Below are positions 1 through 59,911 of a stretch of 59,911 nt of DNA, piece after piece. Source of the DNA: Bacteroidia bacterium (GTDB lineage Bacteria > Bacteroidota > Bacteroidia > SpSt-205). Location: NCBI GenBank assembly GCA_025059535.1, contig JANXCX010000008.1:1-59911 (forward strand), written 5' to 3'. The position numbers and the translations under genes are program-made. The notes beneath the pieces are model-generated. The model had not been told where the DNA came from. It worked only from the letters and a program-made list of their open reading frames with translations, and did no database searches. Positions within the stretch are counted from its first letter, which is position 1. Each line of letters opens with the position of its first letter.

Positions 1-724
1 GGTCGCCTATGTCGGTAATGATGGACATGGCAAAGACTCGCATTCCCATATGATTGGCTACAATGCATTCCGGCACGGTGGACATGCCTACCGCATCGCC
101 TCCAATAATGCGCAGGAAGCGATACTCGGCGCGCGTTTCGAGGTTGGGGCCTGGTACGGCTACATATACCCCTTCGCGGACGGGGATATTGAGGCGCTGG
201 GCAATGGCTCGGGCCCGCTGAATAAGCTCGGGATGATACGGCGCACTCATATCGGGAAAGCGGGGCCCCAGCTGGTCTAAATTCATGCCCCGTAGGGGAT
301 TCTCCGGTAGCTGATTTATATGGTCGGTAATGATCATTAGGTCGCCTAGCTGGAAAGAGGGATTCAGGGCGCCAGCCGCATTAGAAAGCAGCAGGGTATG
401 AGCCCCTAAAAGCTTCATTATCCGAATAGGATAGGTGATTTGGTACATTGTGTAGCCCTCATAGTAGTGAAAGCGGCCTTGCATAGCCACGACCCTCTTT
501 CCACCTAAGCGGCCAAAGATGAGCCGACCAAAATGGCTTTCAACCGTGCTAATGGGAAAGTGGGGAATAAAGTTGTAGGCCAGCTGGTGCTCTTTTTCAA
601 TGGCTTCGGCCAGCCTGCCCAATCCCGTCCCTAAAACTATCCCCACCTCTACCTCGCCGTCAAAGTAGCGCCGAATATACTCCAGCGTCTCACGAAACTG
701 ACTGTAAGCCTCGGAAGTAGTCAT
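1..724 (-). CDS. punA: Purine nucleoside phosphorylase (PNP), 3'-truncated by window edge
   Basis: Translating the minus strand from the ATG at 724 gives an open frame that runs off the left edge (about 241 codons; the family is about 270). It contains the phosphate-binding GIVLGTGLG near residue 30, the HFP/ESHFG region, GRFHYYEGY, LLSNAAGALN and GDAVGMSTVPE, all typical of trimeric class I PNP (inosine/guanosine phosphorolysis in purine salvage). The start lies 2 bp after the lpxK stop on the same strand, with no own promoter box seen, so it is probably co-transcribed with lpxK. The plus-strand open frame at 50-280 is a shadow. The family is clear; the precise substrate range is inferred. 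Confidence 0.93.
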   Translation of the reverse strand, partial: MTTSEAYSQFRETLEYIRRYFDGEVEVGIVLGTGLGRLAEAIEKEHQLAYNFIPHFPISTVESHFGRLIFGRLGGKRVVAMQGRFHYYEGYTMYQITYPIRIMKLLGAHTLLLSNAAGALNPSFQLGDLMIITDHINQLPENPLRGMNLDQLGPRFPDMSAPYHPELIQRARAIAQRLNIPVREGVYVAVPGPNLETRAEYRFLRIIGGDAVGMSTVPECIVANHMGMRVFAMSIITDIGD

Positions 725-726
725 AG

Positions 727-1809
727 CTAACTCAGTTTGATGAATTGGCTCAGAATTTTCTCCATACTTTCGGGGCTTAGGGGTTGCATCTCTATTTGAA
801 GCGCATACAAAGGTAAGCCTTTCAGTTCAGCTAAGGCTTCGGTGTTTCGCAGGCGCATAAGGTCCTTTTCGGTAGTGAGCAGAAGGATATTAGGGGAGCG
901 TAGCTGATGCTGAACCTTATGAAAAAGCTTTCGGATATTCCGCATGTCGGCTGGTTTATAGATATAATGGTCGGGAAAGGCAAAGATTTTTACGACATAT
1001 AAGCGGACGTGGCGTAGCAGGCGTTCGAAACTCTCTGGATTTGCAATTCCACAGAAAGCTATGACGCTGCGGTTTTGAACGACTTCTAATTCCAAGGCAG
1101 GTAGCTCGGGGAAGGCTGGCTTTAGCCCGACAGCTTCATAGCGGACGCTTAGGGTCGGGCCCGCTAAGGTAAAACTAGGGGGAGCCTTTTTAGGGGGGCC
1201 AGCTTTATAGTTCAGTACAAAAAGGTGGGCTCGTCGGTAGCCTCTCAGCGGCTCACGCAGACGTCCTATGGGAAAAATCCAGTCGCGCCATATGGGGCTT
1301 TCTATATCTATGAGAAGGATATCCAGGTGGCGGTGGAGGCGGCGGTGCTGGAAAGCATCGTCTAGGACTAACACCCGAATGTCGGGGTAGCGTTCTAAGA
1401 GTTTTCTGCCGCCTAGGACACGGTCTTCACATACGGCTACGGGGCATTCGGGAAACCGTTCTTTGACCAGCAGGGCCTCATCCCCGTACCTCAGACCGGC
1501 TTGGGGAGCATGTGGCTCTACTTCCGCAAATCCTCTAGAGAGGCGCTTATAACCGCGACTGAGGTAAGCGGCCTTCAGGCCTTGTTGAGAGAGCCAGGCC
1601 AGCAGGAGTAGGCTAAAGGGCGTTTTGCCGCTTCCGCCCAGAGTAAGGTTCCCTACACTTATCACCAAACATGGTAGCTCGTAAATAGGCAACCATTTTC
1701 GGTCATACAGCCAGTTGCGCAGCTGCATGAATAGGCCGTAGAGAAGCCCAGCGGGCAGGGTGAAGAGAAACCGCAAAAACCAGAGGATGAACTCTATGGA
1801 TTCCCGCAT
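727..1809 (-). CDS. lpxK: Tetraacyldisaccharide 4'-kinase (LpxK)
   Basis: 360 aa. LpxK phosphorylates the 4' position of the lipid A disaccharide at the inner membrane. The N-terminus is hydrophobic (residues 7-30, FILWFLRFLFTLPAGLLYGL), as expected for a membrane-associated kinase. The P-loop GNLTLGGSGKT covers residues 53-63, and LVLDDAFQHR follows near residue 150, both LpxK hallmarks. Length is normal for Bacteroidota LpxK. It is divergent from bioB with only 25 bp between the start codons. Upstream of the ATG is TATACTTTG followed by 4 nt, a variant of the TAnnTTTG box with one extra spacer base. It shows the organism makes lipid A and is Gram-negative. Confidence 0.97.
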   Translation of the reverse strand: MRESIEFILWFLRFLFTLPAGLLYGLFMQLRNWLYDRKWLPIYELPCLVISVGNLTLGGSGKTPFSLLLLAWLSQQGLKAAYLSRGYKRLSRGFAEVEPHAPQAGLRYGDEALLVKERFPECPVAVCEDRVLGGRKLLERYPDIRVLVLDDAFQHRRLHRHLDILLIDIESPIWRDWIFPIGRLREPLRGYRRAHLFVLNYKAGPPKKAPPSFTLAGPTLSVRYEAVGLKPAFPELPALELEVVQNRSVIAFCGIANPESFERLLRHVRLYVVKIFAFPDHYIYKPADMRNIRKLFHKVQHQLRSPNILLLTTEKDLMRLRNTEALAELKGLPLYALQIEMQPLSPESMEKILSQFIKLS

Positions 1810-1822
1810 GGGACAAAGTATA

Positions 1823-1830
1823 TAGTTTTG
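1823..1830 (+). promoter_or_regulatory. TAnnTTTG -7 box for bioB (leaderless)
   Basis: TAGTTTTG, exact match, 4 nt before the GTG start at 1835. It overlaps the variant lpxK box on the other strand, so both promoters fit in a 25-bp gap. Confidence 0.7.
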
Positions 1831-1834
1831 CTGA

Positions 1835-2815
1835 GTGGAAAAGCCAAAGGTTCGTTCGGACTGGACGCGCGCGGAGGTAGCGCAGCTGTATCAACGCCCC
1901 CTCTTGGCCCTTATTATGGAGGCGGCGGCGGTGCATAGGGAATTTCATCCGCCAGGCGTTATCCAGACCTGCACGCTACTTTCAGTAAAGACTGGAGGAT
2001 GCTCGGAGGATTGCGCCTATTGCGCCCAATCCGTGCACTACCAGACGGGAGTAAAAGCCCATAAGCTGCTGGACGTAACAGTGGTAGAGGAAGCGGCTCG
2101 GCGGGCCAAGGCGGCGGGCGCTACCCGATTCTGTATCGGCGCCGCCTGGCGCGAAGTGCGACCGAATAGAGACTTTGCCAACCTTCTGGAAATGGTGCGG
2201 CGCGTACGAGCCTTAGGGCTAGAGGTGTGCGCCACCTTAGGTATGCTTGTCCCGTGGCAGGCCCGAGCTTTGCGCGAAGCCGGCCTGACAGCCTACAACC
2301 ATAACCTGGACACCTCGGCCGCTTACTACCCCCGTATTATCACCACACGCACCTATGCGGATCGCCTACGCACCCTTCAGGTGGTGCGAGAAGCCGGCCT
2401 CCAGGTTTGTACGGGGGGTATTTTGGGCCTGGGTGAATCGGAAGCTGACCGCATAGACCTTCTGCATACCCTGGCTACGTTTGAGCCTCATCCCGAATCC
2501 GTGCCCATAAATAGGCTAGTGCCTATTCCGGGCACGCCTTTAGCCAAGGCTAAGCCGCCTTCTATTTGGGAGACGGTGCGCGTAATTGCTACGGCGCGGC
2601 TACTGATGCCCACGTCTAAAATTCGGTTAGCGGCTGGGCGCGAAAGTCTCAGCCCCGTTGAACAAGCACTCTGCTTTGTGGCCGGAGCGAATTCTATCTT
2701 TTTGGGTGAGCGTCTGCTTACCGCTCCTAATGTACCGCTTGAGGCCGACCAAGCCTTATTTGAGGTGTTAGGTATCCAGGCTCAGCCAGCCTTCGCCGAA
2801 AATTTACCTACCTAG
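1835..2815 (+). CDS. bioB: Biotin synthase (BioB)
   Basis: 326 aa from a GTG start. It is a radical SAM enzyme that inserts sulfur into dethiobiotin. The [4Fe-4S]-binding CxxxCxxC is at Cys56, Cys60 and Cys63 (GGCSEDCAYCAQS). YNHNLDTS near residue 154 and the late SKIRLAAGRES with its cluster-ligating Arg are canonical BioB motifs. The GTG is preferred because it sits 4 nt behind an exact TAGTTTTG box. No other biotin genes are in the window. The next gene begins 14 bp downstream with its own box. Confidence 0.98.
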   Translation: MEKPKVRSDWTRAEVAQLYQRPLLALIMEAAAVHREFHPPGVIQTCTLLSVKTGGCSEDCAYCAQSVHYQTGVKAHKLLDVTVVEEAARRAKAAGATRFCIGAAWREVRPNRDFANLLEMVRRVRALGLEVCATLGMLVPWQARALREAGLTAYNHNLDTSAAYYPRIITTRTYADRLRTLQVVREAGLQVCTGGILGLGESEADRIDLLHTLATFEPHPESVPINRLVPIPGTPLAKAKPPSIWETVRVIATARLLMPTSKIRLAAGRESLSPVEQALCFVAGANSIFLGERLLTAPNVPLEADQALFEVLGIQAQPAFAENLPT

Positions 2816-2817
2816 TT

Positions 2818-2825
2818 TATCCTTG
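2818..2825 (+). promoter_or_regulatory. TAnnTTTG-like box for the PorV-like gene
   Basis: TATCCTTG, one mismatch to TAnnTTTG, 4 nt before the GTG at 2830. Confidence 0.45.
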
Positions 2826-2829
2826 CGTC

Positions 2830-3813
2830 GTGGTGGTAGGGCTTGGGCTGATTCTCCTTCAGCTTTTGCCTAATCTAGGTGGTCAGCGGGTGGGTATTTC
2901 GGCGCTGACCTTCTTACGGATAGACCCTTCGCCTAGGGCGGCTGGGTTAGCGGGGGCTGCTATAACCCTCAAACAAGATCCCTTTGCCGCTTACTGGAAT
3001 CCAGGAGCGCTGACCTCGCTGCCCCACCTTAGCGTGGCTACCAGCCATACCTTCTGGATTGCCGGGCTGGACTATGCTTATGCTACTATTCTTTTTCCTC
3101 TCCGCCATAGCCATCGGCTAGGTTTTCAAGGGCAATTTCTTACGAGCGGCCCAATGGAACGCCGAACAGAATTCCAACCCACTGGCACAGGAGAGTACTT
3201 CAGTGCCACTTACTGGGCCATGGGGCCCGTGTATGCCTATGAATTCAGCGACCGCTTCGCCGCTGGCGGTAGCTTTAAGGTGGTACGCGAGCAGTTAGAC
3301 TTCTTTACCGCCACTACTTGGACGGTAGATGTAGGCTTTCTTTATCAGACGGATGTGCGCGATTTCCGCTTTGGCGTGGTAGTACAGAATTTTGGGCCTA
3401 ATTCCCGTTTGAGGGTGCGCCAACGTCAAAGGGACAGAGCCGCTGATCTTACTTTAGGCTCCTACCCTGCGCCTACGCTCTTTGCCCTAGGGGCTGCTCT
3501 GCGGGTGTGGGCCCATAATGCTCATAAGGTAGAGGCTTTCCTCCAATTGAATCATCCCAACGATAACGCCGAAAATCTACGGTTTGGCGTGGAGTACAGC
3601 TATACGGGCCTACTTTTTGTGCGGCTGGGCCAAAAGATTGGCGTGATGGAGCAGTACGTGCCAACAGCGGGATTAGGCTTAGCCAAGGGGTGGGGCCGGG
3701 GCAGACTTCGGCTGGACTACGCGGCCGAATGGCTCGGCCCTCTTGGTCTGCAACATCGCATAGGCCTTGTATGGGAAAGGCTAGTATCCTCAGTCTCCCG
3801 CTCCTCCTCCTGA
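2830..3813 (+). CDS. PorV/PorQ-family outer-membrane beta-barrel protein
   Basis: 327 aa with an N-terminal hydrophobic stretch. The signature ALTFLRIDPSPRAAGLAGA (residues ~25-43) followed by DPFAAYWNPGAL is the start of the PorV/PorQ family, FadL-like outer-membrane barrels that shuttle or process T9SS substrates. Alternating aromatic strands continue to the end (SYTGLLFVRLGQK, GRLRLDYAAEW). The last 43 bp overlap the next lipoprotein gene. Whether it is PorV, PorQ or another paralogue cannot be decided by eye. The GTG start follows a near-match box by 4 nt. Confidence 0.82.
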   Translation: MVVGLGLILLQLLPNLGGQRVGISALTFLRIDPSPRAAGLAGAAITLKQDPFAAYWNPGALTSLPHLSVATSHTFWIAGLDYAYATILFPLRHSHRLGFQGQFLTSGPMERRTEFQPTGTGEYFSATYWAMGPVYAYEFSDRFAAGGSFKVVREQLDFFTATTWTVDVGFLYQTDVRDFRFGVVVQNFGPNSRLRVRQRQRDRAADLTLGSYPAPTLFALGAALRVWAHNAHKVEAFLQLNHPNDNAENLRFGVEYSYTGLLFVRLGQKIGVMEQYVPTAGLGLAKGWGRGRLRLDYAAEWLGPLGLQHRIGLVWERLVSSVSRSSS

Positions 3814-4949
3814 GCTGCGGAGACTTCTTTGGGCGCAAGACCCGCTTAGACTTCATAGAAGTGCCGCAGTATGATAATGCCTTAATTGCGTATGTACCTC
3901 TCCTGCCTTATTGGGAGGGTTTTCAGATGCCCACCGATTTTTGCATAGGCTACGATGAGCTGATTTATGTGGCGGATTCGGGGGCAGGCCAAATTATTTG
4001 TTTGGATCAAGCGGGGCGGCGCTTAGGAAGCTTTCGGCTGCCGGGCGTTCATGCCATCGCTCAAGACAGACGGCTAGACCTTTTAGCTGCGGCGCCTAAG
4101 GATACGCTAATCGGTGGCCAGCTCTATCGTCTGGAGGCTATCTACCGCATTCGCCTTGTAGGCTCACAAGGATATGGCCTAGCGCACGCCCGGCTTGTAA
4201 ATACCCTTGTGCATCCCTTTTACTTCAAAAGCACCCTTGCGCTCTCGGATACGGCGGTGCGTTTCCGCCGCATCAAGGTATTGGGGGATAATTCCTATCT
4301 CGTGACACGCAACGGCCGCGATAACGATCCGGCCAAGTTTGGAGGGCCGGATGATGCGGTTTTGCGCTTTCGTAGTACGGACGAATGGCAGGAGGCTATC
4401 ACCGTACAAACTTCTACGGGTGAGCGGCCAGACTTCTTTCAGGGCGTTTGGGGCTTAGCTGTGCCAGCTCACCCGCCTCAATCGCCTTTCGTATCGCGCC
4501 GGGAAAACTTCTGGGTAGGGCTTACGACCCCGGCTCTACCGCTTAAGATCTACGCCATAGTACCTAAAGAGGGCGAGCAAGGGCGATTTTACGAAGCGGA
4601 AGCCCGCTGGGCTCCTGAGGACCCGCGGCTAGCGGATGGTTTTATAGCTACCCCTGGACGCCTTGGCCGTCCCGAAGGATTGGCTATTACCACTGAGAGC
4701 CAGCCCTACCTAATTGTAGCGGACGCTGAAAAGGACTCGGTCTATGTATTTACCCTTTCAGGCTTAGAAGGGGTATTTCCGCCAGCTGCTAGTTCGCAGC
4801 GCCCGGTAAGGGTTTCTTTTGGCGGTCGGGGCAAAGGTCCCCTTCAACTGAATCGCCCCACTGCTGTAGCGCACTATAAGAAGGTGCTGTATGTACTAGA
4901 TGCGGGGAATAGGCGGATACTTCGCCTGCGTCTCACGACCGATTTTTGA
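3771..4949 (+). CDS. Lipoprotein with NHL/6-bladed beta-propeller
   Basis: 392 aa from the ATG at 3771. This start gives a lipoprotein signal (LSLPLLLLSC, lipid Cys16); the frame is open further upstream but that would bury the signal. The body carries repeated propeller strands such as LIYVADSGAGQIICLDQAG, YLIVADAEKDSVYVFTLSG and LYVLDAGNRRILRLRL, typical of NHL/6-bladed repeats. It overlaps the PorV-like gene by 43 bp and so is likely translated with it. The anchoring side of the membrane and the ligand are unknown. Confidence 0.8.
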   Translation: MGKASILSLPLLLLSCGDFFGRKTRLDFIEVPQYDNALIAYVPLLPYWEGFQMPTDFCIGYDELIYVADSGAGQIICLDQAGRRLGSFRLPGVHAIAQDRRLDLLAAAPKDTLIGGQLYRLEAIYRIRLVGSQGYGLAHARLVNTLVHPFYFKSTLALSDTAVRFRRIKVLGDNSYLVTRNGRDNDPAKFGGPDDAVLRFRSTDEWQEAITVQTSTGERPDFFQGVWGLAVPAHPPQSPFVSRRENFWVGLTTPALPLKIYAIVPKEGEQGRFYEAEARWAPEDPRLADGFIATPGRLGRPEGLAITTESQPYLIVADAEKDSVYVFTLSGLEGVFPPAASSQRPVRVSFGGRGKGPLQLNRPTAVAHYKKVLYVLDAGNRRILRLRLTTDF

Positions 4950-4957
4950 TATCTTTG
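4950..4957 (+). promoter_or_regulatory. TAnnTTTG box upstream of M23 peptidase gene
   Basis: TATCTTTG, exact, beginning right after the stop codon of the lipoprotein gene. Unlike the other boxes it lies 20 nt from the ATG at 4978, with a perfect inverted repeat filling the gap. Confidence 0.6.
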
Positions 4958-4977
4958 CGGCGACAAACCAGTCGCCG
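4958..4977 (+). promoter_or_regulatory. Perfect 7-bp inverted repeat abutting the M23 start codon
   Basis: CGGCGAC, loop AAACCA, GTCGCCG, ending at the base before the ATG at 4978 and starting at the base after the -7 box. It could be a 5' RNA hairpin or a DNA operator between promoter and gene. There is no T-run after it, so it is not a classical terminator. Confidence 0.55.
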
Positions 4978-5844
4978 ATGCGTGAGTTTCTGTATGTATT
5001 TGAATGGGATGAACACAATCTGGCTTTTCGCCGAGTAGGATGGAGCTTTAGACGCTGGTGTGTAGCTGCATTCCGGCTTATGGTTGTAGGGGCTAGTGTA
5101 GGTATCATGAGTGTGGGTCCCGCTTGGCCTGTGTGGGAGCGCTTCTTCGTAGAAAGGAGCCGGCGTCATACGAATGCCCTGCGTACAGAAGCCGCCGAAA
5201 TTGCTAAGGAAATTGCCGTATTAGAAGAGAGCTGCTTAGGCTACTGGTATGAGCGAGCCCAGCGTTTTTATAGACCTTTAGTAGGGGAGGCCCCTATGCC
5301 CGAGTCGGAATGGGCGGGTCATATGGGAGGGGCGCCTGGAACTTTTTCTGACCGGGCGCTGTATCGGGGACGGCGGCTCTTTGCCGAGTACCAGCACCTT
5401 CATCGGCTTCTTGCTGCCCAAGCCGAACGCCTGGCTTTTCTCCCGTGTCTCCTACCTACCGAAGGCGTGATAGTGAGTGGGTATGGAATGCGACGCGACC
5501 CCTTCTACAAGGATTGGCGCATGCATTTTGGGCTAGACATAGCAGCACCTTATGGGACACCGGTGCGCGCTACCGCCGCCGGCCGCATACGCCTAGCCAG
5601 CTGGGATGTAGGAGGCTACGGCCTCCAAGTAGAAATTGACCATCTCAATGGCCTAGTTACTAAGTATGCCCATCTCTCAAAAACGATAGTACAACCTGGC
5701 CAGTATGTGCGGCGTAATCAAATCATTGGGTATGTCGGCTCAACGGGTTACTCCACCGCCCCTCACCTCCACTATGAGGTAATTGAGCGCGGAATAAAGG
5801 TAAATCCGCAGAGATACATACTTTTGCCGCAAGATGTTCGCTAG
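4978..5844 (+). CDS. Membrane-anchored M23 family metallopeptidase
   Basis: 288 aa. After a short cytosolic N-terminus there is one membrane segment (about residues 29-50, AAFRLMVVGASVGIMSVGPA), then a helical linker, then the M23 (LytM) domain from about residue 160. Zinc-binding motifs are visible: MHFGLDIAAP (HxxxD), KYAHLS and APHLHYEV (HxH). The family cleaves peptidoglycan peptide cross-links or acts in divisome/envelope regulation. The ATG at 4978 is chosen because it directly follows the box-plus-hairpin; an upstream in-frame start would lie inside the previous gene. The end overlaps ssb by 11 bp. Confidence 0.92.
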   Translation: MREFLYVFEWDEHNLAFRRVGWSFRRWCVAAFRLMVVGASVGIMSVGPAWPVWERFFVERSRRHTNALRTEAAEIAKEIAVLEESCLGYWYERAQRFYRPLVGEAPMPESEWAGHMGGAPGTFSDRALYRGRRLFAEYQHLHRLLAAQAERLAFLPCLLPTEGVIVSGYGMRRDPFYKDWRMHFGLDIAAPYGTPVRATAAGRIRLASWDVGGYGLQVEIDHLNGLVTKYAHLSKTIVQPGQYVRRNQIIGYVGSTGYSTAPHLHYEVIERGIKVNPQRYILLPQDVR

Positions 5845-6259
5845 GCTAACCGTAGCCGGCCGCTTGCCGCGCGATGCGGAGCTGCGCGGCGGTGGGAACG
5901 CCCAAGTGATAAGTTTCTCGCTTCCTCTTTCGCAGCGACTTCAATCTGGGGAAGAAAAGACCCTCTGGATAGAATGTTCCTATTGGCGCAACCCAGGCGA
6001 AAGTACCGAGGTAGTCAAGTACCTCAAGAAAGGCACGGTGGTCATTGTGGAGGGGGTGCCTTACGTACGGATGTATATTCGGCAGGATAACTCGTCGGGG
6101 GTAGTGCTAGGCTGTCGTGTAAATCTGCTGCGTATTTTGCAGTATGCCTCCCCGCCGGCGGAAGAAAGCGTGCCTGTCGAAGTGTCAGAAAAAGCGCCAG
6201 AGCCAGCGCTGGATATTCCTCCAGTGGAGCTGAGCGACGAGGGCGACCTTCCCTTCTGA
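5834..6259 (+). CDS. ssb: Single-stranded DNA-binding protein
   Basis: 141 aa. The OB-fold begins MFARLTVAGRLPRDAELR and includes LWIECSYWRN, VVKYLKKGTVVIVEGVPYVRMY. An acidic disordered tail ends in GDLPF, the partner-binding tip that is DDIPF in many SSBs. It overlaps the M23 gene by 11 bp and is followed by tilS. No own promoter box was seen, so it probably depends on the upstream transcript. Confidence 0.93.
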   Translation: MFARLTVAGRLPRDAELRGGGNAQVISFSLPLSQRLQSGEEKTLWIECSYWRNPGESTEVVKYLKKGTVVIVEGVPYVRMYIRQDNSSGVVLGCRVNLLRILQYASPPAEESVPVEVSEKAPEPALDIPPVELSDEGDLPF

Positions 6260-6329
6260 CAGCGGTCAAATTTCGGAATCTGAAGTAGCGCAGTGGCTAA
6301 GGCGCTTTGTAGCGCCAGGCGAGCCTATT

Positions 6330-7601
6330 TTGGTCGCATTTAGCGGTGGGCCGGACTCGGTGGCGCTGGTTCGGCTTCTTCAGCGCTTAGGGCAAGCCGT
6401 TGAGCTAGCTTATGTCAACCACAACTTGCGCGGGGCTGATTCGGTAACGGAAGAGGCATGGGTACGCGCTTTTGCTGAAGCCCAAGGTTTGCCGCTTCAT
6501 GTGCGTCGCATAGAACCGCACGAGTGGCAGCGTGGCTTGAGCCGTCAAGCCCAAGCTCGTCGCATTCGCTACGATTGGATGCAGGCCCTTCTTCAGGCGC
6601 GCGCCCTACAGTGGGCCGCTACCGCCCATAATCGGGACGACCTTCTGGAAACCCTCCTTTATCGTCTTGTGCGCAGTCGCAGCCCGTTGATATGGGAACC
6701 CATCCCGCGCCGGCGTGGCTGCTGGTTGCGACCTCTACTGCCCTACAGCCGCGCCGCCATCGTGGCTTACCTCAAACGGCAAGGCGAATCCTATCTCCTA
6801 GATGTAAGCAATTATTGGCCAGCTTATTTGCGTAATCGCCTGCGCTGGTGGGTAATGCCCGTCTTGCAGGCCCTCAACCCTCGCCTAGCCGAGGCATGGC
6901 TTTTCCGGATGCGGCTTTATCGGTACTACTGGCAGCGGTTATTGAAGCTTTATAGCCGCTGGCGTGAGGTCTACTTCCGTCCCATGCCTTTTGGAGTATG
7001 GATTGGGTGTAAGGTACCCTGGGACCTCTTTCAGGTGGAGCTGTGGCGGCGGTGGCGGTTCGGGTGGCGCCTTAGGCAGCGCCTTTGGCAGCAACTCCGC
7101 TCTCCGCAAGTCGGCCGCATCTGCCTTTTTCGGGCTTACCTAAGCGTACGCACGCCAAGTGGTATAGAAATTGGCCCCCAAGCCTTATGGACACCCCACT
7201 GGGCTCCCCTAGGGCTTTCGCCTAATCCCGCTTCCTACCAATGGGGCCTTTGGACCTTAGAAACAGGGTGGGGGCAGCCCTCCGGCGAAGGGGTTCTGGT
7301 ATGGGACTGTGATACTTTGATGTTTCCCTTATGGGTGCGGCTCTGGCGCCCAGGGGACCGCCTACAGGCTAGCCGCCTAAAGGGCGCCTCCAAAAAAGTA
7401 AGCGATATCTGGCCTGAAATGGGCTGGTATGGCTTTTTGCGGCGCCATGCCTTTGTAGTAGAGGCCTCCGACGGTCGCCTTGTAGGTTTGCCCGGCTACG
7501 ATGTGGCCTACGGTACCCAACCCTCGCCTAGCACCCGTCAAACTTTTTATCTTCGGGCTAAATATGGCAGTCCTACCTCGGCTGAGCCCTCTTCTTCGTA
7601 G
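6330..7601 (+). CDS. tilS: tRNA(Ile)-lysidine synthase (TilS), start codon uncertain
   Basis: 423 aa from the TTG at 6330. TilS makes lysidine at C34 of the AUA-reading tRNA(Ile). The PP-loop SGGPDS sits at residues 5-10 of this model, then YVNHNLRG and AATAHNRDDLLETLLYRL, all family hallmarks. A start at 6330 leaves almost nothing before the P-loop, whereas TilS normally has 15-25 residues. The frame is open upstream to a TGA at 6231 and reads SESEVAQWLRRFVAPGEPIL, a plausible missing N-terminal helix. In that stretch there is no ATG, GTG or TTG; the best near-cognate codon is ATT at 6270, 10 nt past the ssb stop. The 3' end overlaps ppk1 by 38 bp. Confidence 0.9.
   Translation: MVAFSGGPDSVALVRLLQRLGQAVELAYVNHNLRGADSVTEEAWVRAFAEAQGLPLHVRRIEPHEWQRGLSRQAQARRIRYDWMQALLQARALQWAATAHNRDDLLETLLYRLVRSRSPLIWEPIPRRRGCWLRPLLPYSRAAIVAYLKRQGESYLLDVSNYWPAYLRNRLRWWVMPVLQALNPRLAEAWLFRMRLYRYYWQRLLKLYSRWREVYFRPMPFGVWIGCKVPWDLFQVELWRRWRFGWRLRQRLWQQLRSPQVGRICLFRAYLSVRTPSGIEIGPQALWTPHWAPLGLSPNPASYQWGLWTLETGWGQPSGEGVLVWDCDTLMFPLWVRLWRPGDRLQASRLKGASKKVSDIWPEMGWYGFLRRHAFVVEASDGRLVGLPGYDVAYGTQPSPSTRQTFYLRAKYGSPTSAEPSSS
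7549..7556 (+). promoter_or_regulatory. TAnnTTTG-like box for ppk1 (inside tilS)
   Basis: TATCTTCG, one mismatch, 7 nt before the ATG at 7564, within the coding end of tilS. Confidence 0.4.
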
Positions 7602-9642
7602 CCCGGATCTAGCCCGTCCCGAACTCTTCTTCAATCGCGAGCTGAGCTGGCTAGAGTTCAATGCGCGCGTTTTGGAAGAATCGCTGCATGAGGTCCATCC
7701 GCTTCTCAGCCGCATGCGTTTCCTTTCCATCTTTTATAGCAATCTGGATGAGTTCTTTATGATTCGGGTAGCGGGCATCAAGGAGCAGATTCAGGCGGGG
7801 GTACGCGAACGGGGGCCAGACGGCCTTACTCCACGCCAAACCCTTCAACGAATTCGTGAGCGGGTGCGCCAGCTTTTGAGCCGAGCCGAGGAAATACTTC
7901 ACCAAAACCTTCTGCCGGCCTTGGAAGAGGAAAATATCTTTGTCTATCGGAGTCGGAAGCTGCCGCGCCTCTCGCGCGAAGCCTTGGAGAGCTATTTTCA
8001 GGAGCAGATATTCCCCTTGCTCACGCCGCTGGCTCTGGACTCGGCGCATCCCATGCCGCCCTTGCGCGGCCTTGAGCTGATCCTGTGGGTGGAACTTAAG
8101 GATGGCTCGGCCTTAGTACCTATCCCGCAAGTGCTGCCGCGCTTTGTACCTTTTCATTCCAGTCACCGATATGGATTCGTGCCTATAGAGATTTTGATAG
8201 GGCTATTTTTGGAGGAGCTTTTTCCTGGGCGGCGGGTGCGCGCCTACTACCCCTTCCGACTCACGCGCGACGCAGACTTAGAGATTTCCGAAGCGGAGGC
8301 CGATGATCTGCTGGTCTTAGTGGAGCGGGAACTGCGGCGCCGGCGCCTAGGCGCCGTTGTGCGTCTAGAAGTAAGCGAAGGCATGCCCTCCGAAACCCTC
8401 CGCTTCCTAATGGAGGAGCTGGGCTTTGAGCCCGAGGACGTATATGAGGTAAAAAGCCTGTTGGGCCTAGAAAGGCTTTCAGACATTATTCGCGAAATAG
8501 ACGATCCGGCCCTTGTGGATAGGCCTTTCGTGCCGGCTATCCCATTGGCGCTGCAAGGTAAGTCTAACATCTTTGAGGCGATAGCCCAAGAGGATATTCT
8601 CCTCCACCATCCCTACGACAGCTTTATGCCCGTAGTGGAGTTTATTCAGGCCGCCGCACGCGATCCGAATGTTCTAGCTATCAAGCAGACTCTTTATAGA
8701 ACTACAGGGGAAAAATCCCTCATTGTGCAGGCCCTGCGTGAAGCCGTAGATAGAGGGAAACAGGTAACCGTGCTTATTGAGCTTAAGGCCCGCTTTGATG
8801 AAGAGTCTAACATCTATTGGGCGAAAGAGCTGGAAAAAGCTGGCGCTAATGTTGTCTATGGCATGTTGGGATTAAAGATTCACTGTAAGGCTACCCTAGT
8901 CATCCGGCGCGAAGGAAACGTCCTCCGGCGCTATGCACACCTCAGTACAGGAAATTATAACGAACGGACCGCTCTCATGTATGTGGATATAGGCCTTCTT
9001 ACGGCAGACCCTGAGATTACGCGGGACATAGCCGAGCTCTTTAATTACCTAACGGGAAATTCCCGGCAGCAGCAATGGCGGCGGATAGCCGTTGCCCCAG
9101 AAAATCTGCGCGAGACTTTCTTAGAAGAGATTGAACGCTGCATTACCGAGCATACCCCTGAGCGGCCCAGTCGTATTGTGCTGGTGCTAAATGCGTTAGT
9201 TGATGCCGAGATGATTCGGGCGCTTTATGTAGCCTCCCAAGCTGGTGTAAAGGTGGACCTGGTAGTGCGCGGCATTTGCTGCCTGGTACCCGAAACGCCT
9301 GTGAGCACCCATATCCGCGTGCATAGCATAATTGGGCGATTTTTAGAACACAGTCGGCTTTATATCTTTCAGAGTGGCGGCGAGGTGCGCGTTTATTCGG
9401 GGAGTGCGGATTGGATGCCGCGGAATTTAGACCGTCGGGTGGAAATAGTGTATCCCTTACTTTCGCCAGGGGTGGCCGCGCGAGCCATTCAGATTGCTGA
9501 CACGCTGCTAGCCGATACGACGCATTGCTGGGTGCTGCGATCTAATGGCAAATATGTACGGCGGCTTGAATTAGAACCAGCCGCGCCCCCTTTCTCAGCT
9601 CAGTTAGAATTTCTGCGTAGCCGTGGCCTCTATAAGGGGTGA
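7564..9642 (+). CDS. ppk1: Polyphosphate kinase 1
   Basis: 692 aa, normal for PPK1. It makes inorganic polyphosphate from ATP. Seen: FFNRELSWLEFNARVLEES at the start, YPFRLTRDADLEI, HHPYDSFMPVVEFI, LYRTTGEKS, LIELKARFDEESNI, then the autophosphorylated-His motif KIHCKA followed by YAHLSTGNYNE, and the second active-site His in EHSRLYIF. The ATG at 7564 gives the usual short N-terminus; an upstream in-frame ATG at 7501 lies deep in tilS and is less likely. It overlaps queE by 20 bp. Confidence 0.97.
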   Translation: MAVLPRLSPLLRSPDLARPELFFNRELSWLEFNARVLEESLHEVHPLLSRMRFLSIFYSNLDEFFMIRVAGIKEQIQAGVRERGPDGLTPRQTLQRIRERVRQLLSRAEEILHQNLLPALEEENIFVYRSRKLPRLSREALESYFQEQIFPLLTPLALDSAHPMPPLRGLELILWVELKDGSALVPIPQVLPRFVPFHSSHRYGFVPIEILIGLFLEELFPGRRVRAYYPFRLTRDADLEISEAEADDLLVLVERELRRRRLGAVVRLEVSEGMPSETLRFLMEELGFEPEDVYEVKSLLGLERLSDIIREIDDPALVDRPFVPAIPLALQGKSNIFEAIAQEDILLHHPYDSFMPVVEFIQAAARDPNVLAIKQTLYRTTGEKSLIVQALREAVDRGKQVTVLIELKARFDEESNIYWAKELEKAGANVVYGMLGLKIHCKATLVIRREGNVLRRYAHLSTGNYNERTALMYVDIGLLTADPEITRDIAELFNYLTGNSRQQQWRRIAVAPENLRETFLEEIERCITEHTPERPSRIVLVLNALVDAEMIRALYVASQAGVKVDLVVRGICCLVPETPVSTHIRVHSIIGRFLEHSRLYIFQSGGEVRVYSGSADWMPRNLDRRVEIVYPLLSPGVAARAIQIADTLLADTTHCWVLRSNGKYVRRLELEPAAPPFSAQLEFLRSRGLYKG

Positions 9643-10237
9643 GTTCTACCCGCTTGTAGAGCATTTCTATTCTGTCCAGGGGGAGGGCTACTGGAGCGGG
9701 CAGCCAGCCTTTTTTCTGCGGTTAGGGGGCTGCGATGTGGGCTGTAGCTGGTGCGATACGCGCTACAGCTGGCCTCAAACTGGGTGGGCTACTTACTCGG
9801 CCGAAGCCTTGGTAGAGCTTGTTCGGGCTACTCCAGCGCCTCATGTCGTCCTTACGGGTGGAGAGCCTACCCTGCATGCCCTAGAGCCTCTTATAGCGGC
9901 TTTACAGGAGGCTGGGTACTTCGTACAGCTGGAAACCTCCGGGGCTTATCCCCCTCCTTCCGTTCTACCGAATTGGATCACCTTCTCTCCTAAGCGTTTC
10001 AAAGCCCCCCATCCAGCCTGGTATGAGCTTGCCCAAGAGCTCAAGGTTGTAATTCACGCCCCCAGCGACTTAGAATGGGCGGAAGCGCAGCGGAGGCGCT
10101 GCCCACCTGCCCTGCCGGCTTTCTTACAACCAGACTATTATCAACCTAAGGCGGTCCAGTGGATATTGGAGTATATTAAGGCACATCCGTCATGGCGGCT
10201 CAGCGTGCAAGTGCATCGGTACTTGGCTATCCCCTGA
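9623..10237 (+). CDS. queE: 7-carboxy-7-deazaguanine synthase (QueE)
   Basis: 204 aa from a GTG start. This radical SAM enzyme forms the 7-deazaguanine ring in queuosine/preQ0 synthesis. HFYSVQGEG (residues ~14-22) is the QueE signature; the CxxxCxxC iron-sulfur ligands are Cys37, Cys41 and Cys44 (GGCDVGCSWCDT), and VLTGGEPTLH follows. It overlaps ppk1 by 20 bp and the PorE-like gene by 46 bp. The other queuosine genes (queC, queD, queF) are not in the window. Confidence 0.95.
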   Translation: MASIRGEFYPLVEHFYSVQGEGYWSGQPAFFLRLGGCDVGCSWCDTRYSWPQTGWATYSAEALVELVRATPAPHVVLTGGEPTLHALEPLIAALQEAGYFVQLETSGAYPPPSVLPNWITFSPKRFKAPHPAWYELAQELKVVIHAPSDLEWAEAQRRRCPPALPAFLQPDYYQPKAVQWILEYIKAHPSWRLSVQVHRYLAIP

Positions 10238-12162
10238 TTCTGGGGATTTTAGGGGCGCTGGGGTGGGCTCAGCCGCACCCACCTAAGGGTGTTTCTAAGC
10301 AGGCCTATGGTCGCTACTTAGAGGCCGTACGCGCCGCCCATTTCCAACAGGAGGCGCAGGCGCTAAGTATTTTAGAGGAGGTGGTTCGGCTCGCCCCAAA
10401 CTACGAAGAGGCCTGGGTACTTAAGGGCAAACTTCACCTGCGGCGCAGCGAATGGCCGGCGGTCAAGTCCGTCGGACAGGTACTACAAAATCTCCGCCAT
10501 CGCTCCCGCGCCGCAGAAGCGTGGGGCCTATACTTTTTAGGCAAAGCCTATACCGCTGAGATGGCCTACGATTCGGCTAGAAAAGTGTGGGAAAAGTTTC
10601 TCACCGCCAGTATGGGGGTGCTGCCGCGTGCGGTGCAGGATGAAGGGGCTGTACTCTACAGTCAGGCCGAAAATGCCGCCCAGCTTATGCGGTCGCCTGT
10701 ACCTTTTGCCCCGCGCAATTTGGGGCCAGCGGTAAATAGCGCAGCTGAGGAGTATCTACCCAGTCTTACGGCGGATGGGCAGCGGTTATTTTTCACGAGT
10801 CGGCGTCCTACCCCGAGTCGCTCACCACATCCTATGAGTGGGTGGGACGAAGATCTCTACTGGAGTATGCGAGACTCGGCCACTGGGCAGTGGCAGCCGG
10901 CTCAACCCTTAGGCCCACCTATCAATTCTCCCCAAAATGAAGGCGCGGCCTTCTTCTCGGCCGATGGGCAGTGGGCCTTTGTTACGCTCTGCGATAGGCC
11001 AGACGGTCAAGGCTCCTGCGATTTATACTTCTCGGAACTTCAAGGGCTTAGATGGTCCCCGCCCAGAAATCTAGGGCCTGAAATCAATTCCCCTTTTTGG
11101 GACTCCCATCCCTCTCTCTCTCATGACCGGAAGCGGTTGTACTTCGCCTCCTCGCGTCCAGGAGGCTTGGGCGGCTCTGATCTCTGGTATAGCGAATGGC
11201 AGAACGGAAAATGGCAGAAGCCCGTCAATCTAGGCCCCCCCATCAATACGCCTGGGGATGAGTACAGCCCCATGATAGCCGCTGATGGCCGCACGCTCTA
11301 CTTTGCCTCCAACTACCATCCGGGTATGGGGGGGCAGGACCTATTTGTGAGCTTCTTAACCGATACTGGCTGGAGTACCCCCCGCAACTTAGGCTATCCC
11401 CTGAATACCCCAGCCGATGAACAAACCCTCTGCGTAGATGCCCGAGGGGAGATTGGGTACGTGGCCTTAGTACGGCCCGATGGACTGGGTAAAGAGGATA
11501 TCTATGAATTTCGGTTGTGGCCGGAGATTCGCCCAAAGGAGCGGGCCTCTTACGTACGGGGCTATGTCAAAGATGCCCAGCGTCGCACTCCTCTGCGAGC
11601 CTATATCGTCCTTGTGGATGTGGCTACGAAGGATACGCTGCGCGCCCTTTACTCCAATGCTGCCACGGGTGAATTCCTCCTTTCCTTGCCGGTAGGGCGG
11701 CGCTATGGCCTTTTCGCCTCCGCAGCGGGCTACCTGTTTTATAGCGGTCATTTTGACCTAGTTCAAAGCGATAGCGCCTTTGTGATAGAAGTCCTTTTAG
11801 AACCCCTTCGGAAGGGCAGCCGCCTCACCCTCCGCAATATTTTCTTTGATTTTGCCAAGGCGGATTTGCGCCCTGAGTCAGAGGTTGAACTAGAGGAGGT
11901 AGTGCGCCTTTTGCAGGCGAATCCGAGCTGGCGCGTAGAAATTCAGGGTCATACGGATAGCCTCGGTTCGGCGGCGTATAATTTGGAACTTTCGCAGCGG
12001 CGGGCTGAAGCGGTGCGCCAATACCTCTTGCGCCGGGGCATCGCTGCAACGCGCCTAAGTGCAAAAGGCTACGGGGCTACACGTCCCATAGCGGATAATA
12101 GTACCGAAGCCGGCCGCGCGCTCAACCGCCGCACCGAGATACTCTTTATTGGTACCGATTAG
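10192..12162 (+). CDS. PorE-like protein: TPR, PD40 propeller, CRD and OmpA domain
   Basis: 656 aa with a signal peptide (LILGILGALGWA, cut before QPHP). Domains in order: TPR-like helices (~35-110); PD40/WD40-like strands (~180-440) with repeats such as RLFFTSRRP, RLYFASSRPGGLGGSDLW and TLYFASNYHPGMGGQDLF; a carboxypeptidase-regulatory-like domain (~453-545, YVRGYVKDAQRR onward); and an OmpA peptidoglycan-binding domain (~549-656, IFFDFAKADLRPES, IQGHTDSLGS, LSQRRAEAVRQYL). This order is that of PorE, which tethers the T9SS machinery to peptidoglycan; many other Bacteroidota OmpA proteins share it, so PorE itself is an inference. Its stop overlaps the thpR stop on the other strand. Confidence 0.85.
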   Translation: MAAQRASASVLGYPLILGILGALGWAQPHPPKGVSKQAYGRYLEAVRAAHFQQEAQALSILEEVVRLAPNYEEAWVLKGKLHLRRSEWPAVKSVGQVLQNLRHRSRAAEAWGLYFLGKAYTAEMAYDSARKVWEKFLTASMGVLPRAVQDEGAVLYSQAENAAQLMRSPVPFAPRNLGPAVNSAAEEYLPSLTADGQRLFFTSRRPTPSRSPHPMSGWDEDLYWSMRDSATGQWQPAQPLGPPINSPQNEGAAFFSADGQWAFVTLCDRPDGQGSCDLYFSELQGLRWSPPRNLGPEINSPFWDSHPSLSHDRKRLYFASSRPGGLGGSDLWYSEWQNGKWQKPVNLGPPINTPGDEYSPMIAADGRTLYFASNYHPGMGGQDLFVSFLTDTGWSTPRNLGYPLNTPADEQTLCVDARGEIGYVALVRPDGLGKEDIYEFRLWPEIRPKERASYVRGYVKDAQRRTPLRAYIVLVDVATKDTLRALYSNAATGEFLLSLPVGRRYGLFASAAGYLFYSGHFDLVQSDSAFVIEVLLEPLRKGSRLTLRNIFFDFAKADLRPESEVELEEVVRLLQANPSWRVEIQGHTDSLGSAAYNLELSQRRAEAVRQYLLRRGIAATRLSAKGYGATRPIADNSTEAGRALNRRTEILFIGTD

Positions 12163-12662
12163 CCGCTCAGTCTATACCGTTTGAGGGCCTCGTACTGGGC
12201 CCCTGTAGGGTGAAGGCGCGATTCGTAAAGCACCGCTTCGGGAAAAAAGAGCGCAGGCCCCATAGTAAGAGGAAGGGGCTTTTCCCAGAGCGGTTGGCGC
12301 CGCCGAGCCAAGGTAATATGAGGCAAAAAGGAATTAGGTGGCCAAAGCCCTACAGCCCTATGCAGCGTAGTCACAAGGGCCTCCAAGCGTGCATCTGGCT
12401 GCATATACACCCAAAAGGTGTAATGGTGCCATCCCTTAGAGATCGGTGTGAGCCAAAAAGCTTGGGCGGTCCGCAAAGGTCCCTCCAGGCATTGGAAAAG
12501 CGCCTCTACCTCAGAAGAAGGCCACCTTTTTAGAAAAAGAAGGGTAAGATGCAGGTACTCTGGTGGGGTAGGGCGGAAATTAGAAGAGAAAGGGCGGGGA
12601 CACTGGGCTAAAAGCCACTCAACCGCTTCATCAGCCGGTTTGAGCGCTACAAAAAGGCGCAC
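12159..12662 (-). CDS. thpR: RNA 2',3'-cyclic phosphodiesterase (2H family)
   Basis: 167 aa from a GTG start. The two catalytic HxT motifs are present, HLTLLFL (His38) and HITLARR (about residue 115), in the usual spacing for the LigT/ThpR 2H phosphoesterases. These open 2',3'-cyclic phosphates on RNA; the physiological substrate is usually unknown. Convergent with the PorE-like gene, the two stop codons overlapping as TTAG. Divergent from the PorZ-like gene across 39 bp. Confidence 0.9.
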   Translation of the reverse strand: MRLFVALKPADEAVEWLLAQCPRPFSSNFRPTPPEYLHLTLLFLKRWPSSEVEALFQCLEGPLRTAQAFWLTPISKGWHHYTFWVYMQPDARLEALVTTLHRAVGLWPPNSFLPHITLARRRQPLWEKPLPLTMGPALFFPEAVLYESRLHPTGAQYEALKRYRLSG

Positions 12663-12669
12663 GGCCTGA

Positions 12670-12677
12670 CTAAGATA
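12670..12677 (-). promoter_or_regulatory. TAnnTTTG-like box for thpR
   Basis: TATCTTAG on the minus strand, one mismatch, 7 nt before the GTG at 12662. Confidence 0.35.
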
Positions 12678-12686
12678 AGCTACCTG

Positions 12687-12694
12687 TATTTTTG
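12687..12694 (+). promoter_or_regulatory. TAnnTTTG box for the PorZ-like gene
   Basis: TATTTTTG, exact, 7 nt before the ATG at 12702. Confidence 0.65.
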
Positions 12695-12701
12695 CTTAGA
12701 T

Positions 12702-14957
12702 ATGAGCCGATGGGTGGGGCTGGGCCTAAGTCTAGTGTGGGCGCAGGGCATGGTACCCGTGGGGCAATGGGGGGTATATGCTTACCACGGCTACATAATC
12801 CGCCTAGGCTATTTAGCCCCCTATTTTTGGTGCCTGAGCGGGGAGGGAGTAATTCTTTTGGATCCGAATACGGCGACGCGCCGTGAGCTCAATCGTACGA
12901 ATGGCCTCTTGCGCAGTCGCCCTACCGCTCTTTATACGGATTTAGCGGAGAAGTGGGTGTTTCTCGGGTATGAGGATGGCCATGTGCAATTTGGCCGAGG
13001 GCCCGAAGACCTCCAGGTGCTTAGCGATATTGCGATGAATCCATTTTATCCCGCTAAAGCGGTGCGCGACTTCTATGCGTACCGGGATACGGTGGCTATA
13101 GCTACGGATTTTGGGCTGGTTTTTTGGCATAGGCGGCAACGTCGGATTTTAGGGGCAGTTACCCAGTTTTCGGGGGGGCCTTTTGCGGAGCCTGTTTTGC
13201 GAGTTTGGTGGGCTGAGGGCTTCTGGTGGGCCTTTACGCAGAGCGGTCTATATGCCGCTCCGACCGCTACCCCTCTGGGACTGGCTTGGCGCAAGCGATC
13301 CGGCCCTACGCTCCCTATTCAGGACGATCCGCAGGACTTCCGGGGCTGGGCTTCTACCCCGCAAGGCCTACTGGTGGCCTACCGGGACTCGGTATTTCGC
13401 TGGGTGCAGGATCAGTGGGTTTATCATCCGCTTCCCCCCCCCCTTACCGGTCGTAGGGTCCAGGCCATAGGCGGCGAAGGAAGCTGGGGCGTTGCCGCTG
13501 ATACCAATCTGGCCTTCTTCTTTACCCCCCAAGGTACCTACCGAATGACCTGGAACCCTGACGCCCAGGTAGTATGGAGCAGCCCTACGGCGGACGAAAT
13601 AGCGCTGGGCAGTGCTTGGGCGGGGGCCTATGTAGCTACTCCTACAGCCTCCATGATAAGTATAGCCACCGATAAACTGCGCGGAGGGGCTATTACCGAA
13701 GTGGTCCCTACCCAAGAGGGCCTATTTTTCATTCATGCGGGGGCGGGCTTCTGGGGCATGGACTGGGGCAGTCTGATCACCTTTTATCCTTTTGGGGCGC
13801 CGGCAGGCCAGCCGCTGGACCTAGTCCGACTCACGGGGAAATATTTCTATGGCCTTTCGGAAGCGGCTTGGGTGCATAATCACCTATGGGTGGCGGCGGC
13901 TAATGGCTTGCTTCGGCTTCGTCCGGAGGGTACCATAGACACCTTCACCGCCTACAATACCCCTATGGATGGGGTGGTAGACGATAATGCGGGCCGTCCT
14001 ACCTACTTCAACTATATCGCCCTGACCGTAGGCAAGGACGGTACTATATGGGTAGGTAAGCGCTTTGGCCAGCGCAACCTTCTAGTCTTTCTTCCAGCGC
14101 AGCAGCGGTGGATGGATCTGCCCTACACCGATGGGTCGGTAGCTTGCATTCAGGTGGATCGGCGCGGCTACAAGTGGGTGCTTTATGACGGTGGGCTGAT
14201 TCGGGTTATAGACGATCAAGGACACCCGGAGGACCCTACCGCCTATCGGAGCGTGCTTTTAGGCAGCCGGGGCCTGCCCCTGCCTAACCTTCCTAGCGCG
14301 AATATCCGTGTATTAGCCCCTGACCGTAAGGGAGCTATATGGCTAGGCACGGATAAAGGCATAGCCGTCCTATACGGCGACCCTTTCCAAGGCACCCTTT
14401 CCGTCAATCGCCCCGTAATAAATAACCGCTATCTTCTGGAAGAAGAGGTTATTACCGCCCTCGCCGTAGATGGACATAATCGCAAGTGGATAGGTACCGA
14501 AAATAACGGCGTGTATGTGATTAGCGCTGATGGGCTTCGTGAGATTGCCACCTTCAACATAGATAATAGCCCCCTGCCGAATAATAAAATCTACCGAATT
14601 CGGTGTTGGGATGCGGTAGGGGAGGTGTTTATAATTACCGCTCAGGGCACCGTAAGCTATAGGGACTGGGCCACCAACCCCTCAGAGGCCCTGGATACAC
14701 TACATATCTTCCCTAATCCCGTTTCAAGGCGGTTTGAGGGATGGGTAGGTATCCGCGGGCTTTCCGAAGGAAGTACAGTCCGCATTTTTACCACCGATGG
14801 GGAAGTTATCCGCTACCTTCAGGCCTTCGGCGGACAGGCGGTATGGGATTTACGCACCCTGAGCGGCGATAAAGTTTCGGCGGGTATCTACCTTATAGGG
14901 GCACTGGATGCTGAGGGTAAGCGCAGTGCCTTAGGTAAAATAGTTGTAGTGGATTAG
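12702..14957 (+). CDS. PorZ-like T9SS protein: beta-propellers plus sorting domain
   Basis: 751 aa with a signal peptide (GLGLSLVWAQ). The first mature residues (VPVGQWGVYAYHGYIIRLGY, then NRTNGLLRSRPTALYTD, VFLGYEDGHVQF) follow the pattern of the PorZ N-terminus. Propeller blades continue, e.g. GTIWVGKRFGQRNLLVF, AIWLGTDKGIAVLYGDPF, RKWIGTENNGVYVISADG. The last ~85 residues are a T9SS type A sorting domain (IFPNPVSRRFEGWVGIRG to GKIVVVD). PorZ is part of the T9SS attachment complex that links cargo to A-LPS; its length is close to this protein's. A recO gene lies just downstream, an arrangement I recall from other Bacteroidota genomes but could not check. It could also be a generic two-component-regulator-propeller cargo. 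Confidence 0.78.
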   Translation: MSRWVGLGLSLVWAQGMVPVGQWGVYAYHGYIIRLGYLAPYFWCLSGEGVILLDPNTATRRELNRTNGLLRSRPTALYTDLAEKWVFLGYEDGHVQFGRGPEDLQVLSDIAMNPFYPAKAVRDFYAYRDTVAIATDFGLVFWHRRQRRILGAVTQFSGGPFAEPVLRVWWAEGFWWAFTQSGLYAAPTATPLGLAWRKRSGPTLPIQDDPQDFRGWASTPQGLLVAYRDSVFRWVQDQWVYHPLPPPLTGRRVQAIGGEGSWGVAADTNLAFFFTPQGTYRMTWNPDAQVVWSSPTADEIALGSAWAGAYVATPTASMISIATDKLRGGAITEVVPTQEGLFFIHAGAGFWGMDWGSLITFYPFGAPAGQPLDLVRLTGKYFYGLSEAAWVHNHLWVAAANGLLRLRPEGTIDTFTAYNTPMDGVVDDNAGRPTYFNYIALTVGKDGTIWVGKRFGQRNLLVFLPAQQRWMDLPYTDGSVACIQVDRRGYKWVLYDGGLIRVIDDQGHPEDPTAYRSVLLGSRGLPLPNLPSANIRVLAPDRKGAIWLGTDKGIAVLYGDPFQGTLSVNRPVINNRYLLEEEVITALAVDGHNRKWIGTENNGVYVISADGLREIATFNIDNSPLPNNKIYRIRCWDAVGEVFIITAQGTVSYRDWATNPSEALDTLHIFPNPVSRRFEGWVGIRGLSEGSTVRIFTTDGEVIRYLQAFGGQAVWDLRTLSGDKVSAGIYLIGALDAEGKRSALGKIVVVD

Positions 14958-14958
14958 C

Positions 14959-15393
14959 ATGGGGGTGTACTTCTACCTGATTATGGGGGGAGAGGTGCGG
15001 GAATGGCGCGCTTGCCTGCGTCCTTTCCCTTCGGCGGAAGTAATCATAGGGGTGCCTGAGTCTAGGGGCTTTGCCGATGCCCGACGGCTCAGCGCGCTGC
15101 TCTCCGAGCGCGGCCTCTCCAACCGCTGGATACCTCTTAAGTACCGACCGGATTGGCTAGCGGCCTGGCTTAGTGCGCCCTGGGAAAATAACCCCCTACA
15201 TAGGCTGCTGCAGGAGACACCGCGCCTCGTCTTAGAGGCTGAAATCCCCACGCTCCATAAGCTATGGGAGAGTCTTCGGCGTCAGCAGATCGCCCAAGAA
15301 CTGCGCCTCTTTGTTCCGCCCAGTTTAGCGAAGCGACAGAGCGATTTAGCCGCGCCGTGGCAGCCCTGTCAAATCGTTTCTACTTTACCATGA
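14959..15393 (+). CDS. Conserved-looking protein of unknown function
   Basis: 144 aa, not recognised. It begins 1 bp after the PorZ-like stop and its TGA overlaps the recO ATG (ATGA), so it is sandwiched in a translationally coupled run. The protein is rich in Arg, Leu and Trp, has no signal peptide or membrane segment, and a central part (EVIIGVPESRGFADARRLSA) that could be a small Rossmann-like strand-helix unit. The tight coupling supports expression. No function can be given. Confidence 0.6.
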   Translation: MGVYFYLIMGGEVREWRACLRPFPSAEVIIGVPESRGFADARRLSALLSERGLSNRWIPLKYRPDWLAAWLSAPWENNPLHRLLQETPRLVLEAEIPTLHKLWESLRRQQIAQELRLFVPPSLAKRQSDLAAPWQPCQIVSTLP

Positions 15394-15977
15394 GTAACGA
15401 GGTAAAAACCCCTGCCCTTGTTTTAGCGCGCTACCCTTACGCCGAGCATAGTCAGGTGCTTCACCTTTACACGGAGGCGGAGGGACGCATAGCTGTACTA
15501 GCTTTAGGAAAAAGGTGGGGTACTTTACCGCCTGGAGCCCTCCTGCGCGTATGCCTTCGCCTGCGCCCCCACCGCGAGCTTCAAAGGCTAAGCGATGCAG
15601 AGTGGGACTACCCCTATCATACCCTCTTTCACGATCCCCAGCGCTATCCATACCTCGCTCTAGCGATAGAGTGGTTTCAGCGCTGTCTTTTGGCCTGGGA
15701 CCCGCCCCTCTTTGCCTGGATTCGCGCTAAGCTGATTGAACTAGATACCCACCCCGATCCCCTCTTTTTTCTGCGACAGACATTTTGCGAACTCTTAGAG
15801 CGGCTGGGGTTGGGCAGTTTGCCTTCCCTCCCCTCACTTGAGCAGCTGGAGCAGGTTTATCAGCGGAGTTTTTCTAATTGGGGGCCTTTATATAGTTCTA
15901 AGCTTTTGGAAGCCCTATCTTTGCCCGTCTATGGAAATAGACCCGACGCCAGTAGGTCCTCTTTTGCGGCAAATTGA
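15390..15977 (+). CDS. recO: DNA repair protein RecO (short)
   Basis: 195 aa from the ATG at 15390, which overlaps the preceding TGA. The N-terminal OB-fold is recognisable: TPALVLARYPYAEHSQVLHL, TEAEGRIAVLALGKR, LLRVCLRLRPHRELQRLSDAEW. Bacteroidota RecO is usually around 230-240 aa; this one is shorter and lacks visible zinc cysteines. RecO loads RecA with RecR. Its last 47 bp overlap dxs and contain the dxs promoter box. The longer in-frame ORF from 15264 is rejected because it would overlap the previous gene by 130 bp. Confidence 0.83.
   Translation: MSNEVKTPALVLARYPYAEHSQVLHLYTEAEGRIAVLALGKRWGTLPPGALLRVCLRLRPHRELQRLSDAEWDYPYHTLFHDPQRYPYLALAIEWFQRCLLAWDPPLFAWIRAKLIELDTHPDPLFFLRQTFCELLERLGLGSLPSLPSLEQLEQVYQRSFSNWGPLYSSKLLEALSLPVYGNRPDASRSSFAAN
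15916..15923 (+). promoter_or_regulatory. TAnnTTTG box for dxs (inside recO)
   Basis: TATCTTTG, exact, 7 nt before the ATG at 15931 and within recO coding sequence. Confidence 0.65.
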
Positions 15978-17874
15978 ATATCCCCATCAACTGCGGGCGC
16001 TACCTGAGGAAAGCCTGCCCCAGCTGGTAGAGGAATTGCGCGATTTTCTAATTCATCATGCGGCGCGCTATGGTGGTCATTTTGCGGCCAGCCTCGGCGT
16101 AGTAGAGCTTACGGTGGCGCTTCACTATGTCTATGATACCCCTACCGACCTTTTAGTGTGGGATGTGGGCCATCAGGCTTATGGACATAAGGCGCTCACG
16201 GGGCGGCGGGCGCTTTTCCCTACCATGCGTACCAAGGATGGGCTCTCAGGTTTCCCCAAACGGGCCGAATCACCTTATGATACGTTTGGCGTGGGACATT
16301 CTTCTACGGCGATATCGGCGGCTTTAGGAATGGCCGAAGCGCTGCGTCATCAGGGCCAAACCCACCGGAAAGTAGTAGCCGTAGTAGGCGATGGCGCCTT
16401 TACTGCTGGACTAGCCTATGAAGGCCTCAATAATGCGGGCGCCCTCCAGGCCGACCTGCTCGTTATCCTAAACGATAACCAGATTTCCATAGATGCGAAT
16501 GTAGGGGCCATAAGAGATTATCTGGCCGGCATCACCACCTCACGCGGCTATAACCGCTTTCGGGAAGAGGTGTGGCGCTGGCTTACTAAGATTCAGGAAA
16601 AGACTGGGGCCCCTATACGCGACTATGCTGCCCGTCTGGAAGAGGCGTTAACCGTGCTTATTGCGCGCCCTGCTGTGCTCTTTGAAAGTATGGGCTTTCG
16701 CTATTTCGGGCCTGTCAACGGCCATGATATACGCGGGCTTGTAGACACGCTGCGGAATCTGCGCCGGCTACCTGGGCCTAAGCTTCTTCACTGCCGCACG
16801 GTAAAAGGCAAAGGCTTCCCTCCAGCTGAGAAAGACCCGGTGAAGTGGCATGCGCCGGCTTTCCGCTTCAATCCCCAAACAGGCGAGCCCTTAGATAAAC
16901 CTAGCACTAAACCGACTCCGCCGCGCTATCAGGACGTCTTTGGGGAAACGGTAATAGAGCTAGCCCAAATGGATCCGCGGGTGGTGGCTGTTACGCCGGC
17001 CATGCTGTCCGGTTCGGGTCTGGTCAAAATGCGCCAGCTTATGCCTGAGCGGTGCTACGATGTAGGCATCGCCGAGCAGCACGCGGTAACCTTCAGCGCT
17101 GGCCTCGCTACCCAAGGCATGAAGGTCTTCTGCGCTATCTACTCTACCTTCCTCCAGCGAGCCTATGACCAAGTCATCCACGATGTGGCCATTCAAAATC
17201 TCCCCGTTATTTTCTGCCTGGATCGAGCTGGGGCGGTAGGGGCAGATGGCGCTACCCATCAGGGGCTTTACGATATCGCCTATCTGCGTCCGATCCCTAA
17301 CCTCATCCTCTCAGCGCCCCTCAATGAGGCCGAGCTTCGCAACCTCATGTATACCGCCCTGCACAGCGATAGGCCTTTTGTAATTCGTTACCCCCGTGGA
17401 AATGGCGTACTGATAGAATGGCGCACGCCATTTGCCGAAATTCCTATTGGAAAAGGCCGCAAACTGCGCGAAGGCGAAGAAGTGGCGATTTTAGCCTACG
17501 GGCATATTGGGAATGAAGTTTTAATGGCCGTTGAGCTTTTAGCTACCGAGGGCTTATATCCCGCAGTTTACGACCTGCGTTTCGCTAAGCCCCTTGACGA
17601 AGAGCTCCTAGATGAAGTAGCCCAAAAGTATAGGTATATCCTGACCGTAGAGGATGGGGTGCGTATGGGCGGGATAGGTAGCGCCGTATTAGAGTGGCTG
17701 ACGGATAATGGATACTTACGTCCGGTGCGTCGTCTTGGAGCGCCTGATATGGTCATAGAACAGGCTACCCAAGCTGAGCAGTATCGCTTAGGCGGGTATG
17801 ACCGATACGCTATAGTAGAGGCCGTACGGCAGGCGTACAAGGAGAGCCTACCTTTGCGCGTGTGGAAGCGCTGA
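15931..17874 (+). CDS. dxs: 1-deoxy-D-xylulose-5-phosphate synthase
   Basis: 647 aa. DXS condenses pyruvate and glyceraldehyde 3-phosphate, the first step of the MEP isoprenoid pathway. Seen: YGGHFAASLGVVELTVALHY, DVGHQAYGHKALTGRR, FGVGHSSTAISAALG, the ThDP-binding VAVVGDGAFTAGLAYEGLNN, and the pyrimidine-domain GIAEQHAVTFSAGLA. The frame extends to 15838 but the ATG at 15931 gives the normal N-terminus and follows an exact promoter box by 7 nt. It overlaps recO by 47 bp and nhaD by 13 bp. Confidence 0.97.
   Translation: MEIDPTPVGPLLRQIEYPHQLRALPEESLPQLVEELRDFLIHHAARYGGHFAASLGVVELTVALHYVYDTPTDLLVWDVGHQAYGHKALTGRRALFPTMRTKDGLSGFPKRAESPYDTFGVGHSSTAISAALGMAEALRHQGQTHRKVVAVVGDGAFTAGLAYEGLNNAGALQADLLVILNDNQISIDANVGAIRDYLAGITTSRGYNRFREEVWRWLTKIQEKTGAPIRDYAARLEEALTVLIARPAVLFESMGFRYFGPVNGHDIRGLVDTLRNLRRLPGPKLLHCRTVKGKGFPPAEKDPVKWHAPAFRFNPQTGEPLDKPSTKPTPPRYQDVFGETVIELAQMDPRVVAVTPAMLSGSGLVKMRQLMPERCYDVGIAEQHAVTFSAGLATQGMKVFCAIYSTFLQRAYDQVIHDVAIQNLPVIFCLDRAGAVGADGATHQGLYDIAYLRPIPNLILSAPLNEAELRNLMYTALHSDRPFVIRYPRGNGVLIEWRTPFAEIPIGKGRKLREGEEVAILAYGHIGNEVLMAVELLATEGLYPAVYDLRFAKPLDEELLDEVAQKYRYILTVEDGVRMGGIGSAVLEWLTDNGYLRPVRRLGAPDMVIEQATQAEQYRLGGYDRYAIVEAVRQAYKESLPLRVWKR
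17849..17856 (+). promoter_or_regulatory. TAnnTTTG box for nhaD (inside dxs)
   Basis: TACCTTTG, exact, 5 nt before the GTG at 17862, inside the last codons of dxs. Confidence 0.65.
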
Positions 17875-19163
17875 TTGTGCTCCTCTTTATAGTAGGCTAT
17901 GCCTTCATAGCGCTGGAGTATCGCCTGCATATAGATAAAGCCGCCACAGCCATACTTATTGGTAGCCTTAGCTGGGTTTTCCTCTATACCCTACCTCTCT
18001 ACTGGTATGGACACGTGCCCAAGCATACAGAGGAAGCCCTTTTCTATCACCTCGGTGAAGCGGCCGAAGTGCTCTTTTTCTTAGTAGGAGCTATGACGAT
18101 CGTGGAAGTAGTGGATTCTTACTCGGGCTTTCAGTTTCTTCTGCGGATTTTACGCGCACGCACCGCCGAGCAGTTTCTAGGTATGATAGTCCTTATGACC
18201 TTTTTTCTCTCGGCAGTGGTGGGAAGCTTTACCACTACCCTCCTCATGGTAGCGCTTCTTCAAAAATCTACCCCTGAAGAGGCCCGTTCGCTACGCTTAG
18301 TAGGAGCTTCCCTCGTCGTACTGGCCGCTAATGCGGGAGGCGCTTGGAGCCCCCTGGGCGATATCACTACAACTATGTTGTGGATTAAAGGGCGAATTAC
18401 GGAAGTGAGTCTGGTGCGCCGGGTTTTTCTCCCTAGCCTTTTGGCGGTTCTGGTACCGTTTATTTTTCTGGGGCGAATCTTCAAAGGCCTACCCATGCAT
18501 GCAGAAGCCCTCCAAGAGAATGGCGAAGACATTCCACGTCCGTTTAGCCTACTCGTTTTCATTGTAGGCATTGGCGGAATTCTAATGGTACCGGTATTGC
18601 GCGTGGTGTTCCGGGTGCCCCCTTACTTAGCTATGCTTTTGGCTATGGGGCTGACATGGCTTGTAACCGAAATCTTTTACCGACGCCTCCATCGGCGCGT
18701 AGATGAGCCCTTGCGCTTGCGGGCTGTATCGGCCCTAGAAAGGATAGATACCCCTAGCTTGCTCTTCTTCTTGGGCATTCTCTTGGCTGTAGGGGCTTTG
18801 AGTGAGACTGGGGTGCTGCGCTGGACCGCCCAGGCCTTAGAAAAAACCATAGGTAATTTGGACCTTACGGCTTTTCTCCTAGGTATTCTCTCAGCGATAG
18901 TAGATAATGTGCCGCTCATGGCTGCGGCGATTGAGATGTACCCCCTCACGCAATTTCCCACTGACCACCAGCTATGGGAATTCCTCGCCTATACGGTGGG
19001 CGTAGGAGGAAATATTCTCATAATTGGCTCGGCCCCCGGCGTCATCGCAATGGGCATGGAGCGCATAGAGTTTTTCTGGTATCTGCGGCGGATAAGCGGC
19101 CTCGCCTTTTTAGGGTATGCAGCGGGGGCTTTAGTCTATATTCTCCTGACGGAGGTAATCTAA
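17862..19163 (+). CDS. nhaD: NhaD-type Na+/H+ antiporter
   Basis: 433 aa, about 11-12 membrane segments, GTG start. NhaD features seen: VLFFLVGAMTIVEVVDSYSG, AVVGSFTTTLLMVALL, NAGGAWSPLGDITTTMLWI and IVDNVPLMAAAIEMY, giving the two pseudo-symmetric half-repeats with conserved acidic, Ser and Thr residues. It would exchange sodium for protons at the inner membrane. It starts within the last codons of dxs behind its own exact box. The stop is overlapped by the comEC stop on the other strand (CTAA). Confidence 0.92.
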   Translation: MEALIVLLFIVGYAFIALEYRLHIDKAATAILIGSLSWVFLYTLPLYWYGHVPKHTEEALFYHLGEAAEVLFFLVGAMTIVEVVDSYSGFQFLLRILRARTAEQFLGMIVLMTFFLSAVVGSFTTTLLMVALLQKSTPEEARSLRLVGASLVVLAANAGGAWSPLGDITTTMLWIKGRITEVSLVRRVFLPSLLAVLVPFIFLGRIFKGLPMHAEALQENGEDIPRPFSLLVFIVGIGGILMVPVLRVVFRVPPYLAMLLAMGLTWLVTEIFYRRLHRRVDEPLRLRAVSALERIDTPSLLFFLGILLAVGALSETGVLRWTAQALEKTIGNLDLTAFLLGILSAIVDNVPLMAAAIEMYPLTQFPTDHQLWEFLAYTVGVGGNILIIGSAPGVIAMGMERIEFFWYLRRISGLAFLGYAAGALVYILLTEVI

Positions 19164-20674
19164 ACTATCCAGGGCTGGGCTTTAGAGGCGAGGTACCTCT
19201 GGAGAACAAATCCGCCGCTTACGAGGCCAAGGGTAGCGATTAGGGCGGCACTAAAAGGGAGAGGCGGGAGGGTAATTGTGGCTGCTGGCAGGGCCGACAC
19301 AAGCTTGACCCAAAATAAAAGAAGCCAGGCTAGCCCATGACTCCCATAGCCCAGCACAGGGGCAAGAAGGGGTACGCCTATCAGTAAAACTAAAATCCAT
19401 ACCGCCCCTACGAAAGCTAAGAGGGTCGCTAGGGGCACTGCAAGGAGGTTGGCTATTAGAAAGTATAGGGGGAATTGCCCGAAGTGGGCCCAGCTTAGAA
19501 GGAAAGTGCCAAGCTGGGCTGCTAAAGATACGGCCAGAACCTCCCATGCATACTGTACGAAGCGCTTTTTAGGGGGAAGGAGCTTTTGACCGGCTTGGCT
19601 AAGGGGACCATAGAAGGCCAGCAGGCCAAGTACCGCTGCATAAGAAAGCTGGAAACTGAGGGAATGAAGAAGGAAGGGGTTAAGGAGAAGCTGAAGAAAA
19701 GCCGCAAATCCCAGTGCGTTCAAAGCCAGGTAAGGCTGGTGGGTGAGCTGCGCAAGCAGAGCCACTACCCCCATAATCACAGCCCGCATGGCGGAGGGGG
19801 CCCCCCCCGTGAAAAGGCCATAGAAAACTAATAGAGCCATCAGAAGAAGCCGGCTTAGTGGGGCGTGGGCCCAAGTAGGCGGAAGCTGCCGAAAGAGAAA
19901 AAGCCAGAAGGATAGAACTATCCCGACATGCATGCCGGATACGGCCAGTACATGGGCTACCCCTGAGAGCTGAAAAGCCGCGCGCGTTTCGGGGTCTAAG
20001 CCTCGCTTATACCCTAAAAGGAGCGCTTCTATTAGCGCTAAAGGGGGCCCAGGCAAAGGGGAATGCTGAGTTAGGAGGCGGTGTAAACCGCTGCGCCATC
20101 GCTCCAGATAGCCTCCTAAGTAGCTTTTCTCTACTTCAATAGCCTCTACCTGCTCGGTAAAGCCCATGAACCGTACCCCTTGCTGGCGCCAGTAAGAGGC
20201 GCCATAAGTAAGCGTATCTAAGCGTGTGATGGCCCGCAGGCGAGTGCCTGCCATTAGGTGTTGGGCCGCGCTGTCCCGCACATACAATAGGCATTTCCCT
20301 GAAACCCTGTAGGTCTGCCGAAAGAGAAAAAAGTGAAGCGAATCTAGCTGCAGGAGAAGGCGGTAGGTTTTTCGGCTGCGCAGAGGCTCTTCTAAAAGAT
20401 AGCCAGAGAGGCGTACCAGATGTCCGCGCGCCGCTTCTAAGGATTGATGGGACTGGCTGAGGTGGTGGAGGTGAGTGCGTACCGCACCTATTAGGCTAAA
20501 AAGGGGAAGGCTCCATACGGCCCTGCTCCAGCCCAAAGCTACCCACATCCACAAGGCCGCTCCCGAGAGAATAAGTAGGAGAATCGCGCCTACCTGCCAT
20601 CCCTGCTGGATACCATAGCTGCCTAAAATCCAGCCTATGGCTACCCACACGAAGGGGTATCGCCATCCGGGCAT
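19160..20674 (-). CDS. comEC: ComEC/Rec2-family membrane protein, without metallo-beta-lactamase domain
   Basis: 504 aa, multi-spanning. An N-terminal DUF4131-like region is followed by the Competence domain with the signature VAHVLAVSGMHVGIVLSFWL and further helices (APSAMRAVIMGVVALLAQ). ComEC forms the inner-membrane channel for DNA uptake. Full-length versions of 650-800 aa carry a C-terminal MBL nuclease-like domain; this one ends soon after the competence domain. Bacteroidota often have such short forms. The start at 20674 is 12 bp after the glmS stop on the same strand; TTTG occurs 5 nt before the ATG but the TA is misplaced. Confidence 0.88.
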   Translation of the reverse strand: MPGWRYPFVWVAIGWILGSYGIQQGWQVGAILLLILSGAALWMWVALGWSRAVWSLPLFSLIGAVRTHLHHLSQSHQSLEAARGHLVRLSGYLLEEPLRSRKTYRLLLQLDSLHFFLFRQTYRVSGKCLLYVRDSAAQHLMAGTRLRAITRLDTLTYGASYWRQQGVRFMGFTEQVEAIEVEKSYLGGYLERWRSGLHRLLTQHSPLPGPPLALIEALLLGYKRGLDPETRAAFQLSGVAHVLAVSGMHVGIVLSFWLFLFRQLPPTWAHAPLSRLLLMALLVFYGLFTGGAPSAMRAVIMGVVALLAQLTHQPYLALNALGFAAFLQLLLNPFLLHSLSFQLSYAAVLGLLAFYGPLSQAGQKLLPPKKRFVQYAWEVLAVSLAAQLGTFLLSWAHFGQFPLYFLIANLLAVPLATLLAFVGAVWILVLLIGVPLLAPVLGYGSHGLAWLLLFWVKLVSALPAATITLPPLPFSAALIATLGLVSGGFVLQRYLASKAQPWIV

Positions 20675-20686
20675 CCAGCCAAACCC

Positions 20687-22537
20687 CTATTCCACCGTCA
20701 CGGATTTGGCAAGGTTACGCGGCTGATCTACGTCGCATCCGCGCAATACAGCCGTATGATAGGCCAGAAGCTGCAGCGGAAGTACGGTCAGAATCGGTGA
20801 GAGCGGTTCGGGTACTTCGGGCACATAGAGTACCTGCTCCGCATAGGATTGGATTTCGGTATCGCCCTGGGTAGCAATCGCTATAACGCGCCCCCCGCGT
20901 GCACGCACTTCTTGAATATTGCCTAAAACTTTTTCGTATAGGCTGTCTCGCAGGGCTATTACTACTACGGGCATGTCCTTATCTATGAGTGCAATAGGGC
21001 CATGCTTCATTTCCGCCGCTGGGTAACCCTCGGCGTGGATGTAGGAGATTTCCTTGAGTTTGAGGGCACCTTCTAAAGCTACGGGGAAATTGTAGCCCCG
21101 CCCAAGGTAGAGTACATTAGAAGCATGGGCTATACTTTCAGCTAATTGGGCCACTGGCTCATTAATCTGCTGCAGGGTGGTAGCTACAAGGTCTGGGAGG
21201 CGCAGAAGGTATTCTATAAGTAAATCGTGAAAATTCCGATCCAAGACATAGCGGTTTGCTCCAAGGTGAAGCGCAAATAGGGTAAGAGCTGTAAGCTGCG
21301 CCGTAAAGGCTTTAGTAGAGGCTACCCCTATTTCTGGTCCTGCGTGGATGTAAATCCCTGCGTGGGTTTCGCGGGGTATGCTTGAGCCTACTACGTTCGT
21401 AATACCTAAAATCAACGCGCCCTGCTGTTTAGCCAAGCGTAGGGCCGCCAGCGTATCCGCCGTCTCGCCACTCTGACTTATTCCAATTACTACATCTTGG
21501 CTAGAGATTACGGGGTTGCGGTAGCGGAACTCCGACGCATACTCTACCTCTGTGGGGATGCGCGCCAGCTGCTCAATAAGGTATTCGCCCACCAGTGCCG
21601 CATGCCAGCTTGTGCCGCAGCCTACGAGGGTAAGGCGCGGCGCACTAATAAGGCGATCCATGACCCTACTTATCCCGCCTAGCCGCACCTCCAGGGGCTC
21701 TAAGCGAATCCGCCCACGCATGCAGTCGCGTAAGGCATTCGGCTGCTCAAATATCTCCTTGAGCATGAAGTGGGGGTAGCCCCCACGCTCAATAGCCGCT
21801 ATGTCCCAATCAATATGTTCTACCTTAGGGGTGCGCGGCTGATCCCGCAGACTAAAAATAAGCGGTTCTGTTTGGTCTGGATGCAGAAAGGCGAATTCGT
21901 CTTCCTCCAGATGGATTACGCTGCGGGTGTAAGGCACAAGCGGTGTAGCGTCCGAAGCCGCGAAGTATTCCCCCCTTCCTACTCCAATCAGAAGCGGGCT
22001 AAATCGGCGCAGTAGAATAATATGGTCAGGCAAAGAGCGCACCAGCATGGCTATGCCAAAGGTGCCTTCTACATGTGCGAAAGCCTCGCGAATAACCTTT
22101 TCCCAAGGAGCATCTGCGAGCTTCTGACGCGTCCACGCTATCCAATGCGTCAAAACTTCCGTATCTGTATCGCTTGAAAAGGAGATGCCTTGTTCAAGCA
22201 GGTACGCTTTCAGCATGGCGTAATTTTCAATAATCCCATTATGGACTAGCACCACTTCGCCGTCGTAGCTGACGTGTGGGTGTGCGTTGGCATCGGTGGG
22301 GGCGCCGTGGGTAGCCCAGCGCGTATGCGCAATTCCTATACGGGCCTCTAAGGAGAAGCCCTCTACGGCCTTAGCTAAGTCGGAAACTTTGCCCGCTTGT
22401 TTGAAGAGCCGATAGCCTTCGCCGTTCTGAACCGCTAGGCCTGCCGAATCATAGCCGCGGTATTCCAGGCGTCGTAACCCCTCCAAGAGCAGGGGTACCG
22501 CTTGCCTAAAGCCAGTATAGGCAATAATCCCACACAT
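20687..22537 (-). CDS. glmS: Glutamine-fructose-6-phosphate aminotransferase (isomerizing)
   Basis: 616 aa. It makes glucosamine 6-phosphate for peptidoglycan and lipid A. After the initiator Met comes the catalytic Cys2 (MCGIIAYTG); the glutaminase domain includes GIAHTRWATHGAPTDANAHP and VHNGIIENY. Two SIS domains follow (VGCGTSWHAALVGEYLIEQ, SQSGETADTLAALRLAK, ASTKAFTAQLTAL) and the end LAKSVTVE is the canonical C-terminus. No glmS ribozyme was seen upstream; only 44 bp separate it from the divergent lipoprotein gene. Confidence 0.98.
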   Translation of the reverse strand: MCGIIAYTGFRQAVPLLLEGLRRLEYRGYDSAGLAVQNGEGYRLFKQAGKVSDLAKAVEGFSLEARIGIAHTRWATHGAPTDANAHPHVSYDGEVVLVHNGIIENYAMLKAYLLEQGISFSSDTDTEVLTHWIAWTRQKLADAPWEKVIREAFAHVEGTFGIAMLVRSLPDHIILLRRFSPLLIGVGRGEYFAASDATPLVPYTRSVIHLEEDEFAFLHPDQTEPLIFSLRDQPRTPKVEHIDWDIAAIERGGYPHFMLKEIFEQPNALRDCMRGRIRLEPLEVRLGGISRVMDRLISAPRLTLVGCGTSWHAALVGEYLIEQLARIPTEVEYASEFRYRNPVISSQDVVIGISQSGETADTLAALRLAKQQGALILGITNVVGSSIPRETHAGIYIHAGPEIGVASTKAFTAQLTALTLFALHLGANRYVLDRNFHDLLIEYLLRLPDLVATTLQQINEPVAQLAESIAHASNVLYLGRGYNFPVALEGALKLKEISYIHAEGYPAAEMKHGPIALIDKDMPVVVIALRDSLYEKVLGNIQEVRARGGRVIAIATQGDTEIQSYAEQVLYVPEVPEPLSPILTVLPLQLLAYHTAVLRGCDVDQPRNLAKSVTVE

Positions 22538-22569
22538 TTGCGCGATATTACGAAAACTGCCGAACTACT

Positions 22570-22577
22570 TATGTTTG
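22570..22577 (+). promoter_or_regulatory. TAnnTTTG box for the 22582 lipoprotein gene
   Basis: TATGTTTG, exact, 4 nt before the GTG at 22582. Confidence 0.65.
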
Positions 22578-22581
22578 CTTT

Positions 22582-23166
22582 GTGCAAAGGGCGCTTTTAG
22601 GTCTCGCAGCTCTGGTAGGTATGTGGGGCTGTTCGGCGCCGCCTTCCCAGTCGCCGGCAGGTCCCTCAGGCGAAGTGATTAGGGAGCGGCAGTGGCGTTG
22701 TGAAAGCCTTCGGGTGGCTTTGCCTCTCATAACGCGCTTCCCTCTCGCTCTCCCTTTATCGCAGCCTTTAGAACCCTTTGCACCTGAGATTCAGGAGTGG
22801 TTTTATAAGCGCCTACGGCCGACCGGCATATATACGCCCGTAGGCCGATGGACGGGCGCACCTACTACCGAACTCTGGCTAATTGAGCACCTCTCGGTAG
22901 AAGGTAGTACCTACTACGCTATTTTGGCGGATACGGGTTGTACCATTCGCGATACCGTCGTGTGGGCCTATCAATACGTAAGCCTGGATACGCTGGAGAA
23001 TAAACTTGAGAGGGGTACGGCGCAAATAGACCAAGCAGGAAACTGCGTGATGACCCAGGAAACGGATTATACCATTTTTAGGGGTGAGCAGCCAAAGACT
23101 TACACGGCGCGTCGCACTTTACACTGTCAGGTGGATTGGGCTGGGCAGCGTTTCCGCTGCTTATAG
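22582..23166 (+). CDS. Putative lipoprotein of unknown function
   Basis: 194 aa from a GTG start. The N-terminus (LLGLAALVGMWGC) is a signal with a lipobox-like MWGC, Cys17 being the lipidation site, followed by a Ser/Pro-rich linker. The rest is a mixed beta protein with no recognised motif; two or three later cysteines (GCTI, GNCVM, LHCQV) may pair. It overlaps the next envelope gene by 83 bp, so the two are probably coupled. The start is supported by an exact box 4 nt upstream. Confidence 0.65.
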   Translation: MQRALLGLAALVGMWGCSAPPSQSPAGPSGEVIRERQWRCESLRVALPLITRFPLALPLSQPLEPFAPEIQEWFYKRLRPTGIYTPVGRWTGAPTTELWLIEHLSVEGSTYYAILADTGCTIRDTVVWAYQYVSLDTLENKLERGTAQIDQAGNCVMTQETDYTIFRGEQPKTYTARRTLHCQVDWAGQRFRCL

Positions 23167-23632
23167 TCAGCCGCGCTATGCGCCTAAGCCTTTTTTCTGG
23201 GGGGCTACCTGGGGAATAGGAGGCGTGCATCTGTGGGCCCGGCCAGCGGCGGCCCTGCGCTATGATAGGACTTTTCTGCATTTTTCCCCTTTCCCGCCTT
23301 ATCTCTCTTTGGGTGTATCCCATACAGTGGGGTACTTCCAAGCGCGCGAGCGGCATGACCGACCGCTCTACTTAGCGCTTCATGGGCACTGGCGCTACCT
23401 CCCCACGCGTGAGCTGCGCTATGATAGCCGCATTATTACCCTAGTAGGGGTGCGTCTGTGGCTGGAGCCTTACCTACAGCGCTTCTACGTGCAGATAGGG
23501 GTAGGTATAACCTTCCATCATATTCGCCGGCGGCTATGGCACGTATGGCCTACAGGTGAAGTCCAAATTGGGGGCTTTTATCGGCCGCACCGCTATGTAC
23601 CTAAGCGTTTGTACCACACGAGGCCGTATTAG
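23084..23632 (+). CDS. Predicted exported beta-rich protein, unknown
   Basis: 182 aa from the GTG at 23084. The N-terminus (RRVALYTVRWIGLGSVSAAY) resembles a signal peptide cut near AYS/QPRY. The mature part has alternating Tyr/Leu/His strands (LSLGVSHTVGYF, LYLALHGHWRY, FYVQIGVGITFHHI), suggestive of a small outer-membrane barrel or beta sandwich. The long overlap (83 bp) with the upstream lipoprotein makes the exact start uncertain. It converges with the ccmC-like gene, overlapping it by 32 bp. Confidence 0.5.
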   Translation: MSSQRLTRRVALYTVRWIGLGSVSAAYSQPRYAPKPFFWGATWGIGGVHLWARPAAALRYDRTFLHFSPFPPYLSLGVSHTVGYFQARERHDRPLYLALHGHWRYLPTRELRYDSRIITLVGVRLWLEPYLQRFYVQIGVGITFHHIRRRLWHVWPTGEVQIGGFYRPHRYVPKRLYHTRPY

Positions 23633-24335
23633 TAGCCAGGCGATGAGCCAGAATTGCCAGCTTAACCTGAGCCTGCCACAGCCAAACGCCCAGCGCTATA
23701 AACCCTATGGCACTGGTATAGAAGGTAAGCCGATGCGGTAGGCTTATATCCTCCGGCCGGAAAGCGGGCGTACCTTCAGCCCCCGGATGAAGTCCACCCA
23801 AATAGCGCGGAAGCAAAAAGGTAAGGGGAAATATCAAAATGGTAGCAATAATCCCATAAACGCTGGCTAGCCGGGCGCGCAGGGCTTCATTAGCCAGGTT
23901 CTGGCGCAGTACAAAGTAGGCGCCGTACATAAGAAGGGCAATTAGGGCAAAGGTTTGCTTAGGGTCCCATCCCCACCAGGCCTGAGGATCGGTATCTGGA
24001 AGGGCTTCGGCCCACGTTACGCGCGACCAAAGGATACCCGTAACAAGGCCCAGTACGCCAAAGAACATAGCCACTTTGGCCGCCTCGCGCGCCTTGCAAT
24101 CGGCTTCTGGGTCGGGTTTTATGAGATAGCGTGCGCTCCAAAAAAAGCTTAGGCCCATCAGGGCATACATGCTGAACCACATAGGCACATGAAAGAAGAG
24201 GTTGCGGTCGCTCCACCCTAAGCCAGCTAAAGGAGGGAAACGCCCCCAAAAAGCGGCGATAAAGGTCCCCAAAAGCGCCCCTATGGCGATCCCTGCGCTT
24301 AGGCGCACAAGCGAAGGAACAAATTTCCTTGCCAT
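23601..24335 (-). CDS. CcmC/CcsA-type cytochrome c biogenesis membrane protein
   Basis: 244 aa with about six membrane helices. The tryptophan-rich heme-handling motif WWGWDPKQTFALIALL is present, with flanking histidines (FFHVPMW, SLPHRL). In the family it moves or presents heme for cytochrome c assembly in the periplasm. No other ccm/ccs gene is in the window. The initiation codon lies only 10 bp from the moxR start; the moxR box overlaps it. Confidence 0.88.
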   Translation of the reverse strand: MARKFVPSLVRLSAGIAIGALLGTFIAAFWGRFPPLAGLGWSDRNLFFHVPMWFSMYALMGLSFFWSARYLIKPDPEADCKAREAAKVAMFFGVLGLVTGILWSRVTWAEALPDTDPQAWWGWDPKQTFALIALLMYGAYFVLRQNLANEALRARLASVYGIIATILIFPLTFLLPRYLGGLHPGAEGTPAFRPEDISLPHRLTFYTSAIGFIALGVWLWQAQVKLAILAHRLATNTASCGTNA

Positions 24336-24340
24336 ATTTG
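24333..24340 (+). promoter_or_regulatory. TAnnTTTG-like box for moxR, overlapping the ccmC-like start codon
   Basis: CATATTTG, one mismatch, 5 nt before the ATG at 24346. Its first three bases are the complement of the opposite gene's ATG. Confidence 0.4.
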
Positions 24341-24345
24341 CTTGG

Positions 24346-25341
24346 ATGGATCGGGAACAGGTTGTACGAGAGGCCGAGGCTTTGCGGGACCTTTACCGCC
24401 GATTGCGTGAGCGTCTGGCCCAAGTGATTGTCGGTCAGGATGAGCCGCTACATTATTTGGCCCTTAGCCTTTTTGGTCGGGGCCATGCCCTACTTATAGG
24501 GCCGCCCGGGGTGGCTAAAACCCTTATGGTAAGCAGCCTAGCGCAGGCTATGGGCCTTTCTTTCCATCGCATTCAATTCACGCCAGACCTTATGCCAGCG
24601 GACATTTTAGGTACGGAAATGCTGCAAATTGACCCCGAAACGGGGCGGCGCTATTTCCGCTTTACGCCGGGTCCCATCTTTGCGCATGTAATTTTAGCCG
24701 ATGAAATCAATCGCGCTTCTCCAAAAACCCAATCGGCGCTCTTGGAAGCCATGCAGGAGCGCACGGTTTCTGTAGGGGGGCAGAGCTATCCGCTGCCTGA
24801 CCCCTTCTTTGTCCTAGCGACGCAAAACCCTATAGAACAAGAGGGGACTTATCCGCTGCCCGAGGCCCAACTTGACCGGTTTATGTTTGCCATTTTCGTG
24901 GGCTACCCCACGCAAGCGGAAGAGATGGAAATCATGCGGCGCACGACAGCGCTATGGGAGCCGCAGATAGAGCCCTTCCTTTCGGCGGAACGAATCCTTG
25001 AGGTGCAACGGTTGGTTCGGCGCATGCCAGTGGCCGAAAATGTCATCCGATATGCCGTTGAGCTAGCCCGCAGCACGCGCCCACAAGAGAATAAAGACCC
25101 CTTCATTAAGGAGCATGTGAGTTGGGGAGTAGGTCCGAGGGCGGCCCAATTTCTCCTTATTGCCGCCAAGACTCATGCCCTCCTTTCGGGTAAATATGCC
25201 CCCGACGTAGAAGATGTACAACGGGTGGCCATTCCTGTTCTGCGGCACCGAATGGTCCTTTCCTATCAAGCGGAGGCTGAAGGCATCTCACCTGAGCGCA
25301 TAATCCGCTATCTCATAGAAGAAAAGGTGCCGGTCGTATGA
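24346..25341 (+). CDS. MoxR-family AAA+ ATPase
   Basis: 331 aa from the ATG at 24346. Seen: VIVGQDEPLHYLALSLFGRG, Walker A GPPGVAKTL (~residues 52-60), Walker B VILADEINRASPKTQSALLE, and sensor FVLATQNPIEQEGTYPLPEAQLDRF. MoxR ATPases act as chaperones for metal-enzyme maturation or envelope stress, normally with DUF58 and VWA partners encoded next door. Here the next gene is glpK with an ATGA overlap and no partner is present in the window. The upstream part of the frame (from 24202) is a shadow of the ccmC-like gene. Confidence 0.94.
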   Translation: MDREQVVREAEALRDLYRRLRERLAQVIVGQDEPLHYLALSLFGRGHALLIGPPGVAKTLMVSSLAQAMGLSFHRIQFTPDLMPADILGTEMLQIDPETGRRYFRFTPGPIFAHVILADEINRASPKTQSALLEAMQERTVSVGGQSYPLPDPFFVLATQNPIEQEGTYPLPEAQLDRFMFAIFVGYPTQAEEMEIMRRTTALWEPQIEPFLSAERILEVQRLVRRMPVAENVIRYAVELARSTRPQENKDPFIKEHVSWGVGPRAAQFLLIAAKTHALLSGKYAPDVEDVQRVAIPVLRHRMVLSYQAEAEGISPERIIRYLIEEKVPVV

Positions 25342-26741
25342 GTGATTTGCTTTTGGCGCTGGATGAGGGGACCAGTTCGGCGCGGGCTATAGTTTTTACG
25401 TTGGCGGGCGAGATAGTGGGGTTGGGCCGGCGCTCGCTTAGCCTTTACTATCCTCAAGCCGGTTGGGTAGAGCAGGACCCAGAAGAGCTATGGGAAGCCC
25501 AATATGAGGCGGTTGGTGAGGCGCTGCGCAGTGCTGGGGTGGGGCCTTCCGTCATTCGGGCTATCGGCATCACTAATCAACGGGAGACCACTATCGCTTG
25601 GGACCCTGCTACAGGTAAGCCGTATGGGCGGGCCATTGTGTGGCAGGATCGGCGTACGGCCCCCCTCTGTGAAGCCCTCAGGCCCCATACCGAATGGCTG
25701 CGCCAAGAAACGGGGCTTTTACCTGACCCTTACTTTTCGGCTACGAAAATTCGCTGGTTTTTGGAGGAAGGCGGGGTCCCGCGTACGGCTCAATTCGGCA
25801 CGGTAGATGCTTGGCTGCTGTATAAGCTCACTGGTCAGAGCCTTACGGATGTCTCCAACGCCTCGCGTACCTTACTTTTTAGCCTTAGGACGCTAAGTTG
25901 GTCGCCGGCACTTTTGGCGCTTTTGGGCCTTGAGGGGATTCGCCTTCCCGAAGTGCGTCCTAGCGGTAGCTTTTTCGGTGAGACTACCCTCTGGGGCGGA
26001 CGGCTCCCTATATGGGCGGTACTGGGGGATCAGCAGGCGGCGCTGTATGGCCACGGGGCCCATCAGCCTGGCCAAGCCAAAAATACCTATGGCACAGGCT
26101 GCTTTCTCCTCAAGAATATAGGTACCACGCCACTGCCCCCGCCTCCTGGCTGGCTAACTACCGTAGCTTGGCAGGTAGAGGGCCAGCCCGCCGTATATGC
26201 CTGGGAGGCCGCTATCTTCAATGCCGCTGCGGCGCTCCAGTGGCTAGAGCAAGTAGGCCTACTGCGAGATTATGCCGAGTTGGACTCTCTGAGCGGTTCT
26301 GCAGGCGAGGTGTTTTTTGTACCGGCCTTTACGGGGCTAGGCGCGCCTTACTGGGATCCGTATGCGCGCGGATTGATTATCGGCCTTACGCGCGAGACGG
26401 ATAGGCAAACCCTACTGCTAGCCGCCCTGGAATCCATAGCTTATCAGAGCGCAGATGCCTTAGCAGCCCTCGGGAAATTAGAGGCGCTTTATGTAGATGG
26501 CGGTGTGAGCGTAAATGCGCGGCTTATGCAGTTTCAGGCCGACCTTATAGATTGCCCCGTAATCCGACCCCTGCATGGGGAGGTAACGGCGTGGGGCGCT
26601 GCAGCCTTAGCGGCCTATAGGTGCGGGCTAAAGCCTGCTAAGCTCCCGGAAGCTGCCCGCTGGCTTCCGCGTCAGCCTGCTCCCACCCTCCACCGCTGGC
26701 GCGAAGCGGTGCGCCGAGCCCAAAACTGGCACGTCCCCTAA
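25338..26741 (+). CDS. glpK: FGGY-family glycerol kinase
   Basis: 467 aa. Seen: LLALDEGTSSARAIVF, GITNQRETTIAWDPATG and VWQDRRT, which are typical of GlpK and distinguish it from xylulokinases; later VFFVPAFTGLGAPYWDPYARG and YVDGGVSVNARLMQFQADL. It phosphorylates glycerol. At 467 aa it is slightly shorter than the usual ~497. The ATG overlaps the moxR stop (ATGA), suggesting translational coupling. No glpF or glpD is nearby. Confidence 0.93.
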   Translation: MSDLLLALDEGTSSARAIVFTLAGEIVGLGRRSLSLYYPQAGWVEQDPEELWEAQYEAVGEALRSAGVGPSVIRAIGITNQRETTIAWDPATGKPYGRAIVWQDRRTAPLCEALRPHTEWLRQETGLLPDPYFSATKIRWFLEEGGVPRTAQFGTVDAWLLYKLTGQSLTDVSNASRTLLFSLRTLSWSPALLALLGLEGIRLPEVRPSGSFFGETTLWGGRLPIWAVLGDQQAALYGHGAHQPGQAKNTYGTGCFLLKNIGTTPLPPPPGWLTTVAWQVEGQPAVYAWEAAIFNAAAALQWLEQVGLLRDYAELDSLSGSAGEVFFVPAFTGLGAPYWDPYARGLIIGLTRETDRQTLLLAALESIAYQSADALAALGKLEALYVDGGVSVNARLMQFQADLIDCPVIRPLHGEVTAWGAAALAAYRCGLKPAKLPEAARWLPRQPAPTLHRWREAVRRAQNWHVP

Positions 26742-26749
26742 CTCTTGCC

Positions 26750-26757
26750 TATCTTTA
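26750..26757 (+). promoter_or_regulatory. TAnnTTTG-like box for the ATP-grasp gene
   Basis: TATCTTTA, one mismatch, 6 nt before the ATG at 26764. Confidence 0.45.
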
Positions 26758-26763
26758 CCCCCA

Positions 26764-27927
26764 ATGCACTGGATTTTTCTATCCCCTGAGTTTCCCCCTA
26801 ATTACCACCTTTTTGCCTGGCATTTCCGAGAGTTAGGCGGCCGTGCTTCGGGGATTGGGGGTCCTCCTCCCAACGAACTGCCGCCCCATATCACCCAGGC
26901 CCTGCACCACTACATAGGTGTGGAGGACCTTCATCACACAGAGCGCGTAATAGAGGCGGCGCGGATTTTAGCCAATCAGCTTGGGCGCCCAGACGGCGTA
27001 GACTCCTTCAACGAGTACTGGCTTCCCTTAGAGGCTCAGGTGCGCGCGGCTTTAGATATTCCTGGCCCGCGGCCTTCTGATCTGCCAGCTTTTCAGCAGA
27101 AAAGCCTAATGAAGGCCTATTTTCAAAAGGCTGGCCTTACGCCTATTCCGGGGGCTGTAGCCCGTACCTTTGCTGAGGTAGAGGATTTCGTACATACTCA
27201 TGGCCTTCCCATAATCGCTAAGCCCGATAAAGGCGTAGGCGCTGGCTCAACCTTTAAGATAAACAGCCCTGAGGACCTCAAGCGCTTTCAGCAGGCCTTT
27301 CGCCCTGGCTATCTTTTGGAGAAGTTTATCACAGGTACCATCCAGACCTATGATGGGCTGGTGGATAAAAATGGGCGTATAGTGTTTGCCGCTTCCATGG
27401 AGTATAGCCGCGGTGTAGCCGAGGTAGTGAATGAAGATACAGATATTTTTTACTTTGTTCAGCGCACTATACCGGCTGATTTGGCTGAATTCGGACCTAA
27501 GATAGTTCAAGCCTATGAATTAAAGGGGCGCTTCTTTCATTTTGAGTTTATACGCTCTACCGAAGGCACGCTTTATCCTCTGGAGGTGAATATGCGCCCT
27601 CCTGGGTATCCTACCCTGGATCTCTTTGACTTTGCCCATGATATAGATCTTTATCGGATTTGGGCGCAGGTTATTCATGGGCATGAGGTGCCCGAGCTGC
27701 CGCCGGCGCGCTACTTCGCCTGCTACGTATCCCGCAAAACCCACATTGGGTATGTTCATACGCATGAAGAGGTGCTTCGGCATTTAGGCTCGCACCTCAT
27801 CTACCACGCGCCCACAAATCCGCTCTTTCGCGCCGCTATGGGCGATTATCACTACGTAATACGCACCCACCACTGGGAGGAGATGATAGAATTGGCTTCT
27901 TACATTCAACGCCGCCTAATCTTTTAA
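26764..27927 (+). CDS. ATP-grasp domain protein, possible carboxylate-amine ligase
   Basis: 387 aa. The N-terminal ~100 residues look like a pre-ATP-grasp domain (FLSPEFPPNYHLFAWHFREL). The ATP-grasp part follows: QKSLMKAYFQKAGLTPIPGA, LPIIAKPDKGVGAGSTFKI (Lys for ATP), YLLEKFITGTIQTYDGLVD, and the metal-binding end FFHFEFIRSTEGTLYPLEVNM (ExN). The substrate is not evident. It is followed by an esterase gene 9 bp on, behind a Shine-Dalgarno sequence, so the pair is probably an operon; that suggests one pathway for a peptide-like or ester-linked metabolite, which is an inference only. Confidence 0.82.
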   Translation: MHWIFLSPEFPPNYHLFAWHFRELGGRASGIGGPPPNELPPHITQALHHYIGVEDLHHTERVIEAARILANQLGRPDGVDSFNEYWLPLEAQVRAALDIPGPRPSDLPAFQQKSLMKAYFQKAGLTPIPGAVARTFAEVEDFVHTHGLPIIAKPDKGVGAGSTFKINSPEDLKRFQQAFRPGYLLEKFITGTIQTYDGLVDKNGRIVFAASMEYSRGVAEVVNEDTDIFYFVQRTIPADLAEFGPKIVQAYELKGRFFHFEFIRSTEGTLYPLEVNMRPPGYPTLDLFDFAHDIDLYRIWAQVIHGHEVPELPPARYFACYVSRKTHIGYVHTHEEVLRHLGSHLIYHAPTNPLFRAAMGDYHYVIRTHHWEEMIELASYIQRRLIF

Positions 27928-27931
27928 GGAG
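27926..27931 (+). promoter_or_regulatory. Shine-Dalgarno sequence AAGGAG before the esterase gene
   Basis: AAGGAG overlaps the stop codon of the ATP-grasp gene and is 5 nt from the ATG at 27937. No comparable purine-rich site was noticed before the other starts inspected. Confidence 0.65.
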
Positions 27932-27936
27932 CGACC

Positions 27937-28674
27937 ATGGAGGTGGCCCATTACTTTTGGGAAGTGCCGGCATTAGGCCGGCCCATACGCCTCAATAGAT
28001 ATGGTACAGAGGGTCAGCCGCTTCTCGGTTTTCCCGCTCAAGAGGGTGACCATCGTAACCTAGAAGACTTCGGCCTCATAGCCGCCATCCAGCCTTTTAT
28101 TGAACGGGGCGAACTTCAAATCTTTACTATAGACAGCTACGATAAGGAAAGCTGGACAAATCCCGACCTACCCCCAGGTGAGCGGGCAAGTAGATATGAA
28201 ATATATGTGAATTTTGTACGCCACACGGTACTACCCTTTATTTGGCAGCATACCTCTAAGCCGGTTTGGACCACAGGCGTCAGTATGGGGGCTTATCATG
28301 CAGCGAACTTCCTCTTTCGTTTCCCCCATGATTTCGGTGGCGTAATAGCCCTAAGCGGGGTGTATGAGCTATCGGAGTTTATTGGCTCTTACAGTGATGA
28401 GCGGGTGTATTATAATAGCCCCCTCTGGTTTCTGCCTAATTTGGAGGATCCCTACTATCTAGAGGAGCTGCGGCGCAAAGTGATTGTGCTCTGTGTGGGG
28501 CAGGGTGCCTGGGAAGAGCCTATGCTTACCCAAACGCGCCGCATGCAGGCTATCTTGGCGCAAAAAGGCATACCGGCCTGGGTAGATATCTGGGGCCCCG
28601 ACGTAAATCATGATTGGCCCTGGTGGCATCGGCAATTGCCCTACTTTTTAGAAAGGCTTTTACCCCGAACCTAA
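27937..28674 (+). CDS. Alpha/beta-hydrolase esterase
   Basis: 245 aa. The nucleophile elbow is GVSMGAYHAANFLFRFP (GxSxG), followed by GGVIALSGVYELSEF; a late acidic residue and His in WGPDVNHDWPWWHRQLPYFL complete a plausible Ser-Asp-His triad. This matches the esterase/PHB-depolymerase-like family. There is no signal peptide, so it is cytosolic. It is co-directional with and 9 bp after the ATP-grasp gene. Confidence 0.85.
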   Translation: MEVAHYFWEVPALGRPIRLNRYGTEGQPLLGFPAQEGDHRNLEDFGLIAAIQPFIERGELQIFTIDSYDKESWTNPDLPPGERASRYEIYVNFVRHTVLPFIWQHTSKPVWTTGVSMGAYHAANFLFRFPHDFGGVIALSGVYELSEFIGSYSDERVYYNSPLWFLPNLEDPYYLEELRRKVIVLCVGQGAWEEPMLTQTRRMQAILAQKGIPAWVDIWGPDVNHDWPWWHRQLPYFLERLLPRT

Positions 28675-28712
28675 CGAAAGAAACGGCCGACTGAAGTGGA
28701 GGCTACTCCTTT

Positions 28713-29612
28713 CTATCCCTTAGGAAATCCGCGGAAAGGTCGTTGTTGAAGATAAGCTAAGATGGTTTCCGCCTGTTCCTGGGGTATAGCTATGTAGTTC
28801 CTATTCAGGCGAGTCTCTGGAGTATAGTGGAAGGGTTGGAGCCCTTCTTTCTGAGCTACATACCAGCGATACCCATAAGCTTCAAGGAAGCGTAAGATCT
28901 CTTCAGCCGCATAGCCCCACGGTAGCGTGCGAAATGACTCTACCTCTATCAACCATACTGGTCGTATCCGCGTCAGTACATCAATACTACGGCGTAGTAT
29001 ACTTAGTTCTGCACCTTCCGCATCCATCTTGATTAGGCGGATAGTATTGATAGAGTGCTCCTTTACATAATCGTCTAAAGTATAAGTTTGTATAGTAATA
29101 GTAGATTCAATATTGAATTGCGAATTAGGAGGTTTCAGGCTATTTAGGCCGCTTTCGTAAGAAGAAGATACAAAAAGTGTGGCTTCTCCTTTTTTATCCG
29201 TTAAGGCGTATGCCTCCACATGTACGATCTTTTCAAGTTTATTAGCCGCTATGTTGTTTAGTAGTCTGCTGCGCTCACGAGGAGAGGGCTCAAAACTTAT
29301 GACTTTTCCATAAGGTTTCACGCAGATATCAGCCAGCAGCGAATAAAGCCCGTGATGCGCGCCTATGTCTATAAAAATGTCTCCTTGCCTGAGAAATCGG
29401 GCTACAAAACGTAGGTCATATTCTTCTAGACGATGATCACGATGGAATAGAGCTAAGATAGAATTTTCATCAAAGGTAGGAATGAATCTAAATCCATATC
29501 GGGTCCTAATGGGTAGGTGAAACAGGTCTAGCAGCTTTACACGCCACCTAAATACTCTGAACGGCATCTCCTGAATTTTCTGCAGAAACCAGTTTTTCAG
29601 ACGCCTTAGCAT
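28713..29612 (-). CDS. FkbM-family methyltransferase
   Basis: 299 aa from the ATG at 29612. The SAM-binding core reads GDIFIDIGAHHGLYSLLA, then VISFEPSPRERSRLLNNIAA and IRLIKMDAEGAELSILR, the FkbM signature that ends in the DxEG motif. Such enzymes O-methylate sugars or polyketides; next to gmhA a glycan role is likely. The ATG is preferred over an in-frame TTG nine bases upstream because it follows an exact TACCTTTG box by 6 nt. It is more AT-rich in codon choice than its neighbours, a hint of transfer. A decayed copy of its first codons lies upstream (29670-29745). Confidence 0.87.
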   Translation of the reverse strand: MLRRLKNWFLQKIQEMPFRVFRWRVKLLDLFHLPIRTRYGFRFIPTFDENSILALFHRDHRLEEYDLRFVARFLRQGDIFIDIGAHHGLYSLLADICVKPYGKVISFEPSPRERSRLLNNIAANKLEKIVHVEAYALTDKKGEATLFVSSSYESGLNSLKPPNSQFNIESTITIQTYTLDDYVKEHSINTIRLIKMDAEGAELSILRRSIDVLTRIRPVWLIEVESFRTLPWGYAAEEILRFLEAYGYRWYVAQKEGLQPFHYTPETRLNRNYIAIPQEQAETILAYLQQRPFRGFPKG

Positions 29613-29618
29613 TGGACA

Positions 29619-29626
29619 CAAAGGTA
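29619..29626 (-). promoter_or_regulatory. TAnnTTTG box for fkbM
   Basis: TACCTTTG on the minus strand, exact, 6 nt before the ATG at 29612. Confidence 0.65.
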
Positions 29627-29669
29627 AAAGTAAGCGGAAACGGAAGGACTAAGGTTTTAGCTAGCTGGC

Positions 29670-29732
29670 CTATACTCTAAACCGCCATGCCTGAATTTTC
29701 TCGGAGCCACAGTTTTTTAGTCGGCCTATCAC
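29670..29732 (-). pseudogene. Decayed duplicate of the fkbM 5' end
   Basis: On the minus strand, GTG at 29732 opens a 20-codon frame ending in TAG at 29670: MIGRLKNCGSEKIQAWRFRV. The intact fkbM product begins MLRRLKNWFLQKIQEMPFRV. The DNA is alignable too (shared CTGAATTTTCT on the plus strand, and the promoter). It looks like a partial tandem duplication of fkbM promoter plus first codons, or the stump of a second methyltransferase gene. It may still be transcribed from its own exact box. Confidence 0.6.
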
Positions 29733-29737
29733 TAATT

Positions 29738-29745
29738 CAAAGGTA
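29738..29745 (-). promoter_or_regulatory. TAnnTTTG box in front of the fkbM remnant
   Basis: TACCTTTG, identical to the fkbM box, 5 nt before the remnant GTG at 29732. Confidence 0.55.
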
Positions 29746-29772
29746 GTAAGTAGAAATTTGCCGAGAGAAGAA

Positions 29773-30348
29773 TTAAGGTTCTGTCCAGTTAGCCTCAATA
29801 AGCTGGCATATGATGTGGCCGAGTAAGAGATGGGCTTCTTGGATGCGTGCGGTGTCATGCGAAGGTACACGAAGGAGGTAGTCGCACCAAGGGGCCATCT
29901 TATCCCCGCCAGCACCCGTAAACCCTATGGTAACCATGCCCAAAGCCCGGGCGGTTTCTAAAGCACGCAGGATATTGGGCGAGCTTCCTGAAGTGCTGAA
30001 AGCCCAGAGCAGGTCACCTGGCTTTCCCCATGCTCGTAAAAGGCGCGCAAAAACTTCCTCGTACCCGTAGTCGTTGGCTACTGCCGTAAGGTAAGAGGTA
30101 TTGACATGGAGGGCTTCGGCGGGTAGGGGCGCCCTATCGCGGTAATAGCGCCCAGTCAATTCGGCGGCTAGGTGTTGGGCTTCCGCCGCACTCCCGCCAT
30201 TACCGCACAGGTACAGCTTATGACCCTGACGGAGGGCCTGTAGCATGGTATAGGCTATGCGCTCAACCATCTCTACCATACCGGGTTGAAAAAGCGCCTC
30301 ATGAAGGCGCCAGGCTTCTTCTAATGCCTTTTGGATAATAGTCTGCAC
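29773..30348 (-). CDS. gmhA: Phosphoheptose isomerase / SIS-domain protein (GmhA)
   Basis: 191 aa from the GTG at 30348. GmhA converts sedoheptulose 7-phosphate to heptose 7-phosphate for the LPS inner core. Seen: LYLCGNGGSAAEAQHLAAEL, TGRYYRDRAPLPAEALHVN, LWAFSTSGSSPNILRALETA and the C-terminal IQEAHLLLGHIICQLIE. The GTG gives the standard family length and follows a near-match box by 5 nt; the longer frame to 30387 adds residues unlike the family. Confidence 0.93.
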   Translation of the reverse strand: MQTIIQKALEEAWRLHEALFQPGMVEMVERIAYTMLQALRQGHKLYLCGNGGSAAEAQHLAAELTGRYYRDRAPLPAEALHVNTSYLTAVANDYGYEEVFARLLRAWGKPGDLLWAFSTSGSSPNILRALETARALGMVTIGFTGAGGDKMAPWCDYLLRVPSHDTARIQEAHLLLGHIICQLIEANWTEP

Positions 30349-30353
30349 GGGCC

Positions 30354-30361
30354 TAAAAGTA
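30354..30361 (-). promoter_or_regulatory. TAnnTTTG-like box for gmhA
   Basis: TACTTTTA on the minus strand, one mismatch, 5 nt before the GTG at 30348. Confidence 0.45.
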
Positions 30362-30413
30362 AGAAATCTGCACTGACATTTTGTCATGGCGCGTAATTTG
30401 CCCCTTCCCCACC

Positions 30414-33032
30414 ATGAATTGGAACCAGTTTACCGTGCGGGCTCAAGAGGCCCTTCAAAGGGCGGTAGAAATAGCCCAATCCCATAATCATAGCACGGTG
30501 GAAAGCGGGCATCTGCTTTTAGCCCTTTTGCGGCGGGATGACCTGGTGACCCCTTTCCTCCTCCAAAAGGTGGGGGTATCGCCGGAGATGCTTTTAGCCG
30601 GCGCAGAGAAATGGCTGAACGAACAGCCTAAGCTTACCACGCCAGCTGGCACACCTAATCTGGGTCCTACGCTGAGTGAAGCGCTTCAGCGGGCTTTAGC
30701 CCATGCCGGCCGCCTAAAAGATACCTACGCCAGCGTGGAGCACCTCTGGCTGGCTCTAGTGGAAGGCAAAGAACCCATCGGACGCCTCCTGCGAGAGCGG
30801 GGCCTTACGGTAGAAGCGCTAGAGAAGGCTATTTTGGCGCTGCGAGGTGGGAAAAAAGCTACAGACCCTTCTGCCGAAGAGAAATTCAATGCGCTCCAGC
30901 GATATGCCCTAGACCTTACCGATCTGGCACGCCGAGGCAAACTAGACCCCGTTATCGGACGCGAAGAGGAGATCCGAAGAACTCTTCAAATTCTGGCACG
31001 TCGCACTAAAAATAACCCTGTCCTTATTGGTCATCCGGGGGTAGGTAAGACGGCTATCGTAGAGGGTATAGCCCACCGAATCGCCTTAGGCGATGTGCCA
31101 GAAAATCTCAAACATAAGCGCCTTTTTTCCTTAGACATGGCCGCCTTACTAGCGGGGGCCATGTATCGTGGCCAGTTTGAGGAGCGGCTCAAAGCCGTAA
31201 TCCAAGAAGTAGTACAGTCCGAAGGCCAGATTATCCTTTTCATTGATGAGCTGCATAACCTTATTGGTGCAGGCAAGGCGGAAGGCGCTATGGACGCCGG
31301 CAATATCCTCAAGCCAGCGCTGGCGCGCGGGGAATTGCGCGTAATTGGGGCTACCACCTTAGATGAATATCAAAAATATATTGAAAAAGACAAAGCCTTA
31401 GAGCGGCGCTTCCAGCCTGTCTATGTAGATGAGCCATCGGTAGAAGCGACCATATCCATCCTCCGCGGGCTTAAGGAGCGGTATGAAGTGCATCATGGGA
31501 TTCGGATTACCGATGAGGCGATAGTAGCCGCTGCGGAACTCTCACACCGCTATATTACCGATCGTTTTCTCCCCGATAAAGCCATAGACCTCATAGATGA
31601 GGCGGCGGCGCGCCTTCGGTTGGCTATTGACTCTTTGCCCGAGCCGCTGGATAATTTAGAGCGGCGCATCCGCCAGTTGGAAGTAGAGCGCGAGGCGCTC
31701 AAAATAGAGAAGGATGAGCGCAAGGTAGCTGAGCTCACGCGCACCTTGGAGGAACTTTATCAAAAGCGTCAGGCTCTGCGCAGCCAGTGGGAAGTGGAAA
31801 AGGCTTTGATCGGTGAAATTCGGGCCGCGCGCGCGGAGATAGAGCGGCTTCGCAATGAAGCCGAGTACGCCGAGCGGCAAATGGAGTGGGGGAAAGCGGC
31901 TGAACTGCGCTACGGCCGTATCCCAGCTGCCGAAAAGAAGATAGAAGAGCTTACCGCCCAGCTCAATACCCTGACGGAAAAGGGTGAAAGGCTCTTGCGG
32001 GAAGAAGTAACCGCCGAGGATATAGCTTCTGTCGTAAGCCGCTGGACAGGCATACCAGTGGCCAAAATGCTCAAGTCCGAACGGGAGAAACTCTTAGAGC
32101 TGGAGACTATCCTCCACCAGCGCGTAGTAGGCCAGGAAGAAGCGGTGCGGGCCGTGGCCCATGCCATTCGGCGTAGCCGAGCCGGCATCCAAGACCCTAA
32201 CCGGCCCATCGGTTCTTTTCTCTTCATAGGCCCTACCGGCGTGGGTAAAACCGAACTGGCCAAAGCCTTAGCCGAGGCCCTCTTCAATTCGGAGCAGGCG
32301 ATGGTGCGGATTGACATGTCCGAGTATCAGGAGAAGCACACGGTAAGCCGCCTAATTGGTGCCCCGCCAGGTTATGTAGGCTATGAAGAAGGTGGCCAGC
32401 TTACGGAGGCGATTCGCCGCCGCCCCTACAGCGTCATTCTATTGGACGAAATAGAGAAGGCTCACCCCGATGTCTTCAATATTCTCCTTCAGGTCTTAGA
32501 TGATGGTCGTCTTACAGATGGCAAAGGCCGCGTGGTCAATTTCAAGAATACTCTTATCATTATGACCTCTAATATTGGCGCACCGCTTATTATGGAGCGG
32601 CTTTCGGAAAGCGCGCTGGCGGATGAGGAAAGGCTAATGGAAGGGCTAAGGGCAGAGATTATGGGGCTTCTCAAGCGCACTTTTCGGCCAGAGTTTCTCA
32701 ATAGGATTGATGAGATTGTGCTCTTCAGGCCTTTGACCGCCGACCTTTTACGCCAGATAGTAGAGCTTCAGCTTCGGCAGGTGCAGCGGCGCTTAGAAGA
32801 GCAAGGCGTGGCCCTTGGCTGGGAGCCCGAAGTCGTAGAATACCTGGCGGAGGTAGGCTATGATGTGCAGTTTGGCGCACGGCCGCTTCGCCGGGCTATC
32901 CAACAGCTTATCCTAAATCCGCTTGCGGAGAAGCTCCTGCGCGGGGATGTGCCCGCCGAGGGCATTTACCTGCGGCAAGTGGAAGGCGTCATTTTCTTCA
33001 CGCCCATGTCCGTAGCCCAGGAAACCCGCTAA
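30414..33032 (+). CDS. clpB: ATP-dependent disaggregase ClpB
   Basis: 872 aa from the ATG at 30414 ([20 protein letters not shown], the standard ClpB start). Clp_N repeats occupy ~1-145; the first AAA+ domain has Walker A GHPGVGKT and Walker [15 protein letters not shown]; the coiled-coil middle domain spans ~400-520; the second AAA+ domain has [17 protein letters not shown], Walker [21 protein letters not shown] and the D2-small end. It rescues aggregated proteins with DnaK. A TAATTTG sequence lies 13 nt upstream, a poorer fit than other boxes; no CIRCE element was seen. A strong terminator follows. Confidence 0.97.
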
Positions 33033-33039
33033 AACTAAA

Positions 33040-33079
33040 GAGGGGGCTCACCCAAAGCGAGCCCCCTCCTCTTTTTTTT
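33040..33079 (+). terminator. Rho-independent terminator after clpB
   Basis: Perfect 10-bp stem GAGGGGGCTC / GAGCCCCCTC (33040-33049, 33059-33068) with a 9-nt loop and a run of eight T at 33072-33079. It may also limit the convergent gene at 33095. Confidence 0.93.
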
Positions 33080-33094
33080 GCTCTTCAGGCCTTT

Positions 33095-34486
33095 CTACCG
33101 CAGGATAGTTACCTGAAAAGCTGCTGCGCCTAAGTTACTCTGAACCCGCAGGAGGTAGTGCCCCATAGGGAGCTCACCTACATCTAAGACCAGCGTAGAT
33201 TCGCCGCTGGGGACAGGCCGAGGGGTCCAGCGCTTTACCTCCCGTCCATCAGGCGTATAGAGCACCGCTGTAACAGTGGTAGCTTGCTGACTATTCAGCC
33301 GCAGGTAGAAGCAGTCGGTAGTAGGATTAGGATAGGGGGTCAGAAAACGCTGATAAGCCCCCTCAATCCATGTGCCACCTCCTGCATCTTGGGCATATAC
33401 TATGGGAAATACTAGCCAGTTAAGCCCATTTTGAAATAAAGGACTGCTGAAAATGTGGAGAGGAAGCCAGGTTAAGGTAGGCGGTCTGGCGGCGAACTCA
33501 CCTGTGGTTGTGTCGTACAGGGCTAGGGCCACTACGCTGCGTCCAATCCGGACAGTGTCGCCATTGAAGCAGGGGTGATTTCGCGGGTTGCCATTATACG
33601 CTGGGCCCCACAAGAAGTAGAGCGTATCTGTGAGGACATAGTTGCGCAAGTTGTAGGCTTCGGTCTCCACGGCTACGTAGTAGGAGGCGGAGTCGGTGAT
33701 ATCCAGCGGTCGTTGGAAGTATACGAAGTCAAACATTTCTACTACGGACTCCTGAGGATCTACACACTGAGGACCGCTCTGAACTTCTAGGGGAATTATA
33801 CGAAGCTCGGAGGCCGGCTTAGTGGCAGAGCGCACTGGTTGTGCTCCAGGCTTTGTACCTGAGCGTGGGGGGTCATATAGAGTCCAGGTAGTAGCCTCCG
33901 AGGGGTATAAGTTATACGTGAATGTATAGGCCTGATCGGGATCGTTGGGTCCTCCTGGCGGGGTAAGGCTTACCTGGCAAGCTTGACCTTGGTTCTGAGG
34001 GATATTGACGATCGCTACGGCGATACCCTTTATGGTTATCGTTCGGTTTACGCCGCCTTTATCTGGGCTAAAATCATATCGCTCGGCAATCGCCCCATCC
34101 AAATAGAGGCAATTATTGGTATTTTGCACACAAATAGGACCTTGGTCACCAACCAGTCCTATGCGCTCATTCCCCAGTACAACATATGCAAAGGCGGCTT
34201 CCAGCGAGTCAAAGAAAGTGCCTACGCAGGCCAGGGGCGGATTGGGGCGGGTATTTGGGCCCGTGCCGTTGCTTATGAGGGTATCACCCTTATACGGCTC
34301 AGCGGCTGCATTGGGAACTATTTTGAAATCCTGATTCGGCAGAAGCCAAGGTAGGTTCTGCTGGCGCGCCTGGGGAAGGGAACGCGGAAGGCGCACCGGG
34401 CGCACCGGTAGTTGAGTAGTTATGTGATCTAATTGTTGCGCCCAAAGGAAGGCGCCTAAAAAGGATAAAATCCTTACCCTTTGCAT
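33095..34486 (-). CDS. Secreted protein with T9SS type A sorting domain, unknown body
   Basis: 463 aa. A signal peptide (VRILSFLGAFLWAQQ) is followed by a ~360-residue body with no recognised domain but with paired Cys (CVGTFFDS, QGPICVQNTNNCLYLDG, GPQCVDPQ, NHPCFNGD). The last ~75 residues are a T9SS sorting domain: LTPYPNPTTDCFYLRLN, AVLYTPDGREVKRWTPR, PMGHYLLRVQSNLGAAAFQV. It would be exported by Sec, then carried across the outer membrane by the T9SS. The start follows an exact box by 7 nt. Confidence 0.85.
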   Translation of the reverse strand: MQRVRILSFLGAFLWAQQLDHITTQLPVRPVRLPRSLPQARQQNLPWLLPNQDFKIVPNAAAEPYKGDTLISNGTGPNTRPNPPLACVGTFFDSLEAAFAYVVLGNERIGLVGDQGPICVQNTNNCLYLDGAIAERYDFSPDKGGVNRTITIKGIAVAIVNIPQNQGQACQVSLTPPGGPNDPDQAYTFTYNLYPSEATTWTLYDPPRSGTKPGAQPVRSATKPASELRIIPLEVQSGPQCVDPQESVVEMFDFVYFQRPLDITDSASYYVAVETEAYNLRNYVLTDTLYFLWGPAYNGNPRNHPCFNGDTVRIGRSVVALALYDTTTGEFAARPPTLTWLPLHIFSSPLFQNGLNWLVFPIVYAQDAGGGTWIEGAYQRFLTPYPNPTTDCFYLRLNSQQATTVTAVLYTPDGREVKRWTPRPVPSGESTLVLDVGELPMGHYLLRVQSNLGAAAFQVTILR

Positions 34487-34493
34487 ATCATTA

Positions 34494-34501
34494 CAAAGGT
34501 A
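34494..34501 (-). promoter_or_regulatory. TAnnTTTG box for the 33095-34486 gene
   Basis: TACCTTTG on the minus strand, exact, 7 nt before the ATG at 34486. Confidence 0.65.
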
Positions 34502-34635
34502 GAGAGAACTCCGAATTACGCAACCTGCTCAAGAGGGCTACAGAGGCTTCTGAAATCCCTTTGCTCTGTGCCATAGGGTGTTTGAATGCCGCAGACTAGA
34601 TTTCTGAGAAGATTTTTGCGAATTCAAGTCGCTTT

Positions 34636-34740
34636 CTTAGCCGGGGAATACCCTGGTGAAAGTCGGCGTGCAGAGGCCTAATCCTGAGGCAAAGGCTTTT
34701 AGGTTAGCTGACGAAAGGCGGGTAACTACCTTCACTGGAG
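34636..34740 (+). other. Possible group II intron RNA remnant (D1-D3-like), in a 270-bp gap
   Basis: This part of the 34502-34755 gene-free stretch reads as structured RNA rather than protein: GGGGAATACCCT, later GCCTAAT answered by AAAGGCTTTTAGG, then GACGAAAGGCGGGTAAC. The order of these pieces resembles the D1-D3 part of bacterial group II introns as I remember it. There is no reverse transcriptase, D5 or D6, so at best it is a fragment. Alternatives are an in-frame 5' extension of the aminotransferase or plain spacer. Weakly supported. Confidence 0.25.
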
Positions 34741-34755
34741 CTCAGCTGAGGGTTG

Positions 34756-34763
34756 TAACTTTG
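34756..34763 (+). promoter_or_regulatory. TAnnTTTG box for the aminotransferase gene
   Basis: TAACTTTG, exact, 3 nt before the ATG at 34767, the shortest spacing seen. Confidence 0.55.
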
Positions 34764-34766
34764 TAT

Positions 34767-35975
34767 ATGCCAGATTTAGCGCAGCGAGCGCTGGAGGCTC
34801 CTCCATCGCCGATTCGCAAGCTTGTCCCCTACGCCAATAGAGCTAAAGCTCAGGGCAAAAAGGTACTTCATTTGAATATCGGGCAGCCTGACTTACCCAC
34901 GCCAGCTGAGTTCTGGGAAGGTTTGCAGCGAGCTAATATTACCGTTTTAGACTATACCGAGTCGGGTGGACTGCCCGCCTTCCGCGAGGCCTATGCCCGC
35001 TTCTACACGGAGATTTATGGCATTCCTCTGGAGGCCAGACACTTTCTTACCACCACGGGCGGTTCAGAGGCCCTTCTTTTCGCTTTCCTCACGCTTTTTG
35101 CGCCAGAGGATGAGGTGATAGTAATTGAGCCGACGTATGCGAACTACATCGGGTTAGGCAAGGCTACGGGGGTTAGGCTGCGGCCGGTGGAAAGTTTTAT
35201 AACCGAAGAGTTTGCCCTGCCGGCTCCTGCGGTTTTAGAAGAGGCCCTAACCGAAAAGACGCGCGGGATTCTGCTCTGTAATCCTTCTAATCCGACGGGT
35301 AAACTCTACTCCAAGCAAGAAGTACTTCAGATAGGGGATATATGCCGACGGCATGGGCTTTTCCTTATTAGTGATGAGTCCTATCGGGATTATTGCTACG
35401 ATGGCCTGGAGTTTTTCTCGGCTTTACAGATACCGGGTGGCGAAGAGTTCGTGGTCGTAGTTGATACGTTGTCTAAGCGCTACTCGCTTTGCGGGGCGCG
35501 CGTGGGGGCCTTGATTTCCCGCAATACAGAAATTATAGAAGTGGCGCTCAAGTGGGCGCAGGCCCGTTTAGCTCCGCCTACCTTGGGCCAAATAGGCGGG
35601 ATAGAAGTGCTTCAGCTGCCGCGCCGCTATTACGACTATGTACGAGAGGTCTTTCAGGCGCGTCGTGATACGCTCCTGCGGGGTCTGCGGAGCCTTCCTG
35701 GCGTAGTGTGTCCAGCCGCTCAGGGCGCCTTTTACCTCATGCCGCAATTTCCTATTCAGGACAGTGATGCCTTTGCTCAATGGCTTTTAGAGTCTTTTGA
35801 TGTGGGAGGTACTACCGTGATGGTTGCCCCGGGAACTGGATTTTTCACTGACCCGATGAAAGGTAAGCGCCTAGTGCGAATTGCCTACGTGCTAGATACA
35901 CCCTATCTAGAACAGTCGGTGGAGATTTTAGGGGCGGCCCTTAAGGCCTACGCTACCGTAGGCATAGAAGTGTGA
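34767..35975 (+). CDS. PLP-dependent class I/II aminotransferase (aspartate aminotransferase-like)
   Basis: 402 aa from the ATG at 34767. PSPIRKLVPYANRAKAQGKK then VLHLNIGQPDLPTP is the usual fold-type I N-terminus. Further: TTGGSEALLFAFLTLF, ILLCNPSNPTGKLYSKQEV, LISDESYRDYCYDG and the PLP lysine in VVDTLSKRYSLCGARVGA. The substrate is probably aspartate or a related amino acid, but annotation by eye cannot separate these. The frame extends up to 34656, but the added residues are unlike the family and an exact box sits between. Convergent with ffh, 17 bp apart. Confidence 0.92.
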   Translation: MPDLAQRALEAPPSPIRKLVPYANRAKAQGKKVLHLNIGQPDLPTPAEFWEGLQRANITVLDYTESGGLPAFREAYARFYTEIYGIPLEARHFLTTTGGSEALLFAFLTLFAPEDEVIVIEPTYANYIGLGKATGVRLRPVESFITEEFALPAPAVLEEALTEKTRGILLCNPSNPTGKLYSKQEVLQIGDICRRHGLFLISDESYRDYCYDGLEFFSALQIPGGEEFVVVVDTLSKRYSLCGARVGALISRNTEIIEVALKWAQARLAPPTLGQIGGIEVLQLPRRYYDYVREVFQARRDTLLRGLRSLPGVVCPAAQGAFYLMPQFPIQDSDAFAQWLLESFDVGGTTVMVAPGTGFFTDPMKGKRLVRIAYVLDTPYLEQSVEILGAALKAYATVGIEV

Positions 35976-35992
35976 AGGGGCTACCTACGCGC

Positions 35993-37333
35993 TTACCCTT
36001 TCTTTCGGAAAAGGGGGTGGGCGTGGCGCAGATCACGCCCCTGCGCCTGAAGCTTATTGATGCTTCGTACCAGCTTGCGCATCTGCTCAAACTCCCGCAA
36101 AAGCTGATTTACCTGCTGGATGGAAGTACCGCTGCCCGCTGCTATGCGCCGACGCCGCGAGCCATTGATAATCGCTGGGTTGCGCCGCTCCTCAGGCGTC
36201 ATGGATAGGATTATGGCCTCTACATGCTTGAGCGCCTTCTCGTCCAACTGGAGATCCTTAGCTTGGGCAAAGCCGGGGATCATAGAAATAAGCTCACGCA
36301 GGTTGCCCATTTTGCGCAGCGTGCGAATCTGATCGAGAAGGTCCTCAAAGTCTAGCTTATTTTTCCGGAGTTTTTCTTGAAGTTTTTGAGCCTTTTCGGC
36401 ATCATACTGCGCTTGGGCGCGCTCTACAAACGAGATAATATCCCCCATCCCTAAAATGCGGCTGGCTATGCGGTCAGGGTAGAAGGGGTCTAGGTCTTCG
36501 GGCTTTTCACCCGTGCCGATGAACTTGATGGGTAGGCCAGTAGCGGCTCGTAAGGAGAGGGCTGCGCCCCCACGGGCATCGCCATCCATTTTGGAGAGCA
36601 CAAAGCCCGTAACCTGTACCGCCTCCCGAAATGCCTGGGCCGTAGTTACGGCGTCCTGGCCAGTCATTCCATCCAGTACCAGAAGCACTTCGGTAGGCTG
36701 TAGGGCGGCTTCCATTTGGCGCAATTCGGCCATAAGCTCCGTATCAGGGGTTTGGCGTCCGGCCGTATCTACGATTACCACTTCGCGGGCCTGCTGCTTA
36801 GCCGCCTGTAAGCCGCGCCGTACGAGTTCTACGGCGTTTGTAGCACCCTCTTCCCGATAGTAAGGCACCTCTATCCTTTCACTCAGCACGGCTAGTTGCT
36901 CTGCAGCGGCTGGCCTATAAATATCTGCCGCAATAAGGTACGGTGCCCTGCCTTGCTTCTTGAGGTAAAGGGCGAGCTTAGCCGCAAAGGTAGTCTTACC
37001 AGCCCCATTTAGCCCTACGATAAGGTAGATAGTAGGCGGTACGGTCGCAAAACGTAACGGCTCCTGACGCTCACCCAGAAGCCTCACCATCTCATCATAA
37101 ACTATCTTCACAAAAAGCTGAGCCGGCGTAACCGACTTGATGACCTCTTGTCCAATAGCTTTCTCCCGAACGCTTTCGGTAAATTCCTTGGCGATTTTGT
37201 AGTTCACGTCGGCTTCTAAAAGGGCGCGGCGGATATCTTTGACGGCGTCGGCGATATTTGCTTCGGTAATCCGTGCCTTACCTGCTAAGCTACGAAAAGC
37301 TTGCGAAAGGCGCTCGGCAATCGCCTCAAACAT
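35993..37333 (-). CDS. ffh: Signal recognition particle protein Ffh
   Basis: 446 aa. NG domain: N-helices (MFEAIAERLSQAFRSLAGK), G1 GLNGAGKTTFAAKLALYLKK, DTAGRQTPD, SKMDGDARGGAALS and FIGTGEKPEDLDPFYPDRIA. The methionine-rich M domain follows with SMIPGFAQAK and the RNA-binding GSRRRRIAAGSGTSIQQVNQ. It binds the SRP RNA and nascent membrane proteins. The start lies 4 nt after an exact TATATTTG box; lysS is 18 bp upstream on the same strand. Confidence 0.97.
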   Translation of the reverse strand: MFEAIAERLSQAFRSLAGKARITEANIADAVKDIRRALLEADVNYKIAKEFTESVREKAIGQEVIKSVTPAQLFVKIVYDEMVRLLGERQEPLRFATVPPTIYLIVGLNGAGKTTFAAKLALYLKKQGRAPYLIAADIYRPAAAEQLAVLSERIEVPYYREEGATNAVELVRRGLQAAKQQAREVVIVDTAGRQTPDTELMAELRQMEAALQPTEVLLVLDGMTGQDAVTTAQAFREAVQVTGFVLSKMDGDARGGAALSLRAATGLPIKFIGTGEKPEDLDPFYPDRIASRILGMGDIISFVERAQAQYDAEKAQKLQEKLRKNKLDFEDLLDQIRTLRKMGNLRELISMIPGFAQAKDLQLDEKALKHVEAIILSMTPEERRNPAIINGSRRRRIAAGSGTSIQQVNQLLREFEQMRKLVRSINKLQAQGRDLRHAHPLFRKKG

Positions 37334-37337
37334 GCCT

Positions 37338-37345
37338 CAAATATA
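37338..37345 (-). promoter_or_regulatory. TAnnTTTG box for ffh
   Basis: TATATTTG on the minus strand, exact, 4 nt before the ATG at 37333, in the 18-bp gap after lysS. Confidence 0.68.
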
Positions 37346-37351
37346 CAGCGC

Positions 37352-38833
37352 CTATTCGGGGCGCAGAAGAGGAAAAAGTAGCACTTCCTGAATGCTGTGG
37401 GCGTTACATAGAAGCATCGTCAGGCGATCTATGCCTAAGCCTAAGCCGGCGGTAGGTGGTAGGCCATACTCCAGCGCTCGCAGGAAGTCTTCGTCTAAAG
37501 GCATAGCCTCGGTGCCACCCGCCGCGCGCAGCGCTGCTTGCGCTTCTAAGCGCCGCCGCTGATCCAAAGGGTCATTTAGCTCAGAATAAGCGTTAGCAAG
37601 CTCCTTGCCCGCCATGAAAAGCTCAAAACGCTCTACTAATTCAGGGTCTTTTCTATGGCGTCGGGCCAGAGGACTGAGTTCTAACGGATAGTCCAATACA
37701 AAGGTGGGCTGAATGAGGGTCGGTTCTACCAGCTTGTCAAAAAGCCGCTCAATAAGGTGAATGCGCTCATAGGGCGGCTCAGGCAAGGGTATGTTCCGCT
37801 GGAGAAGAAGCGTTTTTAGGTCTTCTTCCGAGAGGGTGCGCACCTCAGTGCCCACCGCTTGCGCTAAGGCTTCGTAGTACCTTATGCGGCGATAGGGTGG
37901 TGCAAGATTTATAACCTGGCCCTCATATTCTATTTCTAAACGGCCTATTACCTGCTGGGCTACTCGCTCCATTAGCCCCTCCACAAATTCCATCATCCAG
38001 TAGTAGTCCTGAAAGGCTACGTACAGCTCTACTTGGGTGAATTCGGGATTGTGGTAGCGATCTATGCCTTCGTTGCGAAAGTCCTTGGAAAACTCAAATA
38101 CACCAGTGAAGCCGCCTACGATAAGCCGCTTGAGGTAGAGCTCGTTTGAGATGCGCAGGTAGAGGGGCATGTTTAGGGCGTTATGGTAAGTAGTGAAGGG
38201 GCGCGCAAAAGCTCCCCCATAAATCGGCTGCAAAATAGGCGTCTCTACCTCCAGATAGCCATGTGCTAAAAAATAGTCTCTAATCGCTTGAATAATCTGC
38301 GCGCGCTTTCGGAAGATTTCCCGTACAGAAGGGTGCACGATAAGATCTACATACCGCATGCGGTAGCGCAATTCAGGGTCGGTAAAAGCGGCGTATTTCT
38401 TCGTCTCCGTCTCCTTCTCTATGGGCAGGGAATGGAGGCATTTAGCAAGGAGCCGAAAGCGCTGTACATGAACGGTAATTTCACCGGTCTTAGTCGTAAA
38501 AACAAAACCCTCCACGCCGATGTAATCCCCAAGGTCTAAAAGCTTTTTGAATACGATATCGTACCACTCCGGGTTATCGGCGAAGGTGTCGCGCTGGAAG
38601 TAGAGCTGAATATCACCGCTTTCATCGCGCAGGACAGCAAAGGAGGCTTTACCCATGAGTCGCTTGCGCCAGAGTCGCCCAGCCAAGCGTACGGCCTTGA
38701 AGTCCAATTTCTGCTGTGGGTAGTAGCGCAGAATGGTGGCTGCGGTGGTATTTACCGAGAAGGGTTCTACTGGGAAAGGGTCTATACCAAGCGTGGCTAA
38801 GGCCTGGAGCTTTTCCACCCGTACGGGATCCAT
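37352..38833 (-). CDS. lysS: Lysyl-tRNA synthetase, class II
   Basis: 493 aa. An N-terminal OB anticodon-binding domain (VRLAGRLWRKRLMGKASFAV) precedes the class II core: motif 2 FSKDFRNEGIDRYHNPEFTQ and motif 3 PPTAGLGLGIDRLTMLLCN. Length is normal for the family (about 500). The ATG at 38833 follows an exact TAGGTTTG box by 5 nt, and that box overlaps the ligase stop codon. Confidence 0.97.
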   Translation of the reverse strand: MDPVRVEKLQALATLGIDPFPVEPFSVNTTAATILRYYPQQKLDFKAVRLAGRLWRKRLMGKASFAVLRDESGDIQLYFQRDTFADNPEWYDIVFKKLLDLGDYIGVEGFVFTTKTGEITVHVQRFRLLAKCLHSLPIEKETETKKYAAFTDPELRYRMRYVDLIVHPSVREIFRKRAQIIQAIRDYFLAHGYLEVETPILQPIYGGAFARPFTTYHNALNMPLYLRISNELYLKRLIVGGFTGVFEFSKDFRNEGIDRYHNPEFTQVELYVAFQDYYWMMEFVEGLMERVAQQVIGRLEIEYEGQVINLAPPYRRIRYYEALAQAVGTEVRTLSEEDLKTLLLQRNIPLPEPPYERIHLIERLFDKLVEPTLIQPTFVLDYPLELSPLARRHRKDPELVERFELFMAGKELANAYSELNDPLDQRRRLEAQAALRAAGGTEAMPLDEDFLRALEYGLPPTAGLGLGIDRLTMLLCNAHSIQEVLLFPLLRPE

Positions 38834-38838
38834 GAGGA

Positions 38839-38846
38839 CAAACCTA
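38839..38846 (-). promoter_or_regulatory. TAnnTTTG box for lysS, overlapping the ligase stop
   Basis: TAGGTTTG on the minus strand, exact, 5 nt before the ATG at 38833. Its first bases are the TAG stop of the upstream ligase gene (38844-38846). Confidence 0.65.
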
Positions 38847-40457
38847 TGGCATATCCTGCACTGAGTAGATGGTGCGGTAAAGCTGGGCTAAATCCGCCAG
38901 GGAGTTAGCCTCTGCGGGGGATTTATCCTTACGCCAGCGCAGAATGCGCGGGAACCGCACGGCAAAGCCGCACTTGTGCCGATTGGAGCGTTGAATGCCT
39001 TCAAAGCCGATCTCAAAAACCCATAGGGGGGGGACTTTAGCTATCGGGCCGATTTTCTCTAGGGTATTCTTTCGTACCCAGCGGCTAAGGGTTTGCATTT
39101 CCTCATCCGTAAGGCCCGAATAGGCCTTAGTAAAGGTTACCAGTTCGCCGCGATCGTTCCATAGCGCGAAAGTGAGGTCTGTGTACCAGCCGGCGCGGCG
39201 GCCATGGCCTTGCTGAGCATATACCAGCACGGCGTCCAGGCGAAAGGGTTCACGCTTCCACTTCCACCAGTAGCCGCGCCGGCGTCCGATTAGATAAGGG
39301 CTGTCTAGGCGCTTGATCATAAACCCTTCTGCCCCAGGGGGGGTAAAGGCGCTTAGGCGGTGAAGCTCCGACCAGTCAGCTACCCGTAGTACGGGGGAAA
39401 GTTCTAAAACGGGTAGAAGAGCCGCTAACTCTTCCAAATGGCGGCGCCGTTCTATTAGAGATAGGCCGCGTAAATCGGTGCCCCGCAGTTCTAAAAGGTC
39501 ATATAGCCATACAGTGGCTGGGAGTTCGCGCAACAGGGCGGGGGTAACTTTCTTTCGCATAAGGCGGCGCTGCAGCGCGCCAAAAGGCTGGACTTGACCC
39601 TCTTTGACAATCAGCAGTTCGCCATCCACCACGGTGTCGGGTGGAAGGCACCGAAAGCGTTCTACGAGTTCGGGAAAGCCAGGGTCTATCCTTACGCCAT
39701 TGCGGGAAAAAACCGCCACCTCGCTTTGGCGCCGCACTATCTGTACGCGCACCCCATCCCACTTCCATTCCACCTGATAATCAAGGGTAGGGCCCAGTTT
39801 TTCTACAAAATTTGGCCCCAGCTCCTCTATGGGGTAGGCCAGAAAGAAGGGATAAGGCTCCGCTGTAAGGTGGGTGGGCTGCCGCAAGTAGTCGTAGAAG
39901 GTGGGGGAGGGCTGCCACGTGCCTTGGAGTTTTTGGGCAATGCGGGCTTCTGTCAGATTGAGCGCTTCGGCTAAAGCCCGCTGCACTAACCCTTCCGCTA
40001 CACCTACCCGTAAAGCACCCAGAAGCAGCTTATGTAGCAAGAAGGTTTCCCAGAAGGCTAATTTTTCCCACCATTGCTCTAGCCACTGGCGTTGAGCCGA
40101 TTCGGTAGCCTTTAAAAGGGCGGGCAACTCTACTTCGGCTAAGTGAGGTAGAGGCGGCAATCCTCCCGGTGGGCGGTGACGGTTAGGCAGGAGAAGCGCT
40201 ACGGTTTCGGCCAAATCTCCGACCTGATGGTGGCATTCCTCTACTAGCGCCAGGGGTAGGTTTAGGTAGTCGGCCAGCCAGCTCTTGAGCTTGCGGGGGG
40301 AGAGGAAGCGCCGAGCATGTCCCCCCCGTAGGAGCTGTACCACCCAGGCGGCTTCATGAGGGTCGGCCATCCTGAAATAGGCCTGTAAATGGCTAAGTTT
40401 CTCTACCGTACGCTGGGTTTGATCCAGGGCTCGGTATAGCGCTAAAAAGCGCTCCAT
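38844..40457 (-). CDS. ATP-dependent DNA ligase
   Basis: 537 aa. An N-terminal helical domain (~1-205) precedes the adenylation domain with motif I VEWKWDGVRVQIVRR (Lys-x-Asp-Gly), VFSRNGVRID, VVDGELLIVKEG and EGFMIKRLDSPYLIGRR, WWKWKREP; a C-terminal OB domain ends near FAVRFPRILRWRKDKSPAEA. This is the LigB-type form found beside a ligase-associated helicase and MBL exonuclease in many bacteria; neither partner is in the window. Bacteria also carry NAD-dependent LigA, so this would be a repair ligase. No clear promoter box was found. Confidence 0.93.
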   Translation of the reverse strand: MERFLALYRALDQTQRTVEKLSHLQAYFRMADPHEAAWVVQLLRGGHARRFLSPRKLKSWLADYLNLPLALVEECHHQVGDLAETVALLLPNRHRPPGGLPPLPHLAEVELPALLKATESAQRQWLEQWWEKLAFWETFLLHKLLLGALRVGVAEGLVQRALAEALNLTEARIAQKLQGTWQPSPTFYDYLRQPTHLTAEPYPFFLAYPIEELGPNFVEKLGPTLDYQVEWKWDGVRVQIVRRQSEVAVFSRNGVRIDPGFPELVERFRCLPPDTVVDGELLIVKEGQVQPFGALQRRLMRKKVTPALLRELPATVWLYDLLELRGTDLRGLSLIERRRHLEELAALLPVLELSPVLRVADWSELHRLSAFTPPGAEGFMIKRLDSPYLIGRRRGYWWKWKREPFRLDAVLVYAQQGHGRRAGWYTDLTFALWNDRGELVTFTKAYSGLTDEEMQTLSRWVRKNTLEKIGPIAKVPPLWVFEIGFEGIQRSNRHKCGFAVRFPRILRWRKDKSPAEANSLADLAQLYRTIYSVQDMP

Positions 40458-40492
40458 TGCTATAGCTTAGCAAACAAAATCGCAGGCGGTTG

Positions 40493-40500
40493 TATTTTTG
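40493..40500 (+). promoter_or_regulatory. TAnnTTTG box for the PQQ-propeller gene
   Basis: TATTTTTG, exact, 4 nt before the ATG at 40505. Confidence 0.68.
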
Positions 40501-40504
40501 CCGC

Positions 40505-41617
40505 ATGGTATGGCGCCTTTTCTGTATGGGGCTAGGCCTAGCATGGGCGCAGGCCGATTTACAGCCTAAAGAGGAGCTCAATAAGAACATCCGTTTCTAC
40601 CGCAGTATTGCCCGGCGCACAGGGGCTTTTCGCACTAAAGCCTTACCTAAGCTGAATGGCATACGGTGGCAAATCAAGATTCAAAACGGCGTCTCCGAAA
40701 GTGCCGCTCCTGTCGCTGTGGCGGGCAAGGTTTATGTAGGCGGCAAAGACAAAAATATGTATGCTATTACCCTATCCGATGGTAAAATATTTTGGAAGTT
40801 TAACACTGGAGATTATGTAGCCTGCCCCGCAGCCTATTACGAAGGCAAGGTGTATTTTGGCAGCGATGACGGCTACTTTTACGCGCTAGAGGAGAGCCGT
40901 AAAGAGATATGGCGCTTCCAGGCCAATGCCTCTATCCAAAGCCCTCCCGCTATAACCGGAGATATTGTAGTTTTTGGCTCGCATGACTATAATGTTTATG
41001 CGCTGGATAGGAATACGGGGGAAAAGCTATGGGAATACACGACGGGCCGAGTCGTACAGTCTGGCCCTGCTATCGCTGAAGACATAGTGTATATAGGCTC
41101 AGATGATTATAATCTTTATGCCCTCCGTCTGAAAACAGGTGAGCTGGTTTGGCAGTTCAAGACGGAGAATGAAGTAAATACCACCCCCGTTGTGGGGGAG
41201 GGAATAGTATATTTTGGTAGCGATGATGGCAATCTATATGCCGTAGATGCTAAGACGGGCCAAGAGCGCTGGCGTTATAGTACAGGGGGTAAGGTTACGG
41301 CCTCTCCCGCCTTAGCGGAAGATATTGATGTGGTTTTTGTGGCTAGCGAGTCGGGGCTGCTAGCGGCCCTCAATAGCAAAACAGGCGAAGAAAAATGGAC
41401 CTTCCGAATAAAAGGTGGATTTAGGGCTTCTCCAGCGCTGGCAGAAGGGTATGTGTATATCGGAGGTATGGATGGGCAATTTTATGCATTAGAAATACCT
41501 ACGGGTAAGGTAGCTTGGAAAACGAAGCTGGATGCACCTATCCAGGCGGCGGCCCATGTGCTGGACGGCAGCATATATGTGCTGACGAATGCGGGCACAC
41601 TATATGCGTTGCATTAG
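40505..41617 (+). CDS. Exported PQQ-like beta-propeller protein
   Basis: 370 aa from the ATG at 40505, with a signal peptide (RLFCMGLGLAWAQ). The body is made of PQQ-type blades with the recurring pattern GSDDGYFYALE, GSHDYNVYALDRNTGEKLW, GSDDYNLYALRLKTGELVW, GSDDGNLYAVDAKTGQERW, SGLLAALNSKTGEEKW and GMDGQFYALEIPTGKVAW, close to the seven or eight repeats of BamB-like proteins. There is no lipobox and no enzyme residues, so it is a periplasmic or surface scaffold rather than a dehydrogenase. It heads a tight run with the isoaspartyl peptidase and AAA genes. Confidence 0.9.
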   Translation: MVWRLFCMGLGLAWAQADLQPKEELNKNIRFYRSIARRTGAFRTKALPKLNGIRWQIKIQNGVSESAAPVAVAGKVYVGGKDKNMYAITLSDGKIFWKFNTGDYVACPAAYYEGKVYFGSDDGYFYALEESRKEIWRFQANASIQSPPAITGDIVVFGSHDYNVYALDRNTGEKLWEYTTGRVVQSGPAIAEDIVYIGSDDYNLYALRLKTGELVWQFKTENEVNTTPVVGEGIVYFGSDDGNLYAVDAKTGQERWRYSTGGKVTASPALAEDIDVVFVASESGLLAALNSKTGEEKWTFRIKGGFRASPALAEGYVYIGGMDGQFYALEIPTGKVAWKTKLDAPIQAAAHVLDGSIYVLTNAGTLYALH

Positions 41618-42518
41618 ACTGGGTTTGGTCCTTGGAATGATAGGCGGGCTTATGGCTCAGCGTGTGGCGATCGCAGTACATGGCGGGGCGGGAAATATTC
41701 GGCCTACCGATATACCTCCAGCGCGTCAGCAGCAGGCCGAAGCTTACCTTCGAGAGGTAGTTCAGGAAGGATATGAGCTTTTGCGCAGCGGGCGCAGCGC
41801 GCTGGATGTAGTGGAAATTGCGGTGCGACGGCTGGAAGACTCCGGCCTGTTCAATGCCGGGCGAGGGGCTGTGCGGAATAGCCAGGGCGTGGTGGAGCTG
41901 GATGCCTCCATTATGGATGGACGTACCCGAGCGGTAGGGGCGGTAGCGGCGGTACGCCAAGTGCAAAATCCCGTTTCGCTGGCCCGTCAGGTCATGGAGC
42001 GAACCCGTCATGTGCTGATTGTAGGCCCTGCGGCGGATGAGCTGGCGCGCGCATGGGCTCTCCCTATGCGTAACGAAGTGGAGTTTTCGGAACCGGCTAC
42101 CACCTTCTGGGGCACCGTAGGGGCTGTAGCCTTAGATGCTCAGGGCAACCTCGCGGCGGCTACCTCCACTGGGGGCCTGTCGGGTAAGCTACCCGGACGC
42201 GTAGGCGACTCCCCTATCCCCGGCGCCGGTACGTATGCCGAAAACGGGCTGGTGGCCCTCTCCGCTACTGGAGAAGGTGAATACTTCCTGCGTAGCGTAC
42301 TGGTCTACGATATTGCGGCGCGCCTGCGCTATCAGAAAGTGCCTCTCAGTCAGGCCCTGGCCAGTGCGTTCCAAGAACGCCTAGAGCCTATTGGGGGACG
42401 CGGCGGCGTAATCGCCATAACTCCCACGGGCGAAGTAGCCTTTTACTTTAATACCTCCTGCCTCTTCCGAGCCGCTATAGACGGGGAAGGGCGGCTCACC
42501 GTAGGCACTTTCCGATGA
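41604..42518 (+). CDS. Exported isoaspartyl peptidase / L-asparaginase (Ntn-hydrolase)
   Basis: 304 aa from the ATG at 41604; an in-frame ATG at 41589 is also possible. Signal peptide RLGLVLGMIGGLMAQ, then the family start VAIAVHGGAGNI. Catalytic Thr is in FWGTVGAVALD, preceded by the expected linker; also GLFNAGRGAVRNSQG, DASIMDGRTRAVGAVAAV and STGGLSGKLPGRVGDSPIPG. The enzyme autocleaves before the Thr and hydrolyses beta-aspartyl dipeptides, repairing isoaspartate. Secretion suggests periplasmic use. It overlaps the PQQ gene by 14 bp and the AAA gene by 4 bp. Confidence 0.93.
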   Translation: MRCIRLGLVLGMIGGLMAQRVAIAVHGGAGNIRPTDIPPARQQQAEAYLREVVQEGYELLRSGRSALDVVEIAVRRLEDSGLFNAGRGAVRNSQGVVELDASIMDGRTRAVGAVAAVRQVQNPVSLARQVMERTRHVLIVGPAADELARAWALPMRNEVEFSEPATTFWGTVGAVALDAQGNLAAATSTGGLSGKLPGRVGDSPIPGAGTYAENGLVALSATGEGEYFLRSVLVYDIAARLRYQKVPLSQALASAFQERLEPIGGRGGVIAITPTGEVAFYFNTSCLFRAAIDGEGRLTVGTFR

Positions 42519-44206
42519 CCGTCCAAGCTCTGCCTCGCTGGCTGGACGACCTAGCGCGCCAATATCACGCCGGACGCACCGCCGTCTTCCTCCTCCATGG
42601 TAACATCCATGATCTGGTCTGGTACGAAAATCGCCCCTATCCCCTCCGAGAATTCTTAGCGCAGGTAGTCTTTCGTCGGCGGGAGGTAGTACTCCTCTAT
42701 AATCGGGGCACAGGGCTGACCTTTCGGGATGAAAAGTCTCGCAGCGACATGGAGGCATACTTGCGTCAGGTGGGGGAGCGCTTTGAGTCGCTGCGCTTCA
42801 CGGCCGAGCTTTTCCCTTTGCTGCATCGGTATTTTCACCATCGCCTTTCCGAAGGCCATCGCATGGCGCTTATTCTGGAATATGGGGAGATGCTTGTGCC
42901 CAATAGCGGCACTTACTTAGCTAATGAAGAACGGACAGCCCTCCTTTATCTCCTCCAGTGGGCGCAGTCGCCGCTTTTCCTGCGCTCCGATATTACTATC
43001 CTTCTCCTGGCGGAAAGCCTAAGCGAAGTCCATCCAAAACTCACCGCAAACCCCCATGTTTCCTCGATTTCCATCCCCTACCCTAATGCGGAAGTGCGAC
43101 GCCTTTTTCTGGAGTACCTTTGGCAGAATAAGCCCGATCTAAGCGAAAAAATAAAGGGTGGTATTTCCTTGGAAGCCCTTACCATAGCTCTGGGCGGTCT
43201 TACGCTGGTACAAATAGAGAAGCTGATAGCCGAAATAGCTCAGAGTACCACGCCTTGGGAAGAGGCGCAAATTTTAGAACGTAAGAAAGTGCTGGTGGAG
43301 GCTCAGGCAGGCGGGCTATTGGAATTTATGAGCACGCACCTCACCTTAGAAGCCGTAGCTGGTCACCGAGCGGCTAAGGCCTACCTGCGGTCTATCGCTC
43401 AGGCTATCAAAAACGGTCATACCAGCTCCATCCCAATGGGCTTTCTCATAACTGGCCCAGTGGGCACGGGTAAAACTTTTCTCCTGCGCTGTTTCGCTGG
43501 GGAGATTGGGATACCTATGGTTCAGCTCAAAAACTTTCGCTCTAAGTGGGTAGGGGAGACGGAGGCGAATCTGGAGCGAATTCTGGCCCTTTTAGAGGCT
43601 TTAGCGCCTATAGCGGTAGTGATAGATGAGGCGGATACCCAGCTAGGTCAGCGTGCCAGTGAGGGCGACAGTGGCCTAAATGCCCGCATCTTCGGCCGCT
43701 TGGCTAGCTTTATGAGTGATACGCGCCATCGAGGGCGCATTTTGTGGTTTCTAATCACCGCTCGCCCTGACCTTCTCCCCATAGACCTCAAGCGCCAAGG
43801 CCGAGCCGAAGAGCACATTCCGCTTTTCCCACCTACTACAGCGGAGGAAAAACGGGAGGTCGTTACGGCTCTAGCTCGCCGGCTGGGCATGCCTAATTTG
43901 GAATTCCCTACCTCCGACGCTTTTTGGGAAGAGCTGCCTACCTTTTCAGGGGCCGAATGGGAAGCCATCCTCACGCGGGCGCGCTTTCAGGCCACCTTAG
44001 CGGGTAGCAGTGAGCCCACTTGGGCCGACGTGATGCAGGCCCTGAATGATTTTTTGCCGCCTAGCTACCCAGAAGAGGTAGCTTATATGAACTACCTCGC
44101 CATCCTAGAATGCACCCGGCGTAGCCTACTCCCGCCAGCCTATCAGAACTTTAGCCGTGAAGAGCTTTTTCAGCGGCTGGAAGGCTTGCGGGCACGTCTC
44201 CAATGA
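42515..44206 (+). CDS. Two-module AAA ATPase, N-terminal module degenerate
   Basis: 563 aa. The N-terminal half (~1-260) has an AAA-like fold without Walker A (FLLHGNIHDLVWYENRPYPL, VVLLYNRGTGLTF). The C-terminal half has Walker A GPVGTGKTFLLRCFAGE, pore-like KNFRSKWVGETEANLERI, Walker B IAVVIDEADTQLGQR and sensor FLITARPDLLPIDLKRQGRA. The layout recalls Ycf46-like and related AAA ATPases of unknown function. It is cytosolic. Its ATG overlaps the isoaspartyl peptidase stop (ATGA). Confidence 0.88.
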   Translation: MTVQALPRWLDDLARQYHAGRTAVFLLHGNIHDLVWYENRPYPLREFLAQVVFRRREVVLLYNRGTGLTFRDEKSRSDMEAYLRQVGERFESLRFTAELFPLLHRYFHHRLSEGHRMALILEYGEMLVPNSGTYLANEERTALLYLLQWAQSPLFLRSDITILLLAESLSEVHPKLTANPHVSSISIPYPNAEVRRLFLEYLWQNKPDLSEKIKGGISLEALTIALGGLTLVQIEKLIAEIAQSTTPWEEAQILERKKVLVEAQAGGLLEFMSTHLTLEAVAGHRAAKAYLRSIAQAIKNGHTSSIPMGFLITGPVGTGKTFLLRCFAGEIGIPMVQLKNFRSKWVGETEANLERILALLEALAPIAVVIDEADTQLGQRASEGDSGLNARIFGRLASFMSDTRHRGRILWFLITARPDLLPIDLKRQGRAEEHIPLFPPTTAEEKREVVTALARRLGMPNLEFPTSDAFWEELPTFSGAEWEAILTRARFQATLAGSSEPTWADVMQALNDFLPPSYPEEVAYMNYLAILECTRRSLLPPAYQNFSREELFQRLEGLRARLQ

Positions 44207-44526
44207 TTTGAACCTCATTGTCCCTCTTCTCTTATAACTGAAGGGTAGAACTGGATGCACACCTTCATTAAAAAATTCTTCCCTCTGAGGGGAGGCTCCA
44301 CTAAAGAAAGCCTCCTAGCGCGTTCGGACCGTAGGTAATATGGGGCGACTCAGACGGCATTAGCTCCGGTCTTATAGACTCTTAGCCTGTGTTATGCCTC
44401 CTTAGTGAATCGCATTTTGGCCAGTAAAGCGTCTCTTGAGCCAAAAGCTTTGAATCTGAGGAAGGAAGCCGATTTGATCCTGTAAAGCAATGCTCTCACA
44501 GGCTGACTCTGACGAAGAAAAGCTAC

Positions 44527-44534
44527 TAACTTTG
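44527..44534 (+). promoter_or_regulatory. Orphan TAnnTTTG box in gene-free stretch
   Basis: TAACTTTG, exact, 4 nt before a GTG at 44539. The GTG frame runs to 44715 and overlaps the next gene; its product looks unlike a protein. Confidence 0.35.
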
Positions 44535-44677
44535 CCGAGTGCTATGGCATACAGCAGCAAAAGTCTCGCTATCTTCTGGAAGGTGCTTCTATCCTCTAAG
44601 TCAAACTATAAGTTACAGAAGGCACAGTTCCTACGCACTTTGCCCGCATAAGTTCGCGCCTTATGTAGGTATTTACC

Positions 44678-44685
44678 TGACTTTG
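44678..44685 (+). promoter_or_regulatory. TAnnTTTG-like box for the 44690 gene
   Basis: TGACTTTG, one mismatch, 4 nt before the ATG at 44690. Confidence 0.45.
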
Positions 44686-44689
44686 AATT

Positions 44690-45592
44690 ATGTTCACCCT
44701 GATTTCTACGCCTAAGCCTTTCAGGGAGCCTCACATTATTAGCCAGCAGTTACAAGCTCTTGAGAGCTGGCTGCTTTTACGCCCTCGCCCACAAATCATA
44801 TACATAGGAAAAGAAGAAGGAGCTGAAGACATATGTCGTCAATACGGCATAGAACTAATTCCTGAAGTAGCGCGTAGCCTTACAAATGCCCCCCTGCTAA
44901 ATGACCTACTTAGACGAGGCGAGCAGGTCGCTCGATACAGTATTTTAGCTTATGTAAATGCCGATATAGTCATCGCACCTATTCTTACTCAGGCTATACA
45001 GATAGTTCAAAGGCGATGGAAACGCTTTGTTATCATCGCCGCACCCTATTTAGCTGACCTAACAGGGCTGCAGATACGAGAAGGCTTTGAGCAGGAGGCT
45101 CTCAATAGAGTAAAGAAGCTACCTACAGTCGCTGGAGCCGACTTGTTTGTTTTCCCTAAAGGCGTATATGAAGCTGTGCCACCTTTAGCCGTGGGGAGAC
45201 TAAGTTGGGATAACTGGCTTATGTGTGACCCTCTTTTGCGCCGCATACCCGTGATAGACGCAACCGAGTTTGTACCGACTTTTCATCCTATGGAGGAGTA
45301 TAGCACCCACTATGCGGAGTACCTCAGCGAGACTACGCAGTCCGGCGAAGGATGGCAGAGAATTCGCCAGAAATTCAAAGAGGATACTGAACGAAACCTG
45401 TCTTATACAGATAATGCGCATCGGATAGGTCGTTCGGCCATGCCTTACTATATGAACAGGGAGGGTGAAATCTTAGCCCGTGGGTGGGGCGCCTTTTATC
45501 GCTCCTGGCTTAAGCTGGAATGGGAATCCTGGCTTCATCGCACCGCTTCCCTCCGCCGAAAGCTTGGACTTTATCGCTGGTGGCGATACTAA
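44690..45592 (+). CDS. Glycosyltransferase-like protein (GT-A fold)
   Basis: 300 aa. The N-terminus resembles a nucleotide-sugar binding start (MFTLISTPKPF); AYVNADIVIAPIL carries a DxD-like metal site and GADLFVFPKGVYE, RLSWDNWLMCD follow in GT-A order. The C-terminus is basic and amphipathic (SWLHRTASLRRKLGLYRWWR), perhaps membrane-associating. Codons are a little more AT-rich than the housekeeping genes, as in other sugar-modification genes of the window. The acceptor is unknown. Confidence 0.7.
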   Translation: MFTLISTPKPFREPHIISQQLQALESWLLLRPRPQIIYIGKEEGAEDICRQYGIELIPEVARSLTNAPLLNDLLRRGEQVARYSILAYVNADIVIAPILTQAIQIVQRRWKRFVIIAAPYLADLTGLQIREGFEQEALNRVKKLPTVAGADLFVFPKGVYEAVPPLAVGRLSWDNWLMCDPLLRRIPVIDATEFVPTFHPMEEYSTHYAEYLSETTQSGEGWQRIRQKFKEDTERNLSYTDNAHRIGRSAMPYYMNREGEILARGWGAFYRSWLKLEWESWLHRTASLRRKLGLYRWWRY

Positions 45593-45608
45593 ACTCAGGT
45601 TTTTTTGA

Positions 45609-45616
45609 TATATTTG
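45609..45616 (+). promoter_or_regulatory. TAnnTTTG box for the HesB/IscA gene
   Basis: TATATTTG, exact, 4 nt before the ATG at 45621. Confidence 0.68.
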
Positions 45617-45620
45617 AAGT

Positions 45621-45944
45621 ATGCTAAGCGTCTCGCCGCGTGCGGCTGAGCGAATTCGGGCTATTATGGTAGAGGAGGGGTACAGTCTCCCGCGCCTACG
45701 AATAGAGGTTAAGGCGGGTGGCTGCTCTGGCCTTCTATACGAACTGCAGTTTAGCGAAGAGGTACGACCCGATGAGCTCGTCTTTACTTCGGAAGGGATT
45801 GAACTGGTTGTGCCTAAAAAAAGCCTTCTCTACTTAGCTGGCACGCAGCTGGATTTTTCAGATGGATTGGAGGGTAAAGGTTTTCACTTTCATAACCCTA
45901 ACGCTACCCGCAGTTGTGCTTGTGGTATGAGTTTTGCTCTTTGA
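45621..45944 (+). CDS. HesB/IscA-family iron-sulfur assembly protein
   Basis: 107 aa, the standard A-type carrier length. LRIEVKAGGCSGLLYELQF carries the first Cys and GFHFHNPNATRSCACGMSF the C-terminal Cys pair (CxC). These three Cys bind or transfer Fe-S clusters. Overall a SufA/IscA/ErpA relative; which one is not decidable. The start is fixed by an exact box 4 nt upstream. Confidence 0.92.
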   Translation: MLSVSPRAAERIRAIMVEEGYSLPRLRIEVKAGGCSGLLYELQFSEEVRPDELVFTSEGIELVVPKKSLLYLAGTQLDFSDGLEGKGFHFHNPNATRSCACGMSFAL

Positions 45945-45952
45945 GCGGAGCA

Positions 45953-46624
45953 ATGCATAGGCTGCGTCCTGGGTGGTTTTTGGAAGGGCTATGGGATGCC
46001 GAATACCAGCAGTACCGCCTGCTGGCCTATCTCCAAGGAGTATATCGGAGTTTTCTAGCTCAGAAGCTCTACCCGCCCCTCAGTGATCTTATAGCCTCTT
46101 ATGCAGAGCTGGCGAAGCTAGCAGAGAGTGTCCAGCAAATGAATTTGTCCGAAACGCCTCTGGCGTTATCTACGCTGGAGGAGATTATAGAATTTGCTCT
46201 GCCGCGCCTCCAATCAGCCATAGAAGAGGGAAAATCCTTATACGAGACGATTGCGCAGGCGCTGCAGGTTCATATAGTTGGAATAATACCCCTTTATCGG
46301 GATGAAGGGTATATGCTGCTGCGGCGCGGGGCGGAGAGCGTGATACGCGGGTATCGGTATGAGATTCGACATCTTTATTCTCCTGAGGGGCAGCAAGTGG
46401 CGATTCGGCTCAGCCTGGTAGGGGAATACCCTAACAGTTGGCTGGGATGGGGCCTTCAGCGGGTGCGGGAAGAGCTTATCCGCCAGGGGTCCGATTTGCC
46501 TGTACCTCTTACCCTTGTGGTGGAAAGTCCTTGGGTACTGCCGCTGGAGGAGACGCTTCTACCTATCATTCAGCGGGCGCTTCCGCGCTGGACGCAGGAG
46601 GCGTCCCACATGGGTTTTAGCTAA
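45953..46624 (+). CDS. Conserved protein of unknown function
   Basis: 223 aa from the ATG at 45953. The start RLRPGWFLEGLWDAEYQQYR then LLAYLQGVYRSFLAQKLYPP is a pattern I associate with a conserved Bacteroidota hypothetical family, but I cannot name it. The N-terminal half is helical, the C-terminal half mixed. There is no signal or membrane segment. The longer frame to 45914 lies inside the HesB gene and is rejected. It overlaps the convergent flippase gene by 66 bp. Confidence 0.65.
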   Translation: MHRLRPGWFLEGLWDAEYQQYRLLAYLQGVYRSFLAQKLYPPLSDLIASYAELAKLAESVQQMNLSETPLALSTLEEIIEFALPRLQSAIEEGKSLYETIAQALQVHIVGIIPLYRDEGYMLLRRGAESVIRGYRYEIRHLYSPEGQQVAIRLSLVGEYPNSWLGWGLQRVREELIRQGSDLPVPLTLVVESPWVLPLEETLLPIIQRALPRWTQEASHMGFS

Positions 46625-48103
46625 GCCTAAAAGGGTCTGACGCAACGCCTTCAAGAAACCTAGCTTGTAGGGCCAGGTGCGATCAAGTATTTCCATTACC
46701 CCGTAGGTCACGCCTAACCCCAGTAGGTTGAATGAAGTCCCTATATGCGCTGGCCAGTGAAAATAAATCCCAGCCCCTATCGCCCATACTCCCAATCGAC
46801 GCACTAAGGAAGGCAAAATCCATACCTTCCAAAGAAAACGCTCACTATAGTGAGTTTGGGCCTCAATGTAATAGTAGATTGCCCCTACGATACCTCCTAC
46901 CAATGTACTCCAAAACATTAGGCCATGATGAAGAAGAAGTGGCTGACTGATTATTATTGCCATATGTACGAAAAGAGATTGTAGAGCAAGGGTACGGAAC
47001 TTACCTTGGCTTTGGTAGTAAGTGTTTAGGGGTAGAAGGGGAAAGGCTAACTGAGAAGCGCCAAAGGCTGCAATCAGAAGAAGCCTTTCCAAAGGGGAGA
47101 GAGAAATTTTCAAAGCCGCAAGCAGCCAAGATATAGCTGCCCAGAGACTAAAGCTCGCTAGGCCCCAGCCTAGCCCATAAACCCAGGTTACTTGGCCTAC
47201 TCTCAAGGCACGCCTTAGCGGAGAGTCGGCTAGGCTTCCGAAGAAAGGTAGGAAAGTTTCGGTCAGACGCTTTGAAAGCAGGTTAATGCGGTTATTTAGA
47301 AAAAAGACGGCATTATATAGCCCTAGCATATCTAAAGAAATCCAGCGAGCGATAAACAGACCTTCTAAGGCGTTAGCTACGGCGTAGAAAAGATGCGGGG
47401 AAATTACCCATACTCCCTGGGGGAAAAGTCGCCAAGCGGGGAAAGGCGCTATAGGCCAGAGGGGGTCGTTTAGTGCCTGCTTAGTCAGGCCATATAACGT
47501 CAAACCCAACCCAAACTGCCCTATCAGCGTCCCTTGCAAGGCTACTGAGCCGTTCTCAACTCTAGCAAGGGCTAGCCAGAGTAAAGGGAAGAGGTTCTGC
47601 CAAAAGCTAGAGGCTAAGGAGAAAGCCGTAAACAGCCTGTAGTGTCTTAACGCTATAGGAATCCAGTACAGTAGGGTAGCGATCTGGATACCCCAAACGG
47701 CTGGCGGCACCCAGAGCGAATTTTGGCTAAGCCAAAAGACCATAGACGGCGAAAGGGCTAGGGCCCGACCTAAAGTTTGGGGACCTACTAAGAACCAGAG
47801 TAGGCCTACGATCGCTGTATTGAGTCCGATTAGTCCCATAGCGGCGCGCAAAAGGGTCAGGAGTTCCCTTGGGAAAACCCCTGTGAAAGAGGCCGCTAGC
47901 CGCTGCCCTATTAGTTCGGCTAATCCGAAAGTAAGAAGGTAGGAGTAATTCAAGAGGTTTAGGAGGTAGCTAACTACGCCGTAGGGCTCGCGGCCTATCC
48001 ACTTGATGAGTAGCCAGGGGTAGAGGAGGGTAAGTAGGCCATTTATGGCTATGCCTAGGCTTCGCCATGCCAAACCGCGCAGGGCTTCCCGCTGACGCAC
48101 CAC
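46559..48103 (-). CDS. Polysaccharide/oligosaccharide flippase-like membrane protein
   Basis: 514 aa, GTG start, about 12-14 membrane helices (for example IAINGLLTLLYPWLLIKWIG, WVYGLGWGLASFSLWAAIS). This matches the Wzx/MATE-like flippase superfamily that exports lipid-linked sugar units in O-antigen or exopolysaccharide synthesis. No polymerase gene lies next to it. Its 3' end overlaps the 45953 gene by 66 bp. Starts are 23 bp apart from the divergent IDO-like gene. Confidence 0.88.
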   Translation of the reverse strand: MVRQREALRGLAWRSLGIAINGLLTLLYPWLLIKWIGREPYGVVSYLLNLLNYSYLLTFGLAELIGQRLAASFTGVFPRELLTLLRAAMGLIGLNTAIVGLLWFLVGPQTLGRALALSPSMVFWLSQNSLWVPPAVWGIQIATLLYWIPIALRHYRLFTAFSLASSFWQNLFPLLWLALARVENGSVALQGTLIGQFGLGLTLYGLTKQALNDPLWPIAPFPAWRLFPQGVWVISPHLFYAVANALEGLFIARWISLDMLGLYNAVFFLNNRINLLSKRLTETFLPFFGSLADSPLRRALRVGQVTWVYGLGWGLASFSLWAAISWLLAALKISLSPLERLLLIAAFGASQLAFPLLPLNTYYQSQGKFRTLALQSLFVHMAIIISQPLLLHHGLMFWSTLVGGIVGAIYYYIEAQTHYSERFLWKVWILPSLVRRLGVWAIGAGIYFHWPAHIGTSFNLLGLGVTYGVMEILDRTWPYKLGFLKALRQTLLGLAKTHVGRLLRPARKRPLNDR

Positions 48104-48114
48104 CCGAAAATGCG

Positions 48115-48122
48115 TAAGTTTG
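48115..48122 (+). promoter_or_regulatory. TAnnTTTG box for the IDO-like gene
   Basis: TAAGTTTG, exact, 4 nt before the ATG at 48127. Confidence 0.68.
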
Positions 48123-48126
48123 TCAA

Positions 48127-49278
48127 ATGCACGCCCTAGGGGAGTATGGTATTCATGAGGGCCGAGGATTTTTACCCGCAGAGGATCCGCTTAGAGAACT
48201 GCCGCAGGCTTTAGGCTGCTGGGATGAGCTGGCGTATGAGCTACCTAAGCTGCTGGCTTCTGGACGCGTGCGCTACTTCCTCAAACAGATGCCCCTCTTA
48301 GACCCTCTACCTTACCTTGCAACGGACGCTACATGGCGCCGAGCGATGCAAGTTCTTTCTTATTTTGGGCATGCTTGGGTCTGGGGCGAGGAACCCCCAG
48401 CAGATACGCTGCCCGAGGCTATAGCCCTGCCTTGGTATATGGTAGCCCAGCACCTTGGACGGCCGCCCGTGCTCTCCTATGCCTCCTATGCCCTGGATAA
48501 CTGGTACCGTCTCGAGAAGGAGGGGCCTATAGATCTGGGAAACATTGCGCTCATCCAGAATTTCCTCGGTGGGCTGGATGAAGAGTGGTTTATTCTGGTG
48601 CATGTGGCAATTGAGGCTGCGGCGGCGCCGGCTCTGCGGCAGCTTCCCCGACTTGTAAGCGCCGTAGAAGAAGAAAATCTAACGGAGGCGGAGGCGGCCT
48701 TGGAGGCCATAATTCCCGCTTTAGAGGCTATGTACCGAATCCTCCTGCGTATGCCCGAGCGGTGCGACCCCTATATTTATTACAACCGCGTGCGTCCTTA
48801 CATCCATGGCTGGAAAGATAATCCTAGCCTGCCCAATGGGGTCATCTACGAAGGGGTGGCCGCTTATGAGGGTAAGCCGCAGCGGTTTCGGGGTGAAACA
48901 GGGGCCCAAAGCTCTATCATTCCGGCGTTGGATGCGGCTTTAGGTATCCGCCACGCCGAGGACCCCTTGCGGGTATATCTAAGAGAGATGCGCACTTACA
49001 TGCCGCCTAAACATAGGGCCTTTATTGAAGACCTAGAGCAGTATGAGATAAATAACGACTTTTTCAATCGTACGATGCGGTTGCGCACGCTTTATAATGA
49101 GGCGATTCACTGGATAGAACAATTCCGAACTAAACATTTAGAATATGCGGCGCAGTATATTGCGCGTCAGCATCAGCGCAGCCTGGCTAATCCTACCTCG
49201 GTAGGCACGGGCGGTACGCCGTTTATGCCCTACTTAGCTAAACATCGGGATGAGACGAGCGCGCATAAACTCTCGTAA
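48127..49278 (+). CDS. Indoleamine 2,3-dioxygenase (IDO) family heme protein
   Basis: 383 aa. PLRELPQALGCWDELAYELP, ILSYASYALDNW-type SYASYALDNWYRLEKEGP, RFRGETGAQSSIIPALDAAL, YMPPKHRAFIEDLEQYE, and VGTGGTPFMPYLAKHRDET are the landmarks of IDO. The proximal heme ligand corresponds to His337 in FRTKHLEYAAQYI. Family members open the indole ring of tryptophan to N-formylkynurenine. Bacterial members exist but are uncommon relative to TDO. The rest of the kynurenine pathway (kynurenine formamidase, kynureninase) is not in the window. An exact box precedes the ATG by 4 nt; E2 follows 5 bp after the stop. Confidence 0.9.
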   Translation: MHALGEYGIHEGRGFLPAEDPLRELPQALGCWDELAYELPKLLASGRVRYFLKQMPLLDPLPYLATDATWRRAMQVLSYFGHAWVWGEEPPADTLPEAIALPWYMVAQHLGRPPVLSYASYALDNWYRLEKEGPIDLGNIALIQNFLGGLDEEWFILVHVAIEAAAAPALRQLPRLVSAVEEENLTEAEAALEAIIPALEAMYRILLRMPERCDPYIYYNRVRPYIHGWKDNPSLPNGVIYEGVAAYEGKPQRFRGETGAQSSIIPALDAALGIRHAEDPLRVYLREMRTYMPPKHRAFIEDLEQYEINNDFFNRTMRLRTLYNEAIHWIEQFRTKHLEYAAQYIARQHQRSLANPTSVGTGGTPFMPYLAKHRDETSAHKLS

Positions 49279-49283
49279 CCTAT

Positions 49284-50510
49284 ATGGCTGAGGTTATTGA
49301 GATGCCGCGCCTGAGCGACACGATGACGGAGGGCGTAGTAGCCCGCTGGCATAAAAAGGTGGGGGATACCGTCCGGCCGGGCGAGCTTTTAGCCGAGATT
49401 GAAACAGATAAAGCCACTTTGGAATTTGAAGCGCCGGTGGGAGGTGTCCTTCTCCATATTGGCGTGCCAGAAGGGCAAGCCGTACCAATCGGCACCCTGA
49501 TAGCGATTATTGGCAAAGCAGGTGAAGATATCCAGCCCCTTTTGGCGGGTAAGCTGGTGTCGGCCGCTCCAGCGCCTCCCGTGCCTCCTTCTCCGCCAGT
49601 GCCCCCTTCCTCTCAGCCAAAGCCCGAATCCGCCTCGGTCTCAGCCGTGTCACCCGTAGAAACTGTACCCGAACGCATCAAGGCCTCACCGTTGGCTCGG
49701 GCTATGGCACGCGAGCAAGGAATAGACCTGCGCACGCTTACCGGCACTGGCGAAGGTGGCCGAATCATTCGGCGGGATATAGAGGCTTTTCTAAGCCGCC
49801 AGGCGCAAGCCCCCCTACCTTCCACTGTCCCGACTTATACGGAAGTACCTGTCAGCCAGATGCGTAAAACTATTGCCCGTCGCCTCACGGCCAGCGTCCA
49901 CGAAGCTCCACATTTCTACCTCACCCTCTCAGTGAGCATGGAAAATGCCGCCCAGTGGCGCGAACGGCTCAATACCCTTTCGCCTGTGAAAATTTCCTTT
50001 AATGACCTGATTATCAAGGCCTGCGCCCAGGCGCTGCGACGGCACCCCTATCTCAATGCTTCTTGGGCTGGGGAGACCATTCGGCTCCACAAGGATATTC
50101 ATATCGGCTTTGCGGTGGCGGTAGAAGAGGGACTAATTGTACCCGTGATCCGTCATGCGGATCGCAAGGGACTTTCTGAAATAGCCCAAGAGACGCAGGC
50201 CTTAGCCGAGAAGGCACGCCAGCGCAAACTGGCCCCGGAAGAATACACAGGCAGTACCTTCAGCGTCTCTAATCTAGGAATGTATGGGATAGAAGAATTT
50301 ACGGCGGTTATCAATCCCCCTGAGGCGGCCATATTAGCGGTGGGGACTATCCAACCTACACCAGTAGTGCGGGATGGACAGATTCAAGTAGAGCGTCGCA
50401 TGCGCCTTACCCTTTCCTGTGATCATCGGGTAGTGGATGGGGCTACGGGCGCTGCTTTCCTGCAAACCCTCAAACAGCTTTTGGAAGAGCCAGAACGCCT
50501 TCTCCTCTGA
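49284..50510 (+). CDS. 2-oxo acid dehydrogenase E2 (dihydrolipoyl acyltransferase)
   Basis: 408 aa. One lipoyl domain (MAEVIEMPRLSDTMTEGVVA, lipoyl Lys in EIETDKATLEFEAP, residue ~43), a Pro/Ser-rich linker (~85-125), a peripheral-subunit-binding domain (KASPLARAMAREQGIDLRTL), then the catalytic domain ending DHRVVDGATGAAFLQTLKQL (active-site His-Asp). TMTEGVV favours the pyruvate dehydrogenase E2 type. E1 and E3 genes are not in the window. The start is 5 bp after the IDO stop with no clear box. Confidence 0.93.
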   Translation: MAEVIEMPRLSDTMTEGVVARWHKKVGDTVRPGELLAEIETDKATLEFEAPVGGVLLHIGVPEGQAVPIGTLIAIIGKAGEDIQPLLAGKLVSAAPAPPVPPSPPVPPSSQPKPESASVSAVSPVETVPERIKASPLARAMAREQGIDLRTLTGTGEGGRIIRRDIEAFLSRQAQAPLPSTVPTYTEVPVSQMRKTIARRLTASVHEAPHFYLTLSVSMENAAQWRERLNTLSPVKISFNDLIIKACAQALRRHPYLNASWAGETIRLHKDIHIGFAVAVEEGLIVPVIRHADRKGLSEIAQETQALAEKARQRKLAPEEYTGSTFSVSNLGMYGIEEFTAVINPPEAAILAVGTIQPTPVVRDGQIQVERRMRLTLSCDHRVVDGATGAAFLQTLKQLLEEPERLLL

Positions 50511-50514
50511 TGTT

Positions 50515-51528
50515 ATGGCTGAGCCGGCCCGCTCCGATCCCTATCTCAGTGTAGTTTGCGTGTCTCGCAACGATAACTATGGAGAGCACCTTATAGAGCG
50601 GCTCAACGCCTTTCTCCGTTACCTCTCTTATTTCTGCAATAAGTATGAGATTCCTTCAGAGTTAGTTCTGGTGGAGTGGAATCCACCTCCCGATCAGAAG
50701 CCGCTTCGAGAGGTGATACATTGGCCGCCGGATAGGGAGACGAAGTATTTGCGGCGCCGCCTCATTCGCGTGCCACCTGAGTTACATGAGGCGATAAAGG
50801 GGGTATCTAATAGACCTCTTTTTGAATTTATGGGGAAGAATGTGGGAATCCGGCGAGCAGCGGGCCAGTTTATTTTATGTACTAATCAAGATAACCTATT
50901 TTCCGAGGAAGTATTCCGTCGCATAGCGCAATTCAACCTCAAAGAGTCTACTTTTTATCGGCTAGACAGGCTGGATGTGCGGAAAGAGGTTATGGCGATT
51001 GCTGAGCCTGAGGAGATGGCGCGCTTTTGTCAGCGTAATGTAGTGCTTAGGCACGGTTACTGGGCCAGCTATGCTTCACTTTGGGACTTTTTGCGGCCAG
51101 GGCAAAGGGCAAACCGCTGGGTAGGGTATGCGAAGATAGGGGCATTCCGACTGGGTTACTGGCTGTTTCGGCTTCCTTTCCTGCGACCTCGCGTAGGTCA
51201 CACAAATGCGGCGGGCGATTTTTTTCTAGCGGGGCGCAAGTTGTGGCATGTTCTTCGCGGCTATGCGGAGCTTGAGCCCCTCGGCCTGAGCCGCAACCAC
51301 ATAGATACCTTCCTCGTATGGGCTGCTCTCAGCCATAATTATAGCCAAACCATGTGGAGGGGACAAGCCGTTACCTATCACATTATCCATCAGCCAGCCG
51401 GTGTAATGCAGCTGCGTGAATATTTTCGACGCTTTCCCTTAGCGCAACAGCTATACGAAAAAAAATATGCGCCGAATGGAGAAGATTGGGGTCTTGGTAC
51501 TTACACGCTGGCAGAAGAGTGGGTATAA
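50515..51528 (+). CDS. Glycosyltransferase family 2-like protein
   Basis: 337 aa from the ATG at 50515. YLSVVCVSRNDNYGEHLIER is the usual GT2 first strand, SELVLVEWNPPPDQKPL carries the donor-binding part, and GKNVGIRRAAGQFILCTNQD contains the NQDN-type metal site (DxD equivalent). The C-terminal half is basic and aromatic with no clear membrane segment. The upstream in-frame part from 50437 overlaps E2 and is rejected. The sugar and acceptor are unknown. Confidence 0.8.
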   Translation: MAEPARSDPYLSVVCVSRNDNYGEHLIERLNAFLRYLSYFCNKYEIPSELVLVEWNPPPDQKPLREVIHWPPDRETKYLRRRLIRVPPELHEAIKGVSNRPLFEFMGKNVGIRRAAGQFILCTNQDNLFSEEVFRRIAQFNLKESTFYRLDRLDVRKEVMAIAEPEEMARFCQRNVVLRHGYWASYASLWDFLRPGQRANRWVGYAKIGAFRLGYWLFRLPFLRPRVGHTNAAGDFFLAGRKLWHVLRGYAELEPLGLSRNHIDTFLVWAALSHNYSQTMWRGQAVTYHIIHQPAGVMQLREYFRRFPLAQQLYEKKYAPNGEDWGLGTYTLAEEWV

Positions 51529-51583
51529 AGGAAAATCTTCTTAGCGGGCGGGGGGAGACGTCTGGGCGTTTCTGAGTCTACTT

Positions 51584-51591
51584 ATATTTTT
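51584..51591 (+). promoter_or_regulatory. TAnnTTTG-like box for the lamin-tail gene
   Basis: TATATTTT, one mismatch, 7 nt before the ATG at 51599. Confidence 0.4.
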
Positions 51592-51598
51592 TTACAAT

Positions 51599-54500
51599 AT
51601 GCCCGTAGTACGGTGGATAAGCGGTGTAGTAGGCTTAGGTGTAGGCTGGGCTCAGTTGGCGGAAAGCTTCGCCGATGGGGATTTTACCCATAATCCGCCT
51701 TGGCAGGGTACCACGGCATATTGGACGATTACGCCGGATCAGCGCCTGCGCAGTAATGGTCCTACCACTAACGCTACCCTGTACTTAGCCACGGCCAGTA
51801 CCCTCATAAACGATACAGAGTGGGAATTCTGGGTACGCTTAGCCTTCAATCCTTCTACCCAAAACTTTGTGCGGATTTATTTAGTCGCCGATCAGGCCGA
51901 CCTAACGGACCCTAATCTCAATGGGTATTATTTGCGATTGGGTGGTATCACTGGCACGCAGGATAGCTTAGAGCTGTGGCGTCAGCAAGGCAGCACGCAT
52001 ACCCGCTTAGCTGGGGGTAGGCGCGGTCGCTTCGGTGGCAATAACAACATTCTGCGCCTGCGGGTGCTGCGCAGTGCAAATGGGGAATGGCAGGCTTTCT
52101 CGGATAGTATCGGCTTTTGGGAACCGGAATTTACCGTTACCGACGCTGTCCTAACTACGGCCGTTTACTTCGGCGTTTACTTCCAACATACTTCTTCCAA
52201 CCGCCAAAATCTCTGGCTGGATGACTTTTACATAGGCCCTATTCGCCTTGACCAGGAACCGCCTGAGCCTACCTCAGCTGAGGTCCTTGGTCCAACGGAA
52301 ATCCGACTTACTTTTTCCGAACCCTTAGAGCCGACCTCGGCCACTAATGCCGCAAACTATGGCCTAAATCCCTCTATAGGCATTTCAAACGTAACTCATC
52401 CTTTGCCCAATACGGTTCATCTAAACCTCTCAGTCCCTCTCATGCCATCGGTGGTTTATACCCTGAGCTATTCTAACCTTCGGGATTTGGCGGGGAATTC
52501 TGCCTCGGGGAGCCTAGAGATCGTCCTTCCTGAGGTGCCTACACTAGGTGATCTTCTTATCTCTGAGCTTATGCCAAAGCCTACCCCTAGTGTAGGCCTT
52601 CCATCGTATGAATATGTGGAACTGTACAATCGGTCGGCCAAATGGTTGGCTTTGCGGGGTTGTCGGCTTTGCGACGCGGCGGGGTGTGCTACCTTATCTC
52701 AAGGCATGATAGCCCCCTATACTTACCTGCTTTTAGTGCCCACCGCTGCCTCTGCAAGTTATCCCCAAGCGCTACCGCTCAATAGCTGGCCTACGCTCAA
52801 CGATAGCGGCGATAGCCTTTACCTGTGGAGCCCGGATGAAACCCTCTTGGATTTTGTGCCTTATCGCAGCAGCTGGTACCGCGATCCGAGCCGCGCGCAG
52901 GGTGGCTGGAGTCTAGAACGCATAGACCTTCAGAACCTCTGTGCGCAGGACTCCAACTGGATAGCTTCCCAGGATCCTCAGGGCGGTACGCCGGGGGCGC
53001 GCAACAGCGTAGAAAACCTTTGGCGTGACCAGACGCCCCCAGTCCTGCGTGCCTGGAGCTGCCTTTCGCCTACCCTTCTGCAACTTGATTTCAACGAAGC
53101 GTTAGATACGCTCTTTATGGGCGAGCTGACGCGGTATCAGTGGGAAACTTCGGGCCCTACCATTAGCTGGGCCCAAGCCCTGCCACAATCCGTGCGCCTG
53201 CACCTAGCTACCCCACTCGCTCCTGCCACCACTTATACCCTTCGCCTAGAGGCGCGCGACTGCATGGGGAATTCCACTACGCTACGGCTTTCCCTAGGAC
53301 TGCCGCAGCCAGCCCTTAGAGGGGAAATTCGCTTCAGTGAAGTGATGGCTAAGCCTACCCCGCCTGTACAATTGCCGCCATATGAGTACATAGAGCTTTA
53401 TAATGCCTCGGCTAAATGGATTGATTTGACGGGCTGGCAATTCTGTGATGCGACTCGCTGCGGCGAAATAGCCCGCGGCGTAATACCACCGGGCGGCTAC
53501 GCTGTACTAGTTTCTGCTGGGGGGGCCGCTGCCTTTCCCGAAGCGCTGACTGTAACTAACTTTCCTACCCTAAACGACGGCGGGGATACACTCTCGCTCA
53601 AGGCTCCCGATGGCACCCTAATGGAAGAGCTAGCCTACCAAACAAGCTGGTATCGGGATCCCGCTAAGGCCCAAGGGGGTTGGAGCTTAGAGCGCATAGA
53701 CCTCACAAACCCTTGTGCGGTGGACTCTAACTGGATCGCCTCTCAAGACCCCGCTGGTGGTACACCCGGCAGGGCCAATAGTGTCGCCGGGATTTGGCGC
53801 GATACCACAGGCCCTCAACTGGAAGTACTCCGTTTGCGCAGTGCCACCGAAATCCTCCTCCGCTTTTCTGAGCCCTTGGATACGCTAGCCATGCAGCAGC
53901 CCTCCCGATACCAGCTTAGCCCTCCCTTACCCCTACAGCGCTTAGAAATCTGGCAGCAAAGAGAGGTAATCCTGTACTTGGACACGCCGCTTCACCCCGA
54001 TTCTTTGTATGAATTGCGCCTAGAAGCGCTAGACTGCATGGGTAATCGCCGGCTGATTCGGCAGACCTTTGGACTTCCTGTGCCTGCTGCACCGTATGAA
54101 GTGATTTTCTCCGAGATCATGGCGGATCCCGACCCGCCCGTCAGCCTCCCGCCCTATGAATACCTGGAGATTTACAATCGGTCCGCGCACTTTATTGACC
54201 TAAGTGGGTGGCGTTTGCGGGTAGGCAGCGTAGAACGCAACCTCCCCTCTTACCTTTTAGCCCCTCGCACCTATCTTACGCTTACTTCCCCCGAAGGGGC
54301 CTTGGCTTTATCGGCGTATGGGCCCGTGCTGGGGATTTCGGGATTTCCCCTTCTTTCTAACCGTGGGGCCGCCCTTCGCCTCTTAGATGCCCAAGGAAAT
54401 GTTATAGAGAGTCTAGTCTACAGTGACCGCTGGTATGGAGAAAGCTCCAAGAAGGAAGGGGGATGGAGTTTAGAGCGTGTGCGGCTGGATTGGCTATGCG

Positions 54501-55723
54501 GTATGGCCGCTAATTGGCAGCCTAGCCAAGCGGCGCAAGGGGGCACGCCCAGCCAGCCCAATAGCGTAGCTACTTTTCTCCCCCCACCGCCTGTTCAAAT
54601 TCAGCAGATCCACTACGAGCCACCTGAAATCGTAGTGCGCTTTAGTGAGCGAGTGGATACGATTTCCTTGAGTCAGGTGGAAAACTACCATTGGACTCCT
54701 GAACTTCCCCTGCTTGCGGCAATTCCTCTAGAGGCGGGTGAGGGGGTGTGCCTCCTGCCTATGCACAATCCTGTGGAAAATACCCGCTACCTGCTGCGCC
54801 TTACCGGTCTTCGTACCTGTGCAGGGGCGCCTTTAGATACCCTCTCCATATCTCTGGTAATTCCCGCAGGAGTACAAAAAGGGGATATTATCCTCAACGA
54901 AATCCTTCCCGAACCGCATACGGGCGGGAGCCGGTATGTGGAGCTCTACAATATTTCCTCAAAGGTGCTAGATCTGAGGGACTTGCTTTTGGCTCGGGGT
55001 GAGGTACCTGTAAGCCTTCAGGAGGTGGCTACGGTGCCTGTACTTTTGGCACCAGGGGCGTATGTGTGTCTTACGCCGGATACGCTGGATGTGCAGCAGC
55101 GCTACCTACCGCCTCCTTCGGCGCGTTTTCATCAGGTGCGCCGCCTGCCCGCTTATGACTATCAGCGCGACACGGTTTGGCTTCTTCGGAAGGCGGATTC
55201 GCTGGTATTAGACCGGGTGCCCTATGCCGCTAGCTATCACTTTCCCGAGCTACGCAGCCGCAAGGGCATAGCGCTTGAGCGACTTTCGCCTACGCGTCCC
55301 TCCGACTCGCCAGAAAACTGGTTCTCCGCCGCAAGCACCCACCGCTTTGGTACGCCAGGCTATCCGAACTCTCAGCGTGAGGGAAGCCCCACAGCAAACG
55401 AGCCCGTCCGCTTAGAACCCCGCACGATTTCGCCCGATGGGGATGGCTACGAGGATCTCCTCTGGGTGTATGTCCAGGCAAATCAACCCAATACGCGCGC
55501 TGACATTGCTATTTATACCTTAAGCGGCTATAGGGTGCGCTGGATTGCCCAGGGCGCCCTACTGGCCAGTGGGGAAAATGCCTTCCGCTGGGAAGGAATG
55601 GACGAGAACGGCCGTCGTCTGCCTGCCGGAATCTACCTTGTGGTAGTTTCGCTCACTGAGCCCACGCGCGGGGAAAGCCGTACCTACCGCCTCCCTTGCG
55701 GTATAGCTGAAAAAATCTACTGA
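51599..55723 (+). CDS. Giant surface protein: four Ig-like + lamin-tail (LTD) modules with T9SS-type C-terminus
   Basis: 1374 aa with a signal peptide (WISGVVGLGVGWAQ). Residues ~20-215 look like a lectin/glucanase-type sandwich (ADGDFTHNPPW, LWLDDFYIG). Then modules of about 260 aa repeat: an SbsA-like Ig strand (TEIRLTFSEPLEPTSATN, LLQLDFNEALDTLF, EILLRFSEPLDTL, EIVVRFSERVDTIS) and an LTD domain (starts ~317, 574, 833, 1095: LLISELMPKPTPSVG, IRFSEVMAKPTPPVQ, VIFSEIMADPDPPVS, IILNEILPEPHTGG). The end (RTISPDGDGYEDLLWVYVQA, AGIYLVVVSLTEP) is a gliding/FlgD-type C-terminal domain typical of T9SS substrates. Likely an adhesin or cell-surface scaffold. Confidence 0.88.
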   Translation: MPVVRWISGVVGLGVGWAQLAESFADGDFTHNPPWQGTTAYWTITPDQRLRSNGPTTNATLYLATASTLINDTEWEFWVRLAFNPSTQNFVRIYLVADQADLTDPNLNGYYLRLGGITGTQDSLELWRQQGSTHTRLAGGRRGRFGGNNNILRLRVLRSANGEWQAFSDSIGFWEPEFTVTDAVLTTAVYFGVYFQHTSSNRQNLWLDDFYIGPIRLDQEPPEPTSAEVLGPTEIRLTFSEPLEPTSATNAANYGLNPSIGISNVTHPLPNTVHLNLSVPLMPSVVYTLSYSNLRDLAGNSASGSLEIVLPEVPTLGDLLISELMPKPTPSVGLPSYEYVELYNRSAKWLALRGCRLCDAAGCATLSQGMIAPYTYLLLVPTAASASYPQALPLNSWPTLNDSGDSLYLWSPDETLLDFVPYRSSWYRDPSRAQGGWSLERIDLQNLCAQDSNWIASQDPQGGTPGARNSVENLWRDQTPPVLRAWSCLSPTLLQLDFNEALDTLFMGELTRYQWETSGPTISWAQALPQSVRLHLATPLAPATTYTLRLEARDCMGNSTTLRLSLGLPQPALRGEIRFSEVMAKPTPPVQLPPYEYIELYNASAKWIDLTGWQFCDATRCGEIARGVIPPGGYAVLVSAGGAAAFPEALTVTNFPTLNDGGDTLSLKAPDGTLMEELAYQTSWYRDPAKAQGGWSLERIDLTNPCAVDSNWIASQDPAGGTPGRANSVAGIWRDTTGPQLEVLRLRSATEILLRFSEPLDTLAMQQPSRYQLSPPLPLQRLEIWQQREVILYLDTPLHPDSLYELRLEALDCMGNRRLIRQTFGLPVPAAPYEVIFSEIMADPDPPVSLPPYEYLEIYNRSAHFIDLSGWRLRVGSVERNLPSYLLAPRTYLTLTSPEGALALSAYGPVLGISGFPLLSNRGAALRLLDAQGNVIESLVYSDRWYGESSKKEGGWSLERVRLDWLCGMAANWQPSQAAQGGTPSQPNSVATFLPPPPVQIQQIHYEPPEIVVRFSERVDTISLSQVENYHWTPELPLLAAIPLEAGEGVCLLPMHNPVENTRYLLRLTGLRTCAGAPLDTLSISLVIPAGVQKGDIILNEILPEPHTGGSRYVELYNISSKVLDLRDLLLARGEVPVSLQEVATVPVLLAPGAYVCLTPDTLDVQQRYLPPPSARFHQVRRLPAYDYQRDTVWLLRKADSLVLDRVPYAASYHFPELRSRKGIALERLSPTRPSDSPENWFSAASTHRFGTPGYPNSQREGSPTANEPVRLEPRTISPDGDGYEDLLWVYVQANQPNTRADIAIYTLSGYRVRWIAQGALLASGENAFRWEGMDENGRRLPAGIYLVVVSLTEPTRGESRTYRLPCGIAEKIY
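51893..55400 (+). repeat. Four tandem protein-coding modules of ~775 bp
   Basis: Within the gene at 51599, LTD starts recur at about 52549, 53320, 54098 and 54883, giving a period near 770-785 bp. Motifs PYEYVELYN / PPYEYIELYN / PPYEYLEIYN and GGWSLERIDL / GGWSLERIDL / GGWSLERVRL repeat in the first three modules, showing they arose by duplication; the fourth is more diverged. Confidence 0.7.
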
Positions 55724-55730
55724 GGAAGTA

Positions 55731-56933
55731 CTAAGGAAGTACTAAGAGCCGTTGCACCCGCTCCCTTCCTTGACCGAAGAAGCGGACGACATAGAGGCCA
55801 GGCGGAAGGCCCCGAAGCGCCTCCATAGATATGGGGGCAGTGAGTCGGACAATCACGCTTCCATAATTCTCTATCACCTCCAATTCTTGGACCTGCTCTG
55901 GGTGGAGCAGGTAAGGTCCGCCTGGAGCGGGATTGGGGTATAAGAGGGGATCGCTTGACCCCCGGCGATACTCTAGGATGGGGCTATATTCTACTGCGCC
56001 ATTGCGCAGCGGCGCGGAGAGGCGATAGAATCCTTCTTCCCGAAGGGGGTATTGGCCTGTCAAAGGCAGCTCTGAGGCTACCACCTGCCAGGCCCTTCCA
56101 ACCTCGGGTGTGTGCCATAAGGTAAGATGCGCCCCCTCCTCGCCTTCTGTGCCTGTAGCCTGCCAGACTAACCTATCCCCCTCTATCTGAACATAAGCCC
56201 AGAGAATAGGTAGGACCGAAGTCGGAGGTAAAGGGCAATTCGCCCCTACATTCCCCAGAGACACCCCATTTCTATCGGTGGAAGAGGCGTAGTAGCAGGC
56301 ATCTGTAGAGGGTCTCACATTATTTTGGCCCTCAGTTCGGCCGATGCATATAGTGGGATCTATAAGGAGGTAATTTCCATTTTGACCTGGGCTGATATTT
56401 CGGTAGTTTATAGTCATGCTGCATTCTGGCCTGCCGGAGAAGTTTATGATTGTTCGTCTATTTTCGGCATCAGTAGGATTATTCAGGTAGCGGCCTTGAG
56501 CGTTAGTATTATTGGCGAACATAACATAAACCGTGCCTGCACCGCATAGGTTTGATGGATTAGGATAGGGGTTAGCATTCTGGTAGCCTGTAAAGAGGAT
56601 TACCCATGAATTAGGCGGTATATTGACATTAGCACCAACGCACTGAAATACGTTTGATCCGCAAGTGGTATTCCATGAATCTATTAGGGCATTGTTGCAC
56701 TGGCTTAGGTTATTAAGGCCGCAGGTGCTATTGCACCATGTGGTAGTAGCTGGGTTAGGGAAGGTTATCTGAAGCTGGTTGGTATTGAAGCCACTACCAG
56801 ACCAGAGGATGAGAAATTCATCATTTCCCTCACTACCACTACAGGCATCAAACAGGATATATCGTACATAAGGGCAGGTATTGGTTTGGGCCCATATAAG
56901 GCTCAGAAGCCCAATTGCCCACCATCCCCTCAT
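55731..56933 (-). CDS. Cysteine-rich secreted protein with T9SS type A sorting domain
   Basis: 400 aa from the ATG at 56933; an in-frame ATG at 56969 is possible. Signal peptide WWAIGLLSLIWAQ. The first ~230 mature residues have about eleven Cys and many Asn/Thr (SGSEGNDEFLILWSGSG, WCNSTCGLNNLSQCNN, GSNVFQCVGANV), with an LTD-like flavour. The C-terminal ~150 residues are GC-rich and end in a T9SS sorting domain (LLYPNPAPGGPYLLHPEQ, LPPGLYVVRFFGQGRERV). The gene's two halves differ clearly in base composition, so it may be a domain shuffle. Its end lies 7 bp from the stop of the lamin-tail gene. Confidence 0.8.
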   Translation of the reverse strand: MRGWWAIGLLSLIWAQTNTCPYVRYILFDACSGSEGNDEFLILWSGSGFNTNQLQITFPNPATTTWCNSTCGLNNLSQCNNALIDSWNTTCGSNVFQCVGANVNIPPNSWVILFTGYQNANPYPNPSNLCGAGTVYVMFANNTNAQGRYLNNPTDAENRRTIINFSGRPECSMTINYRNISPGQNGNYLLIDPTICIGRTEGQNNVRPSTDACYYASSTDRNGVSLGNVGANCPLPPTSVLPILWAYVQIEGDRLVWQATGTEGEEGAHLTLWHTPEVGRAWQVVASELPLTGQYPLREEGFYRLSAPLRNGAVEYSPILEYRRGSSDPLLYPNPAPGGPYLLHPEQVQELEVIENYGSVIVRLTAPISMEALRGLPPGLYVVRFFGQGRERVQRLLVLP

Positions 56934-56984
56934 GACGGCGCAACGTACGCCAACTTTCGTAAAGTACATATTAAGCCGAGATTA

Positions 56985-57010
56985 GGGATGGAGGGATTAG
57001 GAGGGCGGGG
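56985..57010 (+). other. Potential G-quadruplex in the divergent intergenic region
   Basis: Four G-tracts (GGG, GGG, GGG, GGGG) with loops of 5, 7 and 1 nt on the plus strand, between the secreted-protein gene and the epimerase gene. The surrounding ~70 bp is also G-rich. Confidence 0.4.
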
Positions 57011-57062
57011 TAAGAATGCATGTAGGAAGGTGGGCAGGTGGGCGTAGCGGGCTTTTCGTATT

Positions 57063-57070
57063 TACTTTTG
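57063..57070 (+). promoter_or_regulatory. TAnnTTTG box for the epimerase gene
   Basis: TACTTTTG, exact, 4 nt before the GTG at 57075. Confidence 0.68.
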
Positions 57071-57074
57071 CGGC

Positions 57075-58076
57075 GTGGCGGTATCGCTGGTAACGGGAGG
57101 AGCTGGCTTTATTGGAAGCCATGTAGCTGATGCGCTTCTTGAGATAGGCCACGAGGTGGTCATTTTGGATGATCTAAGCGGGGGTTTCTTGGACAATGTA
57201 CCCTCCAAGGCTATTTTCATTCAGGCGAGCATCAATGATTACCCCCATCTTGAAAAGCTTTTTCAGAAGTACCGCTTCACCTATGTGTATCACTTGGCGG
57301 CGTATGCGGCAGAAGGCCTGAGTCACTTCATACGCCGATTTAACTATGAAAATAATCTCATAGGTAGTGTTAACCTAATCAATCTTGCGGTCCGCTACAA
57401 GGTGGAATGCTTCGTTTTTACCTCTTCGATTGCTGTGTACGGCCGAAATCAGCTGCCTATGTCCGAAGACCTTGTGCCCCAGCCTGAGGACCCTTACGGC
57501 ATCGCTAAATACGCCGTAGAACTAGACCTCAAGGCAGCTCATGAACTTTTTGGGCTCAACTACATAATTTTTCGGCCTCATAATGTGTATGGGGAGCGCC
57601 AGAATATCGGTGATCGCTATCGGAATGTAGTGGGCATCTTTATGAATCAACTTCTTCTAGGTAAGCCTCTTACGATTTTTGGGGATGGGACTCAAACACG
57701 AGCCTTTTCATACATAGCTGATGTGGCGCCTCACATAGCACGCAGTGTGCATATACCCGAGGCCTATAATCAAGTATTCAATATAGGTGGAGATACCCCC
57801 TATACCATAAATGAACTGGCTGAAGCCGTGATGGAGGTGATGGGCCTGCGGCAGTCTATTCGCTATCTCCCTCCCCGCAACGAGGTAGTCCATGCTTACG
57901 CCGACCATACGAAAGTATACCGCGTGTTTGGAATCAATCCCACCTCTTTGGTCCCGCTCAAGGAAGGTCTCTCCCGTATGGCCAAGTGGGTCAAAGCCAA
58001 AGGCGCGCGTAAGACCCCTACTTTTCAAAACATAGAAATATTTGAAAAACTCCCCTCTATCTGGTTGGAAGAGTGA
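57075..58076 (+). CDS. NAD-dependent epimerase/dehydratase (extended SDR, UDP-glucose 4-epimerase-like)
   Basis: 333 aa from a GTG start. Rossmann motif GGAGFIGSHVADALLEIGHE with the following VVILDDLSGG; catalytic TSSIAVYGRN and YGIAKYAVE (Ser, Tyr, Lys); later FRPHNVYGERQ and GDGTQTRAFSYIADV, features of GalE-like sugar nucleotide epimerases. It would supply an activated sugar for surface glycans. It overlaps the next glycosyltransferase by 4 bp (GTGA), so the pair is coupled. Confidence 0.92.
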   Translation: MAVSLVTGGAGFIGSHVADALLEIGHEVVILDDLSGGFLDNVPSKAIFIQASINDYPHLEKLFQKYRFTYVYHLAAYAAEGLSHFIRRFNYENNLIGSVNLINLAVRYKVECFVFTSSIAVYGRNQLPMSEDLVPQPEDPYGIAKYAVELDLKAAHELFGLNYIIFRPHNVYGERQNIGDRYRNVVGIFMNQLLLGKPLTIFGDGTQTRAFSYIADVAPHIARSVHIPEAYNQVFNIGGDTPYTINELAEAVMEVMGLRQSIRYLPPRNEVVHAYADHTKVYRVFGINPTSLVPLKEGLSRMAKWVKAKGARKTPTFQNIEIFEKLPSIWLEE

Positions 58077-59158
58077 GCCGTCGCATTGCATTAGTTGCCC
58101 CTTATCCCCCAAATAGGGTTCCGGGGCTTCGCTTTCGCATAGAGCAGTATCTACCTTTTCTGCGGGAAGCAGGCTACACAATAGAATGGAAGGCTTTTTT
58201 ATCCACTCAAGCCTACGAGCGTTTTTTAGACTCTCAGACAGGCCTTGTAGCTAAATCTCTTCTAATAAGCGGTGCTTTTCTAAGAGCTTTTTGGCAAGCA
58301 CTTTTCCGAGGAAAATGGGATGGAATCTATTTGTATCGAGAAGCTACGCTTTTAGGCACGAGCTTGATAGAAAGGCTCTGGATGCGGCGTCTGCCTGTAG
58401 TTTTAGATTTTGATGATGCCATATGGATCAAAGATGTCTCCCAAGCAAATAAGGCCTTTGCTCGGCTCAAGAGCAGCCGAAAGGTAATTACCCTCATCAA
58501 GCGAGCGCAGCTAGTCACCGTATGCAATACCTTTCTCAGCGCATATGTGCAGCAGTACCACAAAAGAGTGCGGATTATTCCCACAACCATAGACACTGAC
58601 CTCTACCGACCGAAAGGGCTAGACTCGGAGGCGCCAGTGGTAATAGGTTGGAGCGGAAGTGCCACCACTACCGCTCACCTACGCACAATTGAACCTGCTC
58701 TGCGACAGCTCTATGAAAAATACGGCTCAGCTATTCGCTTTCTTTTTATTGGGACGGCAGGGTATGCGCCTCCTTTTCCGGCTCAGCTCCTTCCCTGGCG
58801 TCCTGAAACAGAGGTAAGGGACCTTCAAGCCATTACGATTGGGCTTATGCCTCTATCCCAAGATGAATGGAGCCGAGGTAAATGCGCCCTCAAAGCGCTA
58901 CAGTACATGGCCTTAGGCATACCGCCGGTAGTCTCTCCCTTCGGGATGAACACCGAAGTAATTCAAGAAGGCGTAAATGGCCTTTTTGCCCACACCCCGG
59001 AGGAATGGGTAGAAAAGATTAGCTATCTCATTGAAAATCCTGAGGTCCGTCAGCGTCTCGGCCAAGCTGCCCGTGCTACCGTAGAAGCCCGCTACTCCGT
59101 AAAGGCTAACCGAGCTAAGTACTTAGAGGTATTTGAGACGGCTTTCGGCAAACCGTAA
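58073..59158 (+). CDS. Glycosyltransferase (GT4/GT1 type, GT-B fold)
   Basis: 361 aa from a GTG that overlaps the epimerase stop. VAPYPPNRVPGLRFRIEQYL and GIYLYREATLLGTSLIERL form the N-terminal Rossmann domain; VVLDFDDAIWIKD is typical of this GT4 subgroup; the C-terminal domain has VVIGWSGSATTTAHLRTIEP and LKALQYMALGIPPVVSPFG with NTEVIQEGVNGLFAHTPEEW (donor-binding E...E). The donor is probably the nucleotide sugar made by the upstream epimerase, which is an inference. Confidence 0.9.
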   Translation: MSRRIALVAPYPPNRVPGLRFRIEQYLPFLREAGYTIEWKAFLSTQAYERFLDSQTGLVAKSLLISGAFLRAFWQALFRGKWDGIYLYREATLLGTSLIERLWMRRLPVVLDFDDAIWIKDVSQANKAFARLKSSRKVITLIKRAQLVTVCNTFLSAYVQQYHKRVRIIPTTIDTDLYRPKGLDSEAPVVIGWSGSATTTAHLRTIEPALRQLYEKYGSAIRFLFIGTAGYAPPFPAQLLPWRPETEVRDLQAITIGLMPLSQDEWSRGKCALKALQYMALGIPPVVSPFGMNTEVIQEGVNGLFAHTPEEWVEKISYLIENPEVRQRLGQAARATVEARYSVKANRAKYLEVFETAFGKP

Positions 59159-59405
59159 GCATTTCTCTGGGAGCGGACTACCACCAGCTGAGCCTCAAAA
59201 TTTTTAGCCGAGAGTATTTTCTCAGCCCAACTCATGAACGGTAGCCTTAGGGCTTTTGCGGGCAATAGGGCAATTGTAGCGCACATTGAGAGTATTTCGG
59301 GGAGAGATATACCATCACATAAGCGGATTCGCCCCTACTTTCTTAGGATTTTTTAATTGGTCCAACAGAGAGGTACCAGTTAAAGAAGAAATTTATCCGA
59401 TAGCG
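59159..59405. other. Gene-poor stretch, possible degraded gene
   Basis: No gene was recognised. A 40-codon plus-strand frame (59234-59356) and a longer minus-strand frame (59092-59286) exist, but neither has a promoter box or family resemblance. The composition is more AT-rich than the flanks. Confidence 0.4.
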
Positions 59406-59690
59406 CTAAGGAGTATAATAATTTCTCACTCTCCTCTCTCCGTAAAAGCTCCGTACCGAGAAAGAACCTAAAGCTTGGAAGGTTCTCCTGAGTAAAGCCG
59501 GACACGGCTCAATACTGTACAGGTCTTCGGGATAGAGGGCATTTTCATTTAGCTTTTGGACAACTTGATTGCACTGCTGGCGAAAGCACCGCTCTAAAGC
59601 TAAGTAGTAGGCCTCCAGAAACATAAAAAGCAAGGTAGGCAGTAGAGCCATTCCAGTGAGGAAGCTGAAAAATACCCGCCGCTTGGGCAT
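59406..59690 (-). CDS. Small membrane protein, unknown
   Basis: 94 aa from the ATG at 59690. A basic start (MPKRRVFF) and one or two membrane segments (FSFLTGMALLPTLLFMFLEA, ~8-30) are followed by a soluble part with three Cys (RCFRQQCNQVV, IEPCPALL). No family was recognised. The gene is favoured as real because an exact TATATTTG box lies 5 nt before the ATG, the same geometry as the known genes here. It follows the partial gene at the window end. Confidence 0.6.
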   Translation of the reverse strand: MPKRRVFFSFLTGMALLPTLLFMFLEAYYLALERCFRQQCNQVVQKLNENALYPEDLYSIEPCPALLRRTFQALGSFSVRSFYGERRVRNYYTP

Positions 59691-59695
59691 GAGCT

Positions 59696-59703
59696 CAAAT
59701 ATA
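59696..59703 (-). promoter_or_regulatory. TAnnTTTG box for the small membrane protein gene
   Basis: TATATTTG on the minus strand, exact, 5 nt before the ATG at 59690. Confidence 0.65.
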
Positions 59704-59706
59704 ATG

Positions 59707-59911
59707 CTATTTCTCCGCCAGCACCGCAGCGCAGGCTGCTTCTATCTGACTAAGGATATCGTGCAAATACTCCCTTATCCTACTGCGCAGCTTACCGATG
59801 CTTCGGGGTAGTTTTTCGGGAGGGGTGTCCGCCAGAAACGCCCGCACCCGCTCATGTGCCGCCTGACTCAGCTCTGCCAGCCGACGATGATGGGGATCAG
59901 CGCGGTCATAC
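59707..59911 (-). CDS. C-terminal fragment of an unknown helical protein, cut by the window edge
   Basis: Reading the minus strand toward the TAG at 59707-59709 gives an open frame of at least 67 codons that enters from beyond the right edge, ending QIEAACAAVLAEK. The visible part is highly charged and helical (HHRRLAELSQAAHERVRAF, RSIGKLRSRIREYLHDIL), perhaps a coiled coil. No family can be named from this fragment. Confidence 0.55.
   Translation of the reverse strand, partial: YDRADPHHRRLAELSQAAHERVRAFLADTPPEKLPRSIGKLRSRIREYLHDILSQIEAACAAVLAEK

Follow-up and report, generated by a model that had tools for sequence, protein, structure and literature searches.

Small tandem duplications arise by replication slippage or by illegitimate recombination between short homologies. 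The repeat described in this study lies upstream of an fkbM-family methyltransferase gene in a window of 59,911 nucleotides, which is the whole stretch of Bacteroidia bacterium DNA that was analyzed, and it includes a promoter together with the first codons of the gene. All features are given by their positions in this window, and the two genes fkbM and gmhA, the promoter boxes and the repeat copies are on the minus strand.

In the Bacteroidota, the −7 promoter element has the consensus TAnnTTTG, and the box of F. johnsoniae covers positions −12 to −5 (PMC6847099). Because of this placement, a gap of 4 nt between the box and the start codon puts the start codon at +1, and the mRNA is leaderless. 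In F. psychrophilum, leaderless mRNAs are reported to make up only 5.5% (PMC9723704). Of the leaders in F. johnsoniae, 87% exceed 10 nt (PMC6847099), whereas the boxes at the present locus are found only 5 to 6 nt before a start codon. No described case on point, of the kind reported here, was found in the literature.

Results

The intact gene downstream of the repeat (28713–29612) encodes a protein of 299 amino acids that is a clear member of the FkbM-family methyltransferases, and its profile scores are above the curated cut-offs for both PF05050 (88.8 bits vs. 22.7) and TIGR01444 (103.3 vs. 37.7). The gene upstream of the repeat (29773–30387) is a gmhA-like gene for a SIS-domain phosphoheptose isomerase (PF13580), and the score of its product against TIGR00441 (187.9 bits) is under the cut-off of 209.45. 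A preliminary description of the region had pointed out a second promoter box about 120 bp upstream of fkbM, 5 nt from a GTG codon, and this box is indeed present. The −7 box of fkbM, TACCTTTG, occupies positions 29619–29626 and precedes the ATG (29612) by 6 nt. The second box occupies positions 29738–29745 with all eight of its bases kept, precedes the GTG (29732) by 5 nt, and is 119 nt from the first.

The similarity is not confined to the boxes, and the repeat upstream of fkbM is confirmed. Copy A (29547–29671), which is used by the intact fkbM, and copy B (29669–29795) could be aligned from end to end, with 92 of the 117 aligned pairs identical (79%) and 18 gap columns. The score of this alignment is 44.5, compared with −7.0 ± 4.7 for shuffled sequences. 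Local alignment of the copies gave a score of 37, compared with 9.9 ± 1.7 and a maximum of 19 in 2000 dinucleotide shuffles, and no other stretch of the window scored above 23 against the repeat. Moreover, when the block of fkbM codons 1–20 was compared with the window without gaps, copy B was the best match (40/60 identical), and the next-best 60-mer in the whole window reached 30/60. Thus, the preliminary claim that the DNA of the two copies matches, promoter included, was borne out by an alignment better than chance, and the match is wider than had been noted. As a control, adjacent blocks were compared throughout a 341-kb sample of the same genome (16 stretches and the window, with 231 genes of at least 150 amino acids), and the comparable matches that were inspected were only neighboring tRNA genes or repeats within coding sequence, such as those of repeat proteins. 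No tRNA was found at the repeat itself. An assembly artefact is very unlikely given the 21% divergence between the copies.

The two copies have the same orientation, are more similar than expected by chance, and abut at 29669–29671; the arrangement is head-to-tail. The copied unit, of approximately 125 bp, comprises the last codons of gmhA, the spacer, the promoter, and fkbM up to codon 22, and it therefore extends beyond the limits first assigned to the repeat. Copy B consists of the real gmhA end, which reads ...E-A-N-W-T-E-P-stop, the spacer, the TACCTTTG box, and decayed fkbM codons 1–20 or so. In copy A, a decayed look-alike of the gmhA end, which belongs to no gene, is followed by the spacer, the box, and fkbM codons 1–22. 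The part that corresponds to the gmhA end, upstream of the box, matches independently of the rest over a block of 29 nt, of which 20 are identical (shuffle p ~0.001), and a match of this quality is equalled by 0.14–0.22% of the window stretches. Two features of this part speak against a duplication, namely, that the match to the gmhA end is short (29 nt) and that the spacer separating it from the box can be aligned only with gaps of 3, 5, and 3 nt. The trinucleotide AGG marks both outer ends, in gmhA (29795–29793) and in codon 22 of fkbM (29549–29547), as well as the junction between the copies (29671–29669). At this inner junction the end of one unit is joined to the start of the next, with sequence like fkbM codons 20–22 followed by sequence like the gmhA end.

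From the GTG (29732), copy B can be read as a stub frame of 20 codons (29670–29732), MIGRLKNCGSEKIQAWRFRV, followed immediately by the stop codon TAG (29672–29670). The preliminary description had left it open whether this frame was part of a tandem partial duplication or a stump left by a second gene for a methyltransferase. According to the latter reading, two fkbM paralogues once lay in tandem, and the upstream one was deleted except for its promoter and its first 20 codons. This would agree with the alignment of the stub with the fkbM start over 20 codons with no net gaps, and with the presence of multiple fkbM copies in many relatives. However, the sequence past codon 20 of copy B has no similarity to fkbM codons 21–60 beyond chance (score 7, p = 0.96); what follows resembles the gmhA end and not fkbM, which disfavors a stump. 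Furthermore, the match to the gmhA end in copy A would have to be a coincidence, a deletion joining exactly such points would be an extra event, and a search of related genomes for two adjacent fkbM genes at this locus, which had been proposed as a check, found none among the relatives examined. We consider the stump unlikely, and the tandem partial duplication, with its end-to-end match, its gmhA tail, and its AGG trinucleotides, is the part of the earlier alternative that we retain. The relatives examined also bear on the duplication itself: none of them has a single fkbM beside gmhA, so that a single-copy ancestor of this arrangement is unseen among them, which counts against the duplication reading.

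The copied segment combines a promoter and start codons, which would be expected of a portable module, and the insertion of a mobile or dispersed promoter element ahead of fkbM could be imagined on this ground. However, a DNA search of the genome with a threshold of E ≤ 0.001 detected no copy beyond these two, and no inverted repeats occur at the ends of the repeat. A permissive DNA search returned weak matches (E 0.2–1) in 8 of 11 genus genomes, including the genome itself, but the four that were opened proved to be chance matches in unrelated sequence. Such a module is extremely improbable. The earlier statement that promoter and start codons had moved as a single unit therefore holds in the sense that the two were copied together in place, but not in the sense of a mobile module.

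The spacing between box and start codon was surveyed in the 341-kb sample. In all, 72 TAHHTTTG boxes were followed by an in-frame start at a distance of up to 60 nt, and 51 of them were located 3–7 nt before the start, with a gap of exactly 4 nt in 26 cases; GTG was the start codon at 12 of the 51 sites. Two permuted control motifs yielded no more than 12 boxes between them, of which 9 were at 3–7 nt, and although these controls are few, the excess of TAHHTTTG in number over the permuted motifs is clear. No −33 element appeared in the averaged upstream sequence of this genome. The boxes of both copies fit the revised consensus TAHHTTTG and have the 3–7 nt spacing; judged by these sequence features, they fit the predicted class of leaderless mRNAs. 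The same spacing was also observed in three other sampled genomes of the family (G005, G007, and G011; 23 of 29 boxes), but it did not prevail in two of the genomes from other lineages that had the most boxes, G012 (same order; 2/10) and G052 (0/6); the corresponding numbers were 1/6 in G033 and 3/4 in G013, all of these being small samples. In the window, TACCTTTG occurs 9 times vs. 2.05 expected, and a third occurrence on the minus strand is located within the fkbM coding sequence (29471–29478).

The intact box raises the question of whether copy B has been maintained by selection because it tunes the expression of fkbM through a second promoter of the leaderless kind and a leader peptide of 20 codons. 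The box with all its bases kept, the GTG at a typical distance, and the frequency of GTG among such sites could be cited in favor of this reading. However, at approximately 21% divergence an 8-base box survives intact by chance in about 15% of cases (0.79^8), so its integrity is no evidence of selection. The differences between the stub and the fkbM start are spread over the first, second, and third codon positions (7/5/8) with no bias to third positions, and the stub therefore gives no indication of constraint at the protein level. In addition, shuffled sequences fold better than the leader RNA (z = +1.39), which matches no Rfam family. A structured RNA leader or riboswitch was rejected for the same reasons, the structure not being unusual. 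Selection on copy B thus appears very unlikely. Only slightly less doubtful is the reading that copy B functions as a leaderless promoter in its own right and gives a 20-codon leader peptide as well as a leadered fkbM mRNA; if it did, a chance microduplication would have provided one gene with both leaderless and leadered transcripts.

The surroundings of the repeat bear on the history of fkbM. The GC content of the gene is 43.6%, vs. 54.0% for the window, which places it among the lowest 1% of 900-nt stretches. Its nearest orthologues, from two genus relatives (the Bacteroidia MAGs SKYB116 and SKYG57; 52% and 48% identity), are found in different neighborhoods and have no neighbor in common with this fkbM. 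Searches located gmhA in eight further genomes of the genus (63–66% identity), in none of which fkbM follows it. Because of its low GC content, the lack of shared neighbors, and its absence from the side of gmhA in relatives, fkbM was probably acquired. At least one genus relative (L039), and apparently also another (L035), retains the divergent pair of gmhA and clpB (29773–33032); therefore, these two genes look like old neighbors and fkbM looks like the newcomer. Searches of plasmid and viral sequences returned only distant fkbM homologues.

Compared with its two nearest orthologues, in which the initial Met aligns near M16, the FkbM protein has an N-terminus that is approximately 15 residues longer. 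The additional stretch (29568–29612) is wholly inside the duplicated unit, and the duplication is a possible source of this extension. We do not claim this origin because some distant FkbM homologues also align from query residues 1–9.

Discussion

We regard the repeat as most likely the relic of one old tandem microduplication that took place once fkbM was already situated downstream of gmhA. In the order of events that we infer from the sequence, fkbM, apparently acquired, would first have been placed downstream of gmhA. A head-to-tail duplication would then have copied the segment of approximately 125 bp that begins in the last codons of gmhA, includes the fkbM promoter, and ends with codon 22 of fkbM. 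Its probable mechanism is slippage during replication, or a comparable illegitimate event, between the AGG trinucleotides. As evidence of slippage, a microhomology of three bases is weak and only suggestive. Such a duplication would have left both flanking genes intact, since the gmhA end is supplied by copy B and the fkbM start by copy A. The inner parts, namely, the fkbM start in copy B and the gmhA end in copy A, would have been without function and free to drift to their present identity of approximately 79%. The box of copy B may still fire, perhaps weakly, and, if so, would yield an additional fkbM transcript whose leader is approximately 120 nt long.

By itself, this is an ordinary small and old tandem duplication. 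In a lineage with leaderless mRNAs, the promoter and the start codon constitute a single short segment that cannot be divided, and with a box 3–7 nt before the start, the copying of a promoter necessarily copies the start codon; therefore, no special mobile unit is needed to explain why the two were duplicated together. Stub frames, extended N-termini, or dual promoters could originate from duplications of this type.

Compared with known small tandem duplications, nothing essential differs. As in those cases, a unit of approximately 125 bp is arranged head-to-tail, the AGG trinucleotide is found at its ends, the flanks are intact, and the inner copies are decaying. The unit at this locus happens to span the end of one gene, a promoter, and the start of the next gene.
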